Assembly: GCA_002706365.1 (NCBI GenBank)
Contig: PALM01000022.1
Coordinates: 1-64,000 of the forward strand
From: Flavobacteriales bacterium
GTDB lineage: Bacteria > Bacteroidota > Bacteroidia > Flavobacteriales_E > Vicingaceae
Direction of reading: 5' to 3'
DNA: 64,000 nucleotides
Under the pieces are notes generated by a model that made no database searches, was not told where the DNA came from, and saw nothing but the letters and a program-made list of their open reading frames with translations. Of this stretch, positions 1 to 64,000 are shown in pieces. Positions within the stretch are counted from its first letter, which is position 1. Every line of letters starts with the position of its first letter. The position numbers and the translations under genes were made by a program.

Positions 1-1
1 A

Positions 2-748
2 GAAGAGCAGAAAGTAAAGCAAGCAGACATTGAGGAGAAGTCGCTCAACTCCCTAGTGAGCTATGTCGACAAAACCGCTGAGCAGATGATTGTTGAAACA
101 CTCAGCGAATTACTTCCAGAAGCGGGATTTATAGCTGAAGAAGGTACTTCCGACAAAGTAGGTGATCAATACAATTGGATCATTGATCCTTTAGATGGAA
201 CTACCAATTTCTTGCATGGATTACCTGTTTATGCTGTTTCAATTGCTTTGCAATTTCAAGACGAGGACGAGGACGAAGACGGTGATATTGTGCTTGGTGT
301 AGTTTACGAGGTCAATCGGGATGAGTGTTTCTACTCTTGGAAAGGTGGCAAAGCTTTTCTGAACAATGAGGAAATCAGTGTGAGTAAGGAATCAAATGTC
401 AAAGACTCCTTATTCGCCACCGGATTTCCTTACTACGACTATGAACGAATAGACTCTTATTTTGAAGTCTTGAAACATTTAGCTCAGAATAGTCGGGGAG
501 TTAGACGCATGGGCTCTGCTGCAGTAGATCTTGCCTATGTAGCTTGCGGCAGATTTGGAGCCTTTTTCGAATATAGCCTCCACCCTTGGGATGTAGCCGC
601 CGGCGCATTCATCGTTCAACAGGCCGGCGGAGAGGTCTTCGACTTCAAAGGAGGAGATAATTGGTTGCATGGGAAGGAGATCTTGGCTACGAATGGGCGT
701 TTGGATGCACAAATGAAAGATTTGGTTGGTAGAATTAAGAGTACCTAG
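2..748 (+). CDS. Inositol monophosphatase family protein (5' truncated by window edge)
   Basis: Mg2+-dependent phosphatase of the IMPase/SuhB fold, expected to remove phosphate from inositol monophosphate or a similar small substrate in the cytoplasm. The reading frame is open from base 2 with no stop, so the GTG at 56 is internal and the true start lies left of the window. Family motif 1 (WIIDPLDGTTNF, about 174-215) and motif 2 (HPWDVAAGA, about 583-610) carry the metal-binding aspartates, and GFIAEEGT supplies the metal-binding Glu pair. Oddity: an in-frame GACGAG hexamer repeat at 260-283 encodes an acidic DEDEDED stretch in what should be a short beta-hairpin loop. The stop codon lies inside a 9-bp direct repeat (739-756). 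Family sure; substrate not. Confidence 0.93.
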   Translation, partial: EEQKVKQADIEEKSLNSLVSYVDKTAEQMIVETLSELLPEAGFIAEEGTSDKVGDQYNWIIDPLDGTTNFLHGLPVYAVSIALQFQDEDEDEDGDIVLGVVYEVNRDECFYSWKGGKAFLNNEEISVSKESNVKDSLFATGFPYYDYERIDSYFEVLKHLAQNSRGVRRMGSAAVDLAYVACGRFGAFFEYSLHPWDVAAGAFIVQQAGGEVFDFKGGDNWLHGKEILATNGRLDAQMKDLVGRIKST

Positions 749-756
749 AGTACTTT
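739..756 (+). repeat. 9-bp direct repeat containing the stop codon of the IMPase gene
   Basis: Two phased 9-mers, GAGTACCTA and GAGTACTTT. The TAG stop (746-748) is part of the first copy boundary. The same unit (RTACTTNRA) recurs as four copies at 2811-2846 behind another stop codon. Confidence 0.6.
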
Positions 757-769
757 GGGTTGGTTTTAT

Positions 770-895
770 TCTCCCGCAGATCATCGCGGATGTATTTATG
801 ATTTCGCAGATTTAATATCCGTTCTACTTAAATTTCAATCGCACAAAAAAATCAGCGTGATCAGCGAATAAAATCTGCGCTATCAGTGGGAAAAA
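770..895. repeat. Intergenic CGCAGAT/ATCAGCG-type degenerate repeats
   Basis: The gap 749-914 has no credible gene. It holds several copies of a CGCAGAT(T/C)-like word (near 777 and 812) and its variants ATCAGCGTG, ATCAGCGAA and ATCTGCGCT, loosely spaced 9-11 bp apart. CCCGCAGATC from this region recurs at 12459-12468, so it belongs to a dispersed intergenic family. No hairpin terminator was recognised. Confidence 0.45.
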
Positions 896-914
896 GAAGA
901 GGTTTTTATATTCT

Positions 915-1005
915 CAAATTTCACATTTGAATTCAAATTTCCAAACTCCTTTCTCCTTAATCCTTTTTCCTTATTCCATACTTCAAGCTCCATACTCCAC
1001 TCTCC
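915..1005 (-). repeat. Phased heptamer array directly behind the stop of the TonB-C-like gene
   Basis: Thirteen consecutive 7-bp units stay in phase. Nine of them (943-1005) follow NNNNTCC (one TTC), which is GGANNNN on the mRNA-sense strand, and the first four are CAAATTT-like. The array ends 3 bp from the TGA stop (1009-1011) of the minus-strand gene, so it forms the start of its 3' untranslated region. Units vary at four of seven positions, so ordinary repeat finders may miss it. Confidence 0.75.
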
Positions 1006-1008
1006 AAA

Positions 1009-1785
1009 TCAGCACCCTATTATCCCAAAGAAAAGCACCAACTCCTGTTCTACTTTATTTCCTTTTGCATCTTCTGCCGGTTTCCAGTCGCCAGGTAAAG
1101 TTCCCATTAGCTCTAATACTCTTTCATCAAATGCCTCATCTCTAGATGAATTCCACAACTTGAGATCTTTCAATTTCCCATCGGTTCCTACCGTAAGATA
1201 CAATCTACCAGGTCCCAATCTATCTTCATCTAATTGATCGATCTCATCTTGGCTATTAGTCCGTAAATAATCGAACAAAGCTCCAAGTCCTAGCGAATAT
1301 TCAGCCTGTACTTCAGGTATTAAAGTAAAATGTGGAGTATAGTTGTGATATCCATTTGCTCGTATTTCTACTACAAAATTTGAAGACAACGGTAAATTGT
1401 TCAGTTGACTTAATTGCTCTTTGCTCAGCATTTCTCCATAATTAGAAATACCCTCGCTATAGTCTTTATCATTGCTGATCAACTTTAAAGTGGTTTGATC
1501 AAATGAGTTAACATCATTCAAATGCTCTTCTTTTAAAAAAGTTCTAGCTGAAAAGGCTGTGATTAATTGAGATCGCTTGATAGGATTGAATCTGGGTGAA
1601 AGTCCCTGAAAGATATGTGCTATCCTTTTCTCTTCTTTAATTGAAGCTTGAAAAGGTGTAAGCATGATAAAATCATCTTGCTTCTTGCAGCTCATCTTTT
1701 GATCAGTTGCATAGTACCCAACACCAATCTGCGTGCTCGCGAGAAACAAAAACATAGTACTCAGTAATAAGATGCTAATTTTCAT
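1009..1785 (-). CDS. Secreted/periplasmic protein with TonB C-terminal-like domain
   Basis: Unrecognised 258-residue protein. The N terminus (residues 1-18, MKISILLLSTMFLFLAST) is a signal peptide or signal anchor. About residues 190-254 resemble the C-terminal domain of TonB-type energy transducers: a GRLYLTVGTDGKLKDLKLWNS strand, a helix with DEAFDERVLELMGTLP, then WKPAEDAKGNKV and a final hydrophobic strand. The usual TonB proline-rich spacer is missing. It is divergent from the membrane-anchored winged-helix regulator at 1918, 132 bp away, which suggests a shared control region and perhaps a functional pair. It could equally be a stray TonB_C-fold lipoprotein-like protein. Domain call moderate; role unknown. 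Confidence 0.7.
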   Translation of the reverse strand: MKISILLLSTMFLFLASTQIGVGYYATDQKMSCKKQDDFIMLTPFQASIKEEKRIAHIFQGLSPRFNPIKRSQLITAFSARTFLKEEHLNDVNSFDQTTLKLISNDKDYSEGISNYGEMLSKEQLSQLNNLPLSSNFVVEIRANGYHNYTPHFTLIPEVQAEYSLGLGALFDYLRTNSQDEIDQLDEDRLGPGRLYLTVGTDGKLKDLKLWNSSRDEAFDERVLELMGTLPGDWKPAEDAKGNKVEQELVLFFGIIGC

Positions 1786-1905
1786 ATCATTGAATTTAAA
1801 GATTATGAGCTCAAATCTATCTATAGACTCAATCTCAAAGCGTTATAAGAATGTAAAATGATGTAAATCTTCTGTAAAATGACAGTATGCTATCATAGAT
1901 TCAAA

Positions 1906-1913
1906 TAGATTTG
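1906..1913 (+). promoter_or_regulatory. -7 promoter box TAGATTTG, apparently leaderless
   Basis: Exact match to the Bacteroidota -7 consensus TAnnTTTG. Only four bases separate its last G from the ATG at 1918, so transcription would start at or within a base or so of the start codon. Confidence 0.55.
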
Positions 1914-1917
1914 TAAT

Positions 1918-2790
1918 ATGCCCAAATTGAGGATATACCTTTTACTTCTATCATTCTTCACAATCAATTGCTTTGCAAACCAAGCATTTGAGAATGGCTC
2001 TTTGATCAATGCGATCAGAGGAGTTGGCGATCAATTGCTATTGCAGTCGGCCGATAGTACTTCAAGGGTTTTGCCTGTTTTGCAAACTGAAGATGAGTTT
2101 CTATTGAGTTTTGAAGTTGAATTAGAAATTGTTCCTGATAGCCTAGTATCCATTGTAAAAAGTCAGTTTTCACGAATAGAATTACGTGATAACTATTTAG
2201 TAGAAGTCATAAGTTGTGATAGCAATATGGTAGTCTACAGCTACCTAAAACTGCAAGATGCGAGTCGCGATATGTTAGCCTGCAAAATGAGGACACTACC
2301 AAAAGCCTGCTATCAAATAAAATTTAGTCTTTCAGAGCCAGAATACAAAGCTCATTTGAAGACAGAAGATGAAGCTATAGTTGATAATATTGGCTTTAAT
2401 AAGATGTGGTTGATCCTAATATTCATTGCAGTTCTTCTGGGATCTATCCTGATCTATTTCTTAAGAAAGAAAACACATTCAGACTCCACAGATTCGGCAA
2501 TCCGATTGGGAAAATTCCATTTTAAAGCTGCAGATGCCACTTTGATATTGAAAGAGGAGCGAATCGACTTAAGCATAAAGGAAGCTGATCTCTTGCAATT
2601 ACTGCATGAATCACTAAATCAAACGGTGGAGAGAGATGTCATTCTAAAAGAAGTGTGGGGAGATGAAGGAGATTATGTAGGAAGGACATTAGATGTTTTC
2701 ATATCCAAACTGCGCAAGAAACTCTCTGCAGACCCCGAAGTCAAGATCATGAATGTGAGAGGTGTTGGGTATAGGTTGGTGGTTGGGTAG
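1918..2790 (+). CDS. Membrane-anchored winged-helix transcriptional regulator
   Basis: A 290-residue one-component regulator with an unusual order: signal peptide (1-20), a periplasmic domain (about 21-160) with three cysteines (100, 122, 131), one transmembrane helix (163-182) followed by RKK, and a C-terminal OmpR/PhoB-type winged helix (about 196-290). The last domain shows the family's recognition-helix and wing pattern (RTLDVFISKLRKKLS, then VRGVGYRL). CadC/ToxR proteins have the DNA-binding domain N-terminal; here it is C-terminal, a layout known in Bacteroidota. The domain order and topology imply sensing outside the inner membrane and DNA binding inside. The likely partner is the divergent TonB-C-like protein. 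Target genes cannot be read. The start is supported by the signal peptide and the -7 box. Confidence 0.85.
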   Translation: MPKLRIYLLLLSFFTINCFANQAFENGSLINAIRGVGDQLLLQSADSTSRVLPVLQTEDEFLLSFEVELEIVPDSLVSIVKSQFSRIELRDNYLVEVISCDSNMVVYSYLKLQDASRDMLACKMRTLPKACYQIKFSLSEPEYKAHLKTEDEAIVDNIGFNKMWLILIFIAVLLGSILIYFLRKKTHSDSTDSAIRLGKFHFKAADATLILKEERIDLSIKEADLLQLLHESLNQTVERDVILKEVWGDEGDYVGRTLDVFISKLRKKLSADPEVKIMNVRGVGYRLVVG

Positions 2791-2801
2791 CGCGAAGCGC
2801 T
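2789..2801 (+). other. Short hairpin at the regulator stop codon
   Basis: AGCGC-gaa-GCGCT, a 5-bp stem and 3-base loop overlapping the TAG stop. There is no T-run, so it is not a standard terminator; it may protect the mRNA end. Confidence 0.4.
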
Positions 2802-2810
2802 GATTACAGA

Positions 2811-2846
2811 GTACTTAGAATACTTGAAGTACTTAAAGTACTTCAA
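2811..2846 (+). repeat. Four-copy 9-bp array RTACTTNRA behind the regulator gene
   Basis: GTACTTAGA, ATACTTGAA, GTACTTAAA and GTACTTCAA follow one another without a break, 20 bp after the stop. The sequence at 2809-2826 matches the two-copy repeat at 738-755 at 16 of 18 bases. The unit is partly self-complementary (AAGTACTT), so the array can also fold. Confidence 0.65.
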
Positions 2847-3130
2847 GTTGAGGATCTGCGTACATCTGCAAGATTGGAGGGAGAGTTGAACGAGATTAGA
2901 TTTTAAGAATTATTGACCTTATTTGCTGTGCCGCAAAGGCTCGCAAAGGCGCTTCACTCTCACAAAGTGTCACAAAGCTCTATAAATTCTCTCCTTGAGA
3001 ACCTTAGGGTAACAACTAAAATGAGATTAGTCAATTAGGATTGAAAGCTCTCAAAGAACTCTGTGCCTTCTCTGTGTAGCTATGAGCGCAGCGATTGGCC
3101 TCAGTGTCCAAAAAAAGGCCAATTACAGAA
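2847..3130. other. Gene-free intergenic stretch with degenerate repeats and a hairpin
   Basis: No credible gene between the regulator and the minus-strand gene at 3133. It contains GCAAAGG/CACAAAG-type repeats (about 2932-2980) spaced 10-11 bp apart, CTGTGCCTT/CTCTGTG words (about 3058-3080), and an inverted repeat ATTGGCC ... GGCCAAT at 3094-3123 with a 16-base A-rich loop. The inverted repeat is the only structure here that could act as a transcript end for the gene at 3133. Confidence 0.5.
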
Positions 3131-3151
3131 TTTCAGATTTCAGATCTATCC
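3131..3151 (-). repeat. Heptamer repeat (TTTCAGA) holding the stop codon of the small membrane protein
   Basis: TTTCAGA, TTTCAGA, TCTATCC in phase. The mRNA-sense unit is TCTGAAA, whose TGA serves as the stop codon at 3133-3135. The same unit appears behind accC at 3442-3475 and at 12385-12440. Confidence 0.6.
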
Positions 3152-3375
3152 TTCACTCTTTCCATTGAAGAATCATCGTAAAAGCTATCCTCAAATTTCT
3201 TCTCACTGGCAATTCCGTGTTTCAATACCACATACACCATATATGGCACTAAAAGCTGTCCCATCATGAATAAGATGAACATCAGGTCGTAAGATGGATT
3301 GAAAGCGGATAAAGCCGCAAAAAAGAAAATAAATACGGTTACTCCTAGAACTACGTAACTAACTGCTTGATTCAT
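3133..3375 (-). CDS. Small membrane protein, 80 residues
   Basis: Unrecognised. Two hydrophobic segments (about residues 6-24 and 31-50) are followed by a charged C-terminal tail (EKKFEDSFYDDSSMERVKDRSEI). It stands alone between accC, which is also on the minus strand 100 bp upstream, and the repeat-rich gap. The C terminus is encoded inside a heptamer repeat: the last codons GATAGATCTGAAATCTGA overlap AAATCTG units at 3131-3151, so the stop is the TGA of one repeat unit. No promoter box was found. Real gene likely from its hydrophobic pattern and conserved-looking composition, but no function is proposed. Confidence 0.6.
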   Translation of the reverse strand: MNQAVSYVVLGVTVFIFFFAALSAFNPSYDLMFILFMMGQLLVPYMVYVVLKHGIASEKKFEDSFYDDSSMERVKDRSEI

Positions 3376-3414
3376 GGTTATATAACAAGCAGTTGTGCGA
3401 TATGTTTGTGTTCC

Positions 3415-3475
3415 AGAACCTAGAATCTAGAGCCTAGATATATTTCAGATTTCTGATCTCAGATTTCAGATTTGC
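3415..3475 (-). repeat. Two heptamer arrays directly behind accC
   Basis: AGAACCT, AGAATCT and AGAGCCT (3415-3435, CTAG every 7 bp), then about five units of ATTTCAG/ATTTCTG/ATCTCAG type (3442-3475). The array ends 2 bp from the accC stop codon (3478-3480). The first unit type recurs at 13156, 53443 and 53627; the second at 3131 and 12385. Confidence 0.75.
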
Positions 3476-3477
3476 AT

Positions 3478-4962
3478 TTACCTTCTATTCTTTTTCCAAG
3501 CAGAAACGCCATTACCTTGCTGCTCTCCTACTAGCTCTGCTTTGCCTTTTTGCGACTTGAGAATATTAACGCCTAACCAGGCTGCGATCTTTTCTTCATC
3601 AGGGCGACTGTCTTTCAGTACATCAGGAGTAAAATGAAGTTTCACAAAGTGGGTATCGAAGTTTCCGCTTACGAAGGCTTCATGGTCAAGTGCGAATTTG
3701 CAGAAGGATAAAGTAGTTTCTACCCCATCGATCTGATATTCGTCAATTGCTCTGATCATTCGCTTGCGAGCCTCTTCCCTATCCTTTCCATAGGTAACGA
3801 GCTTAGCGATCATTGGATCATAATGGATAGGAATGTTCATTCCTTCTTCAAATCCATCATCTACTCTAATTCCCGGTCCTTGTGGACGAACATAGGTGTT
3901 CAGTCTGCCAATATCCGGAAGGAAATCATTGGTTGGATCTTCAGCATACACTCTAACTTCAATTGAATGTCCCTGTATGCTCAAGTCCTCTTGCCCAAAA
4001 CTCAATTTCTCTCCTCTGGCAATCTTGATCTGTTCAGCCACTAGATCAATACCCGTGATCTGTTCAGTTACTGGGTGCTCAACTTGCAAACGGGTATTCA
4101 TTTCAAGGAAATAGAAATTGTGCTTCTCATCAAGCAAAAACTCTACAGTTCCAGCCCCCACATAATTACATGCTTGAGCCACACGCACAGCTGCTTCACC
4201 CATTTCTTTTCTTAGCTCAGGAGTTAGCACAGCTGAAGGAGCTTCTTCAATTACTTTTTGGTGTCTTCTTTGAATAGAACATTCTCTTTCAAAGAGGTAT
4301 ACCGTATTGCCATGAGTATCGGCAAGTATCTGTATTTCTATATGTCGTGGAGATCCCACATAACGCTCAATGAACACAGAACCATCACCAAAAGCAGAAA
4401 CAGCTTCAGATACAGCTCTATCCATTTGGTCTCTGAAGTCCTTTTCCTTCTCCACAATTCTCATTCCTTTACCACCACCACCTGCAGATGCTTTCACAAG
4501 AATTGGGTAACCAATTTCTGTGGCGATCTTTTCAGCTTCATCAATATCAGTCACCGCTTCATCAGTACCAGGCACTAAGGGAATGTTGTAATCCTTAACA
4601 GCAGCTTTAGCAGCTAGCTTTGAACCCATTACCTCCATCGCTTCAGGTGAAGGTCCGATCAAGGTTAGTCCTGCATCGCTCACTTTTCTTGCAAAATCCG
4701 CATTTTCAGATAAAAATCCATAGCCCGGATGGATCCCTTCAGCTCCGGTTTTCTTTGCCACTTCAATGATCTTCTCCCCTTTCAAATAAGATTGATTTGA
4801 TGGAGCTGGTCCGATCAAGATCGCTTCATCGGCAAATCTGACAAAGAGTGCATTGCGATCGGCTTCTGAATATACCGCTACTGTAGCTATTCCCATTTCC
4901 TTAGCCGTACGCATGATTCGCAAGGCAATTTCTCCTCTGTTGGCAATCAGGATTTTCTTCAT
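3478..4962 (-). CDS. accC: Biotin carboxylase subunit of acetyl-CoA (or acyl-CoA) carboxylase
   Basis: ATP- and bicarbonate-dependent carboxylation of biotin on a carrier protein, the first half-reaction of malonyl-CoA formation in the cytoplasm. At 494 residues it is somewhat longer than the typical 445-450 of AccC. Landmarks in order: N-terminal biotin-carboxylase fold (MKKILIANRGEIA), HPGYGFLSEN (78-87), the ATP-grasp glycine loop GGGGKGM (161-167), FIERYV, and the catalytic EMNTRLQVEHPVTE. No biotin carrier or carboxyltransferase gene is beside it, so the partner cannot be told from context; it could serve a propionyl-CoA-type complex. The extra C-terminal tail (KGKAELVGEQQGNGVSAWKK) is not part of the known fold. 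Confidence 0.93.
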   Translation of the reverse strand: MKKILIANRGEIALRIMRTAKEMGIATVAVYSEADRNALFVRFADEAILIGPAPSNQSYLKGEKIIEVAKKTGAEGIHPGYGFLSENADFARKVSDAGLTLIGPSPEAMEVMGSKLAAKAAVKDYNIPLVPGTDEAVTDIDEAEKIATEIGYPILVKASAGGGGKGMRIVEKEKDFRDQMDRAVSEAVSAFGDGSVFIERYVGSPRHIEIQILADTHGNTVYLFERECSIQRRHQKVIEEAPSAVLTPELRKEMGEAAVRVAQACNYVGAGTVEFLLDEKHNFYFLEMNTRLQVEHPVTEQITGIDLVAEQIKIARGEKLSFGQEDLSIQGHSIEVRVYAEDPTNDFLPDIGRLNTYVRPQGPGIRVDDGFEEGMNIPIHYDPMIAKLVTYGKDREEARKRMIRAIDEYQIDGVETTLSFCKFALDHEAFVSGNFDTHFVKLHFTPDVLKDSRPDEEKIAAWLGVNILKSQKGKAELVGEQQGNGVSAWKKNRR

Positions 4963-4969
4963 AAAAAAT

Positions 4970-4977
4970 TAATTTTG
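4970..4977 (+). promoter_or_regulatory. -7 promoter box TAATTTTG for the operon at 5013
   Basis: Match to TAnnTTTG, 35 bases before the ATG at 5013, in the short divergent gap shared with accC. Confidence 0.5.
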
Positions 4978-5012
4978 GCTAAATTAGGTAATCTCCATTT
5001 TTAGACAATTTC

Positions 5013-5522
5013 ATGGCAAAGGAAGTTTTTGAGGAAAAGCAAGCATTTACACAATGGTGGATCTGGTTGATCTTACTGGCTGTGCTCGCTTACGAGATAA
5101 AACTCACCTTTGATCTTTATCAGTTGGATGATTATAGTGGCAGAACAGTTATGGCCTACCTTTTGATTATGCTGCCTATATTGCTAGTTTTATTGCTCTT
5201 TGCCTTTTCTAAATTGTATACAAGAGTTGATGAGCATGGAATCGAAGTGGTCTTCAAGCCATTTGGCTTTACAAAGCGAAAGTTCAATTGGGATCAAATC
5301 GAAAAAGCGGAATCAGTCAAATACAATCCTATTAAAGAGTTTGGCGGCTGGGGTTACCGTATTTCTTGGAAGGGAAAAGGCACTGCAATGAATGTTAAAG
5401 GGAATAGAGGTATTCAATTGATAATGAAGAACAACAAAAAATTCTTGATTGGCACACAAAGACCAGAAGAAGCCTTGGGTGCAATCAATGCTTATATTAA
5501 TGCGTCTGTAACCAATACTTAA
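5013..5522 (+). CDS. Two-helix membrane protein with PH-like cytoplasmic domain
   Basis: Unrecognised 169-residue protein. Two transmembrane helices (about residues 15-34 and 47-67) are followed by a beta-rich domain (about 70-165) with FKPFGFTKRKFNWDQIEKAE and IGTQRPEEALGAI, a pattern seen in bacterial PH-like membrane proteins of Bacteroidota. First gene of a run reaching 8854, with 17 bp to the next. Divergent from accC. The likely role is structural or regulatory at the inner membrane, but nothing in the sequence fixes it. Confidence 0.75.
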   Translation: MAKEVFEEKQAFTQWWIWLILLAVLAYEIKLTFDLYQLDDYSGRTVMAYLLIMLPILLVLLLFAFSKLYTRVDEHGIEVVFKPFGFTKRKFNWDQIEKAESVKYNPIKEFGGWGYRISWKGKGTAMNVKGNRGIQLIMKNNKKFLIGTQRPEEALGAINAYINASVTNT

Positions 5523-5539
5523 ATCATAAACTTAAACCA

Positions 5540-6325
5540 ATGCGAAAACACCTACGACAAGTATTAAGCTTTTTAGCACTAAGTCTATTTTTCATCTCAT
5601 CGAGTTTCGCTCAATGCAGCTTTGATTCAGATTACTCCAAGATCTTTGTTGCAGAATCATATGAAAGACCAGCAGGTGACAAGGTCCTAATAACCAGAGT
5701 AGCTACGGTTGATAAGTCGCTTTGCTATGCCGAAGCTGTTAATGGCATGCCAGACTTCTTCGATTATTTGAAATCTAATTTCACAGATCCTGAGCTATAT
5801 GCTTATATCGATCTGTTTAAAGATAGCGTGAAGCTCAATAAAGACTATAGCAAATTGATCCAAGATGACGATGAATTAGTGGCGGTGCTGCAGGAATATG
5901 AATTGAAGACATTTGGAAAGCTTCCAAAAGACACGGTTGTATTCGAAGAGATCATCGATGTGGCGGTTAAATTCTTCACCATAAAAAGCATCGATAAAAG
6001 AGGTCAATATGAGGGGAAAGTTTGTACAGGAATCAATTTGATTGAGGCTACTATGGATCCGCGAAAAGCCTTTCTAGAAGCATTTGCATTCTCTGCTATC
6101 ATGTATGACCTTAAGAATCTTTCGCCAAATCTTAAGGATGAGTTTGTGAAAGAATCAAAACAGTTATACGATTTGAATCTAGGTGTTGATGAAGAAGAGA
6201 GAATTCTTCGCGCACAAGGAGCCTTGTTGATGGCCATGAAGAACAATACGCGATTGAGTGCTATCCTTGCGTCTCACTACGCAGAGCATATGGCACACCT
6301 TCCATTTGTAATTAGAGGACAGTAG
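5540..6325 (+). CDS. Secreted hypothetical protein
   Basis: Unrecognised 261-residue protein with a clear signal peptide (MRKHLRQVLSFLALSLFFISSSFAQ, cleavage after about residue 25). The mature part is mixed and helical, with two cysteines near the N terminus (26 and 62) and one at about 163. It starts 17 bp after the membrane protein and ends 3 bp before rsmE, so it is co-transcribed with both. No catalytic motif is visible. Probably periplasmic or outer-membrane associated. Confidence 0.75.
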   Translation: MRKHLRQVLSFLALSLFFISSSFAQCSFDSDYSKIFVAESYERPAGDKVLITRVATVDKSLCYAEAVNGMPDFFDYLKSNFTDPELYAYIDLFKDSVKLNKDYSKLIQDDDELVAVLQEYELKTFGKLPKDTVVFEEIIDVAVKFFTIKSIDKRGQYEGKVCTGINLIEATMDPRKAFLEAFAFSAIMYDLKNLSPNLKDEFVKESKQLYDLNLGVDEEERILRAQGALLMAMKNNTRLSAILASHYAEHMAHLPFVIRGQ

Positions 6326-6328
6326 TAG

Positions 6329-7039
6329 ATGCGGCGCTTCTATGCTCAACTTCAAAATATTTCAGATAAGGACATCCTTCTTGATGATGAAGAAAGCAAA
6401 CACCTTTCTCGTGTTCTGAGATTGCAGATTGGAGATGGTGTAGAAGTTGTAGATGGAGAAGGCCAGCTATATAAGGCTGAAGTAGCTGAGATTAGCAAAC
6501 GTTCTTGTCGGCTAAATATCTTAGAAACCAAAAAGTCTAATGAGTCGACAATCAAATTATGGATGGCGGTAGCACCAACTAAGAATTTGAATCGTTGGGA
6601 ATGGTTTCTTGAAAAAGCCACAGAGATTGGAATTGGCAGAATAAGTCCAATCCTTTGTCAGCGTTCTGAACGCAAAGTCCTTAAGATCGACCGTCAGCTT
6701 AGAATATTACGAGAAGCCATGAAGCAGTCTCAGCGACTTTATTTACCTCATCTAGACGAAATGATGGATTTCCAAAGCTTAATAGAAAAATCAAAAGACT
6801 TTGAGGGGAAGAAATACATTGCGCATTGTGAAGAAGGGAATAAAGAATTGCTGAAGAATCTTCATCAAAGCAATGAGAATGCCCTAATTTTGATTGGACC
6901 AGAAGGTGATTTTCATCCTGATGAGATTTCAATGGCAGAGGCGAATGATTTTAAAGCCATAAGCCTTGGGGAAAGTCGCCTAAGAACAGAAACCGCAGCT
7001 ATAGCTGCTTGTCATACTATAACTCTGATCAATGCCTAG
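6329..7039 (+). CDS. rsmE: 16S rRNA (uracil(1498)-N(3))-methyltransferase
   Basis: SPOUT-class methyltransferase that methylates U1498 of 16S rRNA using S-adenosylmethionine. Length (236 aa) is normal. N-terminal PUA-like domain (about 1-70, with ESKHLSRVLRLQIGD), then the trefoil-knot domain with GPEGDF (about 190-195) and the family hallmark LGESRLRTETAAI near the C terminus. It begins 3 bp after the previous gene and overlaps the next by 8 bp, so it sits inside an operon. Confidence 0.95.
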   Translation: MRRFYAQLQNISDKDILLDDEESKHLSRVLRLQIGDGVEVVDGEGQLYKAEVAEISKRSCRLNILETKKSNESTIKLWMAVAPTKNLNRWEWFLEKATEIGIGRISPILCQRSERKVLKIDRQLRILREAMKQSQRLYLPHLDEMMDFQSLIEKSKDFEGKKYIAHCEEGNKELLKNLHQSNENALILIGPEGDFHPDEISMAEANDFKAISLGESRLRTETAAIAACHTITLINA

Positions 7040-7694
7040 AATCCTTCTATTATTCGCTCTTTTATTTAGTCTTGGGACTTACGGACAAAGCTATGAGATC
7101 GCATTACTCAAGTATCAAGGCGGAGGTGACTGGTATGCCAATTTAGAAACTTCTCTTCCTAACTTGATTGCTTTTTGCAATAGCGAAATGGGAATGAATA
7201 TCAATGAAGAGCAAGCGGTTGTAGAGGCATCAAGCGTTGAGATCTTTGACTATCCGTTCATTCATATGACAGGTCATGGTAATGTGATCTTCAATCAGGA
7301 AGAGGCCGAGAATTTGAGAAACTACCTTCTTGCTGGTGGCTTTTTGCATATAGATGATAACTATGGGATGGATCAGTTCATTCGCAGAGAATTGAAAAAG
7401 ATCTTTCCAAATGAAGAGCTGGTTGAGCTCCCCTATTCACACCCCATTTATCATCAAGAGTATGATTTCAACAATGGATTGCCAAAGATTCATGAGCATG
7501 ATGAAAAGCCATCTCAAGGGTTTGGGATCATAAAGAACGGTCGGCTTGTGGTCTTTTATAGCTATGAGAGTGATTTGGGTGATGGATGGGAAGATCCCGA
7601 GATACACAACGACTCAGAAGCTAGTCGTCTAAAAGCCCTTCAAATGGGTGCGAATATTATCTCCTATGTATTCACCTCCCAATTTTCGGAATGA
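7032..7694 (+). CDS. DUF4159 domain-containing protein
   Basis: A 220-residue protein with a signal peptide (MPRILLLFALLFSLGTYGQ). The body matches the DUF4159 pattern: FIHMTGHGNVIFNQEEAENLRNYLLAGGFLHIDDNYG, a Rossmann-like domain related to glutamine-amidotransferase-like folds of unknown function. In Bacteroidota this gene is often found next to rsmE or similar genes. Overlaps rsmE by 8 bp and the methyltransferase by 4 bp, so translation is probably coupled. Family clear; function unknown. Confidence 0.9.
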   Translation: MPRILLLFALLFSLGTYGQSYEIALLKYQGGGDWYANLETSLPNLIAFCNSEMGMNINEEQAVVEASSVEIFDYPFIHMTGHGNVIFNQEEAENLRNYLLAGGFLHIDDNYGMDQFIRRELKKIFPNEELVELPYSHPIYHQEYDFNNGLPKIHEHDEKPSQGFGIIKNGRLVVFYSYESDLGDGWEDPEIHNDSEASRLKALQMGANIISYVFTSQFSE

Positions 7695-8854
7695 GCGAAA
7701 GGGAGGCTGAAAAACGCTTTGTGGAGGAGCACATAAACAGCTCTCCAGCTGATGTAGCATTGATCTTAAGCAAGAAGGCAGAACTGGATAAGAATTATAT
7801 CCTCAGACAGATCAACGGCAGGCAAAAAGCAAGACAGAAGTTCCCTTTTCTACTTGACTATTCAGACTACGAATATCCATCGGCAAGAGCCGTAGCTCAA
7901 TCCAGCTCGGATAAAGCAGCTAAATTCAAAGCGGAGCTACTTGAAAGTAAACATCAAAATATAGCAGACCTCAGCGGAGGGATGGGAATCGACAGCTATT
8001 TCTTGGCGAAAGGAAGAAAAGAGCTGACTTATTTAGAGCCCGACCCTGAATTATATAAGATAAGCAGTGCCAACTTTAAAGTTCTAGGAGCAGATCATAT
8101 CGAATGCCAGCAAAGAACAGCTGAAGAATTCCTCAATTCCACTGAAGAAGAGTTTGACCTTATCTATTTGGATCCCGACAGAAGGAAGGAAGGCAGCAGA
8201 ATGATCCGCTTAGAAGAGTGTGAACCAAATGTGATCGATCTACAAGACAAGCTATTCAAAAAAGCGGGGACCATCATGATCAAATTTTCACCCTTGCTCG
8301 ATATTAAGATGGCAATGGAGCAATTGAAGGACTTAAAAGAAGTAATTGTGTTGAGCATTAAGAATGAATGCAAAGAGCTGCTCTTTCTGCTGCAGAAAGG
8401 CTGGAATAATGAGCCAATCATCAGAGCAGTTGATCTCGATAAGCAAAAACGAACCGACTTCACCTTTAGTTATAGTGAAGAAATGGATGCTGTAGTTGAG
8501 TTTTCCAATCCTCTTAAATACTTATACGAACCCAATGCTGCCATCATGAAGGCCGGTGCCTTTCAGTTCATTGCCGAAAATCTCAAACTTAGAAAGCTAG
8601 CGGTAAACACCCACCTCTACACCTCAGAAGAACTCAATGAAACCTTTCCCGGAAGAATATTGAAGATAAAGGGATATGATAAGAGTCCGAAAATTGCACC
8701 AAAGAAAATCAATCTTGTCAATCGAAATTCAGGAATGACCGTGGAAGAACTCAAGAAGAAATTCAAGATCAAGGATGGTGGGGAAGACTTCCTTTACGCA
8801 TGCCGACTAGAGGATGGTAAAAGGGTGTTTGTTTTGGGGGATTTAGTGAAATAA
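7691..8854 (+). CDS. Class I SAM-dependent methyltransferase with THUMP-like C-terminal region
   Basis: A 387-residue enzyme. The SAM-binding core is about residues 95-200: DLSGGMGIDSYFLAKG is motif I, LEPDPELY motif II, and LIYLDPDRR the catalytic motif IV position. The C-terminal part (about 290-387) fits the THUMP-domain-like family, often linked to RNA substrates. No fixed substrate is known for this family in Bacteroidota. Last gene of the 5013-8854 operon, starting inside the end of the DUF4159 gene. Confidence 0.85.
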   Translation: MSEREAEKRFVEEHINSSPADVALILSKKAELDKNYILRQINGRQKARQKFPFLLDYSDYEYPSARAVAQSSSDKAAKFKAELLESKHQNIADLSGGMGIDSYFLAKGRKELTYLEPDPELYKISSANFKVLGADHIECQQRTAEEFLNSTEEEFDLIYLDPDRRKEGSRMIRLEECEPNVIDLQDKLFKKAGTIMIKFSPLLDIKMAMEQLKDLKEVIVLSIKNECKELLFLLQKGWNNEPIIRAVDLDKQKRTDFTFSYSEEMDAVVEFSNPLKYLYEPNAAIMKAGAFQFIAENLKLRKLAVNTHLYTSEELNETFPGRILKIKGYDKSPKIAPKKINLVNRNSGMTVEELKKKFKIKDGGEDFLYACRLEDGKRVFVLGDLVK

Positions 8855-8880
8855 GAGCATCATTTTTTTAGAGGCATTCA

Positions 8881-8980
8881 CCCCGACTATCCTTCGATAC
8901 AATTCCATCAGCTTGTCGAGTGATTCCGATGAAATCGGAATAGTATCGAGACATGCGGAATCACTCAGGAGCCGTCGGGG
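8881..8980. repeat. Nested inverted-repeat element (REP-like), about 100 bp
   Basis: Outer arms CCCCGAC (8881-8887) and GTCGGGG (8974-8980). Inside lie TCGATAC (8894-8900) with GTATCGA (8943-8949), GAGTGATTCCG (8918-8928) with CGGAATCACTC (8956-8966), and a tight hairpin ATTCCGAT-gaa-ATCGGAAT (8923-8941). The inner pairings exclude one another. It lies between the convergent genes ending at 8854 and 9082. No poly-T follows, so it is not a plain terminator. Confidence 0.75.
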
Positions 8981-9006
8981 CACTTAGAACACTGAGAAGA
9001 CTATGG

Positions 9007-9041
9007 GAAATATGAGATGTGAAATATGAAGTAGGATATTG
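9007..9041 (+). repeat. Heptamer array GANATNT between convergent genes
   Basis: GAAATAT, GAGATGT, GAAATAT, GAAGTAG, GATATTG in phase. It lies between the two convergent genes, 41 bp from the stop of the beta-barrel gene at 9082 and beyond the REP-like element from the methyltransferase gene. Confidence 0.55.
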
Positions 9042-9081
9042 AATTAGATCATCTTCACATCGCTACATTAGATAGCAAACT

Positions 9082-9783
9082 CTACTTTCTCCAAAAAATA
9101 GAACCCCGATTCTTCTCTATATTCTTGCCGAAGATGAATGCAGAGAATACCAATCGCATTTGATTGTTGCGGTAAACGGTGGGAAAGAGATCGCTTTTCA
9201 AGCCATAGTCGGTAAAATAGCCTCTATACCTAAAGCTGATCATATACTTTCTACTACCAGTTCCAATACCCGCTTCATATCCCAAAGCATAAGATTTGAA
9301 TTGGTTGCTGGCATCTTGGGGAGTATCATTTTCATCCACATACACTCCTGAGTAGAAATTGTAAGAGAAGTTTGGTCCGAAGATCAGATGAAAGCTCTTT
9401 AAATTCATCATACCCATGGCTCTAAAGTTACCTTGCCATTGCACATAGTTCAATTCACTAAACGACTTTCGAGAACTTGGTAAGGTGGTTACTACATCAA
9501 CATTACCACCACAACGACAAAGTGAGGCTTCAACTAACAAGGCAAAAGTTGGCTTGAAATACCTAGTTGGTTGATCCCTAGATTCTCTCAAAATACCTTG
9601 GATTCCGAAACTTCCAGTTGCAAATCGTCTACCCTCTTGAATCGTTATTTGATCATTGAGCACATTATCATCTAGCTTCATATTAGCTAGTCCGACGCCA
9701 AGCTGCAGACCAAACGACCATTGTTGTCCATAGGTATGGACCGAAATGGAAAATAGGATGATAATATAAAGTAGCTTCTTCAT
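9082..9783 (-). CDS. Outer membrane beta-barrel protein
   Basis: A 233-residue protein with a signal peptide (MKKLLYIIILFSISVHTYGQ) and alternating amphipathic strands (for example FGLQLGVGLANMKL, FSYNFYSGVYV, ALGYEAGIGTGSRKYMISFRYRGYF, MRLVFSAFIFG) typical of the OMP_b-brl_2/porin-like family of Bacteroidota. Its start overlaps the stop of the dehydratase gene by 4 bp, so the two are co-transcribed. It ends with a short basic tail (NIEKNRGSIFWRK) rather than the usual aromatic residue. Function unknown. Confidence 0.8.
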   Translation of the reverse strand: MKKLLYIIILFSISVHTYGQQWSFGLQLGVGLANMKLDDNVLNDQITIQEGRRFATGSFGIQGILRESRDQPTRYFKPTFALLVEASLCRCGGNVDVVTTLPSSRKSFSELNYVQWQGNFRAMGMMNLKSFHLIFGPNFSYNFYSGVYVDENDTPQDASNQFKSYALGYEAGIGTGSRKYMISFRYRGYFTDYGLKSDLFPTVYRNNQMRLVFSAFIFGKNIEKNRGSIFWRK

Positions 9784-10571
9784 TTTCTTACCAAAGGCAT
9801 TTCAAAGGGCGATTCATAATCGAACTTAAACCCAGCTTCCAAAGCCTTTTCCGGCATTACAATTTTACCTTTTCTTTGGTCATCCTCATCAAAGTCAGGC
9901 GCTTTTATACTTAATCTGGCTGCCACTTCCTCATAATATTCCTTTCTAGCTGGATGTGCCGGACAAACAAGATTATATACTCCTGCTAAGAGATCCTTTG
10001 AGATACTGTAATTTATAAAACGACAAATGTCTCTTTCATGAATCAAGTTCACTGAGGCTAGAGGTTTTGCAATTTGCTTTCTACCACTCAAATAATACAC
10101 AGGATGTCTCTTCTCTCCTATCAATCCGCCACAACGCAATATATATGCATTTGTATTCAATAAGAATTTCTCCACTTCTGCAAGTTTGAAGGCATTTTCA
10201 GATTTTGGCTTGATCTCACTTTCTTCATTCAATTTGCCTGTCTTCTTTCCATAGACGGATGTTGAGCTGATAAAGTGTATTCTAATTGAAGGATTGATTT
10301 CCAAAATCTCTTTGAATGTGGAGATACACATTTTGCTATAGTCGTCTATCCTTGTAGGTGGTATGGTGAATATCAAATGCTCCGTTTCTTCTATTGGCAA
10401 GTGATGTAGAGAGCCAGCAAGATTGTAATTGAGCACTTCAACTTTTTCTCTTAGCTCCAATGTAAGCTTTTCCTTATTCCTTGAAGTAGCCCAAATATTG
10501 TAGCGATCATAGCCATATTCGGCAAATCTGCTACCAAGCCAACCAATTCCGATGATTCCCACCTTAGTCAT
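9780..10571 (-). CDS. NAD(P)-binding sugar-nucleotide epimerase/dehydratase-like protein (YeeZ-type)
   Basis: A 263-residue Rossmann-fold protein: the nucleotide-binding GIIGIGWLGSRF at the N terminus (about 5-16) and ISSTSVYG at about 100-107, which has the Ser and Tyr positions of the extended SDR family, though the usual YxxxK lysine is not obvious. This matches the short YeeZ-like SDR group whose substrates are unknown. First gene of a two-gene minus-strand unit with the beta-barrel gene. It diverges from the methyltransferase at 10611 with only about 40 bp between. Confidence 0.8.
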   Translation of the reverse strand: MTKVGIIGIGWLGSRFAEYGYDRYNIWATSRNKEKLTLELREKVEVLNYNLAGSLHHLPIEETEHLIFTIPPTRIDDYSKMCISTFKEILEINPSIRIHFISSTSVYGKKTGKLNEESEIKPKSENAFKLAEVEKFLLNTNAYILRCGGLIGEKRHPVYYLSGRKQIAKPLASVNLIHERDICRFINYSISKDLLAGVYNLVCPAHPARKEYYEEVAARLSIKAPDFDEDDQRKGKIVMPEKALEAGFKFDYESPFEMPLVRK

Positions 10572-10585
10572 CGATAGATTTCATT

Positions 10586-10593
10586 TATTTTTG
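10586..10593 (+). promoter_or_regulatory. -7 promoter box TATTTTTG that decides the methyltransferase start
   Basis: Match to TAnnTTTG. It overlaps the GTG at 10593, so that codon lies upstream of the transcript and the ATG at 10611 must be the start. Confidence 0.6.
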
Positions 10594-10610
10594 TGCACCA
10601 ATTTGATTCA

Positions 10611-11411
10611 ATGGCATTCGACTTCCATAAAGATAAGCAGACCTATATAAAGTATCAGTATGAAAATGCTGAGAATTACGTGATTCCATTCATTGAGAAG
10701 AAGTTAGCACTTAATTCTGCCAGCGAAGTAATGGAAATTGGCTGTGCTGAAGGAGGCGTATTGCAGGCCTTTTTAGATAAAGGATGCAAAGGAGTTGGAG
10801 TTGAACTTATGCCTGCGAGATATGAAATAGCTAAAGAACTTCTGAAAGATTATATCTCAAAAGGTCAAGCAGAAGTGATTCAAAAGAATATATACGACCT
10901 TGATGCTGATTCTGGCTATCAGGATCGATTTGACCTTATCATCTTAAAGGATGTGATAGAACACATTCATGATCAAGATAAGGTATTGGCTCATTTGAGG
11001 AAGTTTTTAAAGAAAGACGGACATATATTCTTTGGTTTTCCTCCTTGGCAAATGCCTTTTGGAGGTCATCAGCAAATTGCAAAAAGCAAGCTACTCAGTC
11101 GACTACCATATTATCACCTTCTTCCTATGAGTTTGTATAAAGGAATGCTGAAGGCCATGGGTGAAAGGGAAAAAACTGTAGAAGATCTCGCTGAGATCAA
11201 AGAAACCGGGATCAGCATTGAGCGTTTTGAAAAGCTCATAAAAAAGAACTCCTACTCCATAAGAGAGAAGGAATTCTTCTTGATCAATCCGATCTACAAA
11301 TACAAGTTCAATCTAGAAGCCAAGAAACAATACAATTGGCTTGCATCCATTCCTTACTTCAGGAATTACCTTACTACTTGTGTGTATTATTTGGTTAGAA
11401 AAGAAGACTGA
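10611..11411 (+). CDS. Class I SAM-dependent methyltransferase
   Basis: A 266-residue methyltransferase. SAM motif I is VMEIGCAEGGVLQAFLDKG, motif II VGVELMP, and the post-motif LIILKDVIEHIHDQDKVLAHLRKFLKKDG is typical of the Methyltransf_11/23 group, often lipid, sugar or small-molecule O- or N-methylation. The C-terminal 120 residues are basic and aromatic and may bind substrate or membrane. A longer reading from GTG at 10593 is possible but is ruled out by the overlapping -7 box. Stands alone, convergent with the 2TM protein. Substrate unknown. Confidence 0.85.
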   Translation: MAFDFHKDKQTYIKYQYENAENYVIPFIEKKLALNSASEVMEIGCAEGGVLQAFLDKGCKGVGVELMPARYEIAKELLKDYISKGQAEVIQKNIYDLDADSGYQDRFDLIILKDVIEHIHDQDKVLAHLRKFLKKDGHIFFGFPPWQMPFGGHQQIAKSKLLSRLPYYHLLPMSLYKGMLKAMGEREKTVEDLAEIKETGISIERFEKLIKKNSYSIREKEFFLINPIYKYKFNLEAKKQYNWLASIPYFRNYLTTCVYYLVRKED

Positions 11412-11690
11412 TCAATGTCTAGATCTGCGCTCCTTTAGTTTTTGAAATTCCCTTTCAACGGCATCTTGGTTTCTATAGATTCCAATAAAATGGGAAACAA
11501 CACCAATACCCCATCCTAAAGTTGTATAGACTGGCCAGTAACCGTCGTAATGGCCGTGCATAGCTCTGGTAAAGTACCAGAATGCCCAAATAGCTAAGTT
11601 GATAATAAGGTAGATAGTTAAATGCCTCTTGAAGCCCACTCGAGCTTCTGCTTCTTCATACAGTTTTTCGTCGCTTTTTTCGATATTCAT
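11412..11690 (-). CDS. 2TM domain-containing small membrane protein
   Basis: A 92-residue protein matching the 2TM family of Bacteroidota: a charged N terminus, the RHLTIYLIINLAIWAFWYF helix (about 22-42), then a loop and second helix WPVYTTLGWGIGVVSHFIGIYRN (about 52-74), and a charged tail. In this phylum the domain is found alone or fused to histidine-kinase-like proteins; its role is unknown. It abuts the stop of the convergent methyltransferase gene (stop at 11411). Confidence 0.85.
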   Translation of the reverse strand: MNIEKSDEKLYEEAEARVGFKRHLTIYLIINLAIWAFWYFTRAMHGHYDGYWPVYTTLGWGIGVVSHFIGIYRNQDAVEREFQKLKERRSRH

Positions 11691-11696
11691 TTTATT

Positions 11697-11766
11697 AGAT
11701 TTTAGATTTTAGATGAAGAAAGCAATAGAGTCTAACATCTAAACTCTAAGCTCTAACATCTTTCTT
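11697..11766 (-). repeat. Heptamer array between the 2TM gene and the lipocalin-like gene
   Basis: Two AGATTTT units plus AGATGAA (11697-11717), then CTAACAT, CTAAACT, CTAAGCT and CTAACAT (11732-11759), all with 7-bp spacing. It ends about 12 bp from the stop of the minus-strand gene at 11778. The phase is kept across the gap between the two sub-arrays. Confidence 0.7.
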
Positions 11767-11777
11767 ACATTTCATAT

Positions 11778-12299
11778 TTAATCCCCAATTCGCTTCAAGT
11801 TCATTTCCATAAAAGGATACCATTGTCCGCCTGATCCAAACTGACCGATCTCGTGATACTCATCATCCTTTAGTGTGATGGTATATTTTATTTCCCCATT
11901 TGGAACATCTATGTACCAATTGATCTCATTCTCAGACTTAATCATCGTGAACTTGCCTTTTCTTCCTCCAGCGAGAAAGGAATAGAATTCAAAATGGTTA
12001 GCACTATCAGATGGCGAAATAATTGCTCTGGCATCATGCACAATTCTTTCTCCAGACATTCCCTTACCCTCGACCATAATAATATTCGAGTCTAGGTCGT
12101 AATAGATCATTTCATGTTGTTTGAAAGTGATCCTTTCTTGCTGTTGATTGATGATGTAGCCCTCGCCTTCCCATTCGCCAATGAGGCCATCAAGTGCCAC
12201 AAGGGCTTTGGTTAATTCACGATTCCCATGATCTTGAGAAAGAAGTGGTAAACTGAATAGGCAGCAAACAGCTGCGATAATTAGATTTTTAGTTTTCAT
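11778..12299 (-). CDS. Secreted lipocalin/THAP4-like beta-barrel hypothetical protein
   Basis: A 173-residue protein with signal peptide MKTKNLIIAAVCCLFSLPLLSQ. The mature part (LIGEWEGEGYIINQQQERITFKQHEMIYYDLDSNIIMVEGKG) follows the GxWxGxG pattern of small heme- or ligand-binding beta-barrels (DUF1579/THAP4-like), but no heme ligand can be assigned. The start at 12299 is chosen because the signal peptide begins there; a longer frame to 12350 adds 17 residues that break it. Monocistronic. Confidence 0.7.
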   Translation of the reverse strand: MKTKNLIIAAVCCLFSLPLLSQDHGNRELTKALVALDGLIGEWEGEGYIINQQQERITFKQHEMIYYDLDSNIIMVEGKGMSGERIVHDARAIISPSDSANHFEFYSFLAGGRKGKFTMIKSENEINWYIDVPNGEIKYTITLKDDEYHEIGQFGSGGQWYPFMEMNLKRIGD

Positions 12300-12384
12300 A
12301 TTGCTTGGTTTTAGTTTGTATAGTTCGTTTAGGCTGTGTCGCAAGGGCACACATTGCTTTCAATAAGGTTCGCTAGGAATAAAA

Positions 12385-12461
12385 ATTTCTGATTTCTGAT
12401 TTCTGATTTCTAATTTCTGATTTCTGATTTCACATTTCATATCTCGCATCTAAAATTTCCC
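12385..12461. repeat. Eleven-unit heptamer array ATTTCTG
   Basis: ATTTCTG x3, ATTTCTA, ATTTCTG x2, ATTTCAC, ATTTCAT, ATCTCGC, ATCTAAA, ATTTCCC run in strict 7-bp phase for 77 bp. It then merges into CGCAGATC/CGCAGATT words (about 12461-12505), shared with 770-895, before the CCTTACT array. Confidence 0.85.
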
Positions 12462-12513
12462 GCAGATCTCGCTGATTGTTATCGCAGATTCTCGCAGATT
12501 AGGATAATCACCT

Positions 12514-12562
12514 CCTTACTCCTTACTCCTTACTCCTTACTCCTTACTCCTTACTCCTTACT
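12514..12562 (-). repeat. Seven perfect CCTTACT repeats overlapping the end of the outer membrane protein gene
   Basis: Seven identical tandem units (49 bp). The last six codons (GVRSKE) and the TAA stop (12544-12546) of the minus-strand gene are read from the repeat itself (sense unit GGAGTAA). Because 7 is not a multiple of 3 and the unit carries TAA, any copy-number change still gives a stop within 21 bases. Confidence 0.9.
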
Positions 12563-13107
12563 CCAAGCTTCACAAAATGCATCTTAAAGCCAACATTGAT
12601 AAAAAAGCCGTTGGCGTATATTCTTTCATTGTCGGATAGTTCTGCCACAGATCCTGTACCTACCCCGCCAGCTTCTATGAAATAACTGAATGATGGAGCA
12701 AATAGAAAATTGAATCCAAATAATCCATATCCACCAAACTCTTGATCTGAGTTTGAGAAATCGCTATTGGGAAATACCATGATCACACCACCTTCACCAT
12801 AGAGCTCTATAGATTTAGAGATCATTGTTGGCGTGCTGGAAATACCGGCAGTAGCAGTAAAGTACTCTGTCCATGTATTCGTTCCTTCAAAATCGTAGTT
12901 GAGATAGTGCACATTCCCTCTCACTTTAAAAGTGAGATAGTCTTTTAGAAAAGATGGTGTTTCGATCATCACTCCTTGTCCAAAATCGCCACTCATCTCA
13001 GAAAGGTGATAGTCGATCCGCCAATTGGTAGATTGAGCTTTGGTAGAGGATGATATTGATAATCCAATTACAATTAGGATTATAGAGAGTAACTTTTTTG
13101 TATTCAT
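12544..13107 (-). CDS. Secreted outer-membrane-type hypothetical protein
   Basis: A 187-residue protein with signal peptide MNTKKLLSIILIVIGLSISSSTKA and beta-strand-rich body (DYLTFKVRGNVHYLNYDF, YGLFGFNFLFAPSFSYFIEAGGVG, GFFINVGFKMHFVKLGV), consistent with a small outer-membrane beta barrel. The C terminus (SKE) is encoded by the CCTTACT repeat, so the native tail may have been replaced by repeat expansion; the last barrel strand FVKLGV still ends just before it. Function unknown. Confidence 0.75.
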   Translation of the reverse strand: MNTKKLLSIILIVIGLSISSSTKAQSTNWRIDYHLSEMSGDFGQGVMIETPSFLKDYLTFKVRGNVHYLNYDFEGTNTWTEYFTATAGISSTPTMISKSIELYGEGGVIMVFPNSDFSNSDQEFGGYGLFGFNFLFAPSFSYFIEAGGVGTGSVAELSDNERIYANGFFINVGFKMHFVKLGVRSKE

Positions 13108-13120
13108 ATCTGTTGTTTTT

Positions 13121-13190
13121 GAGATCGAGGATCGGAGATCGGAGATCTTTATTATTGTCTAGGCTCTAGAATCTAGGTTCTAGGCTCTTA
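13121..13190 (-). repeat. Ten-unit heptamer array behind the winged-helix regulator gene
   Basis: GAGATCG, AGGATCG, GAGATCG, GAGATCT, TTATTAT, TGTCTAG, GCTCTAG, AATCTAG, GTTCTAG, GCTCTTA stay in one 7-bp phase. It ends 3 bp from the stop codon at 13194-13196. The CTAG part recurs at 3415, 53443 and 53627. Confidence 0.8.
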
Positions 13191-13193
13191 AAA

Positions 13194-13478
13194 TCATTTA
13201 TCTATATAAGACTTCAAATGGTTAACATATTTCTCAAAGGCCTCAACTCCTTTCGGCGTAATACTGCAAGTTGTAAGGGGTCTTTTGCCTTTGAATGATT
13301 TTTTCACTTTGATATAAGCGGCTTTTTCAAGCTTATCTATCTGCACACTCAAATTGCCTGATGTAGCTCCGGTTTTCTCTTTGATATGTGTAAAGTCGGC
13401 GCTTTCCACTGATACCAATAGAGAAACTACGGCTAAGCGTAATTGGGAATGAAGTAAGGGGTCTAGATCCTTAAACAT
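13194..13478 (-). CDS. Winged-helix transcriptional regulator (small, MarR/ArsR-like)
   Basis: A 94-residue DNA-binding protein: LRLAVVSLLVSVESADFTHIKEKTGATSGNLSVQIDKLEKAAYIKVKKSFKGKRPLTTCSITPKGVEAFEKYVNHL is a complete winged helix with recognition helix TSGNLSVQIDKLEK and wing, resembling the HTH_34/PadR-like stand-alone group of Bacteroidota. It starts inside the end of the membrane-protein gene (8 bp overlap), a common regulator plus membrane-partner arrangement. The palindrome in the shared promoter (14076-14090) suggests autoregulation. Confidence 0.85.
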   Translation of the reverse strand: MFKDLDPLLHSQLRLAVVSLLVSVESADFTHIKEKTGATSGNLSVQIDKLEKAAYIKVKKSFKGKRPLTTCSITPKGVEAFEKYVNHLKSYIDK

Positions 13479-14052
13479 TCTGCTTTGATTTTGAGAGTAG
13501 ATGGCCTGGGATGATGTATGAACCTACTACAGCGATGGTCAAGAGGAGTAATTGTAAAGAAAAATCTACATGAGGAGCTATTCCCCCCAATATCCAGCAC
13601 AATACCCCGCCCAAGATCAGCGGTCTAAAACGCAATATACCCCCACTTACAAAGGTGCCTATTCCATACAATAGAAAAATGAATGGGTATACAATCTGGG
13701 CGCCATACTTACCAATGCCGAGCAGACAAACAAAAAGGCTAATCGTTACTGCGATCCATAAATACATTATTGCCCTATCTACAAAAGTCTTCACCTTGCT
13801 CTTCTTCTCCATCCTAGCACCTACAATACCAGTTATTATACCACCCAATGTCATAAGTATTGGCCAAGAGATGTAATGGTGTTCATAATCACTATACACC
13901 AATAGATAGTAGTTCGAAAGTGCAGCTATCAATACCAAATAACCCCAGATCAGATAAAATACACTGCCTTCTGAAATATTCTTCCTACTCTGAGCAATCA
14001 TTTGCTCAATAATTTTCATTTGTTCTTTTGGTTCTGTTTCCATTTTAATCAT
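13471..14052 (-). CDS. Multi-pass membrane protein paired with the winged-helix regulator
   Basis: A 193-residue protein with about five transmembrane segments after a short cytoplasmic helix (MKIIEQMIAQSRKNISEGS). Typical of membrane partners co-transcribed with small PadR/MarR-like regulators in Bacteroidota; no function known. An alternative start (METEPKEQ) lies at 14043; the -7 box at 14063-14070 leaves a leader of about 6 or 15 bases and allows either. Confidence 0.75.
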   Translation of the reverse strand: MIKMETEPKEQMKIIEQMIAQSRKNISEGSVFYLIWGYLVLIAALSNYYLLVYSDYEHHYISWPILMTLGGIITGIVGARMEKKSKVKTFVDRAIMYLWIAVTISLFVCLLGIGKYGAQIVYPFIFLLYGIGTFVSGGILRFRPLILGGVLCWILGGIAPHVDFSLQLLLLTIAVVGSYIIPGHLLSKSKQNV

Positions 14053-14062
14053 AAATATGGCA

Positions 14063-14070
14063 CAAATATA
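14063..14070 (-). promoter_or_regulatory. -7 promoter box TATATTTG for the membrane protein/regulator operon
   Basis: Match to TAnnTTTG on the minus strand, 10 bases before the ATG at 14052. The palindrome at 14076-14090 sits just upstream, between the expected -33 and -7 elements. Confidence 0.6.
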
Positions 14071-14075
14071 AATTA

Positions 14076-14090
14076 GTTTATTTTATAAAC
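14076..14090. promoter_or_regulatory. Candidate operator: perfect inverted repeat GTTTAT-TTT-ATAAAC
   Basis: A 15-bp palindrome with 6-bp arms. It overlaps the spacer of the promoter of the regulator operon, the place where a dimeric winged-helix repressor would block the polymerase. This is inference from position only. Confidence 0.55.
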
Positions 14091-14102
14091 CTAATATCTA
14101 AT

Positions 14103-14126
14103 AAAAAAGTCCACCGAAATGGACTT
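14103..14126 (-). terminator. Intrinsic terminator of sucC
   Basis: Stem AAGTCCA (14107-14113) and TGGACTT (14120-14126) with a 6-base loop, followed on the minus strand by six Ts. It lies 18 bp after the sucC stop. Confidence 0.85.
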
Positions 14127-14144
14127 CTTTATAATGTATTCTAA

Positions 14145-15335
14145 TTAGTTAAGCAGCTCTGCTACCTTATCAGCAGCTTCTTGCAGAAGAATTGCTGAGT
14201 GCACTTTCAATCCCGATTTATCGATGATTTCTTTTGCTTCTTCGGCATTCGTTCCTTGCAATCTTACAATAATTGGCACTGGAATATCTCCAATGTTCTT
14301 ATAAGCATCCACTACTCCTTGAGCTACACGGTCACATCTTACAATACCGCCGAAGATGTTTACCAGGATAGCTTCTACATTTGGATCTTTAAGGATGATT
14401 CTAAATGCCTTCTCTACTCTTTCTGCATTTGCTGTTCCTCCAACATCTAGGAAGTTTGCTGGATTACCACCACTTAGCTTGATAATATCCATAGTAGCCA
14501 TTGCCAAACCGGCTCCGTTTACCATACAACCTACATTGCCATCTAGGTTTACATAGCTCAATCCGGCTTCACCTGCTTCCACCTCTGTTGGATCTTCTTC
14601 TCTCTTATCTCTCATCTCTGCCAATTCAGGGTGACGATACAAGGCATTGTTATCCAAAGTCACTTTAGAATCCACGGCAATGATCTTATCATCTGAGGTC
14701 TTCAATACAGGATTTATCTCGAATAGGCTTGAATCTATTTGCTCGTATGCTTTATATAGCGCATGTACGAACTTCACCATCTCTTTAAAGGCATTTCCTG
14801 AAAGGCCTAAGTTAAAAGCAACCTTTCTAGCCTGAAAGCCTTGCAAACCAGCTCCTGGATCGATCTCTTCATAATGGATCAAATGTGGAGTTTCTTCAGC
14901 CACTGTCTCAATATCCATTCCTCCTTCTGTAGAATACATGATCATATTCTTACCTGTACCGCGATTTAGCAATACACTCATATAGAATTCAGAGGTCTCA
15001 CTCTCACCCGGATAATACACATCCTGAGCGATCAATACTTGATGAACCGTTTTACCTTCTGCAGAAGTTTGTGGAGTCACCAACTGCATTCCTAGGATCT
15101 CATCTGAAATGCTTTTTACCTCATCTAGAGACTTGGCTAGCTTTACTCCACCGCCTTTTCCTCTACCACCAGCGTGGATCTGAGCCTTGATCACCCACCA
15201 CTCTGTGCCGGTTTGATCACTTAATTTCTTTGCTGCTTCAACTGCTTCTTCAGGGCTACTTGCTACAATTCCTTCTTGAATTGCTACACCAAATTTCTTT
15301 AGTGTTTCTTTGGCCTGATATTCGTGAATATTCAT
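14145..15335 (-). CDS. sucC: Succinyl-CoA synthetase (ADP-forming) beta subunit
   Basis: TCA-cycle enzyme subunit; with SucD it converts succinyl-CoA plus phosphate to succinate, CoA and ATP or GTP in the cytoplasm. Length (396 aa) is normal. Landmarks: N-terminal [15 protein letters not shown]-grasp [12 protein letters not shown] (about 53-64), phosphate loop GGTANAERV, and [17 protein letters not shown] near the C terminus. sucD is not adjacent. A terminator follows and a -7 box precedes, so it is transcribed alone. Confidence 0.96.
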
Positions 15336-15363
15336 CGCTTATTTGGGATTGTTTTTGAGCCCT

Positions 15364-15371
15364 CAAAAGTA
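15364..15371 (-). promoter_or_regulatory. -7 promoter box TACTTTTG of sucC
   Basis: Match to TAnnTTTG on the minus strand, 28 bases before the sucC ATG. Confidence 0.5.
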
Positions 15372-15450
15372 GTGGATTTGTCCACAAATTGAAAGCAATC
15401 AATTTAGAAGCTTCGGATTATTTCTAATTTCGTCTCAATAATATATTTCT

Positions 15451-16104
15451 ATGCTCAAAGCTGAGAACATTCATAAACGATTTGGCGACCTTGAAGTACT
15501 AAAAGGTGTAAGTCTTGAAGTAGCACAAGGAGAGGTTGTCTCAATTGTAGGAAGTTCAGGAGCTGGAAAGACAACCCTTCTTCAGGTTTTGGGTACACTT
15601 TCCAATGCAGAATCCGGAATTGTCACCTATGATGATACCGAAGTCACCAAACTTAAGGCAAAAGCGCTGGCCGACTTCCGAAATAAGAACATAGGTTTCA
15701 TTTTCCAATTCCACCATTTATTAGCGGAATTCAGCGCCCTAGAGAACATATGTATGCCGGCATTGATCAGAGGAGAAAGCAAATCTGAAGCGGAAGCAAA
15801 AGCCGTGAAATTGCTCGAAAGATTAAATCTTTCGCATCGTGCAGAACACAAACCCTCCGAACTCTCTGGAGGTGAACAACAGCGCGTTGCTACCGCTAGA
15901 GCCCTCATCAACCAACCTAAGGTCGTTTTTGCAGATGAACCCTCTGGAAATCTGGATTCTAAGAATGCAGACGAACTGCATCAACTCTTCTTCGATCTAA
16001 GAGATGAATTCAAACAAACCTTTGTGATCGTTACGCATAACAACGATCTGGCCAACAAATGCGACCGCAAGCTTCAAATGTCTGATGGTCAGATTGTAAG
16101 ATGA
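15451..16104 (+). CDS. lolD: ABC transporter ATP-binding protein, LolD-like
   Basis: A 217-residue ATPase of the LolD/MacB-type group. It would energise release of lipoproteins from the inner membrane with LolC/E, or act in a related extruder. Walker [10 protein letters not shown] (34-42), Q-loop [15 protein letters not shown], signature [15 protein letters not shown], Walker [13 protein letters not shown] and H-loop VTHN are all present. The permease genes are not adjacent, so a MacB-like role is not excluded. Monocistronic; an inverted repeat follows the stop. Confidence 0.9.
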
Positions 16105-16132
16105 TATTAATTTACTAACTTTAAATTAATAT
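16104..16132 (+). repeat. Perfect inverted repeat ATATTAATTT / AAATTAATAT
   Basis: 10-bp arms with a 9-base loop, beginning at the last base of the lolD stop codon and 27 bp before the T9SS cargo gene. Too AT-rich and lacking a T-run to be a strong terminator; it could be a regulator site or mRNA fold. Confidence 0.65.
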
Positions 16133-16158
16133 TCTCCACTCTAACAACAACCATTAAT

Positions 16159-19100
16159 ATGAAACGTGTTTTACTCAGCTTATCTGCTGCTATAGTATTG
16201 CTATTCTCAGTAAATCTGAATGCGCAGACTTACATTAACGAAGACTTCAATAATTTCTTGGATTCCATTACTCCGCCTTTAGCATCTGGATGGAAGAATA
16301 TTGATAGTATCTCACCCTCGATCGGACAGATTTGGCGATTCGACAATCCAAATCCGAGAACTTTTATTGCTCCTATTGCCGGAAGGGCAGCAACTCTAGA
16401 TAGTGATTGGTATGGTACTGGAGTTAGTCAGGATGCCTACTTATCCTCACCAAACTTCGATGCAACATTGGCAACCTCTGTTTTTCTTGAATTTGATCAT
16501 ATTCATAGAGATCTAAACAACGTAGCTGATGTAGAAGTATTCGATGGTACAAATTGGGTGATTGTGGCTTCTTATGGAGCAATCACCAATAATCAACCTA
16601 ATCGCGTAGTAATTGACATTTCAACTCATGTAGCAGGTATTTCCAATGCTCAGATCAGGTTTCATTATGCCGGTAGTTTTGATTGGTACTGGATAATTGA
16701 TAACGTACTCGTTTATCAGCCACAACCAGATGATCTTGCAGCAATTAGCGTAGATTCTTTAATAAGTGGATGTAATCTGGATTCTGTTCAGGTTAAAGCA
16801 ACAATTGTAAATGCTGGTTCTACCACTCTCAATTCATATGATCTTAACTACACTGTGAATGGAGGAACTCCTGTAACAGAATCGGTAACTACTTCTTTAC
16901 TTCCAGGTGACACCTTGAGATATACTTTCAATAAGCAAGCAGTGGTCTCTGCAGTTGGTACCTATGATATTCAAGTGTATACGTTCACAAGAAACGATAT
17001 CAATAACGCCAATGACTCAGCTAGTGGAACGGTAACCAATCTTAATGTGGTAAACACATTTCCCTATACCGAAGGCTTTGAGAATGGAAATGGCGATTGG
17101 TTAAGCGGTGGGGCTAACAACACATGGCAGAATGGCACACCTGCCGGTCTTATCATAAATAGTGCTGCATCTGGAACTCAAGCTTATGTGACGAATCTAA
17201 CAGGTGATTACAACAATAACGAACAGTCTTATGTAATTAGTCCTTGCTTTGATTTCACAAACCTTTCCCAGCCTCAGATCAAAGTGAATGTTTGGATCGA
17301 AAATGAGAATAATTGGGACGGGACTATTCTTCAATCTTCCATAAATGGTGGATTGACTTGGCAAACTGTTGGAGCACTTAACGACCCTGTGAATTGGTAC
17401 AATGGCACAGCAAATGCAATTGGCGGTGCTACTTCTTCAAATGAATGCTGGACAGCTAGCTCACCATTTGGACCTCCAGTTGGTTGGGTGCTAGCAGAAA
17501 GGGATCTTACAGGTCTTGCCGGACAACCTTCTGTTAGACTGAGGTTCTTTCATGCAACAGACGGATCTGTTCAAGAAGAAGGTTTTGCCTTCGATAATGT
17601 ATTGATCCAAGATGCACCTTCTACCGACGCAGCAATTGTTGATATTGTTCGTCCAACAACCGGATGTAATCTTAGTAGCGCAGATTCAGTTGAAATAAGA
17701 ATATTCAACCCTGGTAGCGCTGCGATTTCCAACTTTGGAGTTTCATATGCACTCAATGGTGGCACTCCGGTAAATGAGACTTTTACAGGTACGATCATTC
17801 CCGGTGATACTGTCAACTATGTATTCTCTGCAACAGCCAATCTAGGAACTGTGGGAGTATATGGACTTAGAGCATATTCTTCATTGACTGGTGACGCCAA
17901 TCCTTTGAATGATACCATTAATAGAGTTATTGAGAATATACCTGTGGTATCTACTTTCCCCTATAATGAGGGCTTTGAAACATCAAATGGGGGTTGGGTT
18001 TCCGGTGGAACCGCCAACAGCTGGCAATGGGGAGCTCCTGCCGGAACAGTCATTAACACAGCCGCAGCTGGTACACAAGCTTGGGTTACTAATCTTAGTG
18101 GAACTTACAATAACAATGAAGTTTCATTCATAGTAAGTCCATGTTTCGATTTCAGCAGCCTATCGCAGCCACAAATCCAATTCAGCATGTGGCTGGATAA
18201 TGAAAGTGGCTTTGATGGAACCGTATTAGAGGCTTCTACTAATGGTGGACAAAGTTGGGTGAAAATTGGTGCCCTAAACGACCCAGTTAATTGGTATAAT
18301 GATAATACCTTCAATATTGGACAGCAGACTTCTAATCAAGACTGCTGGTCAGATGCCTCTCCATTTAGTGCTACTCCTGGATGGGTAATAGCTTCGCACG
18401 CATTAAATGGCTTAGCCGGTCAACCATCTGTTAGATTGCGCTTCTTACATGTTACTGATGGTTCTGTAGTGGATGAGGGTTTTGGATTAGATGAGATCGT
18501 TATTCAAGATGCTCCGTCCAATGATGCTGGAGTAATCAGCATTGTAGCACCTCTATCTGGCTGTGGTCTGACCAATGCAGATACGATCAAGGTGTTATTA
18601 ACCAATGTAGGTTCTGCTCCAATTGATACGCTTCCATTGGCATATTCAGTGAATGCCGCTAACTTCTACTTTGATACAAGCTTTGCAATTATCAATCCTG
18701 GAGATACCGTGCTCTTTGCATTCGATACATCTTATGATTTCTCTCTTGGAGGAGCTTACAATGTATTTGTACAGGCTAATTTGAGTACAGACCCTAATTT
18801 CTTTAATGATACCACATCAGCAGTAATTACAAATACCATAAATACTCTTGCAACTGCTCCTTTCACCGAAAACTTCGATGGAGCCGGTTTTACTTCTGGT
18901 ACAGGATTCGATAATGTAGGAAGTACCTTGGGTAATGGATGGACAGCTAATCCTGCTGGTAGTCCCGACTTCTTCTGGGGAGCTAGGAATACCGCAACTG
19001 GATCTGGAGGTACTGGTCCGGATGTTGATCATACCACCGGTACAGGAAACTTCATCTATGTTGAAGGTAGTAATGGACCTACTGGTGCTGTAGCAGAGCT

Positions 19101-20526
19101 TTACTCACCTTGTATTGACTTAACGGCACTTACAGTTCCAACATTGGAGTTCTGGTACCATAAATTTGGAACCAGTATGGCAACACTTTATGTGGATGCT
19201 TTTGATGGAAGTGATTGGCTAGTTATTGATTCTATCGTTGGATCTATCCAAACCGCTAATGCTGACCCTTATATAAAAAGAACGGTAGGACTGAATGGAT
19301 TTAGTGGAACAACACAGATCAGGTTCCGCTCTGGACAGAAAACAGGGTTCTCTACGGATATGGCAATCGATGATTTTAGAGTATTTGAGCCAAGTAGCAC
19401 AGATGCTGGAATCTCAGTGATCACTAGTCCAAGCAGTGGTTGCGGACTTGGAGCATCAGATTCTGTTCGAGTAACCATTATCAATTCCGGTTCAAATCAA
19501 TTGGATACTGTTCCAGTAGCTTATACCGTAAACTTTGGTGGTTTAGTTGTAGATACGAGTTTCGCTCCTATTGCTCCTAATAGCAGTGTTTCATTCACAT
19601 TCAGCACTACTGTAAACCTTTCGGCAACAGGAAACTACTTCATCGATGCTTATACAACACTGGCAGGCGACTTGAATACTTCAAATGATTCAGCTTCTGC
19701 AACAGTGATCAATGAGCCTGTAGTTAGCTTCCCTTATTTTGAGGATTTCGAATCTTCTAATGGAGGATGGACAGTTACAGGAACGAATCCAAGCTGGGCT
19801 TGGGGTACTCCTGCAGCCTTTTACATCGACACTGCAGGTAGTGGTAACAACTCTTGGGTAACCAACCTATCTGGTCCTTATAACAATAGCGAATTGTCTT
19901 ATATCGAATCTCCATGTATTGATATGAGAGCTTTAGTTTTTGATCCAACTCTGGTCTTCCAACATATCTATGAGACTGAAAACAATTTTGATGAAGGTTG
20001 GGTAGAGCTGTCTACTGATGCAGGTCAAACTTGGACTAAAGTAGTGAGTAGCCCAGTGGCTCTAAACTGGTATAACGATCAAGTGAACCAATGGTGGGAA
20101 GACACTTCTGCCGCTGGGGCAACAAACTGGCAAGTAGCCTCAAACGATCTACTTGGTGCTGCAGGAAACACTGTTAAGATCAGATTTGCGATGTCGTCTG
20201 ATGGCTCTGTCATATTTGAAGGCTTTGGAGTAGATAGTGTGTCAATAGATCTTGCTATTGGCTTAGAAGATCAAAGCAATTCAACTGATCAATTGAGCAT
20301 CTTCCCTAACCCTTCAACAGGACAGTTCATTCTGAGAAGTGAGTTGGGAGAAGAGTATGATGTACTTATACTGAGCTCTGGTGGTAAGGTAGTTTACGAT
20401 CAAAGATTGAGCTTCAATACAAGCAGAGATTATATGATCGATCTATCTGAACAACCTAAAGGATTGTACTTTATTCGCCTTCTAAATGGCGAAGAGATGA
20501 TCACTAAGAAAGTGATCATTCAATAG
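16159..20526 (+). CDS. Large T9SS-secreted modular surface protein (choice-of-anchor J and CARDB-like repeats)
   Basis: A 1455-residue secreted protein. After a signal peptide (1-22) come five jelly-roll, MAM/choice-of-anchor-J-like modules starting near residues 23, 298, 600, 899 and 1190, each opening with a FPYxEGFE- or APFTENFD-like strand and carrying repeated features such as WVTNLSG, YNNNE and SPCFDF. Four CARDB-like modules (about 190, 487, 787, 1079) alternate with them, each opening with DAxxxxIxxPxSGC. The C terminus (about 1378-1455) is a type A T9SS sorting domain: IFPNPSTGQF to KGLYFIRLL and EMITKKVIIQ. PorU-like processing would remove this and attach or release the protein. 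Expected role: adhesion or carbohydrate/protein binding at the cell surface; no catalytic motif is visible. Modules 2 and 3 are the most alike, suggesting recent duplication. Confidence 0.88.
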   Translation: MKRVLLSLSAAIVLLFSVNLNAQTYINEDFNNFLDSITPPLASGWKNIDSISPSIGQIWRFDNPNPRTFIAPIAGRAATLDSDWYGTGVSQDAYLSSPNFDATLATSVFLEFDHIHRDLNNVADVEVFDGTNWVIVASYGAITNNQPNRVVIDISTHVAGISNAQIRFHYAGSFDWYWIIDNVLVYQPQPDDLAAISVDSLISGCNLDSVQVKATIVNAGSTTLNSYDLNYTVNGGTPVTESVTTSLLPGDTLRYTFNKQAVVSAVGTYDIQVYTFTRNDINNANDSASGTVTNLNVVNTFPYTEGFENGNGDWLSGGANNTWQNGTPAGLIINSAASGTQAYVTNLTGDYNNNEQSYVISPCFDFTNLSQPQIKVNVWIENENNWDGTILQSSINGGLTWQTVGALNDPVNWYNGTANAIGGATSSNECWTASSPFGPPVGWVLAERDLTGLAGQPSVRLRFFHATDGSVQEEGFAFDNVLIQDAPSTDAAIVDIVRPTTGCNLSSADSVEIRIFNPGSAAISNFGVSYALNGGTPVNETFTGTIIPGDTVNYVFSATANLGTVGVYGLRAYSSLTGDANPLNDTINRVIENIPVVSTFPYNEGFETSNGGWVSGGTANSWQWGAPAGTVINTAAAGTQAWVTNLSGTYNNNEVSFIVSPCFDFSSLSQPQIQFSMWLDNESGFDGTVLEASTNGGQSWVKIGALNDPVNWYNDNTFNIGQQTSNQDCWSDASPFSATPGWVIASHALNGLAGQPSVRLRFLHVTDGSVVDEGFGLDEIVIQDAPSNDAGVISIVAPLSGCGLTNADTIKVLLTNVGSAPIDTLPLAYSVNAANFYFDTSFAIINPGDTVLFAFDTSYDFSLGGAYNVFVQANLSTDPNFFNDTTSAVITNTINTLATAPFTENFDGAGFTSGTGFDNVGSTLGNGWTANPAGSPDFFWGARNTATGSGGTGPDVDHTTGTGNFIYVEGSNGPTGAVAELYSPCIDLTALTVPTLEFWYHKFGTSMATLYVDAFDGSDWLVIDSIVGSIQTANADPYIKRTVGLNGFSGTTQIRFRSGQKTGFSTDMAIDDFRVFEPSSTDAGISVITSPSSGCGLGASDSVRVTIINSGSNQLDTVPVAYTVNFGGLVVDTSFAPIAPNSSVSFTFSTTVNLSATGNYFIDAYTTLAGDLNTSNDSASATVINEPVVSFPYFEDFESSNGGWTVTGTNPSWAWGTPAAFYIDTAGSGNNSWVTNLSGPYNNSELSYIESPCIDMRALVFDPTLVFQHIYETENNFDEGWVELSTDAGQTWTKVVSSPVALNWYNDQVNQWWEDTSAAGATNWQVASNDLLGAAGNTVKIRFAMSSDGSVIFEGFGVDSVSIDLAIGLEDQSNSTDQLSIFPNPSTGQFILRSELGEEYDVLILSSGGKVVYDQRLSFNTSRDYMIDLSEQPKGLYFIRLLNGEEMITKKVIIQ

Positions 20527-20544
20527 TCAAATCCACAACAAAAT

Positions 20545-20581
20545 AAAAAGCCCTTCTCGATTAATCGGGAAGGGCTTTTTT
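20545..20581. terminator. Bidirectional terminator between the T9SS cargo gene and rnpB
   Basis: AAAAAGCCCTTC ... GAAGGGCTTTTTT with inner CGATTAATCG; a T-run follows on both strands. It ends the plus-strand surface protein gene and can end the minus-strand RNase P RNA. Confidence 0.9.
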
Positions 20582-20586
20582 AATTA

Positions 20587-20908
20587 AAGTCGATAAGCCG
20601 GGTTCTGTTCCTACATTGCTGTAGACTTCTATCATTTATCTACTCAGTCTACCCTCCGGAAAAGCGAGCAACTTTAACTCCGGTTTATTTGACCTTTCAG
20701 CCCATAAGGTTTGCCTAGCCTCCTTAGTTACCCTTAGAGCGGTGGGCTCTTACCCCACCTTTTCACCTTTACCCATCGAAATGGGAAGTCTATTTTCTGT
20801 GGCACTAGCTGTTCCCGAATAATCGGGACCCGCGCTTTCACACGGTATGGCGCTCTATGCTGCCCGGACTTTCCTCCCTCTAGCAAGCTAGAAGGCGATA
20901 GAATGACC
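20587..20908 (-). ncRNA. rnpB: RNase P RNA (bacterial type A)
   Basis: Catalytic RNA of RNase P, which trims the 5' leader of pre-tRNAs. On the minus strand the conserved core words are present in order: GAGGAAAGTCCGGGC near the 5' end, AAGGTGAAAAGGTG and GGTAAGAGCCCACCG, and ACAGAACCCGGCTTATC near the 3' end. The 5' GGTC and the 3' GACT can pair as the base of P1. The promoter box TAATTTTG lies at 20913-20920, so the 5' end is probably near 20908 (uncertain by a few bases). The 3' end near 20587 is next to the shared terminator. Confidence 0.93.
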
Positions 20909-20912
20909 ATTG

Positions 20913-20920
20913 CAAAATTA
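20913..20920 (-). promoter_or_regulatory. -7 promoter box TAATTTTG of rnpB
   Basis: Match to TAnnTTTG. About five bases separate its G from the first paired base of P1, which gives a local calibration for the distance from -7 box to transcript start. Confidence 0.65.
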
Positions 20921-20921
20921 G

Positions 20922-21467
20922 TTAAATACTGCCTAAGCCATGTATTATGACTTCTGTGGCACCTTGACCATAGCGTATATAGTCGGCATCGAAGTATTCT
21001 ACATTGGGGAATCTTTCAGAAAGCATATTTCTCAGCTCTTCTCGAAGGATTCCCTGTCCCATACCATGAATGAAGACAATGTTTCGCACCCTTACTTCTA
21101 TGGCCTTATGAATCACCTTAGAAGCATACTCTAATTGAATTAGCAAGGATTCTTTGTTTCGCTGTGGAGCACGATCGGGAAATAAAGCCTCTAGATGAAG
21201 ATCGAATTCGGGCTTCTTCCCTTTGAAATTTATTCTCAATCCCTTTCCCTTCGACTGATCTCCCTCAGCTTCCTTATCTACAATATAGGACTTGGGATTA
21301 AAGTTCATTTCGCCTTTATCTGAAATACTGTAGAGTGACGACTTGGGATATTTATATTCAAATCCATCCTCACAAATAAACCACACCCAATCGCCCTTAG
21401 TGCGGATTACTTCCCCATTTAGGTCCTCATCAATTACTGTAACTTTGGTGCCTGGTTCGAATTCCAT
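20922..21467 (-). CDS. Smr domain-containing protein
   Basis: A 181-residue protein with an N-terminal DUF2027-like region (FEPGTKVTVIDEDLNGEVIRTKGDWVWFICEDGFEYKYPKSSLYSI, about 2-47) and a C-terminal Smr domain (about 90-181) with the HLEALF, FIHGMGQGILREELR and YGQGATEVII motifs. Smr domains are small endonuclease-like folds related to the C terminus of MutS2; the role here (RNA cleavage, ribosome rescue or DNA repair) cannot be told. Divergent from the Nudix gene, with a -7 box only 7 bases from its ATG. Confidence 0.9.
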   Translation of the reverse strand: MEFEPGTKVTVIDEDLNGEVIRTKGDWVWFICEDGFEYKYPKSSLYSISDKGEMNFNPKSYIVDKEAEGDQSKGKGLRINFKGKKPEFDLHLEALFPDRAPQRNKESLLIQLEYASKVIHKAIEVRVRNIVFIHGMGQGILREELRNMLSERFPNVEYFDADYIRYGQGATEVIIHGLGSI

Positions 21468-21474
21468 TAGACCC

Positions 21475-21482
21475 CAAAATTA
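21475..21482 (-). promoter_or_regulatory. -7 promoter box TAATTTTG, near-leaderless Smr gene
   Basis: Match to TAnnTTTG on the minus strand; seven bases separate its G from the ATG at 21467, so the leader would be at most a few bases. Confidence 0.55.
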
Positions 21483-21496
21483 TAATCTCTAAAGCA

Positions 21497-22045
21497 ATGA
21501 TCGACAATCCTTGGACAAAAGTCTCATCAAAAGAAATATACGACAACCCCTGGATCAAGCTCACTGAGCACAAAGTGCTTAATCCTGCGGGAAATGATGG
21601 AATATACGGTGTGATCCATTTCAAGAATCTCGCTATTGGAATCATTCCTCTGGATAAGGATGGCTACTCTTATTTGGTAGGCCAATATCGCTTTCCATTG
21701 GAAGAATACAGCTGGGAAATTCCCGAAGGCGGTGGAAAGCATGGTATTGCTCCCTTAGAATCAGCCCAGAGAGAGCTAAAAGAAGAAACTGGAATCGTTG
21801 CTCATAAATGGACAGAGATCCAAAGAATTCACACCAGCAACTCAGTTAGCGATGAGTTAGGAATTATCTACTTGGCAGAGGATCTTGAATTGCAAGAAGC
21901 CGAGCCTGATGAGGATGAAGTCTTAGAAGTAAAAAGAGTGCATTGGAAGGAAATGCTAGAGATGGTCATGAATGGCGAGATCACAGATAGCTTGAGTGTG
22001 GCCGGAATCTTAAAACTTGTCATGATCAAAGGCAATGATCAATAG
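21497..22045 (+). CDS. Nudix hydrolase (ADP-ribose pyrophosphatase-like)
   Basis: A 182-residue hydrolase of the ADPRase type, expected to split ADP-ribose or a similar nucleoside diphosphate linked to a sugar. The Nudix box is at about residues 78-98 (GGGKHGIA... RELKEETGI); the REL-EETG core is intact, but the position usually occupied by the first Glu of the box (Gx5E) is Ile. The catalytic Glu pair is present, so activity is likely. Its 3' end overlaps the convergent DUF2279 gene by 7 bp. Confidence 0.9.
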   Translation: MIDNPWTKVSSKEIYDNPWIKLTEHKVLNPAGNDGIYGVIHFKNLAIGIIPLDKDGYSYLVGQYRFPLEEYSWEIPEGGGKHGIAPLESAQRELKEETGIVAHKWTEIQRIHTSNSVSDELGIIYLAEDLELQEAEPDEDEVLEVKRVHWKEMLEMVMNGEITDSLSVAGILKLVMIKGNDQ

Positions 22046-22935
22046 TGAATGGCTTTGAATTCTGGCTTTGCCCCTTCTGTCCATTCAATTGCGGGAAAAG
22101 GGAATTTGAAATAATTCAATGCGGTTAAGACTGTTCGCACCCATTTCTTATTGGACGGTATTCTCTCAAAATCAATATCGAGAGATAAATAATACTGCCT
22201 TCTAGGATCTATTTGCCCCAACTCAACATCTGAATAACTTCCTTTGGCTGAAATCATACCATCTCCACCATAGCCAAAAGCAAGATTCAGCCATCTCGGT
22301 TTCACCCTATTATCTATCGCATTCAGATTGAAAGACGCCCAATAGGTTTGTCCGTTATAATCCTTTAAAATACCTTGCAATTCATTCTCACCGAGAATCT
22401 CAGGTCTGATCTCCCTATAGTCTGTAGGACTGTATGAGAATTTCAGTCGCATGATCTGCTCATCCCAGAGGAGATACTGACCTATGGCGACCGCACTACC
22501 AATTGTATTTGCCAAGAGGTCACCGGATGAGAATCCCCACTCCTCACTAAAGCCGTCAAAAACCTCAACTGTACCGAGAAATACCCAGCCTATACTTCCA
22601 CCGATCAAGGCTGCTTCTTTCTTCTCATAGCCGGCCCATTCAAAAGCCTTGATACCTGTTGTTGCTGAAACATAAGCAGAATAGACATGTCCTACTTTAT
22701 CTACACCAAGCCATTGTTGATTGTCGTTGAAGAAGTGAAAATCTGAACGTGGATAGTCTTTATACCATAATTGATTAAGGCCATATAGCGTTCCCGCATA
22801 AAGCACAGAAGTCCCTGTCCAAAGAATTCGCTTTCGCTTTTGGAAATCGATCTGGGTGCTATCTGTCAGCTGAGCATTAGACAGTAGCGGAAAAAGCAGG
22901 CAAATACAGAATAAGATTGATTGGTACCGACTCAT
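22039..22935 (-). CDS. DUF2279 (YfiM-like) periplasmic protein
   Basis: A 298-residue protein with signal peptide MSRYQSILFCICLLFPLLSNA and the DUF2279 signature around VDKVGHVYSAYVSATTGIKAFEWAGY, followed by hydrophobic helices (AALIGGSIGWVFLGTVEVFDGFSEEWG). The family is widespread in Bacteroidota, usually predicted to be envelope-associated, with no biochemical role known. It lies just downstream of the two M4 proteases on the same strand (gap 40 bp). No promoter box was found, and a perfect start choice is not possible. Confidence 0.85.
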   Translation of the reverse strand: MSRYQSILFCICLLFPLLSNAQLTDSTQIDFQKRKRILWTGTSVLYAGTLYGLNQLWYKDYPRSDFHFFNDNQQWLGVDKVGHVYSAYVSATTGIKAFEWAGYEKKEAALIGGSIGWVFLGTVEVFDGFSEEWGFSSGDLLANTIGSAVAIGQYLLWDEQIMRLKFSYSPTDYREIRPEILGENELQGILKDYNGQTYWASFNLNAIDNRVKPRWLNLAFGYGGDGMISAKGSYSDVELGQIDPRRQYYLSLDIDFERIPSNKKWVRTVLTALNYFKFPFPAIEWTEGAKPEFKAIHY

Positions 22936-22975
22936 AATGGCTATCTAGCTCAAAAGTCGGAAAAAGCCAATTAGC

Positions 22976-25900
22976 TTATTGGGTTTTGATCCATTTGAAT
23001 TGACGCTCATCACCATTCATGCTTAGTCTAACAAAGTACACTGCAGCTTGAAGGCCTTCACCAAGCTCTTGATTCATCAGATCAGAAGCTTGAGCAAATC
23101 GATCTCTCTTCACCATTTTACCATCTATACTGTATATCTCAAGAATGATGTTTCGATCATTCTGATTTAAACCAGATATTCGGAAACCTTCAGAAGAAGG
23201 GTTTGGGAAAAGTCTAAACTCTCTATTCAGATCTGCTAAGTCATCTGTGCCTACTACTCCGCAAGTAGAATCAACCTTTGCCTCTACCCTAGCCCTACTG
23301 CTGTAGCAAGAAAGAGGTCTTGCAATCCAATAATAGAAGAAAGGGTAAGCGTTAGATCCCATACTACTTCCGGTAAGCTCCATTACGTTACCCATAGTGT
23401 ATGGATAAGAAGCACCAGTAGCGTTCACATAAAGCGAAGGATTAGAAGAACCAATTGTCAGCGAATAGGCTGTATCTGGATAGATCGTAAAGCCGATATT
23501 CGCTTGAGTGGCAACTGCAGGAATCCAAACTGTTTTACTTTGGATAAGCTGACCAGCTGAATTTCTCAATTCAATTCTTCTTTCACCGCCACGGTTCGAA
23601 TTGAATATTACAGACTCAAGTATCATTGGCTCAAATACATCAAAGTACATAGCTTCAGCAGTATCTGTATAATAACCACTACCACTTATTGTGAATGGAC
23701 TACCAATAATTGCATTTGGTTTTTGCTCATACTGCACATAGTATGAGTTATCTGAAGTGAGGTTATTCAATCTCAAGGTATCCCCGCCAAAGAAAGATTG
23801 TTGAGATGAAGGAGATAAGAACCACTGTAGTATTCCATTTCCACTAGCTCCTAGCTTCACTCTTCCACCAAGACAAGCAGTATCATTACTTACGGTTGGA
23901 GCAGACAGCCTTTGAATAGTTACTGCATTTGTCTTAGTGATCGTGTCGAATCCAATGCTGTTTCCTACTATCAATCTTACTGTATAAGTTCCATCATTCT
24001 CGTAAAAATGACTGGGGTTCTTTTCATTTGTAGAAACTCCATCACCAAAATCCCACGACCAAGAAGTTGCTCCCCCAGTTGAAAGATCAGTGAAGTTTAC
24101 TAGTCCTGTGCAGAGTGTATCTAAAGGAGTATAGAAGTCTGCATTGGCAACTGTTGTAGCACTGATACACTTCCATCTTGCTCTTATACCACCATCTACA
24201 TTTGCATTATCAGAATTGAACACTAATGTCAATCGATTTGATGTACTCACAATTGAATCAGGTGGGAGATTATTACTACAATACTTTCCAATAATTGGAG
24301 AGCTAAGATCTCCATCGTAAATCTCTAAGAAATCGCGATTGCAGAAATTCTGATCACCCGCTTCCATCATAAGTTCATCAATGAATAGTACAATCTGATC
24401 TCCTGATGCAGGAGCTATTTCAAAAGTGTCCTTGCTGTCAAGTTCATAATTTCCATTAAGACCACCAATATCATAAAGGTTTGCCTCACAATCATTAGAG
24501 ATTCTATCTGAACCAATGAAATATGAGCAGTTTAAGCTGCTATCTACTCTGATATATGCAATTTTCTCAATGGTGTCATTTCCACAGCCTGCTCCATTTA
24601 CCTGCAATTTAACGGTATAATTACCATAAGATGTATAGAAATGTACAGGGTCTGCTAGCGTACTAGAAGTTGCATCTCCAAAAGACCAAAGGAAGCTAAT
24701 GGCATTGCTACCATCTGAATCGAATTCCACTCTAGCAGGTAGACTACAGAATGAGGTATCCAACAATGAGACAAAATCAGCGCTTACACCAGGACTATAA
24801 GCTTTACCTACACCTACCGCATGCCAGGCATTAGTCACCGAGGCTACTTCAGGTGAACATGCACCAAATAAGTCTATAGCCGAGCGAATAGCGTAAAATC
24901 TAGCAGCTTGATAGTTTGAGCTTCTACCTAGATATACCACATTATTGCGGAAAGCAATCTGAGAAGCCTTTAACATTCCCAGTCCACTTACACTATATGG
25001 CTGTCCAATATCATTGGTTCCACTTCCACCTACTGTAAGTAGATAAAACCAAAAGTTCTGAACTCCACTATTGGTATGTACTCCGCATCTATCATTACCG
25101 GAGGTTGGAATACAGTTTTGATCAATCCAGTTTTGACCTCCATAGGTGTCAGGGTCGCCATATAGATTAGGATTTGCCAAACTTCTGAAAGCACCACCAA
25201 TATCTTCGCCCAATAACCAGTTCCAGTTATTTGGTCTGGCATAATTCTCAATTGTTACACCAAAGATATCGCTGAACGACTCATTCAAAGCGCCTGACTC
25301 ATTGGCGTAGATCAGATCTGAAGTATAGTCTGTTAGTCCGTGTGTAACTTCATGACCACAAATATCAAGTGTGGTAAGTGGAGAGTTCAATGAGTTCCCA
25401 TCACCGTAGGTCATTTCTCTTCCATTCCAAAAGGCATTGACATAGTTTACATCGTAATGCACATAACTTTTAAGCTTGAAACCATTTCCATCAATACTAT
25501 TTCTATTGTGTATCAGAAAGAAGTAATCATAGGTCATCTCAGTACCAAAATGAGCATCAGTAGCATATCTATCTAAAGGCACTGAGAAATTATTCCATAT
25601 GTTGTTGGAATCTATAAAATCAACAGCTGAACTTTTGTTCGTGCTGTTGTTCATGTCGTAGGTCTCAATTCCACTTCCTCTACCTGCCTCTCTTAAACGG
25701 TAATAGCTACCCACACTATCCGTAATAATAGTGACTGTATCACTATATCCGGTCATTGCCACTCCAGGTTTATCGCCGGTATGGATCAATGATTCTATGT
25801 AGATGATCTCACCACTCTTAGCACTTACATAGTAGGCATATCGCCCCATAGGTTCATGAGCATAGATATTGAACCGATAACATAATTCTAGTTTCTCATG

Positions 25901-26482
25901 GATATCAAGAGAGCTATTCATTAAGCTGAATTCAGCTGATGGAAAATAAGTTGCTGAAGGATCTTCTTCTATATGTTTCAGATGATCTTCTTCTCCCGGG
26001 ATATCCCATTTGTAGGTATATGCCCCAATATCTGCCAAGGCAAATTGAAGTGCCTGTTCTTCAGATATTGATCTTGTTAGATCTACATTGGGTTTAGTGA
26101 CAAAGTTTCCATTCAATGAAACTACCTTACCATCCTCTTCATGCAGATTCAACCATGCCATGTCGATCTTATAAGAATCGTAATACTGGTAGAATCTTGT
26201 ATGCGTCTGGCCCAAATGATCTTCCCATTGATTCCTTATGTCGAATTCAATGGAAGGGTCCATTTCAAACCATGCACTCAATTGATCTATCAATTGATCC
26301 GCTGCTGGAGCTTCCTTTTCATCAAAAGCAATAAATGCTGGGCTTTGACTATTCTCATGCAATGCAACTTCAGCAGCTCCTGGAATATTGTTCTGAAGCT
26401 GATCGACTGAAATCGAGCTAATTTGGGCCTGCGCACTTAAAGCAAGTGCCAAAACCAAAGCTGTGGATGTTAACTTATTCAT
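22976..26482 (-). CDS. Thermolysin-like M4 metalloprotease with PKD/CUB-like modules and T9SS sorting domain
   Basis: A 1168-residue secreted zinc endopeptidase. Signal peptide (1-19); FTP-type propeptide (to about 210); M4 catalytic domain with zinc motif HEVTH at 377-381, third ligand Glu401 in ALNESFSD, and the HTNSG motif for the catalytic His. PKD1 starts near 570, a CUB-like module near 659, PKD2 near 780, an Ig-like domain near 865, and a T9SS type A sorting domain from about 1092 (LFPNPSSEGF to YFVRLS). PKD and CUB modules probably bind protein substrates. Downstream of its paralogue with 10 bp between stop and start. Confidence 0.93.
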   Translation of the reverse strand: MNKLTSTALVLALALSAQAQISSISVDQLQNNIPGAAEVALHENSQSPAFIAFDEKEAPAADQLIDQLSAWFEMDPSIEFDIRNQWEDHLGQTHTRFYQYYDSYKIDMAWLNLHEEDGKVVSLNGNFVTKPNVDLTRSISEEQALQFALADIGAYTYKWDIPGEEDHLKHIEEDPSATYFPSAEFSLMNSSLDIHEKLELCYRFNIYAHEPMGRYAYYVSAKSGEIIYIESLIHTGDKPGVAMTGYSDTVTIITDSVGSYYRLREAGRGSGIETYDMNNSTNKSSAVDFIDSNNIWNNFSVPLDRYATDAHFGTEMTYDYFFLIHNRNSIDGNGFKLKSYVHYDVNYVNAFWNGREMTYGDGNSLNSPLTTLDICGHEVTHGLTDYTSDLIYANESGALNESFSDIFGVTIENYARPNNWNWLLGEDIGGAFRSLANPNLYGDPDTYGGQNWIDQNCIPTSGNDRCGVHTNSGVQNFWFYLLTVGGSGTNDIGQPYSVSGLGMLKASQIAFRNNVVYLGRSSNYQAARFYAIRSAIDLFGACSPEVASVTNAWHAVGVGKAYSPGVSADFVSLLDTSFCSLPARVEFDSDGSNAISFLWSFGDATSSTLADPVHFYTSYGNYTVKLQVNGAGCGNDTIEKIAYIRVDSSLNCSYFIGSDRISNDCEANLYDIGGLNGNYELDSKDTFEIAPASGDQIVLFIDELMMEAGDQNFCNRDFLEIYDGDLSSPIIGKYCSNNLPPDSIVSTSNRLTLVFNSDNANVDGGIRARWKCISATTVANADFYTPLDTLCTGLVNFTDLSTGGATSWSWDFGDGVSTNEKNPSHFYENDGTYTVRLIVGNSIGFDTITKTNAVTIQRLSAPTVSNDTACLGGRVKLGASGNGILQWFLSPSSQQSFFGGDTLRLNNLTSDNSYYVQYEQKPNAIIGSPFTISGSGYYTDTAEAMYFDVFEPMILESVIFNSNRGGERRIELRNSAGQLIQSKTVWIPAVATQANIGFTIYPDTAYSLTIGSSNPSLYVNATGASYPYTMGNVMELTGSSMGSNAYPFFYYWIARPLSCYSSRARVEAKVDSTCGVVGTDDLADLNREFRLFPNPSSEGFRISGLNQNDRNIILEIYSIDGKMVKRDRFAQASDLMNQELGEGLQAAVYFVRLSMNGDERQFKWIKTQ

Positions 26483-26492
26483 TTCTTCATCT

Positions 26493-29400
26493 TTAATGAA
26501 TCACTAGTCGTTTAGTAACAGTTTCAGTTTGGTTGGTGATCTTTATAAAGTACAGTCCTGCAGGTAATCCCGACAGATCGACATTTCTCTTCACATTGTT
26601 GTTTGCAGAATTTGAAATATAGAGGTCTCTCACTTTCTTACCCTCTAAACTCCATAGATCTACTTCAAGACTTCCCTTATGCGATGGCAATTCAATTGTC
26701 ACAGCATCTTTTGCAGGGTTAGGATAGAATCTGATCTGCTCACTAAGTGATAGTTCACTTACTGATGTAATTCCACATAGGGAATCCCATTTAGCAACTA
26801 CAGGAACTCTAGGACTAACACAGTCTGGCTCTTTCACTCTCCAATAGTAGAAGAAGTAATAATAACCTGTAGGGTTAGAAGTAGCACTTGAGCGTTTGAT
26901 CGACATCATACCAGGAACGGTATATGGATATGATGCTCCGCTGCTATTTCTATATAGGTTAGGACCATTCGTTGCATCTACACCTAGCTGATAATTAGTT
27001 CCAGGCTCAATTGTGAAATCAAGATCTACATTGAATAGACCATTAGCAATGAAAACACTCTTGGCTTGCAATACAACACCATTATTATCTCTTAACTCAA
27101 TGGTACGGACTCCACTGCCATTGGCATAGACAAAGACATCCGTTAGGATCATTGTCTTGAATACATCGAAGACCAAGTATTGATCTCCATTGTAGTTTCC
27201 TCCTGTACCAAAGTTATTGTTAGGCTCTCCGGTGATCTGTGATGCCGGTCTGATATAATCTTCAACCCAGAAAACAGAATCTGAAGCTGGTTGAGTTAAG
27301 TTAAGCGTAGCGCCTGTATTTACAGGAAAACCTCCAAACTCATCTGTATACCAGCGCAATGTTCCGTTACCGTTTGCACTTAGATTAACAGGCTGACCAA
27401 GACAAGCTGTATCGCTATTTACTGATGGACCAACAGGTCTGTCCACAAAAATGATATTCGATTTAGTAATTGAATCTGTTCCAAAACTGTTGGTAGTGGT
27501 TAGACTAACTGTGTAGGTCCCATCCAATACATAAGTATGTTCAGGATCTCTCAGATTTGATGTAGTTCCATCACCAAAATCCCAAAGCCAACCATTAGGA
27601 GCCTGAGTAGACTGATCTGTGAATTTCACTGCTCCGGTGCAGGTAGAATCCACATCAAAAGCAAAGTCGGCCGTTGGAGCTGCAGATGGGTAGTTACATG
27701 TCCAGTCGATCACAAATCCAGGTCTTACCAATCCACCATCCGACTTAAATCTAATGGTAATTGCTCCTCTAGTAGAAGTAATGGTAGTAGGTGGTGGTTG
27801 ATTGTTGCAATACTTGCCTATCAAAGCTGAAGTAGTTGAATCACCGTCGAATACTTCTACAAAATCATAATCACAAAGATTTGAAGAAGATCCTGCTTCC
27901 ACATCAAATGATGAAAAAGTGATACTAACAGAGCTTGCTCCCGGAGGATTGATCGTGATCCATCCAAACTCATTGTTTGAATAGTCTCCATTGGACCCAC
28001 CTGAATCTAAGAGTTTACCAGTACATTCAGTTTGCTCAGGATTGCTGCCATTGCCAAGTATTGCTACACAAGCGTTTGCTGTATCTATATCTACATAAGC
28101 AGTTTTTACAATTGTATCTATTCCACAATTACCACCATCTACAATTAGCGTCACATCAAACTTACCGTAAGTGGTATACGTTTGGATTGGATTTCTAACT
28201 GTATCAGATTGTCCATTGCCAAAATCCCAATCGTAAGAGATCCCATTAACTGATTCATCGAAGAAGCTAACAGTTAGTGGGGTTTGACAGCTGATCGTAT
28301 CTGTAGATGAGAAGTTAGCTACTACTGCGTTCACATAATCATTACCAACACCCACAGCATACCATGCTCTTGTAACAGAGGCCACTTCATTTGAACAAGC
28401 ACCATAAAGATCAATTGCAGATTTGATAGCGTAGAATCTCGCTTCTTGGAAATCTGAGCTTCTACCCAGATAAACGGTCAAGTTTCTATAGGCGATTGCT
28501 GCTGCTTTGGTAATTCCTATGCTATTTACTGAATAGCTATCATTGTTATCATTCGTTCCTGTACCTCCTATAGCAACTAGATAAAACCAGAAGTTTTGAA
28601 CTCCCGAATTAATGTGTACTCCACATAGATCGTTTTGCTGAGACGGAATACATCCAACTTGATTGATCCAATGTGTTCCACCATAAGTATCAGGATCATT
28701 ATACTGATTTGGATTGGCCATATTTCTTAGCGAAAATCCAATATCTTCACCCATTGTCCAGTTCGCTCTATTCGGACGAGCATAGAATTCGATAGCCGTT
28801 CCAAAGATGTCGCTGAAAGATTCATTCAATGCACCCGACTCTCTATTATAGATCAAGTTTGCAGTAAAATTGGTAAGACCATGAGCAATTTCATGCCCTG
28901 CAATATCTAAAGCAGTTAAGGGAGTAACATTTGAGTTTCCATCGCCATATGTCATTTGCTGGCCATTCCAAAATGCATTCACATAGTTATTGCTGTAATG
29001 CACATATGAGTTCAAGGCAAAACCATTATTATCAATACTGTTTCTGCTAAATTGGGTATTGAAATACTGATAGGTCTGTTCAGCACCCCAATGCGCATCT
29101 AACGCATATTGATTCTGCTGTGCATTGGCAATGTTCCAAATCTTAGAGGTATTAGTAAAGTCGGTCGCATTACCAAAATTAGTTCCATTGTTTAAGTCAT
29201 AAGTGTTGATTCCATTTCCATAAGTCGTTTGTCTTAAACGAAAAGAAGTTGAACCAATGCTATCAGAAGTTATAGGCTGTTGCCCGCTATAGCCAGTAAC
29301 CGCAGTACTCGGTACATCTGCAGTATGTATCAAATTGTTGGTGAAAACGATTTCTCCATTCGCTGCATCAACATAGATCTCTTGTCGGCTCATTGGCTCA

Positions 29401-30002
29401 TGAGCATAGACATTGAATTTGTAACACAATCTTAGAGCACCGGAGTTCAAGCTCAAATCTTCAGAGATGAACATCAACTCACCTTCCGGAAAATAAGAAG
29501 CATCCGGATCGTTCATCATTTCTTTAAGAAGATCCTCTTCGGCCTTTAATTGCCATTTGTAGATGTCGGCATATACATAATCCAATGCCGACTCCAATGC
29601 CATATTCTCACTAAGCACTACCTCAGAAGCCTCTGGATATGCATCTGTAAGTTTTCCGTTCATCGAAAGCACTTTGCCACCTTCTGTGTGGAGGATCCAT
29701 TCGGCTAATTCAATATCATAGCCCTTATAGGTTTGCACATATTTTAAATGCAATTGACCCTGCTGATCCTCGAACTCATCTTTCAATCTAAAGTCGAATT
29801 CATTCTTTCCTTTCCAATAAGGCAGAAGTACCTCTTTAAGCTCAGAAATTGAAGGAGAATTCTCATTGCTAAAAGCAATATAATTTGGCATTACATAATC
29901 ATTGGAGAAATAGTGTTTCTCTATGATATCATAATTTCCAGAATACAATGGGGATGTTAGACAGAGGGAAACCACTGCCAGCAGGGAATAGAAATATTTC
30001 AT
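26493..30002 (-). CDS. Thermolysin-like M4 metalloprotease, paralogue of the next gene, T9SS-secreted
   Basis: A 1169-residue secreted protease counted from the ATG at 30002, which begins a signal peptide (MKYFYSLLAVVSLCLTSPLYS); the longer frame to 30020 adds six residues that do not fit. Domain order matches the downstream paralogue: FTP propeptide, M4 domain with zinc motif HEIAH at 370-374 and Glu394, HINSG active-site motif, PKD, CUB-like, PKD, Ig-like, and a T9SS type A sorting domain (FYPNPAKDAV to KRLVIH). The sequence identity between the two is high in the catalytic domain and lower in the C-terminal modules. The genes are almost certainly co-transcribed. Confidence 0.93.
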   Translation of the reverse strand: MKYFYSLLAVVSLCLTSPLYSGNYDIIEKHYFSNDYVMPNYIAFSNENSPSISELKEVLLPYWKGKNEFDFRLKDEFEDQQGQLHLKYVQTYKGYDIELAEWILHTEGGKVLSMNGKLTDAYPEASEVVLSENMALESALDYVYADIYKWQLKAEEDLLKEMMNDPDASYFPEGELMFISEDLSLNSGALRLCYKFNVYAHEPMSRQEIYVDAANGEIVFTNNLIHTADVPSTAVTGYSGQQPITSDSIGSTSFRLRQTTYGNGINTYDLNNGTNFGNATDFTNTSKIWNIANAQQNQYALDAHWGAEQTYQYFNTQFSRNSIDNNGFALNSYVHYSNNYVNAFWNGQQMTYGDGNSNVTPLTALDIAGHEIAHGLTNFTANLIYNRESGALNESFSDIFGTAIEFYARPNRANWTMGEDIGFSLRNMANPNQYNDPDTYGGTHWINQVGCIPSQQNDLCGVHINSGVQNFWFYLVAIGGTGTNDNNDSYSVNSIGITKAAAIAYRNLTVYLGRSSDFQEARFYAIKSAIDLYGACSNEVASVTRAWYAVGVGNDYVNAVVANFSSTDTISCQTPLTVSFFDESVNGISYDWDFGNGQSDTVRNPIQTYTTYGKFDVTLIVDGGNCGIDTIVKTAYVDIDTANACVAILGNGSNPEQTECTGKLLDSGGSNGDYSNNEFGWITINPPGASSVSITFSSFDVEAGSSSNLCDYDFVEVFDGDSTTSALIGKYCNNQPPPTTITSTRGAITIRFKSDGGLVRPGFVIDWTCNYPSAAPTADFAFDVDSTCTGAVKFTDQSTQAPNGWLWDFGDGTTSNLRDPEHTYVLDGTYTVSLTTTNSFGTDSITKSNIIFVDRPVGPSVNSDTACLGQPVNLSANGNGTLRWYTDEFGGFPVNTGATLNLTQPASDSVFWVEDYIRPASQITGEPNNNFGTGGNYNGDQYLVFDVFKTMILTDVFVYANGSGVRTIELRDNNGVVLQAKSVFIANGLFNVDLDFTIEPGTNYQLGVDATNGPNLYRNSSGASYPYTVPGMMSIKRSSATSNPTGYYYFFYYWRVKEPDCVSPRVPVVAKWDSLCGITSVSELSLSEQIRFYPNPAKDAVTIELPSHKGSLEVDLWSLEGKKVRDLYISNSANNNVKRNVDLSGLPAGLYFIKITNQTETVTKRLVIH

Positions 30003-30086
30003 TAAACTACAGTTAAACAATTCGGTACATAAAATTAACCATTATTAACAGGATATGTTTGGTATACAAGCGACATCCCATTAATA

Positions 30087-32075
30087 TCATTTATGATAGT
30101 TATAAGCCGAATCTCTTAGATTGTGAATATTGTTGGCCTCTATGCTATCGCGATAGCTATTTGCAATCAGAACATCAGCTACACTATCGATCTCATTTAT
30201 AGGCTTCCACAAGTAGTCATTCAACACTATAAAATCTAGGCTGGAATTAGTTTTGATCGGAATTTTAGAATTTGGAACAACAAGCCCTCTTTTACCATTG
30301 AATTCCAACTCCAGAATACTATCCCTATTGAGTTTGATGGTCCTGCTTTCAATAGCTCGAATATTCAGTGCATTCAAATGATCGTGGATCATATCTTCTT
30401 CATAGCCATTGAGACTGTCAAAAGTGAATAATTCAGCAGAATATGCTTTCCGAATACTTATTGCCTTTACAGGATTAGTTGAGTATACAGTAAAACCCTC
30501 TTGTCGGCCGGAATTCATTAAAGCAATAGTCTCATTCACACAAATAAGCATCACGATAGTAGAAAGTATTAGTAAGCGATTTGCTTTCCTGCTCTGCAGG
30601 TATGAAAGCATAAGTATTGTGGCAAAAAGGATCAAGAAAATGGATGCTGGTTCAAGCCAGATCCCTTCAGTCACAGAATAAGTTGAGGATGATAGCCAAT
30701 GAACCACCTTTCTAAGCATAGTGAATATAATATCCAGTAAATAGTCGAGACCAAAAGAAGAATCAAAGGCCAAAAGCAAGATTGAAAGGCTCACACCCCC
30801 AGCTACCAAGACAAATGCAAGAGGTATTACAACAATATTCGTAATCAGAAAGAGATTGGGAAATTGATGGAAATAAGCCAGTATGAGGGGTAAGGTACTT
30901 AGTTGTGCTGCAATCGAGATCAATAATAGATCGCTTAGCTTATTTAGATAAGCTGATCTACTCTTTAAGAGCTTTGCTAAAGGCGGATAGATCAACAAAA
31001 TGCCAAAAACGGCAGAATAAGAAAGTTGAAATCCCAATTGAAAGAGTCTTAAGGGGTCTGCTATCAGCAATATGAGCGCTGAAGCTGCCACTGAGTTAAG
31101 GGATGAGCTATTGCGATTTAGCACATCTGCCAAAATGAGGAAGCTGAACATCAATGCAGATCGCATTACGGAATTAGATAAACCAGTGAGTATGGCAAAA
31201 CCCCATAGGATAGCACAAAGAATAATCCCTTTTTTCAAGCTTCTTTTCCTAGGCCTGAATAATTTCAATAAATGATCAAAAAATAGAAAGACAATACCAA
31301 GATGCAAGCCTGAAACTGCCAAGACATGCATTGCTCCTGCCCTGGAGAAGTCATCTCTTATCTCAGTATCCAAATCAGACTTATCTCCTAAAAGTATGGC
31401 TTGAAGTATTGGAAGATTCTCTTTTGACAAAGCTGTCTTGCTAAAGGAATCTATCAGTCTCCTCCTCCACTTTTCCGACATTCTTACGATTGAATTTGAG
31501 CTCCTAAGCAGCTGAGTATTCTCAGAACGAAGCTCATAATATATATGTTGATACTTCATGTAGTCTGCATAATCGAATTGCTCTGGATTAAGTGCTGAGG
31601 GTACTGGCACACAATTGCCTAAAATCATTATGCGATCTGATGGCAAGTAGGGCTCTTCACCACCGCGTTTTTGTTTGAGTAGCAGCCTTCCGGATTGCTT
31701 ATTCCACTCAGTATTCAGCCGCTTAGCTTTTAGCTCAATGATATACTTATGATAATAGTCGGTTAACTTAAGCACTGTTTTTACATCAGCAATCCATGCA
31801 TTTGCATCTTGATTTGCCTTGAATGCTTGATCATGCTTAAAATGCATTTGAGCTAAGTAATAACCAAAAAAAAGAAAGAGCAGTTGGAATGTTATCCCTT
31901 TGAATAAAGCTATTCCTCGCCTACGTTTATTGAGCAATTCAAAAAGCAGAACAGCAAGAAGAAAAGACAGGACGACAAATTCTATATGGGCAAAGTGGAA
32001 TAGGTCTGCCAGCCAAATTCCAAAGGCAAATGGAATTAGAATTTTAAGTAGTGGGAGTCTCGACCATAACATCAA
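30087..32075 (-). CDS. comEC: ComEC/Rec2 family competence-type membrane channel protein
   Basis: A 662-residue membrane protein. An N-terminal soluble OB-like (DUF4131) region lies at about 70-200 after two helices. The Competence-domain helix bundle follows with the characteristic GDKSDLDTEIRDDFSRAGAMHVLAVSGLHLGIVF (about 230-265). The C-terminal part (about 530-662) is a shortened, soluble region without the HxHxDH motif of the metallo-beta-lactamase domain, as usual for Bacteroidota ComEC. Role: a possible channel for single-stranded DNA uptake. Last gene of the surE operon, 29 bp after the SpoIID-like gene. Confidence 0.93.
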   Translation of the reverse strand: MMLWSRLPLLKILIPFAFGIWLADLFHFAHIEFVVLSFLLAVLLFELLNKRRRGIALFKGITFQLLFLFFGYYLAQMHFKHDQAFKANQDANAWIADVKTVLKLTDYYHKYIIELKAKRLNTEWNKQSGRLLLKQKRGGEEPYLPSDRIMILGNCVPVPSALNPEQFDYADYMKYQHIYYELRSENTQLLRSSNSIVRMSEKWRRRLIDSFSKTALSKENLPILQAILLGDKSDLDTEIRDDFSRAGAMHVLAVSGLHLGIVFLFFDHLLKLFRPRKRSLKKGIILCAILWGFAILTGLSNSVMRSALMFSFLILADVLNRNSSSLNSVAASALILLIADPLRLFQLGFQLSYSAVFGILLIYPPLAKLLKSRSAYLNKLSDLLLISIAAQLSTLPLILAYFHQFPNLFLITNIVVIPLAFVLVAGGVSLSILLLAFDSSFGLDYLLDIIFTMLRKVVHWLSSSTYSVTEGIWLEPASIFLILFATILMLSYLQSRKANRLLILSTIVMLICVNETIALMNSGRQEGFTVYSTNPVKAISIRKAYSAELFTFDSLNGYEEDMIHDHLNALNIRAIESRTIKLNRDSILELEFNGKRGLVVPNSKIPIKTNSSLDFIVLNDYLWKPINEIDSVADVLIANSYRDSIEANNIHNLRDSAYNYHK

Positions 32076-32104
32076 AGAGAACTTTCTCTTTAAGTTACGT
32101 CATT

Positions 32105-33238
32105 TTACTCTTCTTTGAAAAAGTCGAGTGCGGCAAGATCGATAATATGTACTCCGCTGTAGTAATAATGTAGGATCTCTGAATAAGAATAACCTTGGGC
32201 TGCCATTTCCATGGCTCCTTCCTGACAAAGTCCTACACCATGGCCATAACCTCTGCCTTTGAGTAAGACAGACTCCTCTTGAGGATGGACATTGAAATAG
32301 GTTGATCTTAATTTGAAATGGTGACGAAACTCCTCGAAACGAATTTGAGTGTAAAGGAAGTCGTTCTCTCTTTTATCAGACACATATGAAGTGGGCAAAC
32401 TATCACTTATGGTGGAATTCCTAGCGGTGATGAATCCTCTCCAGGCAGGAATGGAGATTTCTTTCTCCCAGAATGAATTCCGCTTATCCAGGCAAAAGGT
32501 ATCGTTCACAGATCTTAGATAGTAGAGCGACTTCGTCCACACGTCTTCAGAGTTCACTGTCTGTCCGCCACAATTCGAATGAAATGCTGCAGTGATCAAT
32601 TTTATATCAGAATCAACGATCACAGCACCCCTTGTTTGCATTGCTGCATCTACAATATTTGGGTAAAAGGATTTTCCGTGATAAGCCTGACAATGGACTT
32701 CATCACATAGATTGAATCCCTCTTCTAGATGCTTGGATGTATTTGACAGTGCATATGTTCTGCAAATGATCGCCTGAAGTTTGAAGTACTCTTTTGGTGG
32801 TTTCCTTCCTACTTCAGCTTCCACTACGCCTGCTACATAATTATCCAGATCGATATTATTGATGAGCAAGAGTTTACCTCTTCTCACTTTCACCCTGAGA
32901 TTATCGTCGTAGCGTCTATCTAGCAATGGCGGCTCAAGGGATTTGATCATGAAGTGATTGTACCAACCGGTACCCATGAGGTTCACTTTCTTGAACTTCC
33001 CTAAGCTCTTCTTATCTGCTATTACTTCAATGAGCTCACCTACTCTTTGAAGAGTAACATTATTGCCTGAAGTAAATTCCTCTACTTTACCCTGCTCTGT
33101 GAAAAGGGCATATTTTCCCGCTCTAACCGAAAACGACAATTTTTGAACGCTCTTCGAATTGAGGATTCCAATATTGATGAATTCAGCATGCAAATGACTG
33201 CTGAATACAAAAAGAAGGGATATTAGTAGTACTCTCAC
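32105..33238 (-). CDS. SpoIID/LytB domain-containing protein
   Basis: A 377-residue secreted protein with signal peptide (MRVLLISLLFVFSSHLHA) and the SpoIID/LytB domain: NIDLDNYVAGVVEAEVGRKPPKEYFKLQAIICRTYALS (about 125-165), HSNCGGQT (about 222), and RGYGHGVGLCQEGAMEMAAQGYSYSEILHYYY (about 330-361). In spore-formers SpoIID cleaves glycan strands of peptidoglycan. Here, in a non-sporulating Gram-negative, the role must be different, perhaps glycan remodelling in the periplasm. It starts 2 bp after lpxB and is clearly in the same operon. Confidence 0.92.
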   Translation of the reverse strand: MRVLLISLLFVFSSHLHAEFINIGILNSKSVQKLSFSVRAGKYALFTEQGKVEEFTSGNNVTLQRVGELIEVIADKKSLGKFKKVNLMGTGWYNHFMIKSLEPPLLDRRYDDNLRVKVRRGKLLLINNIDLDNYVAGVVEAEVGRKPPKEYFKLQAIICRTYALSNTSKHLEEGFNLCDEVHCQAYHGKSFYPNIVDAAMQTRGAVIVDSDIKLITAAFHSNCGGQTVNSEDVWTKSLYYLRSVNDTFCLDKRNSFWEKEISIPAWRGFITARNSTISDSLPTSYVSDKRENDFLYTQIRFEEFRHHFKLRSTYFNVHPQEESVLLKGRGYGHGVGLCQEGAMEMAAQGYSYSEILHYYYSGVHIIDLAALDFFKEE

Positions 33239-33240
33239 TT

Positions 33241-34371
33241 TTATAATTCAGAGATGATGATGTCGGCTGCTTTCTTTGAAGCACCTCCACCACCGAGTTT
33301 ATTGATCAACGTATCAAAACTAGCAATCATTTCATCCCTTGATCTTTCATCTTTAAGGAGTTTTCCCAATTCAGTTCTTAATAAACTCTCATTGAATTCT
33401 CCCTGAATGAGTTCTCGGACTACTTCCTCATCCATTATCAGGTTTACCAGAGAGATATAATTCACCTTGATCACCCTTTTAGCAATCTGATAAGAGATGT
33501 ATGAACCTTTATAACATACTACCTCCGGCACTCTGAAAAGTGCCGTTTCCAGGGTTGCTGTCCCCGATGTAACTAAAGCAGCCTTAGCAATCTGAAGCAG
33601 ATCATAGGTTCTTCCTTTGATGATCTTGAATGGCGCTTCATTCTTTGGCAACTGATTTAGGAAGTCAGCGAAATAGCTCTCATCCAAACCCGGCGCTGCA
33701 GCTATCACAAACTGATGATTCGGAAAATGCTGTCGTTGACGTAGCATAGTAGGCAGAACTGCTGAGATTTCCTGCTTCCTACTTCCGGGCATAACCAAGA
33801 CCATCTCTCGTTCATCCAATCCAAACTCAGCTTTCAATTGTTTGTTTCGTTCTTCCGATAGATCGCGATTGTGAATGGCATCTAGCAAGGGATGACCCAC
33901 ATAATCGACTTCCATATCAAATTTTGCATAGAAGTCTTTCTCAAAGGGAAGAATGGTGATCATACGGTCGACCACCCTTTTGATCTTATGTACTCTATTC
34001 TGCTTCCAGGCCCAGATTTGAGGAGAGATATAATAGAACACCTTAATTCCCAACTCTTTTACGAATTCTGCTATCCTCAAATTGAAACCTGGATAATCAA
34101 CTAGGATTACCGCATCTGGTTTATAGGCTTGAATATCTGCCTTGCAGAATTTGATATTGGAAAGGATGGTTCTCAGATTAGCCACTACTTCTATAAATCC
34201 CATAAATGCGAGATCTCGGTAATGCTTTACCAGCTCACCACCAACAGCTTCCATTAGATCACCACCCCAAAATCGAAATTCGGCTTCAGGATCCTTGAGA
34301 AGGATCTCTTTCATGAGGTTTGAAGCGTGAAGATCACCTGATGCTTCACCAGCTATTAGATAGTACTTCAT
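33241..34371 (-). CDS. lpxB: Lipid-A-disaccharide synthase
   Basis: Glycosyltransferase family 19. Condenses lipid X and UDP-2,3-diacylglucosamine into the lipid A disaccharide at the inner membrane. Length (376 aa) fits. Landmarks: GEASGDLHASNL (8-19), AVILVDYPGFNLRIA, YYISPQIWAWKQNR, and VMPGSRKQEI (about 195). The start overlaps the stop of the small membrane protein by one base (TGATG). Confidence 0.96.
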   Translation of the reverse strand: MKYYLIAGEASGDLHASNLMKEILLKDPEAEFRFWGGDLMEAVGGELVKHYRDLAFMGFIEVVANLRTILSNIKFCKADIQAYKPDAVILVDYPGFNLRIAEFVKELGIKVFYYISPQIWAWKQNRVHKIKRVVDRMITILPFEKDFYAKFDMEVDYVGHPLLDAIHNRDLSEERNKQLKAEFGLDEREMVLVMPGSRKQEISAVLPTMLRQRQHFPNHQFVIAAAPGLDESYFADFLNQLPKNEAPFKIIKGRTYDLLQIAKAALVTSGTATLETALFRVPEVVCYKGSYISYQIAKRVIKVNYISLVNLIMDEEVVRELIQGEFNESLLRTELGKLLKDERSRDEMIASFDTLINKLGGGGASKKAADIIISEL

Positions 34372-34673
34372 CAGATCAGTGTGCCGCTAAATTTATTGAT
34401 CAATACCACGAATGCGTATATAAAAGTTGCAAAGATTACACCTCTGGCTGCCCTATCATGTTTTGTTTGGTAGAACAAGAAGAAGCTTGCCAGATTCACT
34501 ATTGCACAAAGACTCAGAAGTTTTAGAAAAACTGCCTGAAAGGCCATCTTTCTCAAAAAGTCGGGCACTGTTAGATATGCATATGATGAAAGATATACGA
34601 TCAACATCACCAAGAATGGCAGCAATAGACCCATTAGCAATCCAACCCAAATTTTATCTGCTTTTCTTTCCAT
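34371..34673 (-). CDS. Small membrane protein between surE and lpxB
   Basis: A 100-residue protein with about three transmembrane helices (about 9-30, 45-70, 78-95) and short charged loops. Gene order surE, small membrane protein, lpxB is often conserved in Bacteroidota, but the function is unknown. It starts 3 bp after surE and its TGA stop overlaps the lpxB ATG. Its tight place between two known genes supports it as a real gene despite lacking motifs. Confidence 0.75.
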   Translation of the reverse strand: MERKADKIWVGLLMGLLLPFLVMLIVYLSSYAYLTVPDFLRKMAFQAVFLKLLSLCAIVNLASFFLFYQTKHDRAARGVIFATFIYAFVVLINKFSGTLI

Positions 34674-34676
34674 TTT

Positions 34677-35447
34677 TTAGTCCTCTATTCCTTTTAGTCC
34701 TTTAATAGCCGAATGATCGGTTACATCGAATTGAACGGGCACAAGTGATACATAATTGTGCTTCAATGCCCATTCATCTGTATCTTCTTTATCTTCTTCA
34801 TGATTCACAAAGCGACCGCTAAGCCAATAATATGAATTCCCCGATGGATCCTTTCGCTCTTCAAAATCCTCTTCCCACATCGCATTTGCTTGTCGGCAAA
34901 CTTTGATCCCATTGATGAACTCCTTCTCCACTGCCGGAAAGTTCACATTCCAGCAATCGTTGGCCTTCACATTTCCTTCTAGAGCGAAACGTATGATCTT
35001 CTCTACATAGTCGAGTGTTGGAGAGAAGTCGGCATCTATACTGCTATTGCAGAGGGAAAAACCAATAGATGGAATTCCTTCAATGGCTCCTTCAACTGCA
35101 GCCGACATTGTACCAGAGTAGATCACATTGATCGAAGAATTGGAACCGTGATTGATGCCACTTACGATCAAATCGGGATTTCTTTTGCATACTCTGGCCG
35201 TAGCAATTTTCACACAGTCGACCGGTGTTCCGCTACAGCTATATGCTTCTACTCCATCCAGCTCTTGTGGGTTCAATCTTAAAGTGGCATTCATAGTAAT
35301 TGCATGACCCATTCCAGACTGAGGACTATCAGGTGCAACAACCACCGCATTCTTTGTGATTCGCTTAACTACTTTCAGGAGATTTTTAATTCCGGGAGCC
35401 GTTATTCCATCATCATTGGTCACCAGAATTAGTGGATCTTTCTTCAT
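34677..35447 (-). CDS. surE: 5'/3'-nucleotidase SurE
   Basis: Metal-dependent nucleoside 5'-monophosphate phosphatase of stationary phase. 256 residues; family motifs LVTNDDGI (8-15), the catalytic-loop Asp pair, GTPVDCVK (about 87), SGINHGSN (about 105), and YSGTMSAAVEG (about 118-128). First gene of the surE - lpxB - spoIID-like - comEC run; separated from dnaK by a terminator. Confidence 0.95.
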   Translation of the reverse strand: MKKDPLILVTNDDGITAPGIKNLLKVVKRITKNAVVVAPDSPQSGMGHAITMNATLRLNPQELDGVEAYSCSGTPVDCVKIATARVCKRNPDLIVSGINHGSNSSINVIYSGTMSAAVEGAIEGIPSIGFSLCNSSIDADFSPTLDYVEKIIRFALEGNVKANDCWNVNFPAVEKEFINGIKVCRQANAMWEEDFEERKDPSGNSYYWLSGRFVNHEEDKEDTDEWALKHNYVSLVPVQFDVTDHSAIKGLKGIED

Positions 35448-35481
35448 ATTGTAAAACTAATCAGATTTAGGTTTGAGAAAT

Positions 35482-35521
35482 AAAAAAAGCCACAAGCTAA
35501 ATGTTTAGCTGTGGCTTTTTT
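35482..35521 (-). terminator. Intrinsic terminator of dnaK
   Basis: Long stem AAAAAGCCACA-AGCTAAA / TTTAGCT-GTGGCTTTTT (one bulged A), then Ts on the minus strand, 23 bp after the dnaK stop. Confidence 0.9.
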
Positions 35522-35544
35522 ATGGTTTGGTTTAATTCTAAAGC

Positions 35545-37461
35545 TTATTTGGAATTCTCATCCTCATTAACCTCTTCGAAATCTACGTCGGTCACTTCTT
35601 CGTCAGCACCTCCATCGGCACCAGCCTGAGAAGGATCTGCTCCTGCAGCACCTTCAGCTCCGCCTTGTTGATACATCTCTTGAGCAGCCGCCTGGAATAG
35701 GTTATTGAGTTTTTCCATAGCTGGATCCAATTTCTCCAGATCTTGAGCTTCATGAGCTTTCTTCAACTCATCCAAAGCTTCTTCGATAGGCTTCTTCTTA
35801 TCATCTGGCAATTTATCGCCAAACTCTTTAAGTTGCTTCTCGGTCTGGAAGATCAAGCTGTCAGCTGAATTCAACTTATCTATCTTCTCTTTAGCTTGCT
35901 TATCGCTATCTGCATTCTCTTCAGCTTCGCGCTTCATCTTTTCGATCTCTTCTTCGCTCAATCCTGAAGAAGCCTCGATACGGATGCTTTGCTCTTTATT
36001 TGTAGCCTTATCTTTTGCAGACACATTCAAAATACCATTTGAGTCGATATCGAATGTTACTTCAATTTGAGGTACTCCTCTTGCTGCAGGTGGAATTCCA
36101 TCAAGGTGGAATCTTCCAATTGTTTTGTTATCCTGCGCCATTGGACGCTCACCTTGAAGTACGTGAATCTCTACTGTAGGCTGGTTATCAGCAGCGGTAG
36201 AGAAAGTTTCCGACTTCTTGGTAGGTATAGTTGTGTTAGCTTCGATCAATTTGGTCATTACACCACCCATGGTTTCAATACCCAAAGAAAGTGGAGTTAC
36301 ATCCAGGAGAAGTACATCTTTCACTTCACCGGTCAATACACCACCTTGAATTGCAGCTCCTACAGCAACAACCTCATCAGGATTTACACCTTTTGAAGGC
36401 TCTTTCTTAAAGAAGTCTTTCACTGCATTTTGAATAGCCGGGATTCTGGTAGATCCACCAACAAGGATCACCTCATCGATATCACTTACACTCATTCCAG
36501 CACTCTTCAATGCTTTTCTACATGGCTCAATGGTTCTTTTGATCAACTCATCAGCCAATTGCTCGAACTGAGACCTGCTTAATGTTCTAACCAAGTGCTT
36601 AGGTCCAGAAGCTGTTGCAGTCACATAAGGAAGGTTGATCTCTGTTTGAGTTGAACTAGAAAGCTCGATCTTAGCTTTTTCAGCAGCTTCTTTCAAACGC
36701 TGAAGTGCCATAGGATCTTTTCTCAGGTCGATATCCTCATCTTTCTTAAACTCATCTGCTAACCAATCGATGATCACTTCATCAAAGTCGTCACCACCAA
36801 GGTGAGTATCACCATCTGTTGACTTCACTTCAAATACTCCATCACCAAGTTCAAGGATAGACACATCATGTGTACCACCTCCACAGTCGAAAACCACGAT
36901 ATTCTGGTCAGACATTTTCTTATCTAAACCGTATGCCAGAGAAGCCGCAGTTGGCTCATTGATGATTCTCTTCACTTTTAGGCCGGCAATCTCGCCAGCT
37001 TCTTTAGTCGCCTGACGCTGAGAGTCGTTAAAGTAAGCAGGCACAGTAATAACTGCTTCACTTACTGAAGTACCCAAATAATCTTCTGCAGTCTTCTTCA
37101 TTTTCTGAAGGATCATTGCAGAAATTTCTTGTGGAGTATACTGGCGATCGTCGATCTGCACTCTTGGCGTATCGTTATCACCTTTCACCACTTTATAAGG
37201 AACTCTACCCACTTCCTTTTCTACCTCGCTGAATTTATTACCCATAAATCGCTTGATAGAGAAAATGGTCTTTGTAGGATTGGTGATCGCCTGACGTTTA
37301 GCTGGATCCCCAATTTTTCTCTCACCACCTTCGATAAAAGCTACAATCGAAGGAGTAGTTCTCTTTCCTTCACTGTTAGGGATCACCACCGGCTCATTAC
37401 CTTCCATTACAGAAACGCAGGAGTTGGTAGTACCCAGGTCGATTCCAATAATCTTACTCAT
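35545..37461 (-). CDS. dnaK: Molecular chaperone DnaK (Hsp70)
   Basis: ATP-dependent chaperone. 638 residues, normal length. ATPase-domain signatures: [11 protein letters not shown] (5-15), [14 protein letters not shown] (about 191-204), and [13 protein letters not shown] (about 330). Linker [16 protein letters not shown] is followed by the substrate-binding domain and lid. The tail is [11 protein letters not shown]. Neither dnaJ nor grpE is adjacent. The 150 bp upstream carry a cluster of TGACA/TGTCA boxes, a possible heat-shock control site. Confidence 0.97.
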
Positions 37462-37552
37462 ATCTATTGTTAATTTAATTTTCGTTTGAATTGACGAAAG
37501 GAATAAGTCAATAGATATGCCAATTGAAAAAAGTGGGAAATTCTAGCAAAAT

Positions 37553-37611
37553 TGTCAGCTTAGAGCGAATTGCCATGAAATCTGGCACTGACAAATTGAC
37601 AAAGTGTCAGT
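37553..37611. promoter_or_regulatory. Cluster of TGACA/TGTCA boxes upstream of dnaK
   Basis: TGACA at 37589-37593 and 37597-37601, TGTCA at 37605-37609, all with 8-bp spacing, inside ACTGACA ... TGTCAGT (37587-37611). A further TGTCA is at 37553-37557. The second and third boxes form an inverted repeat with a 3-bp centre. The group lies about 90-150 bp upstream of the dnaK ATG, between it and the DUF4249 gene end. Confidence 0.5.
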
Positions 37612-37620
37612 TTGTGAGAC

Positions 37621-38628
37621 TTATCTAAAATTCAATCCTCCTGTGATTGGCCCATTCAAAAGTTGTTGATACGAGATCTGAGCAAGGGCGCTAAATCCTC
37701 TTCTTGTCGATCTACTGGCAAATAAGCCTATACCATTTTCTACGTTGGTATATTCAGGTCTTACTTGTGCTAATCCATCAAGGGGGCCGTAAACGCTAGT
37801 ATATTGACTAAATAATGGGTCAACGGCAATTACTTCAATCAATAGATTTCGGTTTGGATTAATTTCTTTAACGCTATTATCCCCTTCAAGCTGATCTGCA
37901 ATAGAATTATAGAAAAAGTCTCCTGGCAAAATAAGGATTTGATCATCATTTTGTAGTTCTGTATTTCTAATTCCTCCTACAGGAATCCTGACTCTTTTGG
38001 GAATTCGATTACTGCCTGAAACTTCATCATATAGTAGATAAACGTTCAACTGAACCTCTGCAATAACTGGTGTGAATCGGATTATAAATTCATAGTCTAG
38101 AAACTCTAAACCGCTTGGTAAAATCCTGTGGAGAGAGATCAATCTCAATTGGGGAGGATTGTTTCGATCTACTTCTGGTCTTACGATTTGTGTTGGGGTC
38201 AATACTGAAGTGGTTGCTCTGGTAATTTTACCATCCGGTTGAGTCACCTCCAATCGATGATTGAGATTAGGAATAATAGAGTCTGTAGTATAAAATACTA
38301 TATTCCTGTCGTTGGCAAACACTCCTGGATCCTTCTTTTTGGCAATTGGCAATAGATCAATGACATTAGGGTTATTGCCTCCTCCTTGCACTATTCGCAC
38401 ATCCAAAGAGTCGTAAAAGAATCGATCAGATTGCTTAGCCAATTCAATAGCACTTACGCCATCTTCGAGAAAAGCACGGTTCACCTTTACAAACTGCGTG
38501 TCTTCATTCGCATTGAGAAGACCATAAACTACTGTAGTATCTTCATAATCGGCATTGAGATCTACCTCATTATCACAAGCAACCAAAGTGCTCAGAATTA
38601 GAAAGCTGTATAGAAGGATTTTTTGCAT
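37621..38628 (-). CDS. DUF4249 outer-membrane lipoprotein
   Basis: A 335-residue protein beginning at the ATG at 38628; a longer frame to 38688 adds 20 residues and hides the signal. Signal peptide MQKILLYSFLILSTLVAC with lipobox cysteine (residue 18), followed by DNEVDLNADYEDTTVVYGLLNANEDTQFVKVNRAFLEDG, the DUF4249 signature. The family usually accompanies TonB-dependent receptors in Bacteroidota but here stands alone, between dnaK and panB. Confidence 0.9.
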   Translation of the reverse strand: MQKILLYSFLILSTLVACDNEVDLNADYEDTTVVYGLLNANEDTQFVKVNRAFLEDGVSAIELAKQSDRFFYDSLDVRIVQGGGNNPNVIDLLPIAKKKDPGVFANDRNIVFYTTDSIIPNLNHRLEVTQPDGKITRATTSVLTPTQIVRPEVDRNNPPQLRLISLHRILPSGLEFLDYEFIIRFTPVIAEVQLNVYLLYDEVSGSNRIPKRVRIPVGGIRNTELQNDDQILILPGDFFYNSIADQLEGDNSVKEINPNRNLLIEVIAVDPLFSQYTSVYGPLDGLAQVRPEYTNVENGIGLFASRSTRRGFSALAQISYQQLLNGPITGGLNFR

Positions 38629-38670
38629 GGCGGCAAATTTAATGAATTCTATAGGTCGACACTTAATTTG

Positions 38671-38678
38671 TAGTTTTG
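38671..38678 (+). promoter_or_regulatory. -7 promoter box TAGTTTTG that decides the panB start
   Basis: Match to TAnnTTTG. It overlaps the upstream candidate start at 38676, so translation from there is impossible for this promoter; the next in-frame ATG is 38700. Confidence 0.6.
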
Positions 38679-38699
38679 TTGACACCAAGATTCGGTATT

Positions 38700-39521
38700 A
38701 TGTCTACTGCTAAAAAAAATAGCCCAAAACGCATCACCACTCATGTGCTTCAAGAAATGAAGCAAAAGGGCGAAAAGATCTCCATGCTCACTTCCTATGA
38801 TTTCTCTATGGCAGGGATTGTAGATGCAGCTGGAATTGATGTAATACTAGTTGGTGATTCAGCATCTAACGTAATGGCCGGTCATGAAACCACCTTGCCA
38901 ATTACCCTTGATCAAATGATCTACCACGCTTCTTCAGTGGTAAGAGCAATCAACAGATCCCTCATTGTGGTTGATCTGCCATTTGGTTCTTATCAAGGTA
39001 ACTCAAAAGAAGCGTTGACCTCTTCCATTAAGATCATGAAGGAGTCTGGCGCTCATGCTGTAAAACTAGAAGGTGGACAAGAAGTTGTTGAATCCATCGA
39101 GCGAATTCTATCAGCTGGCATTCCCGTAATGGGCCACCTTGGCCTAACTCCACAGTCGATCTACAAGTTTGGAACCTATGTGGTGAGAGCAAAAGAAGAT
39201 GAAGAAGCGAAGAAGCTCTTGGAAGATGCCAAAGCTTTGGAAGAGGCTGGATGTTTTGCCTTAGTCCTTGAAAAAATACCTGCCAAACTCGCCAAAATGG
39301 TCGCTGAATCAATCAGTATTCCTGTAATTGGAATTGGCGCTGGCAAAGATGTAGATGGACAAGTATTGGTTATTCACGATATGTTGGGAATAACTCAAGA
39401 ATTCAGTCCGAGATTTTTAAGAAGATACAACGATCTTTATACAAGTATAAAGTCATCTGTTGAAGACTACATCAAGGACGTTAAGTCCGGTGATTTCCCA
39501 AATGAGAAGGAACAATATTAG
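38700..39521 (+). CDS. panB: 3-methyl-2-oxobutanoate hydroxymethyltransferase
   Basis: Ketopantoate hydroxymethyltransferase, first committed step of pantothenate and CoA biosynthesis. 273 residues from the ATG at 38700, normal for the family. Motifs: [45 protein letters not shown] (about 29-73), [13 protein letters not shown], and [18 protein letters not shown]. The metal-binding Asp of VGDS and the Glu of LEKIPAKL-type segments are present. The 3' end overlaps the start of the next gene by 20 bp, which couples their expression. Confidence 0.96.
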
Positions 39522-41139
39522 GTTCGTACCCAGTTCTATTCGCTTGACCATTCTCTTGGCTCTTGCATTTTTTGCACTTTCCTTAAGCGCTCAATATGCT
39601 GAACCTCTAGAGATCAATCGCAGAAATGCATATAAATTGCTTGAGATTGGTAATTATACAGAGGCAATCAAACAATTCTCTGCTCTATTAGAAGAGGATC
39701 CCGAAAACGCAAACTACCAATTGGCTTTGGGAAAAGCCTACAACAACTGCAATGGAGATCATAAAAAGGGTTTAAATATCCTTGAGGAGTTGAACAAGAA
39801 CTTGAAACGTCCATTAGGCAGTTTCTTCGAATTGGGTGTAGCCTACCATAAGAACTATCAATTCGATGAAGCCATCTTGGTCTTTGAAGAGCTGCGATAT
39901 GCAAGTCAGGAACCAGACGAAATAGAACATTATAAAAAGTGGATTGATTGCAGCAGAAGGGCAAAAGAAATGTACAACAATCCTGTTGAGGTAAAATTGA
40001 TCAATGTGGGTAGTGAGATCAACTCTTCAGCACCCGATTACTTGCCCATTGTTGAGCCGGATGAATCAGCGATTTACTTCACCACTAAAAGAGAAGAAGT
40101 AGAAGGTGGACTCTACGATTCAAGTGGTTATTGGACTGCAGACATATATATGGCTAAGAATCGCGAAGATGAATACTCTAAAGCCAAGTCAATTGGCAAT
40201 ATAAATACTGCTGGAAATGAATTTACTGCCGGGAGATCTGAGAATGGTGAGTATATGATCTATCAGATCAATGGTAATATCTATCTAAGTGAGAAAGGGA
40301 AAAGATCGTATATGCCAGCAGATACAATTGATACTGAAGCCACCAATAATGAAGCTTCTTTAGAAGTAAGTGCAGCGATCTCCAATGATGGAAAAAGGAT
40401 TTATTTCAGCAGTGATCGAGAAGGTGGAATGGGCGGATACGATATCTGGGTGATCAGAAAATTGCCAATAGGCATATGGGGAGAACCACAAAATCTGGGT
40501 GCGCCAATTAATACCGCAGCTGATGAAATGTATCCGATCTTCAGAGGAGATGAAGACCTGATGTATTTCAGTTCTAATGGTCATCCCGGCATGGGAGGAA
40601 TGGACATATTTGTTTCTACCAGAGTTAAGGACAGCTGGGTGTGGAACTCTCCAGAAAATATGGGATATCCAATTAATTCAGTCGATGATGATCTGAACAT
40701 CTGCTATGCTTCTCACAGCAGATACGCTTACATAGGCAGTAACAGGAAAGACAGTTATGGCGATCTCGATATCTACAGATTGATTTTTGAAGATGTGAAA
40801 CCTGAATACACCTTGATCAGCGGAATGATCATGAATATGGACTCTTCATTGATCACTGAAAAAGTATTGATCGAAGTATTTGACAAATATGAAGGGAGCC
40901 TTTACGGCTCTTATAGCATGAATAAGAAGACCGGCAGGTATCATGTAATACTGCCACCGGGAGAATACCACATTAAAATCCACGACATCTACGGATACAA
41001 AGACTTCCAAATGGAGATGGTAGTTTATGGAAAAAGTGATTTTGTAGCCAGAAGGCAATTAGATATCTTCCTTGAAACCGATCTTGCAGAAAGTTCACCA
41101 GAACTAGACACCAAAATCGAAAGAAAAGCATTTAAATAA
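39502..41139 (+). CDS. Secreted TPR/PD40 repeat protein (WD40-like beta-propeller)
   Basis: A 545-residue protein from the ATG at 39502, with signal peptide [22 protein letters not shown]-like helices lie at about 35-150. A beta-propeller of PD40-type repeats follows (about 180-440; [69 protein letters not shown]). The C terminus is a short Ig-like or carboxypeptidase-regulatory-like region ([12 protein letters not shown]..). It resembles the periplasmic part of T9SS-associated PorE/OmpA-family proteins but lacks the OmpA domain. It begins inside the end of panB and its stop overlaps the pseudouridine synthase start. Confidence 0.8.
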
Positions 41140-41852
41140 TGGCGGCGAATTTTGAAGTGGTATATGAAGACAATCATCTACTGGCTGTCAATAAAGCTTC
41201 CGGCATTTTAAGTCAGGGTGATAAAACGGGCGACGACTCTATACTTGAGTTGGCAAAAGCCTATTTGGTAAAGAAATACGATAAAAGTGGAGAGGCATAT
41301 TTGGGATTACCACATCGCTTAGACCGACCAACTTCAGGTTTGATCATTCTTGCCAAGACTTCAAAAGCATTGAGCAGACTAAATAAAATGTTTCAGGATC
41401 ACGAGGTTCAGAAGACATATTGGGCAGTAGTAAAGGATAAACCCAATCCACCCAATGGACATTTGCGACATTATTTGGTACGTGATAATCAAAAGAACAA
41501 GTCCACTGCCTTTGATAAGGAGATGCCGGGAGGAAAATTGGCTGAATTGGATTATCAGACACTATACTCACTTGATAACTATCACCTTTTAGAAGTAAAA
41601 CCCAAGACAGGCAGGCATCATCAAATACGCTCCCAATTGGCCAAAATTGGCTGTCCTATCAAAGGAGATCTCAAGTATGGATTCCCCAGATCGAATCACG
41701 ATGCTTCTATTCATCTGCATGCCAGAAGTGCGGAATTCATTCATCCGGTAAAGAAGGAAAAGATGAGAATTACTGCTCCGGCAAACTCAAAAGACCCCAT
41801 TTGGAAAGTCTGTAACAAAGCTTTTCCGGCCAAGGCTTCAGAATTTTTGTAA
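41139..41852 (+). CDS. RluA-family pseudouridine synthase
   Basis: A 237-residue enzyme that isomerises specific uridines in rRNA or tRNA. Catalytic motif HRLDRPTSGLIILAK (about 51-65) carries the conserved Asp, preceded by YEDNHLLAVNKASGI; the C-terminal region DYQTLY and GRHHQIRSQL is typical. No S4 or PUA domain is fused, so it is the compact RluA/RluC-like group and the RNA target cannot be named. Its ATG overlaps the stop of the previous gene by one base. Confidence 0.92.
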   Translation: MAANFEVVYEDNHLLAVNKASGILSQGDKTGDDSILELAKAYLVKKYDKSGEAYLGLPHRLDRPTSGLIILAKTSKALSRLNKMFQDHEVQKTYWAVVKDKPNPPNGHLRHYLVRDNQKNKSTAFDKEMPGGKLAELDYQTLYSLDNYHLLEVKPKTGRHHQIRSQLAKIGCPIKGDLKYGFPRSNHDASIHLHARSAEFIHPVKKEKMRITAPANSKDPIWKVCNKAFPAKASEFL

Positions 41853-41890
41853 AAAGTTCACAGAATCACAATCAAAGATTCACTTTGGTT

Positions 41891-41898
41891 TATCTTTG
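41891..41898 (+). promoter_or_regulatory. -7 promoter box TATCTTTG
   Basis: Match to TAnnTTTG, 38 bases before the ATG at 41937. Confidence 0.5.
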
Positions 41899-41936
41899 TC
41901 TCATTATCTTTAGCATAACCAAAATCAAGAGAGAAG

Positions 41937-42404
41937 ATGTCAACAGAGATCGAAAAACTGACCCAAGAAGACAGAGACATTCTATTAAGAGCACCCGCAG
42001 TAGTTGCCATTTTAGCTGCAATTTCTGATGATGGAGAGGTGAGCAAGCACGAAAAAGCCGAATCGATCAAGTTATCACACTTGAGAACCTATACTTCAGA
42101 GGAACTGCTTCATAATTTCTACAAAGAATCAGAGATGGTATTTGAAAGCAATTTCGATGATATTATGTCTAAGCTTCCAACTGAATGGGAAGACAAAGAA
42201 GAGTACCTAGAAGCAGAACTGACCGAGTTGAATAAAGTACTTCCTAAGTTGAATGAGGTTTATGCTAAGAGCCTTGTAAATAGCTTAAAATCGTTTGCAA
42301 GACACGTATTCAAATCCAATTCACATTTCCTCGATTACTTCGTTCTTCCAGTATTCATGAACAAGGTTGAAAAAGAAAGTTTCAATCCAAAGATCGGGGA
42401 ATGA
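41937..42404 (+). CDS. TerB-like hypothetical protein
   Basis: A 155-residue soluble helical protein. RAPAVVAILAAISDDGEVSKHEKAESIKLSHLRT resembles the Asp-containing first half of TerB-like helical domains (tellurite resistance family), but the match is weak. It overlaps the sixA-like gene by 4 bp, so the two are co-transcribed. No enzyme motif. Confidence 0.65.
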   Translation: MSTEIEKLTQEDRDILLRAPAVVAILAAISDDGEVSKHEKAESIKLSHLRTYTSEELLHNFYKESEMVFESNFDDIMSKLPTEWEDKEEYLEAELTELNKVLPKLNEVYAKSLVNSLKSFARHVFKSNSHFLDYFVLPVFMNKVEKESFNPKIGE

Positions 42405-42895
42405 AGAAGCTCTACATCATCCGTCACGCTAAGTCGAGTTGGGAAGATGGCAGCTTAAAGGATCAAGACCGACCGCTAAATAATAGGGGGCAAAAAGATG
42501 CCCCTATGATGGCGGAATATTTCCATAATGAAGTGGATCATGTAGATATGCTAGTGAGCAGTCCTGCATTAAGAGCATTGACTACCTGCAAGATCTTCGC
42601 CGATCAATTAAAGTATCCCACGAATGCGATCACCATTGCAGATGAGATCTACGGAGCTTCAATCAGCGAGATGATGCGACTTATCAATGGGTGGAATAAC
42701 GATTGGGAAACAGTATGCATTTTCGGACATAACCCCACCTTCACCTATTTGGCAGAACAACTCTGTGATATCAATATTGGCAATCTGCCGACTTGTGGAA
42801 TCGTTGGTGTAGAATTTGGAACTGATAGCTGGGATGCTGTGAGTTTGGGAAGCGGGACGCAAATCCTATACGATTACCCCAAGAACCACAAATAA
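42401..42895 (+). CDS. sixA: SixA-type histidine phosphatase
   Basis: A 164-residue single-domain histidine phosphatase. The RHG motif is IRHAKSSW (7-14), with further motifs DRPLNNRGQKDAPMM, SSPALRALTTC and FGHNPTFT. This subgroup (SixA-like) removes phosphate from phosphohistidine on histidine kinases or similar proteins. Starts inside the end of the previous gene by 4 bp and converges with ilvE. Confidence 0.92.
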   Translation: MKKLYIIRHAKSSWEDGSLKDQDRPLNNRGQKDAPMMAEYFHNEVDHVDMLVSSPALRALTTCKIFADQLKYPTNAITIADEIYGASISEMMRLINGWNNDWETVCIFGHNPTFTYLAEQLCDINIGNLPTCGIVGVEFGTDSWDAVSLGSGTQILYDYPKNHK

Positions 42896-42903
42896 ATTAT
42901 AGA

Positions 42904-43974
42904 CTAAACTTTTTGGTTCCAACCGAAAGTATCTTCGATCTTTCCTCTCTTAATGCCTTCTAGAACAGATTTGCATTTATTGGCGAACTCCCAATTATTG
43001 AAATCGCTAAGCTCATAGTCCTTACCTCCAAAGCCAATTCTTGATATTGGTGCAATTGTAGCAGCTGTACCAGCACCAAAAGCCTCTTTTAGCTCACCTC
43101 TCTGATGAGCTTCAATGATCTCTTTAACTGAGATCTGACGCTCTTCTACTTTCATTCCCCAATCCTTTGCCAGAGTTAAGATGCTATCTCTAGTTATTCC
43201 TGGAAGTATGGTTTGCTTGTTTAGCGATGGAGTTAAAAGAGTATCTCCAACCAAGAACATGATGTTCATGGTACCCGACTCTTCGATATACTCATGATTC
43301 TTTGCATCTGTCCAGATCAACTGATCATAGCCCTCCATCTGTGCCTTCTGAGCAGGCAATAGTGAAGCAGCATAATTTGCAGCTGCTTTAGCAGCACCAA
43401 TTCCACCTTCACAGGCTCTTGCATAATGCTCTTCTACCTTTACACTAACAGCTCCTGAATAGTAACCGGCAGTTGGTGAAGTGATCACAATGAACTTATA
43501 ACGATTACTGGCTTTCACTCCAATGAACTCATCATCTGCGATAAGGAAAGGTCTAATATAAAGCGCTTGACCTTCTCCTTTTGGCACCCAGTTGATATCT
43601 AGATTGATCAATTGCTTGATCCCATCCATGAAGATCTCCTCTGGAACCTCAGCCATATTCATGCGCACCGCAGAACGGTTGAAACGTCTAAAATTGGCAT
43701 CAGGACGAAACAATAGGACTTCATCATTTACAGATCTGTAGGCTTTCATTCCTTCGAAGATTGCCTGACCATAGTGAAAAACAGAAGCTGATGGAGCAAA
43801 TGCTAGCTTTCCATATGGCTGAATCGTGGGCTGACTCCACTTGCCGTTATCGTATTCCGCAACCAACATATGGTCTGAAAACTCGCGGCCAAATTTGAGT
43901 GCATTAAAATCAACCTCATTTAATCTAGACTGCTTAACTTTCTCAATCTTAATGCTTAACTCTTTAATTGCCAT
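42904..43974 (-). CDS. ilvE: Branched-chain amino acid aminotransferase
   Basis: PLP-dependent class IV aminotransferase, last step of leucine, isoleucine and valine synthesis. 356 residues, typical of the group related to eukaryotic BCATs. Motifs: HYGQAIFEGMKAYR (about 67-80), the segment GIGAAKAAANYAASL (about 195-209, including the expected PLP Lys), and EAFGAGTAATIAPI. No other ilv genes are nearby. A -7 box lies 22 bases before its ATG. Confidence 0.95.
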   Translation of the reverse strand: MAIKELSIKIEKVKQSRLNEVDFNALKFGREFSDHMLVAEYDNGKWSQPTIQPYGKLAFAPSASVFHYGQAIFEGMKAYRSVNDEVLLFRPDANFRRFNRSAVRMNMAEVPEEIFMDGIKQLINLDINWVPKGEGQALYIRPFLIADDEFIGVKASNRYKFIVITSPTAGYYSGAVSVKVEEHYARACEGGIGAAKAAANYAASLLPAQKAQMEGYDQLIWTDAKNHEYIEESGTMNIMFLVGDTLLTPSLNKQTILPGITRDSILTLAKDWGMKVEERQISVKEIIEAHQRGELKEAFGAGTAATIAPISRIGFGGKDYELSDFNNWEFANKCKSVLEGIKRGKIEDTFGWNQKV

Positions 43975-43996
43975 TGGAACGTTTTAAAAGGAAGTT

Positions 43997-44004
43997 CAAA
44001 ATTA
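43997..44004 (-). promoter_or_regulatory. -7 promoter box TAATTTTG of ilvE
   Basis: Match to TAnnTTTG on the minus strand; 22 bases before the ilvE ATG. Confidence 0.5.
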
Positions 44005-44052
44005 ATCATCCTATTTTAATATAAAATATACAAAGCATTTTACGCTTTCTTT

Positions 44053-44060
44053 TAATTTTG
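44053..44060 (+). promoter_or_regulatory. -7 promoter box TAATTTTG of the fatty acid hydroxylase
   Basis: Match to TAnnTTTG, 20 bases before the ATG at 44081. Confidence 0.5.
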
Positions 44061-44080
44061 TTGTTGTAAAACCAATTTTC

Positions 44081-44713
44081 ATGTCTAGAAAGCCTTCTGA
44101 CTATACTACTCAAGAGACGGATGCAAGGATATTCAAAAATCCCGTCTTGAACTTTTTAGGTAAGACTCATATTTCAATTCCATTGATCATCTTCTTTGGA
44201 GCAGGAGTGGCATTGAGTTCATATGCTTTTTTAGTCTATCATCTTAGCCTGATTAGCATCATCTCATATTTCATTTGTGGGTTGTTGTTCTTCACCCTTA
44301 TTGAATACCTAATGCATAGATTCCTCTATCATCTACCGTCTGTTTATGAGGAGGGAAGAATTGCATATGCCTTACACGGGCTCCACCACAAATACCCTAA
44401 AGACAAAAAGCTTTTGGTAATGCCTCCGGTAATGAGCGTGCTATTAGCAAGCCTTGTTCTTGGAATAAACTATTTGATCTTCGGTGAGAATGGTTTAGCA
44501 TTCACTGGAGGATTCCTCTTTGGATATGCCGCATATCTCAGCGTTCATTTTATCGTGCACGCATTCAAACCACCAAAGAATCTCTTCAAAGAATTATGGG
44601 TGAACCATTCTATTCATCACTATCAAGATGATGAGAAGGCTTTTGGTGTTTCTTCTCCACTATGGGATTATGTATTTGGCACTATGCCAAATAAGAAGCA
44701 GTTGAGGAAGTAA
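44081..44713 (+). CDS. Fatty acid hydroxylase superfamily (fatty acid 2-hydroxylase-like) protein
   Basis: A 210-residue integral membrane di-iron enzyme. Histidine boxes HRFLYH (about 83), HGLHHKYP (about 102), HFIVHAF (about 160), and HSIHHYQ (about 180) match the family. Four transmembrane helices. The arrangement resembles fatty acid 2-hydroxylase (Scs7-like) more than sterol desaturase; Bacteroidota make 2-hydroxy acyl groups in lipid A and sphingolipids. Alone between ilvE (divergent) and the convergent nitroreductase gene, whose end is 2 bp away. Confidence 0.85.
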   Translation: MSRKPSDYTTQETDARIFKNPVLNFLGKTHISIPLIIFFGAGVALSSYAFLVYHLSLISIISYFICGLLFFTLIEYLMHRFLYHLPSVYEEGRIAYALHGLHHKYPKDKKLLVMPPVMSVLLASLVLGINYLIFGENGLAFTGGFLFGYAAYLSVHFIVHAFKPPKNLFKELWVNHSIHHYQDDEKAFGVSSPLWDYVFGTMPNKKQLRK

Positions 44714-44714
44714 G

Positions 44715-45278
44715 CTAGAAGGCTTTACCCCACTCTTCAGCGTAAACAAATTCATTAAGACCCATTCTTGGACTCTCCGGCTTTTCAGAATCTCTAAGAT
44801 CTTCTGGCAGATCATTTTTATCACCCAAATAACCCATGGCAATAGCTGTAACTAGCTCATAATCTTCGGGGATATCAAACTCAGCATGCACCTCTTCAGG
44901 AAGTATTCCACCCATTTGGTGCACATAGATATCCTCTTCCATAGCCCTTAAACTCAAATAGGCTACAAATGCACCCACATCATGTAATGCATGTCGATTT
45001 GGATTACCGTTCCTAGCGAAGGTCTTTTTTGCGAATGTGAGGATAATAACCGGTGCTTTTGCCGCCCATTTAAGATTGAATTCATTCAGGGCTTTGACTG
45101 TTTTGTCGTAAGAGGCCTCACCTTTAATTCCTACTATGAAACTCCAGGGTTGCTCATTACGAGAGCTGGGCGCCTTACCGGCATCTATCAAAATCTCTTT
45201 TAAGGTCTCTTTGGGTATTGCTTTCTCACTAAATGCCCTAGGGCTCCATCGCTTATCAATACTTTCTTTAACACTCAT
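44715..45278 (-). CDS. Nitroreductase family protein
   Basis: A 187-residue flavoprotein of the NfsB/FRP-like nitroreductase fold: SIDKRWSPRAFSEKAIPKETLKEILIDAGKAPSSRNEQPWSFIVG (about 6-50) forms the FMN-binding and substrate site; LVTAIAMGYLGD near the C terminus completes it. Substrate unknown; often reduces quinones or nitro groups. It starts 1 bp after the MarR gene, a common regulator plus oxidoreductase pair. Confidence 0.93.
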   Translation of the reverse strand: MSVKESIDKRWSPRAFSEKAIPKETLKEILIDAGKAPSSRNEQPWSFIVGIKGEASYDKTVKALNEFNLKWAAKAPVIILTFAKKTFARNGNPNRHALHDVGAFVAYLSLRAMEEDIYVHQMGGILPEEVHAEFDIPEDYELVTAIAMGYLGDKNDLPEDLRDSEKPESPRMGLNEFVYAEEWGKAF

Positions 45279-45279
45279 T

Positions 45280-45732
45280 CTATTGTTCTCTTAATGCGTC
45301 TAATAAATTATTCAATTGCTCTGCTTCAGATTCAGATAAGTGATTGAAATGGCAAAGCATTTTGTCTTCTACACCGTCGATCTCTGTCAGTAGATTCAAA
45401 CCTGCCTCTGTAATGCTAATATCCATTTGGCGGCGGTCTTCTAGATTAACTCTTCGCTCAACCCAACCCTTCGCTTTGAGTTTATCTACCAAACGTGATA
45501 CGTTCGACATTTTATCGATCATTCTATCGCAAATGGCATTTACAGAGATCGCTTGAGGATACTGCCCTCTCAAGATCCTCAACACATTGTATTGCTGAGA
45601 GGTAAGGTCGAAGGGTTTTAAATGGTTTGAAATTACATCAGCAACCCATTTACCGGTGAATAGTTGATTGATCATCAACTTGTGATAGACGCTCTTAAAA
45701 GCGCCTTGCTTGATCTCTTCTTCAATTTTCAT
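45280..45732 (-). CDS. MarR-family transcriptional regulator
   Basis: A 150-residue winged-helix repressor from the ATG at 45732; a longer frame to 45759 would start inside the promoter. Winged helix at about 45-115 (LTSQQYNVLRILRGQ, then VNAICDRMIDKMSNVSRLVDKLKAKGWVERRVNLEDRRQMDISITEAG). Expected ligand: small aromatic or redox compound, sensed for control of the nitroreductase downstream. A palindrome TAGATACATCTA lies in its promoter between -33 and -7, a classic autorepressor site. Confidence 0.92.
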   Translation of the reverse strand: MKIEEEIKQGAFKSVYHKLMINQLFTGKWVADVISNHLKPFDLTSQQYNVLRILRGQYPQAISVNAICDRMIDKMSNVSRLVDKLKAKGWVERRVNLEDRRQMDISITEAGLNLLTEIDGVEDKMLCHFNHLSESEAEQLNNLLDALREQ

Positions 45733-45740
45733 AATGCCTG

Positions 45741-45771
45741 CAAATATATGTAGATACATCTATTGTACAAA
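45741..45771 (-). promoter_or_regulatory. Promoter TTTG-N19-TATATTTG with internal palindrome
   Basis: -7 box TATATTTG at 45741-45748 and -33 box TTTG at 45768-45771, both on the minus strand, with 19 bases between. The palindrome TAGAT-AC-ATCTA (45751-45762) lies inside the spacer. The transcript starts near 45736, so the ATG at 45732 is the only possible start. Confidence 0.75.
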
Positions 45772-45787
45772 CATTACCTACATTGGT

Positions 45788-46069
45788 TCATTCTATGACT
45801 TCAACTCCTTTCCAGAAAGCTATATGATTCTTTATTTCTGCAGCTGCTTCTTTAGGGTTTGGGTAATACCATGCTGCATCTGGGTTATCTTCTCCATCGA
45901 CTTCTAGTGAATAGTATGACGCTTCACCTTTCCATGGACAATGCGTTTGAGTATTCGAATGCTTTAGCAGATCTTGATTCACAGAATTAGGTGGAAAGTA
46001 ATGATTTCCTTCTACCACAATGGTATCTTCACTTTCGGCGATTGTTTCGCCATTCCAAATAGCTTTCAT
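45788..46069 (-). CDS. DUF427 domain-containing protein
   Basis: A 93-residue protein matching DUF427 (KAIWNGETIAESEDTIVVEGNHYFPP, then HCPWKGEASYYSLEVDG and AWYYPNPKEAA). The family is small, soluble, and has no known reaction; in several genomes it is near redox or nucleotide genes. It follows egtD by 8 bp on the same strand, so it is probably part of the ergothioneine operon. Confidence 0.9.
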   Translation of the reverse strand: MKAIWNGETIAESEDTIVVEGNHYFPPNSVNQDLLKHSNTQTHCPWKGEASYYSLEVDGEDNPDAAWYYPNPKEAAAEIKNHIAFWKGVEVIE

Positions 46070-46077
46070 CTAGTATT

Positions 46078-47043
46078 TTATTTCACAGGTTTTTTCCAAA
46101 GTGTATCCAAGAAGTAATGCTTACAATCGAAGAAATGTTCAAGATGATCGAAGCCAGCTTGAGAAAACATCCTTTCAACTTCTTCAAGACTATATTTGAT
46201 TGAGACTTCAGTTTGGATCTCTTCTGCATATTGAAGCTCAAACTGTGCATTGAGTGCTGATAGATTCACAACTTGGGCCTTACGGCTGATCAAATAGCTC
46301 TTACAGATTCCGCTTTTCGGATCATATAGGGGATAGTGATCGAATTGATTCAAATCAAAATCTCCTCCGAGCTCTCTATTGATACGAGCCAATAAGTTCA
46401 AGTTAAATGCTTTGGTAATCCCTTTAGGGTCATTGTATGCTTGAAGGATCACTCTTGGGTCTTTCTTAAGATCGATGCCGAAGAAGACTAGATCATCTTT
46501 ATGTAGTCGCTTATAGATTTTCTTAATAAATCCTCTAGCTGCCTTCTTATCAAAGTTTCCAAGATTACTTCCCAGAAAGAAGAGAAGCTTTGGACTATCA
46601 TCATCCAATTCCTTTAAGCTCTTTGCATATGTTCCCACTAATGGCCTGCAATTGAGTTGGGGGAGTTTTTGGGTGAGCTCTGTTTTTAATTCCTTTAAGA
46701 CGCTTTCTGAAATATCTACCGGTCGGTACTGGAACTTCACTTTGGCTTCTAAAAGATGTTCTAAGATCAATTTAGTTTTAAAACCATCTCCAGCTCCAAA
46801 CTCGATCAGTAAGAATTCTTTATCTCCAAAGACTTCAGTAATACGCTTAAGGATCTCCTCTTTCCGCATACTGAGTATCTCAAATTCTGAATTCGTCAGG
46901 TAATACTCATCCATTCGCATGATCTCCTGAAAGATCTTATCCCCTTTTTCATCGTAGAAATACTTTGAAGGAAGGCTTTTCTCTTTGGCGCTCAATCCTT
47001 TCAGCACCTCTTTCTCAAATTGTTTTCTGGCTTTGTCTGACAT
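46078..47043 (-). CDS. egtD: L-histidine N(alpha)-methyltransferase (ergothioneine)
   Basis: SAM-dependent methyltransferase that trimethylates histidine to hercynine, first step of ergothioneine synthesis. 321 residues. SAM site FLLIEFGAGDGFKTKLILEHLLEA (about 73-95); other family features: RPVDISESVLKEL, GTYAKSL, LFFLGSNLGNFD and YLISRKAQVV. Starts 3 bp after egtB. With egtB it supplies the two core steps; the gamma-glutamyl and lyase genes are not present here. Confidence 0.94.
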   Translation of the reverse strand: MSDKARKQFEKEVLKGLSAKEKSLPSKYFYDEKGDKIFQEIMRMDEYYLTNSEFEILSMRKEEILKRITEVFGDKEFLLIEFGAGDGFKTKLILEHLLEAKVKFQYRPVDISESVLKELKTELTQKLPQLNCRPLVGTYAKSLKELDDDSPKLLFFLGSNLGNFDKKAARGFIKKIYKRLHKDDLVFFGIDLKKDPRVILQAYNDPKGITKAFNLNLLARINRELGGDFDLNQFDHYPLYDPKSGICKSYLISRKAQVVNLSALNAQFELQYAEEIQTEVSIKYSLEEVERMFSQAGFDHLEHFFDCKHYFLDTLWKKPVK

Positions 47044-47046
47044 AGA

Positions 47047-48303
47047 TCAAAGACTTTCTGCTAATCGCAATCCACAGAATTGCCATTGTAAATGCGGATG
47101 AAAAAAGTTTCTATAAGTTGGTCTGTAATGCGATTTAGGGGTTGCACAAGACCCTCCTCTCAGCACTTTTTGATTCACCATGAACTTGCCATTGTATTCA
47201 CCTAACGCACCTTTCTCCCTTTTGTAATATGGATATGGCGCATAATCACTACTGGTCCATTCCCACAATGCGCCGTAAAAATTTGATCTGTTTGAACTTA
47301 AGGTTGCCTGGGGTATATCTGACTCTGAAAAGGAATCTGCTTCTTCTAATCTTCCGTAGTGCAAGGCTGCTACCTCCCACTCCATCTCAGTTGGAAGTCG
47401 CTTGCCCTTCCATCTTGCAAATGCATCAGCCTCATAATAATTGATATGGGAAAGCGGATCTTCCATTCTCAATTTTTGTAAGCCGTTCATTTCGAAGCTC
47501 AACCAATCACCTTCTTCATTAAGCCAGTATAATGGAGATCTCGCATCATTTTCCTTCACCCATTCCCAACCTTCTGAAAGCCAGAGTTCATAGTTCTCAT
47601 AAGCTCCATCGTTTATAAACTCCAAGAACTCTCTATTGCTTACCAGCCTATTGCTGATCTGATATTTATGCAAATAGACCTTATGCTGTTCTCTTTCATT
47701 GTCGAAACAAAAAGCATCACCGCCAAATCCAATCTGATAAACCCCTTCCTCTATATCTAGCCAACCTTCTGCTGCCTGCTGATTCTGGGGCATCTCATAA
47801 TCCTTATATGCTACTAGAAGAGGATTATCAGCAAAGATGTACTTGATATCTGTGAGCAATAATTCTTGATGTTGCTGCTCATGCTGTAAGCCCAACTCCA
47901 AGAAATTATAAAAGCTGTCACCAAAGTCATCTCTTTGATCCATCAACTCTTGAATATGCAGATCTACATGCTTGCGGTATGCGATGATCTCTTCAGTAGA
48001 CGGACGATTCAAGCCGCCGCGTTTATTTCTCAGGATCCTATTGCCCTGACTCTCATAGTAACTGTTGAAGATGAAATTGAACTCTTTATCATAGAGTTTG
48101 TAATCTTTCTTGTATCTGCTGAGAATGAAATTCTCGAAGAACCATGTGCTATGTCCCAAATGCCATTTGGGCGGACTCACATCCACAATAGGCTGACTTA
48201 CAAAGTCTTCTGTTTTCAGTGGCTCTGTAAGCCTTAAAGTTTGATTGCGAATGCTTTTATATCGATCTAAAAGCAGTTCTTTTTGGGATATTTGATCAAT
48301 CAT
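47047..48303 (-). CDS. egtB: Ergothioneine biosynthesis protein EgtB (sulfoxide synthase)
   Basis: Iron enzyme joining hercynine and a cysteine or gamma-glutamylcysteine with oxygen to a sulfoxide. 418 residues. N-terminal DinB_2 domain with H51 and the iron motif HEQQHQE (141-147, H141 and H145). C-terminal FGE-sulfatase domain, with RWKGKRLPTEMEWEVAA, LWEWTSS, RGGSCAT and the family end FCGLRLA. No fused C-terminal methyltransferase, so it is EgtB rather than OvoA. Whether it uses cysteine or gamma-glutamylcysteine cannot be told from sequence alone. Confidence 0.94.
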   Translation of the reverse strand: MIDQISQKELLLDRYKSIRNQTLRLTEPLKTEDFVSQPIVDVSPPKWHLGHSTWFFENFILSRYKKDYKLYDKEFNFIFNSYYESQGNRILRNKRGGLNRPSTEEIIAYRKHVDLHIQELMDQRDDFGDSFYNFLELGLQHEQQHQELLLTDIKYIFADNPLLVAYKDYEMPQNQQAAEGWLDIEEGVYQIGFGGDAFCFDNEREQHKVYLHKYQISNRLVSNREFLEFINDGAYENYELWLSEGWEWVKENDARSPLYWLNEEGDWLSFEMNGLQKLRMEDPLSHINYYEADAFARWKGKRLPTEMEWEVAALHYGRLEEADSFSESDIPQATLSSNRSNFYGALWEWTSSDYAPYPYYKREKGALGEYNGKFMVNQKVLRGGSCATPKSHYRPTYRNFFHPHLQWQFCGLRLAESL

Positions 48304-48363
48304 AATTTGAAAAGTTAAGATACAGCTTTTTAGATGCTTAGAAAGCTTTGAAATGTTAAGTCT

Positions 48364-48792
48364 ATGACAAAAGCCAATCTTTTTGTGCTTCTGCAGTTAA
48401 CTCTCATTCTACTGCTGTTTTTAGAATGCAGACCCATTGCTAGCTTTCCTTTGATCATCATTCAGCTGCTTGGGGTTCTCATAGGTCTATGGGCAATACT
48501 TCAATTTGAATTCCGCAATTTGGCGATTAGTCCCTTACCTAGAGAAGAAGGCAAATTAGTGACTAGCGGTCCATACAAGTGGATACGAAACCCCATGTAC
48601 CTCGCAGTGCTATTATACTGTTTAGCTCTTGTTATTGAAGCCAAGAATCTCATTGCTGTCTTTCTATATCTAGGCTTATTTACCTTACTGCATTTAAAGC
48701 TTAACTACGAAGAGGGTCTATTGAAAAAGAAGTATCCTGATTATGCAGACTATTGCAAGCGCAGTAAAAAACTCATACCTTTTATCTATTAA
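48364..48792 (+). CDS. Isoprenylcysteine carboxyl methyltransferase-like membrane protein
   Basis: A 142-residue membrane protein of the ICMT/PEMT-like superfamily: four predicted transmembrane helices and the signature TSGPYKWIRNPMYLAVLLYCLAL (about 68-90), then YEEGLLKKKYPDYADYCKRSKKLIP at the C terminus. Bacterial members methylate lipids or small thiols; here there is no prenyl substrate, so the role is unknown. It starts 60 bp from egtB (divergent) and is 8 bp before the hydrolase gene. Confidence 0.85.
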   Translation: MTKANLFVLLQLTLILLLFLECRPIASFPLIIIQLLGVLIGLWAILQFEFRNLAISPLPREEGKLVTSGPYKWIRNPMYLAVLLYCLALVIEAKNLIAVFLYLGLFTLLHLKLNYEEGLLKKKYPDYADYCKRSKKLIPFIY

Positions 48793-48800
48793 ATAATTGC

Positions 48801-49679
48801 ATGTCGATCAAATTCAGAATTCTACTCCTACGTCTTTATTATAATAGTTTCGGACTCCTTGGTAGGGAGAAATCTGCAGAGGAATTGATCAAATTATTTA
48901 CCACTCCCAGATCCAGAGTGATTCGAAACAAAGAGATCGAAGTTTTGGAGAAGGCCGAGATCGATCACATCCTTTTTCAAAATCAAAAAGTCAAGATCTA
49001 CCAATGGGGTTCTGGTGAGGATTACATCTTACTTTGTCATGGCTGGGAGAGCAATGCCGGCAGCTTGGGTGCTTTTGTTGAGCCCTTAGTTGAAAGGGGC
49101 TATAAAGTTATTGCCTATGATAGTCTTGCCCATGGAGAGAGCGAAGGCAGTCAGTCCAATATGGTAATCTTCAAAGAAATTGCCAAAAGCATTATTCAAA
49201 AGCTAGGCAAACCCAAATATGCTATTGGGCACTCACTTGGCGCCAATGTAATTATCTTGTTGGCCAAGGAAGAGATGTTGGATATCTCTAAAGTGATCTT
49301 GATCAGTCCATTTAATCAATTGCGAGCGATCTTTTTGGGATTCAAGGATATCCTCAAGATTCCCGAACCGATCTATGGCATCATGCTCGACAAAGTGAGT
49401 CAGAGATTCAATTACAATGTCCGTGAAATGGAGTTTGGAAAAGTAGGTCATGAATCTCCTCTGGAAGAGATACTCATCATGCACGACAGAGATGATAAGA
49501 TCACACCTTTCAGTCATTCCCACACCATGGCCAAACGTTGGAAAAAAGCAAAATTACTGCCTATTGAAGGCAGCGGTCATTATAAGATCCTATGGCATCA
49601 AGACACCTTAAACCACAGCTTTGACTTTATTGATAAAGGAGTAGTAGATGCCAATGCCTTGATCAGCGAGAAAGTCTAA
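48801..49679 (+). CDS. Alpha/beta hydrolase
   Basis: A 292-residue alpha/beta-fold hydrolase with catalytic triad visible: Ser in GHSLGA (about 138), Asp in MHDRDDKI (about 232) and His in GSGHYKIL (about 255). Preceded by CHGWESNAGSLG, the oxyanion-hole strand. Substrate (ester, amide or thioester) unknown. Probably co-transcribed with the preceding membrane methyltransferase; convergent with the phosphohexomutase gene, whose stop is 5 bp away. Confidence 0.9.
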   Translation: MSIKFRILLLRLYYNSFGLLGREKSAEELIKLFTTPRSRVIRNKEIEVLEKAEIDHILFQNQKVKIYQWGSGEDYILLCHGWESNAGSLGAFVEPLVERGYKVIAYDSLAHGESEGSQSNMVIFKEIAKSIIQKLGKPKYAIGHSLGANVIILLAKEEMLDISKVILISPFNQLRAIFLGFKDILKIPEPIYGIMLDKVSQRFNYNVREMEFGKVGHESPLEEILIMHDRDDKITPFSHSHTMAKRWKKAKLLPIEGSGHYKILWHQDTLNHSFDFIDKGVVDANALISEKV

Positions 49680-49684
49680 TTGAA

Positions 49685-51094
49685 TTAGGACTGAATAGTC
49701 TCGTGCACCGCCTTCAGAATAGCAAAGGCTCCTTCGGTATCCTTTGATTCAGCATATGTTCTAAGCACAGGCTCTGTTCCAGATGGTCTGATCATTACCC
49801 ATTCGTCATTGTCGAAATAGTACTTAAAACCATCGATCTTCTCTACCGACTGCACTTTATAAGACCCAAATGATGTGTACTTATCATCAGCACAGTTTTG
49901 CATGATTCTGAGCTTATCTGCTTCTTCAAGATGAAGGTCTATTCTTTCGAATTTGAATTCACCAATCATCTCATATACTTCATCGATCAATTGCTCTAGG
50001 CTCTTGCCCGATTTTACCATGTACTCCCAAATAGTTAGACCCATCCAGATACCATCACGCTCAGGAATATGGCCTTTGATTGCGATTCCACCAGACTCTT
50101 CGCCTCCAAGAAGTACATCTTCATTTACCATATAACCGGCTACATACTTGAAGCCGATCTTCACGATCTCATATTCAAGTCCGAGTAGATCACAAAGCTT
50201 TTTCACTTTTGGTGAAACAGAGAAAGCCAATACCACTTTGCCATCAAATTTCTTCTCTTCAACGAGATATTTGATCAGCAATAGGATGATATGATGAGAG
50301 TCGACAAACTCACCTTTACTATTGTATAGTCCAATACGATCTGCATCTCCATCAACAGCTAAACCACAATTGATCTCACCTTCTGCCATTTCAATAGCCT
50401 CAGAGAATTCCATCAAATTCCTATGAATAGGCTCAGGCGCTTGTCCGTCGAATCCCGGATTGTGCTCAGCATGCAAGAAAGTAATATCCGGCAATAGCCT
50501 TCTCATGATATCTTGTCCTGCACCATACATGGCATCAAAGGCAAACTCCATATCAGAATTTGCGATCGCATCCATATCAAAGTGCTTCTGCACATGCTTA
50601 AAATACATATCTTCCAAGTCGATGTACTCTATACTCCCTTTTTCCACCAATCTATCTAGCGAAATAGCTTCAAGCTCTGTGGTATTGGTATCTGGAATAA
50701 GGTCTTCCACCTCTTGCACCTGATCGGGCAATAATGGTCCACCAAAACTTCCCTTCAGTTTGAATCCATTATAATCAGGCGGGTTGTGTGAAGCGGTAAT
50801 TACCACTCCCAAAGATGCTTTTTGTTGAAGTGTACCTAGAGAAACCATAGGAGTACTTACAGGACCTTTGGCCAAATAAACCTTAATTCCCACATCTGCC
50901 AAGACTTTAGCAGCAGTTTCTGCGAACATTTCACCGCCAAAGCGACAATCATGACCGATTACTACAGAAGGATCATTGAAATTCGATTTCAACCAATTGG
51001 CAGTGCCACTGGAAACTCTTGCTACATTATCAACTGTATAATCTTTGGCAATAATGGCTCTCCAACCATCGGTTCCGAACTTTAATTTGCTCAT
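49685..51094 (-). CDS. Phosphohexomutase (phosphoglucomutase/phosphomannomutase family)
   Basis: A 469-residue enzyme interconverting hexose 1- and 6-phosphates via a phosphoserine. Motifs in order: VITASHNPPDYNGFKLKG (Ser, about 100), the metal site DGDADRIG (about 248), sugar-binding GGEESGGIAIKGH (about 335), and phosphate-binding RPSGTEPVLRTYAES (about 435). Could be PGM, PMM or GlmM; the SHNPPDYNG and GEESGG variants cannot decide. Feeds sugar nucleotides for envelope synthesis. A -7 box lies 25 bases before the ATG. Confidence 0.94.
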   Translation of the reverse strand: MSKLKFGTDGWRAIIAKDYTVDNVARVSSGTANWLKSNFNDPSVVIGHDCRFGGEMFAETAAKVLADVGIKVYLAKGPVSTPMVSLGTLQQKASLGVVITASHNPPDYNGFKLKGSFGGPLLPDQVQEVEDLIPDTNTTELEAISLDRLVEKGSIEYIDLEDMYFKHVQKHFDMDAIANSDMEFAFDAMYGAGQDIMRRLLPDITFLHAEHNPGFDGQAPEPIHRNLMEFSEAIEMAEGEINCGLAVDGDADRIGLYNSKGEFVDSHHIILLLIKYLVEEKKFDGKVVLAFSVSPKVKKLCDLLGLEYEIVKIGFKYVAGYMVNEDVLLGGEESGGIAIKGHIPERDGIWMGLTIWEYMVKSGKSLEQLIDEVYEMIGEFKFERIDLHLEEADKLRIMQNCADDKYTSFGSYKVQSVEKIDGFKYYFDNDEWVMIRPSGTEPVLRTYAESKDTEGAFAILKAVHETIQS

Positions 51095-51118
51095 TTTTTA
51101 TCGCTTTTTTGGGGCTGA

Positions 51119-51126
51119 CAAAAGTA
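51119..51126 (-). promoter_or_regulatory. -7 promoter box TACTTTTG of the phosphohexomutase gene
   Basis: Match to TAnnTTTG on the minus strand, squeezed into the 38 bp after the mltG stop. Confidence 0.5.
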
Positions 51127-51132
51127 GCTATT

Positions 51133-52167
51133 TTACCGCATTATTCTTCGGCGATTAAGCTCTCTTCTGTATTGGGCTGCATATCGCTCATGCTGATTGT
51201 AAGTAGCAGCAAAATGGTGATAACCTGAGAAGTCGGCCTTCGCACACATATAGATATAATTGTGATCCTCGGCATTCAAAACCGCATCAATGGAACTGAT
51301 CTCGGGAATGTTGATCGGTCCTGGAGGCAAACCGGCATACTTATAGGTGTTAAAAGGTGAATTCACACGCTTATGCTCGTTCAATACACGCTTTATTGTA
51401 TAATCGTTCAGGGCAAAGATCAAAGTTGGATCTGATTGTAAACGCATGCCTTTTTCCAAGCGATTTAGATACACTCCTGCAACTTTTGGTCGTTCATCAC
51501 GATGCATTTGCTGTTCTGCCTGTACAATGGAAGCGAGAATACTCACTTCTGATTGACTCAGACCCAAACTCTTGGCCTTTTGCTTTCTCTCTTCTGTCCA
51601 GAACCGCTTGTACTCTGTAGCCATTCGTTGAAGGAACTCATCCACATCCGTATCCCAATAGAATTCATAAGTATTGGGAATGATCATGGTTGGGAACTTA
51701 TAGCGATCGAAGCCAAATTTGGAAGCGATCTGACTATCAGCTAATGCCCTGATCAATCTTGCAGAATCCAAATACAAGGTGCTACCAACGCTACCTGCCA
51801 ATTTTGGCAATGTTCTCACAGAATTCAAAGTGAGCTTGAGGGGTTCTTGCATTCCGGATCTGAGGATATTGACCAATTTATTATTACTCATTTTATCCCT
51901 GATCAAAAATCGACCGGCTTTAGGAGTATCAAAGGATTTCTTCTCCGCAACCCAAAGAAAAGAGGCCGTATCTTTAAGAATGCCCTGCACATATAGCTGA
52001 TGGGTCAATTCCGCCAAGCTAGTTCCTTTATGGATGTAGAAGTACTTCTCGCTTGCATCCATATCCACTCCTTTCAGATAGATCTTGCTGGCATAGCTGT
52101 AGGTGATATAGGCAGCTATTATGAATAATAGGCTAAAAAGTATGACTCCGATTCTCTTCATGCTCAT
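51133..52167 (-). CDS. mltG: Endolytic murein transglycosylase MltG
   Basis: Inner-membrane enzyme that cuts nascent peptidoglycan strands. 344 residues, one N-terminal transmembrane helix (about 6-25), then the YceG/MltG LysM-like and catalytic domains. Catalytic Glu in ASIVQAEQQMHRDERPKVAGVYLNRLEKGMRLQSDPTL (about 214-250), followed by SPFNTYKYAGLPPGPINIPEISSIDAVLN. A second start, two codons in (52161), is possible. No pabC or tmk neighbour. Confidence 0.94.
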   Translation of the reverse strand: MSMKRIGVILFSLLFIIAAYITYSYASKIYLKGVDMDASEKYFYIHKGTSLAELTHQLYVQGILKDTASFLWVAEKKSFDTPKAGRFLIRDKMSNNKLVNILRSGMQEPLKLTLNSVRTLPKLAGSVGSTLYLDSARLIRALADSQIASKFGFDRYKFPTMIIPNTYEFYWDTDVDEFLQRMATEYKRFWTEERKQKAKSLGLSQSEVSILASIVQAEQQMHRDERPKVAGVYLNRLEKGMRLQSDPTLIFALNDYTIKRVLNEHKRVNSPFNTYKYAGLPPGPINIPEISSIDAVLNAEDHNYIYMCAKADFSGYHHFAATYNQHERYAAQYRRELNRRRIMR

Positions 52168-52179
52168 TTATAGGGATAA

Positions 52180-52187
52180 CAAAATTA
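52180..52187 (-). promoter_or_regulatory. -7 promoter box TAATTTTG of mltG
   Basis: Match to TAnnTTTG on the minus strand; 12 bases before the ATG at 52167. Confidence 0.5.
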
Positions 52188-52230
52188 CAGATTGAAGAAC
52201 TTTATTTAGCTTAAGAAATTGCTAAAGCAT

Positions 52231-52238
52231 TAGCTTTG
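52231..52238 (+). promoter_or_regulatory. -7 promoter box TAGCTTTG, leaderless trmD
   Basis: Match to TAnnTTTG; only four bases lie between its G and the trmD ATG at 52243, so the transcript would start at the start codon, as for the gene at 1918. Confidence 0.6.
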
Positions 52239-52242
52239 CAAA

Positions 52243-52932
52243 ATGCGAATCGATATTCTCACCGTAGTGCCGGAACTTTTAGAAGGCCCATTCTCAGCAT
52301 CTATCATGCAGAGAGCTCAGGATAAAGGACTGGCAGAGATCCATATTCACAATTTGAGGGATTATAGTCTCGACAAGCATAAGAATGTCGATGATTATGC
52401 TTTTGGCGGAGGTGCAGGCATGGTGATGAGCATTGAGCCCATAGACCGATGTATCAGTAAACTGAAGTCGGAAAGAGATTATGATGAAGTGATCTATATG
52501 AGTCCTGATGGCATCGAGCTCAAACAGGAAGTATGTAATCAGCTTTCACTTAAGCAGAATTTGATCCTCCTAGCAGGACATTATAAGGGCGTTGATGAAA
52601 GGGTTAGAGAGCATCTAGTAAGCATGGAGATCTCAATTGGCGATTATGTGCTTTCAGGAGGAGAATTGGCTGCTGCAGTTGTGACTGATAGTATTGTCAG
52701 GTTGATTCCGGGTGTATTGAACGACGAAACTTCGGCTTTGAGTGATTCTTTTCAAGATGGATTGGTAGCACCTCCAGTATATACTAGACCAGCAGTCTAT
52801 AATGGATGGGAAGTGCCGGAAATACTGAGATCTGGAAATTTAAAAGGAATAGAAAGTTGGCGCCATGAGCAGTCGATCGAACGCACTAAAGCAAGAAGAC
52901 CTAATTTGCATAAAAAATTTTCAGGCGACTGA
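52243..52932 (+). CDS. trmD: tRNA (guanine-N(1)-)-methyltransferase
   Basis: Methylates G37 of tRNAs to prevent frameshifting; SPOUT-class with a C-terminal trefoil knot. 229 residues. Key segments: [26 protein letters not shown] (start), [24 protein letters not shown] (about 110-122) and [24 protein letters not shown] (about 132-155). Upstream of rplS, an order found in many bacteria, but rimM and rpsP are not present next to it. The promoter box at 52231 makes it apparently leaderless. Confidence 0.97.
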
Positions 52933-52963
52933 TTGGTCTAATGAATGAAAAAACTTACTTTTG
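52933..52963 (+). promoter_or_regulatory. Promoter TTG-N20-TACTTTTG of rplS
   Basis: TTG at 52933-52935 and TACTTTTG at 52956-52963; spacing 20. It starts right behind the trmD stop, giving rplS its own promoter and a leader of about 30 bases. Confidence 0.7.
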
Positions 52964-52999
52964 CTCTCCAATTTTTGCAGAGCATAATTTTTTGGTATC

Positions 53000-53371
53000 A
53001 TGGACGCAATCAAATTCGTAGAACAAGACGTAAACGGAAACATCGATTTCCCAGACTTCAAAGCTGGAGATTCAATTTCTGTTAGTTACAAGATTAGAGA
53101 AGGTAACAAAGAGAGAATTCAGGTATTTCAGGGTACTGTGATCCAAAGAAGAGGTTCTGGATCTCATGAGACTTTTACCGTGAGAAAAGTATCTGGTGGT
53201 ATGGGAGTGGAAAGAGTATTTCCATTGTACTCTCCATTCATCGATAGTATTAAAGTAAACAAGAGTGGTTCTGTACGTAGAGCTAGAATCTTCTACTTGA
53301 GAAAAAGAACTGGTAAGTCGGCTCGTATCAAGGAGAAGTTATTCGTTAAGAAAGACGATAGCGCTAAATAG
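53000..53371 (+). CDS. rplS: 50S ribosomal protein L19
   Basis: Ribosomal protein at the 30S-50S interface. 123 residues, near the usual 115-125. Typical segments: [59 protein letters not shown] and [21 protein letters not shown]. Own promoter behind trmD; strong terminator follows at 53390. Confidence 0.98.
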
Positions 53372-53389
53372 ATATAGCCTTATAGATAT

Positions 53390-53427
53390 AAAAAACCCAT
53401 CTCGAAAATTCGAGATGGGTTTTTTTA
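53390..53427 (+). terminator. Intrinsic terminator of rplS
   Basis: AACCCATCTCGAA / TTCGAGATGGGTT stem followed by seven Ts, 20 bp after the stop. Confidence 0.93.
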
Positions 53428-53442
53428 TGGACTTTGTTTTTC

Positions 53443-53470
53443 AGAACCTAGAATCTAGAACCTAGACTAG
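53443..53470 (+). repeat. Heptamer array AGAACCT behind rplS terminator
   Basis: AGAACCT, AGAATCT, AGAACCT, AGACTAG in phase. Same unit family as 3415 and, inverted, 53627 and 13156. It lies after the terminator, in intergenic DNA. Confidence 0.75.
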
Positions 53471-53510
53471 TTTTAATCCTTCATGCGGCCTGCACAAGCG
53501 AACAGTATAA

Positions 53511-53551
53511 GCGAACTGCTCAGGCGGACATGTTGTCCGTGTGCAGTTCGC
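53511..53551. repeat. Two-level hairpin between rplS and the convergent hydroxylase gene
   Basis: Outer stem GCGAACTGC (53511-53519) with GCAGTTCGC (53543-53551), inner stem CGGACA-tgt-TGTCCG (53525-53539). No T-run follows. GCGAAC also occurs at 53498-53503 just before. It resembles a REP-like structure. Confidence 0.7.
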
Positions 53552-53567
53552 ATTTGCAATCTTTCAC

Positions 53568-53603
53568 AAAAAAAAGCCTGCTCAATTTCTCATATGAACA
53601 GGC
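53568..53603 (-). terminator. Intrinsic terminator of the hydroxylase gene (minus strand)
   Basis: On the minus strand: GCCTGTTCA stem, 10-base loop, TGAGCAGGC, then eight Ts. 60 bp after the stop, beyond the heptamer array at 53627. Confidence 0.8.
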
Positions 53604-53626
53604 AAATTCAATTTCATCTACAAAAG

Positions 53627-53661
53627 AGTCTAGACTCTAGGTTCTATATTCTAGGCTCTTC
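53627..53661 (-). repeat. Heptamer array directly behind the hydroxylase gene
   Basis: AGTCTAG, ACTCTAG, GTTCTAT, ATTCTAG, GCTCTTC in phase, ending 1 bp from the stop codon (53663-53665). Its sense strand starts AAGAGCCTAGAA, nearly the same as the array at 13156-13190. Confidence 0.75.
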
Positions 53662-53662
53662 T

Positions 53663-54622
53663 CTAAGCCACTCTCTTCTTAGAAACAGCAGCTTCTGCTT
53701 TAGCAGCAGCCTTGGCTCTCTTCTTCTCAGCTTTTGCTTTGCGCTTAGCCTCCATAGCTAGATCGGCTTTGTGCTTATCTACCGGACTGCCAAAGAGTGT
53801 GGCCCAAACTTGGCGAAATGAGCGAGCTCTAATTAGATCTTTTCCAACTTCGGCCCATTCGTGAAAAACCAAGACAAATGGATTGTAAGAGTTCACTGGC
53901 TTAGTGATTCCATAGCGTGCTGGCTCATCTTCTTCTTGGAAAGTTCCAAACATACGATCCCAAATAATGAAGGTAGAACCGTAGTTCTTATCAATATATC
54001 TTTCATTCACTGAGTGATGCACTCTGTGGTGAGATGGTGTAGTAAATACGTATTCTATTGGAGCAGGAAGCTTTCTGATCAATTCTGTATGAATCCAGAA
54101 CTGATACAATACCTCTATCTGGTGAACGATGAAGAAAACCAAAGGATGGAATCCCATAAGAATCACAGGCAAGAAGAATACGATCTTTAGGTTTTGTGTC
54201 CATGAAAGTCGGAACGACACAGAAAGGTTATAATGCTCAGATGAGTGATGCACTACATGAGTAGACCACCAAAACCTTTGCTCATGTGCAAGCCTATGTG
54301 CCCAGTAGCGACAAAAGTCCAATACGATCAAACATGCTACATAAGACCACCATGTATGCGGTATCTTAAAAGGCGCCAGGTTAAAGAAAAATAGAAAAAC
54401 GGTAAACATTCCTAGTTTCATGAATCCATTCAAAACTAGATTACCCAAACCAATAGATAATGAAGCAAGAAAATCTTTACTGTTATATAAGTTTGGATAC
54501 TTCTTACTTCCAAAGATCCACTCCAATGCAACGAATGTGAACATGATTGGAGCAGCTATCCAAATTACCGTTGTAAAATCTAGATTGGTTATGTCTGCAA
54601 GTTGCAGCTTTTCTTCGCCCAT
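53663..54622 (-). CDS. Sterol desaturase/fatty acid hydroxylase family protein with Ala/Lys tail
   Basis: A 319-residue membrane di-iron oxygenase. About four to five transmembrane helices; histidine boxes HRLAHE, HVVHHSSEH and HRVHHSVNERYIDKNYG. Family members hydroxylate or desaturate lipids (sterols, fatty acids, carotenoids). The last 35 residues, from about 285, are rich in Ala and Lys (AKRKAKAEKKRAKAAAKAEA); no family member needs this. Its own terminator follows. Substrate unknown; the second di-iron hydroxylase in the window after 44081. Confidence 0.88.
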   Translation of the reverse strand: MGEEKLQLADITNLDFTTVIWIAAPIMFTFVALEWIFGSKKYPNLYNSKDFLASLSIGLGNLVLNGFMKLGMFTVFLFFFNLAPFKIPHTWWSYVACLIVLDFCRYWAHRLAHEQRFWWSTHVVHHSSEHYNLSVSFRLSWTQNLKIVFFLPVILMGFHPLVFFIVHQIEVLYQFWIHTELIRKLPAPIEYVFTTPSHHRVHHSVNERYIDKNYGSTFIIWDRMFGTFQEEDEPARYGITKPVNSYNPFVLVFHEWAEVGKDLIRARSFRQVWATLFGSPVDKHKADLAMEAKRKAKAEKKRAKAAAKAEAAVSKKRVA

Positions 54623-54711
54623 AGATGATAATTATAAAGGGGCAAAGGTAATTGTTTTATGATTGAATGAGGGAAGCTTATCCTTAATATTGGTTATCGA
54701 TTAGCGACATT

Positions 54712-55170
54712 ATGAATAATTCTACAGATTGGAGTTTATATGAACAGTTTGATGGAAAAAGTGGCGACGTCATCGATCTTGGAGAGAAGTCCTTTAGTGA
54801 GCAAGAGATCATCGACTACGCCCGCTTAAACGACCCCTTGCCATTCCACCTAAGTGTAGAGGATGCCAAAAGGAGCTTCTTTGGCAAGCTAGTTTGCAGT
54901 GGCGGACAAGCTTTTAACTTCTTTTATGTAAACCGTTGGATTCCTATTATGGGTAGTACCATTGTAGGAGGATTAGGAATTAACAATTGGAGTTTCATTG
55001 AACCCACTGGTGCAGATGAACGTATCTATGCCAAGGTATTTTGTAAAAATATCCGCCACAGTAAAAGCAACCCTAGACTATCAATTGCAGTCTGGTTATT
55101 TGAGTTCCACAATAATTCAGGAACTTTGGTTCAATCTTTGGAGATAAAGATCCTGCATAAAAGAAAATGA
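54712..55170 (+). CDS. MaoC/hotdog-fold dehydratase-like protein
   Basis: A 152-residue hotdog-fold protein of the MaoC-like (R)-hydratase group. FSEQEIIDYARLNDPLPFHLSVEDAKRSFFGKLVCSGGQAF (about 26-67) carries the hydratase motif position (DPLPFH, where Asp and His are catalytic). It may hydrate enoyl-CoA or another acyl thioester, but could be a non-catalytic hotdog. Four bp before the thioredoxin gene. Confidence 0.8.
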   Translation: MNNSTDWSLYEQFDGKSGDVIDLGEKSFSEQEIIDYARLNDPLPFHLSVEDAKRSFFGKLVCSGGQAFNFFYVNRWIPIMGSTIVGGLGINNWSFIEPTGADERIYAKVFCKNIRHSKSNPRLSIAVWLFEFHNNSGTLVQSLEIKILHKRK

Positions 55171-55174
55171 ATAG

Positions 55175-55723
55175 ATGAAACGACTGCTTAGTATAATATC
55201 GCTTTTTTTACTTCTTGTAAATGTTGTAAAGGCCCAAGAGGAAAGTAAAGAAGAGATCAATTGGCTTAGTTTTGAAGAAGCTATTGAGCTCAATAAGAAG
55301 GAAAAGAAAAAGATCCTTGTTGATGTCTATACAGATTGGTGTGGTTGGTGTAAAAAGATGGATCGCACAACTTATAGTCATCCTGAAATCGTGGAATACA
55401 TCAACAAAAACTACTATGCAGTTAAGTTGAATGCAGAACGAAAGGATACTGTAAAACTTGGAAGTCAGATCTTCGTGAATGAAAATCCAGAATCTAGACG
55501 CTCTCCTCATCAATTGGCGGTAAGTCTTCTAAATGGCAAGATGGGTTACCCATCAACGGTATTTCTTGATGAGAATGTAGAACTTCTAAACCCTCCTATT
55601 TCCGGCTATCTTAGCGCTTCTAGCATTGAACCTATCCTACACTTCTTCGGCGATAATGTGTACAGCAAAAAAGAGATGAGTTGGCAGGAATTTCAAGCTC
55701 AATTCAAGGGTAAAGTGAATTAA
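55175..55723 (+). CDS. Periplasmic thioredoxin-like protein (DUF255/thiol-disulfide type)
   Basis: A 182-residue protein with signal peptide (MKRLLSIISLFLLLVNVVKAQ) and a thioredoxin fold with active-site CGWC (in WCGWCKKMD, about 52-60). The cis-Pro segment is GYPSTVFLDEN. Expected in the periplasm as a reductase or thiol-disulfide protein. It follows the hotdog gene by 4 bp. Confidence 0.9.
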   Translation: MKRLLSIISLFLLLVNVVKAQEESKEEINWLSFEEAIELNKKEKKKILVDVYTDWCGWCKKMDRTTYSHPEIVEYINKNYYAVKLNAERKDTVKLGSQIFVNENPESRRSPHQLAVSLLNGKMGYPSTVFLDENVELLNPPISGYLSASSIEPILHFFGDNVYSKKEMSWQEFQAQFKGKVN

Positions 55724-55826
55724 TACCTCTCTTGAGTCTATTATTAAGGAATTCTTATTTTTTATTGAATATCAAAGAATTAGACTTTTTATTCTTTCCT
55801 TTGTCAGCGTACTAATTTTTTTTACT

Positions 55827-56075
55827 ATGAATATTTACGTAGGCAATATCCCTTACAAATCATCTGAGGATGACTTAGGTAACCTTTTCGCTGAGTTCGG
55901 CGATGTTACTTCTGTTAAGATCATTCAAGACAAATTCACCGGCCGTTCAAAAGGCTTCGGTTTTGTTGAGATGAGTGATGAGAGTGGAACTGCTGCTATT
56001 GAAGCCTTAGATGGTTTCGAGCATATGGGTCGCAATCTTCGCGTAAGCAAAGCCAATGACAGAGAAGAATCTTAA
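55827..56075 (+). CDS. RRM-domain RNA-binding protein
   Basis: An 82-residue single RNA recognition motif: RNP2 IYVGNI (3-8) and RNP1 KGFGFVEM (42-49), both with the aromatic residues needed for RNA binding. Such cold-shock-type RBPs occur in Bacteroidota and cyanobacteria. Transcribed alone, with a 103-bp gap before it and a strong terminator behind. A weak -7-like TTCCTTTG at 55796 precedes it. Confidence 0.94.
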   Translation: MNIYVGNIPYKSSEDDLGNLFAEFGDVTSVKIIQDKFTGRSKGFGFVEMSDESGTAAIEALDGFEHMGRNLRVSKANDREES

Positions 56076-56096
56076 TTTTTTACCAAACTAAGAACT

Positions 56097-56123
56097 TTAA
56101 CCCCGACTTAGTCGGGGTTTTTT
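56097..56123. terminator. Terminator of the RRM gene
   Basis: CCCCGAC-TTA-GTCGGGG stem (56101-56117) followed by six Ts; As on the other side are few, so it is mainly for the plus strand, but it sits between convergent genes. Confidence 0.9.
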
Positions 56124-56128
56124 ATTTT

Positions 56129-56344
56129 CTAAACTTTAGCTTTTAACCTTTTCAGGATATCTGAGCCGTAGGCCAAGAGAATCTCTCCTTTAAATAAAGC
56201 CGGATAGGCGAATGTTGGAATTGGTGGGCTCTGATCATCTTCATCCACATTGATTATCTCAACTTCTACAGACATCTTTGATACTTCAGATTCAACTTCT
56301 TCACATTCGTGGCAGTTATTCGCTATATAAAGTATGTACTTCAC
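56129..56344 (-). CDS. Small thioredoxin/glutaredoxin-like protein
   Basis: A 71-residue protein: KYILYIANNCHECEEVESEVSK gives a CxxC (CHEC) on the first helix, then beta strand VEVEIINVDEDD and cis-Pro-like YPALFKG. This is the glutaredoxin/thioredoxin half-fold, shorter than usual. It overlaps the crp-like gene by 4 bp, so it is co-transcribed; a redox partner to the regulator is possible but speculative. Confidence 0.75.
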   Translation of the reverse strand: MKYILYIANNCHECEEVESEVSKMSVEVEIINVDEDDQSPPIPTFAYPALFKGEILLAYGSDILKRLKAKV

Positions 56345-57024
56345 TTCAAGCTTTTTAGATCGCGAATGAGGAATTTCTTGCGCTCCATGTAGATCTGATC
56401 CTCTTCTTTTAGCTCATTAAGCACCGTAGTCACAGTTTGCCTGCTGGTTGCAGTGAGGTTGGCAATGTCTTGATGTGTGAGGTCGTGTTTCACCAAGATC
56501 TCTTCGCCAATGGCCTTACCATAATGCTCGGCCATCTCTTTCATGAACTGAATGATCCTTTCTCTGGCGTCTTTAAAGATGAGCGACTCCAATCTTCTCT
56601 CGATCCTGCGCATCTTCTCGCCAATATTTCTCCCCATCTCAAGACTCAAATGCGGATTCTGATTTAAGATATCCTTGAATTCATCTACGCTTATGGTGCA
56701 CATTCTCGTATTGTCATCCATCGCAATGGCGAAATCCTTTCTTCTATCTTCTCCCAATACTCCCATCTCACCAAAGACCTCTCCTGGATACAGAATAGCT
56801 TTGATCACTTCTTTACCATCTTCAGAATAAGTGCCGATCTTCACCCTTCCTTCTTTCAAAAAGAATACAACCTTGCTAGGCTCTTCGGGGAAATAGATAT
56901 ATTGATTCTTTTCGGCGAGTTTAAAGGTGGTTTTTTTCACCAATTCTTCCATCTCCTCCTCACTGAGATTCTTGAGGAGATTGATCCTTTCTAAATGCCA
57001 AAGTTTTGATTTATTCGAGCTCAT
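56341..57024 (-). CDS. Crp/Fnr-family transcriptional regulator
   Basis: A 227-residue regulator: cyclic-nucleotide-binding beta-roll (about 20-120, with GEVFGEMGVLGEDRR) and C-terminal winged helix (about 150-220, LTHQDIANLTATSRQTVTTVLNELKEE as recognition helix). The N terminus lacks the Cys cluster of Fnr, so it is not an oxygen sensor of that type; the effector is unknown. Co-transcribed with the CHEC thioredoxin-like gene and possibly folD, whose stop is 32 bp upstream. Confidence 0.93.
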   Translation of the reverse strand: MSSNKSKLWHLERINLLKNLSEEEMEELVKKTTFKLAEKNQYIYFPEEPSKVVFFLKEGRVKIGTYSEDGKEVIKAILYPGEVFGEMGVLGEDRRKDFAIAMDDNTRMCTISVDEFKDILNQNPHLSLEMGRNIGEKMRRIERRLESLIFKDARERIIQFMKEMAEHYGKAIGEEILVKHDLTHQDIANLTATSRQTVTTVLNELKEEDQIYMERKKFLIRDLKSLK

Positions 57025-57056
57025 AATTGAGCTCTAAAGATAAAGATAATCAGCTA

Positions 57057-57938
57057 TTAAGCAGATTGAAAGCGCTTATTCGCTTCATAGGTATTCAACA
57101 AGAGCGAAGCAATTGTCATTGGTCCTACTCCACCGGGAACAGGTGTGATAAACGAGCATTTTTCAGCCACTTCATCAAAGGCTACGTCTCCGGCCAATTT
57201 ATAGCCCGACTTCTTAGAACTATCTTCCAGCCTACTAGTTCCCACATCAATTACTACAGCCCCATCTTTAACCATATTCTCCTTTACAAAATACGGTTTG
57301 CCTATAGCTGCAACAAGGATATCTGCGTCTCTGCAGATCTCTTCCAAATTCTTCGTACGACTATGACAAAGGGTTACTGTGGCATTGGCATGTTTGTCGT
57401 TTCTACTCATCAAAATGCTAAGCGGAGTGCCGACTATTGAACTTCTGCCGATGATCACACAGTGCTTGCCTTCAGTTTGAATGTTGTGGCGCTTTAACAA
57501 TTCCATGATCCCATTGGGAGTTGCAGGTAAAAAGCTGGGTAAACCAAGGCTCATTCTTCCTATATTCTCCGGATGAAAACCATCTACATCCTTTGCTGGA
57601 TCTATAGCAAGGGTCACTTTTCTCTCATCTATATGCTTTGGCAGAGGAAGCTGTACAATAAAGCCGTCGATCGACTTATCATTATTCAACTCATCTACTT
57701 TTGAGAGTAGTTCCTCTTCACTTATGCTATCTGGAAATCTGATGAGGGTAGAATCATAGCCCACATAATCGCAGGCCTTAACTTTGGCATTCACATAAGT
57801 AATGCTGCCTCCATCCTCGCCAACAAGAACTGCTGCAAGATGTGGTACCTTCTTACCTTCCTTTTTGAGCTCAGCAACTTTGGCCTTTAGCTCATCTTTA
57901 ATGGATGCCGATGTTTTTCTACCGTCAAGGATTTGCAT
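57057..57938 (-). CDS. folD: Bifunctional methylenetetrahydrofolate dehydrogenase/cyclohydrolase
   Basis: Interconverts 5,10-methylene-, methenyl- and 10-formyl-THF in one-carbon metabolism. 293 residues. Motifs: [13 protein letters not shown] (catalytic Tyr and Lys), [40 protein letters not shown] and [17 protein letters not shown]. Its ATG overlaps the ffh stop by one base (TAATG). Confidence 0.97.
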
Positions 57939-59284
57939 TATCTTCCGAGGCCTCCGGGCATTTTTGGCATATTTTGCATCATCTTAGCCATATTCTTCTT
58001 GTTGCCCATCATCTTCATCATCTTGCTGGTCTGCTCGAACTGTTTTAACAGTTTGTTGAGCTCAGCAACTGATCTACCGCTACCGCTGGCTATTCTTTTT
58101 CTTCTAGAACCATTAATCAATTTCGGATTCTCTCTTTCTGCCGGTGTCATAGAATGGATCATCGCTTCAATGTGCTTGAATGCATCATCATCGATATCCA
58201 CATCCTTCATCGCTTTTCCAACACCCGGAATCATCCCCATCAAATCCTTCACATTACCCATCTTCTTGATCTGAGAGATCTGATCTAAGAAATCGTTGAA
58301 ATCGAATTGATTCTTCGCAATTCTCTTTTGAAGTCTTCTGGCCTTCTCCTCATCGTATTGTTCTTGTGCTTTCTCCACAAGAGAAACCACATCACCCATA
58401 CCAAGGATCCTGTCGGCCATACGCTTTGGATAGAATACATCCAATGCATCCATCTTCTCGCCTGTACCAACAAATTTGATCGGCTTATTTACAACTGATC
58501 GAATAGATAGAGCGGCTCCACCTCTGGTATCACCATCCAGTTTTGTAAGTACTACTCCATCAAAATCTATACGCTGATTAAAGGCCTCTGCAGTATTTAC
58601 GGCATCCTGACCGGTCATGGAGTCTACCACAAACAAAGTCTCTGAAGGCTTTATGCTTTTCTTGATGGCTGAGATCTCATCCATCATCTTTTCATCCACC
58701 GCTAGACGACCGGCAGTATCCACGATCACTACATCATGACCATTTTGCGAAGCGTGCTTAATTCCCTGCTCAGCGATCTTAACTGGATCCTTGTTCTCTT
58801 TATCCGAATATACTTGAACTCCAATTTGATCACCAACTACATGAAGCTGATCTATCGCTGCCGGACGATAGACATCTCCCGCAACTAGCAATGGATTCTT
58901 CGCCTTCTTATTCTTTAGGAAGTTAGCTAACTTACCTGAGAAAGTGGTCTTACCCGAACCTTGCAGACCTGCGATCAAAATTATGGCTGGAGAACCCTTG
59001 AGATTGACCTCGGCATGCTCTTCACCCATTAATTTGGCTAGCTCATCATGCGTGATCTTTGTAAATAGCTGCCCAGGAGATACAGAGCTTAGTACATCCT
59101 GACCAATAGCTTGCTCCTTAACAGCATCGGCAAATGATTTTGCTGTTTTGTAGCTCACATCGGCATCTAGCAACGCCCTGCGAATCTCTTTTGAAGTTTC
59201 GGCCACATTCACCTCGGTGATCTGACCTTGTCCTTTCAATACCTTAAACGCCCGGTCTAACTTATCTGATAAATTCTCAAACAT
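57938..59284 (-). CDS. ffh: Signal recognition particle protein Ffh (SRP54)
   Basis: GTPase that carries membrane-protein ribosomes to the membrane. 448 residues. N domain, then G domain with [18 protein letters not shown] (about 106-123), [15 protein letters not shown] and [14 protein letters not shown], then M domain with methionine-rich end ([18 protein letters not shown]), which binds the signal peptide. Followed at once by folD, preceded by argS. A -7 box sits 19 bp before its ATG. Confidence 0.97.
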
Positions 59285-59303
59285 AATTTCTCTGGAATGT
59301 GTG

Positions 59304-59311
59304 CAAAATTA
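59304..59311 (-). promoter_or_regulatory. -7 promoter box TAATTTTG of ffh
   Basis: Match to TAnnTTTG on the minus strand, 19 bases before the ffh ATG. Confidence 0.55.
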
Positions 59312-59364
59312 AGCATATTGGAAAGGCCTTCAAAAGACCTAAATGCTTTATTTAGCTTGATTTC

Positions 59365-61158
59365 TTACATTCTTTCAGGCACGCGAATACCAAGCATTCC
59401 CATACCTCTATCAATTACAGCTGCCGTTAATTCACATAATGCCAAACGGAACTGCTTTACGCTCTCCTCTTCTTCTTTGATCAAAGGAGGTGTGTTTTGA
59501 TAGAAGTGATTGAAATCCTTTACCAAAGCAAAAAGATAATTCGCCAAATGAGCAGGACTCAATTGCTCAGCAGCTTCTTTGATAATTTCAGGAAACTGCA
59601 ACAAAGCTTTTACAACACTGCGATCTTCTTCTCCCAATTCAATTAATGAATTGCCTGTTTTGATATCTGCGGTACCAACCTTTCTCAAGATCGATTTGAT
59701 CCTTGCGTGAGTATACTGAATGAACGGTCCGGTATTCCCATTAAAATCAATAGACTCCTCAGGATTAAAGAGCATATTCTTTTTTGGATCCACTTTTAGA
59801 ATGAAGTATTTCAATGCCCCAAGACCAATGGTTTGGAAAAGCTCATTTTGTTCTTCTTCATTGAGCTCATCGATCTTTCCCAACTCTCTTGAAGTCTTTG
59901 CAGCCGTCTCTTCCATTTCTCTCATGATGTCATCGGCATCTACTACAGTGCCCTCTCTCGATTTCATCTTGCCACTTGGAAGGTCTACCATTCCATAAGA
60001 GAGGTGATTGATCCCATCTGCCCAGCTGTATCCCATTTTTTGGAGGATTAGTTTTAAGACTTTAAAGTGATAATCCTGCTCATTTCCCACTACATAGTGG
60101 TAGTGATCACAATGGAATTCCTCTTCACGAAGCATAGCAGTGCCAATATCCTGCGTCATGTAAACGGAAGTACCATCGGCGCGAAGCAAGATCTTATTAT
60201 CCAATCCTTCCTTCTCTAAACTCACCCAGAAAGAGCCATCATCCTTTCGAAAGAAATCAGGCTTATTCTCAAATTCCAATACTTTATCCCTACCTACCAA
60301 ATAGGTATCAGATTCATAATAAAGCTTATCGAATGAAGTGCCTATATGATCGTATGTGGCATCAAAACCCTGATAAACCCATTCGTTCATCATTTTCCAC
60401 AAAGCCACAACTTCTTCTTCTCCTCTCTCCCAATCTTGAAGCATTTTTCTAGCCTCCAAAAGCAGCGGAGCCTTTTGTTCAGCTTCTTCTTTGTCGACAC
60501 CCTGCTCTACAAGCTCGGTAATCTCTTCTTTATACTTCTTATCGAAGATCACATAGTATTTACCTACCAAATGATCTCCCTTCATACCGCTTGACTCAGG
60601 TGTTTCCCTTTCGCCAAACTTTTGCCAAGCCAACATCGATTTGCAAATGTGTATTCCTCTATCGTTGATGATCTGCACATTATAGACTTCGCTACCTGCG
60701 GCCTTTAGAATTCTACTTAGAGAATCTCCTAGGAAGATATTTCTCAAATGACCAAGATGCAGGGGTTTGTTGGTATTTGGTGATGCAAACTCCACCATTT
60801 GCTTTGGTCCGTCTTTGGCTGTATTGATCCCAAAGCTTCCTTTTTCCTCTAGGGCATTGACAATTGCTTCTTGCCAATACTCGTCTGAGATACTAAGATT
60901 GAGAAAACCCTTTACCACATTGAAATCGACCACCAAATTAGACTTCTCAATGATCTGCTGACCAATTGCTTCTGCAGTGACCTCCGGAGAGGTTTTTGAG
61001 TATCTAGTCAATGGAAAAACAACAAGTGTTATATCTCCTTTGAATTCTTTTCTGGTAGATTGGAATTGAAGATCATCATTGAAAGATTCAAGACTGAAGG
61101 CTTCTTGGATTATTTCCTTTAAGCTCTTTTCTAGTTTGGTTTCTAGCTGCTTCATCAA
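59365..61158 (-). CDS. argS: Arginyl-tRNA synthetase
   Basis: Class I synthetase attaching arginine to tRNA-Arg. 597 residues. HIGH-type motif PLHLGHLRNIF (about 135-145), KMSKS-like GKMKSREGTVVDADD (about 405), DALR anticodon domain with FIQYTHARIKSILRK. It starts inside the end of the arginase gene by 4 bp, so the two are translationally coupled. Confidence 0.97.
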   Translation of the reverse strand: MMKQLETKLEKSLKEIIQEAFSLESFNDDLQFQSTRKEFKGDITLVVFPLTRYSKTSPEVTAEAIGQQIIEKSNLVVDFNVVKGFLNLSISDEYWQEAIVNALEEKGSFGINTAKDGPKQMVEFASPNTNKPLHLGHLRNIFLGDSLSRILKAAGSEVYNVQIINDRGIHICKSMLAWQKFGERETPESSGMKGDHLVGKYYVIFDKKYKEEITELVEQGVDKEEAEQKAPLLLEARKMLQDWERGEEEVVALWKMMNEWVYQGFDATYDHIGTSFDKLYYESDTYLVGRDKVLEFENKPDFFRKDDGSFWVSLEKEGLDNKILLRADGTSVYMTQDIGTAMLREEEFHCDHYHYVVGNEQDYHFKVLKLILQKMGYSWADGINHLSYGMVDLPSGKMKSREGTVVDADDIMREMEETAAKTSRELGKIDELNEEEQNELFQTIGLGALKYFILKVDPKKNMLFNPEESIDFNGNTGPFIQYTHARIKSILRKVGTADIKTGNSLIELGEEDRSVVKALLQFPEIIKEAAEQLSPAHLANYLFALVKDFNHFYQNTPPLIKEEEESVKQFRLALCELTAAVIDRGMGMLGIRVPERM

Positions 61159-62117
61159 ATTGCGTATTCGCTAAGTTTAGGGCTAATGCCCTCCAATATT
61201 CTAAAGGCAGTTTCTGCCATATGGTTTCCCTTATTATCGAGTATAGGATTCACCTCTACCATCTCAAAACAGCACACTTTCTTGCTCTTTTCAATCAGGT
61301 TTTCAATTAATTCTTGTGCTTCTTCAGGACTAAAACCATTCTTAACTGGAGTTCCAGTACCATAGCTGACAATATCTGGATCCATGCTGTCCACATCAAA
61401 GGAGATATAGATCAAATCACAATTTGCCAAGCGCTCAAGTCCTTTTTCAGCAGTTGCTGCAATTCCATTGGCCCTGCATTCAGCCACAGTGAAGTTGACT
61501 ATTTGATTCTTCTGCATTAATTCCTCTTCAGGACTCTCAGTATCTCTAACACCATAGAAAATAAGATCATTGGGATCCAGTTTGGGCTGAATTCCGCCAA
61601 TTGATTTCATCTGCTCCCATTTTTCAAGGGCCTTTTCAGAAGGCTCAGCAACTTTAGACTCTAAATTATCCTCTGATAATGCAGTAGCAAGTGGCATTCC
61701 ATGAACATTACCACTAGGAGAGGTAAAAGGAGAATGTAGATCTGCATGTGCGTCGATCCAGATCACACCTAAGCGCTTATCTGGATATGCCTTTTTAATG
61801 CCTGCAATAGTTCCACCTGCAGAAGCATGATCTGCTGCCAAGACCAAAGGGAAGGCCTTTTGCTTGATAGTGGATTCCACCGCATTTGCAACTCTTTCAT
61901 ACACTTTGGCAATACCGGAAATGCGGATTGCGGTTGGTGTTGAATTCGTTTGGAATAATAAATGGTTTTCGTCTTCAATACGCTGAGAAGGGATCTTGGC
62001 AAAAAAGTCACTACTCAAATTCAATGAGGCTATTTTCAATGCATCAATACCCAAACTGGCACCTCTGGTTCCAGCTCCAATCTCAGAGCAATTCTCTATG
62101 ACCCTCAATTCTTTCAC
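61155..62117 (-). CDS. rocF: Arginase/agmatinase family protein
   Basis: Binuclear manganese hydrolase. Metal motifs GVIWIDAHADLHSP (about 118-131) and ISFDVDSMDPD (about 232-242), plus the family start GAGTRGASLG, support arginase (arginine to ornithine plus urea), though agmatinase-like activity is possible. 320 residues. The start is GTG at 62117 because an in-frame stop lies just before it. Overlaps argS by 4 bp, so arginine use and breakdown genes share an mRNA. Confidence 0.9.
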   Translation of the reverse strand: MKELRVIENCSEIGAGTRGASLGIDALKIASLNLSSDFFAKIPSQRIEDENHLLFQTNSTPTAIRISGIAKVYERVANAVESTIKQKAFPLVLAADHASAGGTIAGIKKAYPDKRLGVIWIDAHADLHSPFTSPSGNVHGMPLATALSEDNLESKVAEPSEKALEKWEQMKSIGGIQPKLDPNDLIFYGVRDTESPEEELMQKNQIVNFTVAECRANGIAATAEKGLERLANCDLIYISFDVDSMDPDIVSYGTGTPVKNGFSPEEAQELIENLIEKSKKVCCFEMVEVNPILDNKGNHMAETAFRILEGISPKLSEYAI

Positions 62118-62134
62118 TGTGATTTTTTATGCGG

Positions 62135-62142
62135 CAAAAGTA
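62135..62142 (-). promoter_or_regulatory. -7 promoter box TACTTTTG of the arginase-argS operon
   Basis: Match to TAnnTTTG on the minus strand; 17 bases before the GTG at 62117. Confidence 0.55.
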
Positions 62143-62269
62143 AGCACAATAGCCAGTAGTCTAAAGTTTGTATGGCAATCTACATTTTGGAAAAATGGAT
62201 TTTAATCTACGATACTTCAGTGTTTATCGACACATATACCAATTTCGTCTAGCTCTGCTGAATAGTTCC

Positions 62270-62277
62270 TATTTTTG
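62270..62277 (+). promoter_or_regulatory. -7 promoter box TATTTTTG
   Basis: Match to TAnnTTTG; 38 bases before the ATG at 62316. Confidence 0.5.
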
Positions 62278-62315
62278 TAATGTTTATGCAATGAACTTTT
62301 CGTTAAGTTTATAAG

Positions 62316-63026
62316 ATGCCTAGCGTGCTAACCAATAAGAGGCCACATTTTCTTGCTATTGCTTTCCTACTCCTGTTAAGCTCTTGTACTGAAGGAATAT
62401 TCAAGAGTGGATTAAAAGAAGGCGTTATCGAGTATAAGGTAAGTTATCCTGACCTATCAGATGATCATGATATGATGGATCTATTGCCCAAAAAGATGCA
62501 GTGCTCCTTTAAAAAAGGAGAGTATAGAAATGAAATCACTGCAGGGATGGGCTTATTCAAATCAGCTATAGTTTATCAAGAAGGTGAGAAGAGGTTGTAC
62601 CATACGGTGAAATTGCTCAACACTAAGATTTACGCAGAATTAGCTGATGGTGATCTTCAATCTTTAAATGAAGGCTTTCTCGAACTTGAATTCGAAGAAA
62701 CTGGCAACAGTAAGCTCATCGCTGGATATGAATGTAAAGAGGTAAGTGTAGTTGTACCCGGCGATAGCAGCTGGACATTCAATCTGTTCTATACGGATGA
62801 AATCAATATTCCCAATTTCAATTATCGCAACCCTTTTGAAGGCTTAGATGGAGTACTTATGGAGTACGACATTCTCACTAACAACCTTCATATGCATTTT
62901 GAAGCAACAAAGGTCTTGGAAAAGGAAGTTGATTCAGAAGAGATCAAGATCAGTGAGGATTACGAGCAAGTCTCATCTAAAAAGCTTCGCGAGCAATTGG
63001 AATCCATCTTCGATAAGGTACGATAG
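62316..63026 (+). CDS. Secreted lipoprotein, DUF4412-like
   Basis: A 236-residue protein with a lipoprotein signal (FLAIAFLLLLSSC, Cys at about residue 24). The mature domain (GVIEYKVSYPDLSDD... then AGYECKEVSVVVPGD and WTFNLFYTDEI) resembles DUF4412/GLPGLI-like beta-rich proteins of Bacteroidota. The next gene encodes a paralogue with a plain signal peptide, 62 bp downstream. Expected at the outer membrane's inner face; function unknown. It precedes ftsK. Confidence 0.75.
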   Translation: MPSVLTNKRPHFLAIAFLLLLSSCTEGIFKSGLKEGVIEYKVSYPDLSDDHDMMDLLPKKMQCSFKKGEYRNEITAGMGLFKSAIVYQEGEKRLYHTVKLLNTKIYAELADGDLQSLNEGFLELEFEETGNSKLIAGYECKEVSVVVPGDSSWTFNLFYTDEINIPNFNYRNPFEGLDGVLMEYDILTNNLHMHFEATKVLEKEVDSEEIKISEDYEQVSSKKLREQLESIFDKVR

Positions 63027-63088
63027 TTGTATACCTTTCTGTAATTTTCATACTTCTAGCGAAAAGCTAAAATCTAAAACACATCAAA

Positions 63089-63727
63089 ATGAAGATCAAA
63101 TTATTAATTCTTTCAATCATCATTAGCAGTAGCCTTATGGCTCAGGACTTTCAGGGAATGATCACATACAAATTAAGTTATGAGTTACCTGGTGATCTGC
63201 AAGCAATGGCCAGCATACTCCCTAGCAAAACCATAATGATGTATAGAGATAATGTCTCAAAATCAGTAACCGACAATGAGGCTACTGGAGGCACTACAAT
63301 CGTTTATACTGATAATGAAACTGGAGAAACCCTTATGCTAATGAATACTGGTAAAGATAAATTTGCCATCAAAAACAACTTTAAAGAATCTGAAGAAGGT
63401 ACTCCAGAATACAAAAAAACTGGAGAGAAAAAAGAAATTGCCGGCTATAGCTGCGAAGTAGCAGAAACAGAGTATGAAGGCACGATCATCCAAGTTTGTT
63501 ATACGAAAGAATTACCGAGCATCCACACTGAAAACTCAAGTGGATTGGAAGGTTTTCCACTTGAAATTGTGATCGAAAATGAGCAAATGACTCGTACTCA
63601 GGTGGTAGTTGATATTCAAGAAGGAGCAATAGAGGAGTTAACTTTAGAAATTCCAGATGGATACCAATTATTCACCAAAGAAGAGTGGTTGAAGAAAATG
63701 CAAGCGGGAATGTCTATCGGAATGTAA
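63089..63727 (+). CDS. Secreted DUF4412-like protein, paralogue of the preceding lipoprotein
   Basis: A 212-residue protein with signal peptide (MKIKLLILSIIISSSLMAQ) and the same core (GMITYKLSYELPGD..., AGYSCEVAETEYEGT, VCYTKELPSIHTENSSGLEGFPLEI). It has no lipobox, so it is periplasmic or released rather than anchored. The pair arose by duplication. Ends at the terminator that overlaps the ftsK promoter. Confidence 0.78.
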   Translation: MKIKLLILSIIISSSLMAQDFQGMITYKLSYELPGDLQAMASILPSKTIMMYRDNVSKSVTDNEATGGTTIVYTDNETGETLMLMNTGKDKFAIKNNFKESEEGTPEYKKTGEKKEIAGYSCEVAETEYEGTIIQVCYTKELPSIHTENSSGLEGFPLEIVIENEQMTRTQVVVDIQEGAIEELTLEIPDGYQLFTKEEWLKKMQAGMSIGM

Positions 63728-63752
63728 AAATCCCTTTGTTAATAACTATTAG

Positions 63753-63790
63753 AAAGCCGTTTCACCCTTGCCTGAAACGGCTTTATTTTT
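63753..63790 (+). terminator. Terminator fused to the next promoter
   Basis: Stem AAAGCCGTTTCA / TGAAACGGCTTT (63753-63764, 63773-63784), 8-base loop, then ATTTTT. The last stem base and T-run form the -7 box of the following gene. Confidence 0.92.
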
Positions 63791-63791
63791 G
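63784..63791 (+). promoter_or_regulatory. -7 promoter box TATTTTTG of ftsK
   Basis: Match to TAnnTTTG, starting at the final stem base of the preceding terminator and 30 bases before the ATG at 63822. Confidence 0.6.
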
Positions 63792-63821
63792 TCAGATACC
63801 GCCCAAAATGGCAACGGCCGA

Positions 63822-64000
63822 ATGGTAAAAAATCGCTTTAAGTCTGAATCTGATACTGAGCCAAGAAAGAAGAGCGCGAAATCTTCAGGCAAAAAGAAAG
63901 GTAAAGGCCTTTCTCTAAATAAATGGTCTGAGCGCTTCGACTCACAAAAGAATCGTCAGGTCTTTGGTTTAGCCCTGATCCTCTTCTCTGTCTATCTTCT
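63822..64000 (+). CDS. ftsK: DNA translocase FtsK, N terminus only (cut by window end)
   Basis: 59 codons from ATG at 63822: a basic Lys-rich leader (MVKNRFKSESDTEPRKKSAK) then KWSERFDSQKNRQVFGLALILFSVYL, the beginning of the first transmembrane helix. The basic leader plus first helix is typical of Bacteroidota FtsK/SpoIIIE, and the neighbouring small secreted proteins fit, but the ATPase part is outside the window. An earlier ATG (63808) is out of frame and ends at once. Confidence 0.65.
   Translation, partial: MVKNRFKSESDTEPRKKSAKSSGKKKGKGLSLNKWSERFDSQKNRQVFGLALILFSVYL

Follow-up and report, generated by a model that had tools for sequence, protein, structure and literature searches.

The regulator P0001 and its homologues are linked to a conserved operator composed of three, sometimes four, TGTAAA half-sites at helically phased distances from -7 promoter boxes. 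From sequence comparisons we consider it likely that P0001, tied to this operator, is a transcription regulator that spans the membrane once and has no kinase, and that it controls its own gene together with divergent or distant envelope genes; this estimate applies to the explanation as a whole. The divergently transcribed TonB-C-like protein P0002 is best read as a target, because the operator is also found in front of other envelope families and of TonB-C-like genes remote from the regulator. The locus lies within the window, i.e. the whole 64,000-nucleotide stretch of DNA that was analysed, and its features are listed in Table 1.

Table 1. Coordinates of the P0001/P0002 locus in the window
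Feature	Position	Strand	Remarks
Regulator gene P0001	1918-2790	+	290 aa ORF, translation
P0001 signal peptide (predicted)	residues about 1-20		hydrophobic N-terminus
P0001 periplasmic RprX-type sensor	residues about 21-158		~135 residues
P0001 single TM helix	residues about 161-183		hydropathy
P0001 cytoplasmic RprY/PhoB-type winged helix	residues 214-287		Pfam Trans_reg_C, E 3e-20
TonB-C-like gene P0002	1009-1785	-	258 aa ORF, translation
P0002 divergent TonB_C domain	about residues 160-250		C-terminal GC conserved
Putative operator TGTAAA-N4-TGTAAA-N5-TGTAAA	1852-1878	+	between P0001 and P0002
Half-sites TGTAAA	1852-1857, 1862-1867, 1873-1878	+	starts 10 and 11 bp apart
-7 box TAGATTTG (TAnnTTTG) of regulator gene	1906..1913	+	4 nt before ATG
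-7 box TAGATTTG of TonB-C-like gene	1812..1819	-	32 bp from operator core

The regulator and its sensor

A preliminary description of this DNA had proposed a divergent pair in which the regulator's signal peptide is followed by a three-cysteine periplasmic domain that one helix connects to a PhoB-type winged helix. Both ORFs and this architecture were borne out by the sequence and by Pfam. Hydropathy peaks at about residues 160-184 and the peak is followed by RKK; the cysteines are residues 100, 122 and 131, plus one within the signal peptide. The Pfam scan returned Trans_reg_C and a LacY match far under its cut-off, and found neither a receiver domain nor a histidine kinase domain in P0001. 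A DNA-binding domain and a TM helix are present in one chain, as in transmembrane transcription regulators (TTRs). By eye, the orthologues L066, L067, L069, L070 and L203 have lipoprotein-like N-termini, and this supports an N-out topology. Single-sequence structure prediction gave unusable models (mean pLDDT of 40.3 for P0001 and 32.6 for P0002), and comparison of PDB sequences with the periplasmic profile (A4) yielded no match better than E 0.11.

Full-length homologues of the regulator (E below 1e-49) were found in 21 of 60 genomes, its own included, and a profile of the periplasmic sensor had one match in each of 45 of the 295 class-sampled genomes. Removal of G059 (a kinase), G237 (ORF filter) and 10 genomes already counted left 33 regulators from the class sample, which were aligned with the 21 to give a set of 54.

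The sensor of the family matched full-length RprX sensors with a probability of 96.0% over 89 columns, while 50 shuffles reached at most 3.0% and long-sensor relatives of RprX 0.4%; a smaller sensor profile of 21 rows gave 78.9%. An early comparison with truncated kinases (94.6% with L208, 55.3% without it) was replaced by the one with full-length sensors. Among NCBIfam models the winged helix matched RprY best, at 90.7 bits versus a whole-protein cut-off of 370, a shortfall explained by the receiver that P0001 lacks. A winged-helix tree, built from few columns, placed the regulators with RprY-type and related response regulators and apart from three outgroup rows. The regulators did not form one clade, and 15 of the 54 branched with response regulators. 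The joining of sensor and winged helix is thus something that we infer, be it by one event or more and in either direction.

With a sensor related by homology to RprX kinases and a DNA-binding domain related likewise to RprY, the P0001 family looks like a one-component version of RprX/RprY, minus kinase and receiver, in which sensor and DNA-binding domain reside in one chain. The aligned part of the sensor includes a cysteine aligned with C100, whereas the second half, containing C122, R125 and C131, lies outside it. L208 (G059, 2993-4267, minus strand) encodes a histidine kinase with a regulator-like sensor and lies beside an RprY-like response regulator gene. According to PMC6032018, P. gingivalis has lost RprX.

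Three sensor residues, R34, C122 and R125, are invariant in all 54 regulators, and C100 and C131 are present in 48 and 49, respectively. C131 is lost in five regulators from five families, all of which also lack C100, and L059 lacks C100 only. This joint loss points to a C100-C131 disulfide with C122 unpaired. Redox or thiol sensing by C122 beside this disulfide would be one use of the arrangement; C122 could just as well have a structural role. A more far-reaching picture, which combines such sensing with an RprX sensor joined to an RprY DNA-binding domain, an exchangeable envelope regulon reached via TGTAAA arrays and feedback from the TonB-C-like protein, is tentative and, taken in all its parts, rather unlikely.

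TGTAAA repeats and promoter geometry

The 27-base operator pattern occurs without mismatch only once in the draft genome from which the window comes (G000, 3.02 Mb), between P0001 and P0002. Just one other match was found within 3 mismatches; it has 2 mismatches, and a YGGWYCPDN lipoprotein gene follows 64 bp downstream of it (G000:C1). The reversed control pattern gave 1 match within 3 mismatches. The window also has a TGTAAA-N3-TGTAAA pair at position 55216, where a 182-aa ORF begins whose product by eye contains a thioredoxin-like motif; this pair was judged to be a chance occurrence.

The upstream regions of the regulators have TGTAAA half-sites in common, with starts about 10-11 bp apart. 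An exact TGTAAW pair was present upstream of 41 of the 54 (19/21 near ones and 22/33 others), and 48 had a pair once 1 mismatch was allowed, compared to 0.00 and 3.85 per 54 shuffled upstream regions; near-identical loci (L060, L174 and L175) and double cores (L052, L056 and L061) inflate some of the counts in this analysis. Six regulators (L054, L193, L195, L201, L206 and L207) had no pair within 1 mismatch upstream; L054 has a repeat pair further up its operon. The sole pair of L204 is distant and reversed. Regulators with the recognition helix SLDT (L195, L200 and L201) have TGTCAA repeats, identified by eye in L195 and L201, whereas other variants (TLDV, SLDM and so on) have TGTAAA wherever repeats were found. 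These data are suggestive of an SLDT helix accompanying TGTCAA instead of TGTAAA.

The 60 genomes, own included, contain 19 perfect 27-base sites, located at regulators (14), stand-alone TonB-C-like genes (2), a YGGWYCPDN gene (1) and serine hydrolases (2). Each of the 24 sites with at most 1 mismatch is either at a regulator or closely precedes a gene from one of a few envelope families, namely TonB-C-like, YGGWYCPDN, YceI, serine hydrolase and propeller proteins. Allowing up to 2 mismatches gave 59 sites versus 23 for the reversed control; 35 of the 59 carry 2 mismatches, a noisy set of which few were examined.

The class sample of 295 genomes yielded 28 sites within 1 mismatch, in 24 genomes, versus 1 for the reversed control. 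The regulator family was present in 21 of these 24 genomes compared to 45 of 295 overall (Fisher p 8e-17, shared ancestry ignored), and 24 of the 45 genomes with the sensor family had no 27-base site within 1 mismatch. Sixteen sites are at regulators. Eight are at genes for other envelope proteins, two of which belong to a further secreted family (cluster 6) and one of which is a 195-residue lipoprotein that by eye resembles a small secreted family found next to some regulators. The remaining four are in regulator-less genomes and were taken as chance: those in G229 and G138 lie within long ORFs, one of the two in G113 is intergenic, and the second G113 site is L173.

TAnnTTTG is the -7 consensus of Bacteroides. 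We searched for this box on both sides of 59 core sites, up to a distance of 90 bp. The partner side had 28 boxes, of which 25 lay at an offset of 31 or 32. The regulator side had 33, which fell into groups at offsets 36-39 (20 boxes), 47-50 (10 boxes) and 26-29 (3 boxes), i.e. in steps of about one helical turn. Shuffled flanks gave 3.44 boxes on the partner side, 4.32 on the regulator side, and 0.10 at offset 31 or 32. Only 3 of 14 YGGWYCPDN loci had a partner-side match. The position of the P0001 box relative to the ATG suggests that the regulator transcript is probably leaderless.

The same geometry bears on the sign of regulation. If the operator occluded both promoters, with envelope signals releasing the block, half-sites would be expected near both -7 boxes, as is the case. 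However, at offsets of 36-39 about 26 bp separate the end of the nearest half-site from the regulator's -7 box downstream, which stays uncovered, and a half-site upstream of, not over, the -7 box is a geometry more usual for PhoB-type activation. Repression is thus a possibility that we lean against. P0001 more likely acts as an activator than as a repressor, because in the commonest arrangement the promoter-proximal half-site sits where the -33 element would be. In the pho box, PhoB half-sites are likewise direct, in tandem and about 10-11 bp apart upstream of the promoter. The P0001 system shares this layout and the type of winged helix, but differs in its TGTAAA half-site, in being membrane-bound and in lacking a receiver domain.

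The TonB-C-like protein and other partner genes

P0002 begins with a hydrophobic stretch, which may be either a cleaved signal or an anchor. An uncharacterised region follows, and then a divergent TonB_C domain, which scored 18.8 bits in Pfam, below the cut-off of 24.6. The TonB C-terminal fold assigned earlier was nevertheless recovered by profile-profile comparison: a family profile of nine members, none of them a true TonB, matched a TonB_C alignment with a probability of 97.2% over 88 columns, this alignment being small (four different domains from the same genome and one from G034). The highest value was 3.8% among 30 column shuffles and 0.1% among three unrelated alignments. TonB_C was detected at E <= 0.01 in seven of the nine members, and the Pfam cut-off was passed only by L073 (TonB_C) and by L060 and L075 (TonB_2).

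A first TonB-C profile (A1), which matched HasB at E 2e-4, was discarded as a real TonB (L076) was among its members. With the profile rebuilt without L076 (A5), HasB matched at no better than E 0.11 and was outranked by a ribosomal protein (0.017), and the TonB-C homology of P0002 hence rests on the Pfam scan of the members and the profile-profile test. From its sequence we take P0002 to be a secreted protein with a TonB C-terminal domain. It shares this domain with TonB energy transducers but has an extra region of roughly 130 residues before it and, as had been stated previously, lacks the proline-rich spacer, which the best TonB of the same genome contains. A tandem of three TonB-C-like genes, with an operator-like site upstream of the first, is present in L250 (G187:C256, 20614-22997).

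Conservation of the pair had been proposed as a check, and co-occurrence was found. A TonB-C-like gene adjoins the regulator in 14 of the 54 cases, and a fifteenth (L189) came from a separate TonB-C-like search; as adjacent homologues occur in other genomes, the pairing of P0001 with P0002 is not due to chance. A YGGWYCPDN lipoprotein gene takes this place in 12 of the 54, and the remaining neighbours are other genes, among them those of a propeller lipoprotein and the small secreted family; some loci, such as L066 and L184, stop too close to a contig edge for a neighbour to be assigned. In the class sample, TonB-C-like matches at E <= 2e-52 occurred in 14 of the 295 genomes, all 14 with the regulator family, compared to 1 of the next 10 genomes (E 5e-51 to 1e-31), the threshold having been chosen after the list was seen and the profile built from regulator-bearing genomes. 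At E <= 1e-10 the family was present in 19 of 59 genomes, and many of the weak matches are probably ordinary TonB. YGGWYCPDN matches occurred in 17 class genomes, 13 of which have the regulator family (p 7e-9, shared ancestry ignored).

With the model already formulated, we scanned the upstream regions of stand-alone TonB-C-like or YGGWYCPDN genes (18 stretches) with a matrix from 17 regulator-side sites, using 60 shuffles of each as control; G268:C161, at a contig edge, was excluded, as were YGGWYCPDN pieces from G143, G259 and G292. In regulator-bearing genomes the best site outscored every shuffle at 6 of 7 loci, versus 0 of 11 in regulator-less genomes (p 4e-4, shared ancestry ignored). 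The one miss, L263, has two exact half-sites. L262, a YGGWYCPDN gene in G086 where no regulator was found, has two near-exact half-sites and did not beat its shuffles. The YGGWYCPDN gene of L113 (4808-5827) keeps operator-like repeats in G021, in which no regulator was detected; unlike G021, G026 has a regulator beside its YGGWYCPDN copy.

The preliminary description had called a periplasmic relay from the envelope to transcription conceivable, given that TonB-C domains bind receptor plugs. A link from the envelope to transcription at this locus is, by sequence, likely, but the idea of the TonB-C protein as an input from receptor plugs found no support. In a rival reading, this protein would bind the P0001 periplasmic domain in the manner of ToxS and ToxR, and would be needed for sensing or relay receptor state. 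All 14 genomes with the strongest TonB-C-like matches do have the regulator, and in G018 both genes are in one apparent operon. Nevertheless, as many as 40 of the 54 regulators had no such neighbour, the regulator family was absent from most genomes with matches at E <= 1e-10, the operator is present at stand-alone TonB-C-like genes, as expected for targets, and the P0001 sensor resembles that of a kinase. A co-component role is therefore unlikely, and we abandoned the relay because the operator persists across lineages in which the partner gene changes. We favor the view that the TonB-C-like protein is a regulon product, swapped for other envelope proteins in other lineages, which may feed back on the regulator.

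Proposed mode of action and related systems

DNA binding by P0001, the sign of regulation, the signal and the feedback are aspects that we infer from the comparisons above. An envelope signal would change the periplasmic domain, with its putative C100-C131 disulfide and invariant C122 and R125, and the changed domain would favor two or more winged helices side by side on the half-sites. In this model the intact protein binds DNA at the membrane. Alternatively, signal-triggered cleavage could free the winged helix; proteolysis of single-pass regulators such as TcpP is described in the literature, and we regard this route as quite unlikely for P0001. That P0001 and P0002 are unrelated neighbours with a chance repeat between them is extremely improbable: many orthologues have other neighbours, but operator conservation, spacing, the controls and co-occurrence contradict this explanation.

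ToxR and CadC have the winged helix first, followed by the TM helix and the periplasmic domain. Like these one-component regulators, P0001 has a single TM helix, a PhoB-type winged helix and a periplasmic sensor, but the order is reversed, with signal peptide and sensor first and the winged helix after the TM helix instead of at the N-terminus. ToxR-like systems can have a dedicated periplasmic co-component (ToxS, VtrC); here, a TonB-C-like neighbour was seen at 14 of 54 regulators. Unlike OmpR/PhoB response regulators, P0001 is without an N-terminal receiver domain. A search of PMC open-licence texts found no paper on the P0001 family; membrane transcription regulators are reported to be enriched in Bacteroidota (PMC10269533). 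The family represents a widespread regulator with a candidate operator, a predicted regulon, a kinase-related sensor and three positions suited to mutagenesis, and a case in which a two-component system and a one-component regulator share sensor and output domains.

A search of the genome contigs with P0001 alone gave one locus, a winged-helix match. Two stretches, G024:C45:150323-150448 (inside L055) and G003:C6:7950-8081 (inside L080), are 67-68% identical to the winged helix over residues ~246-289 and contain an internal stop codon; they are possible remnants of regulator genes.
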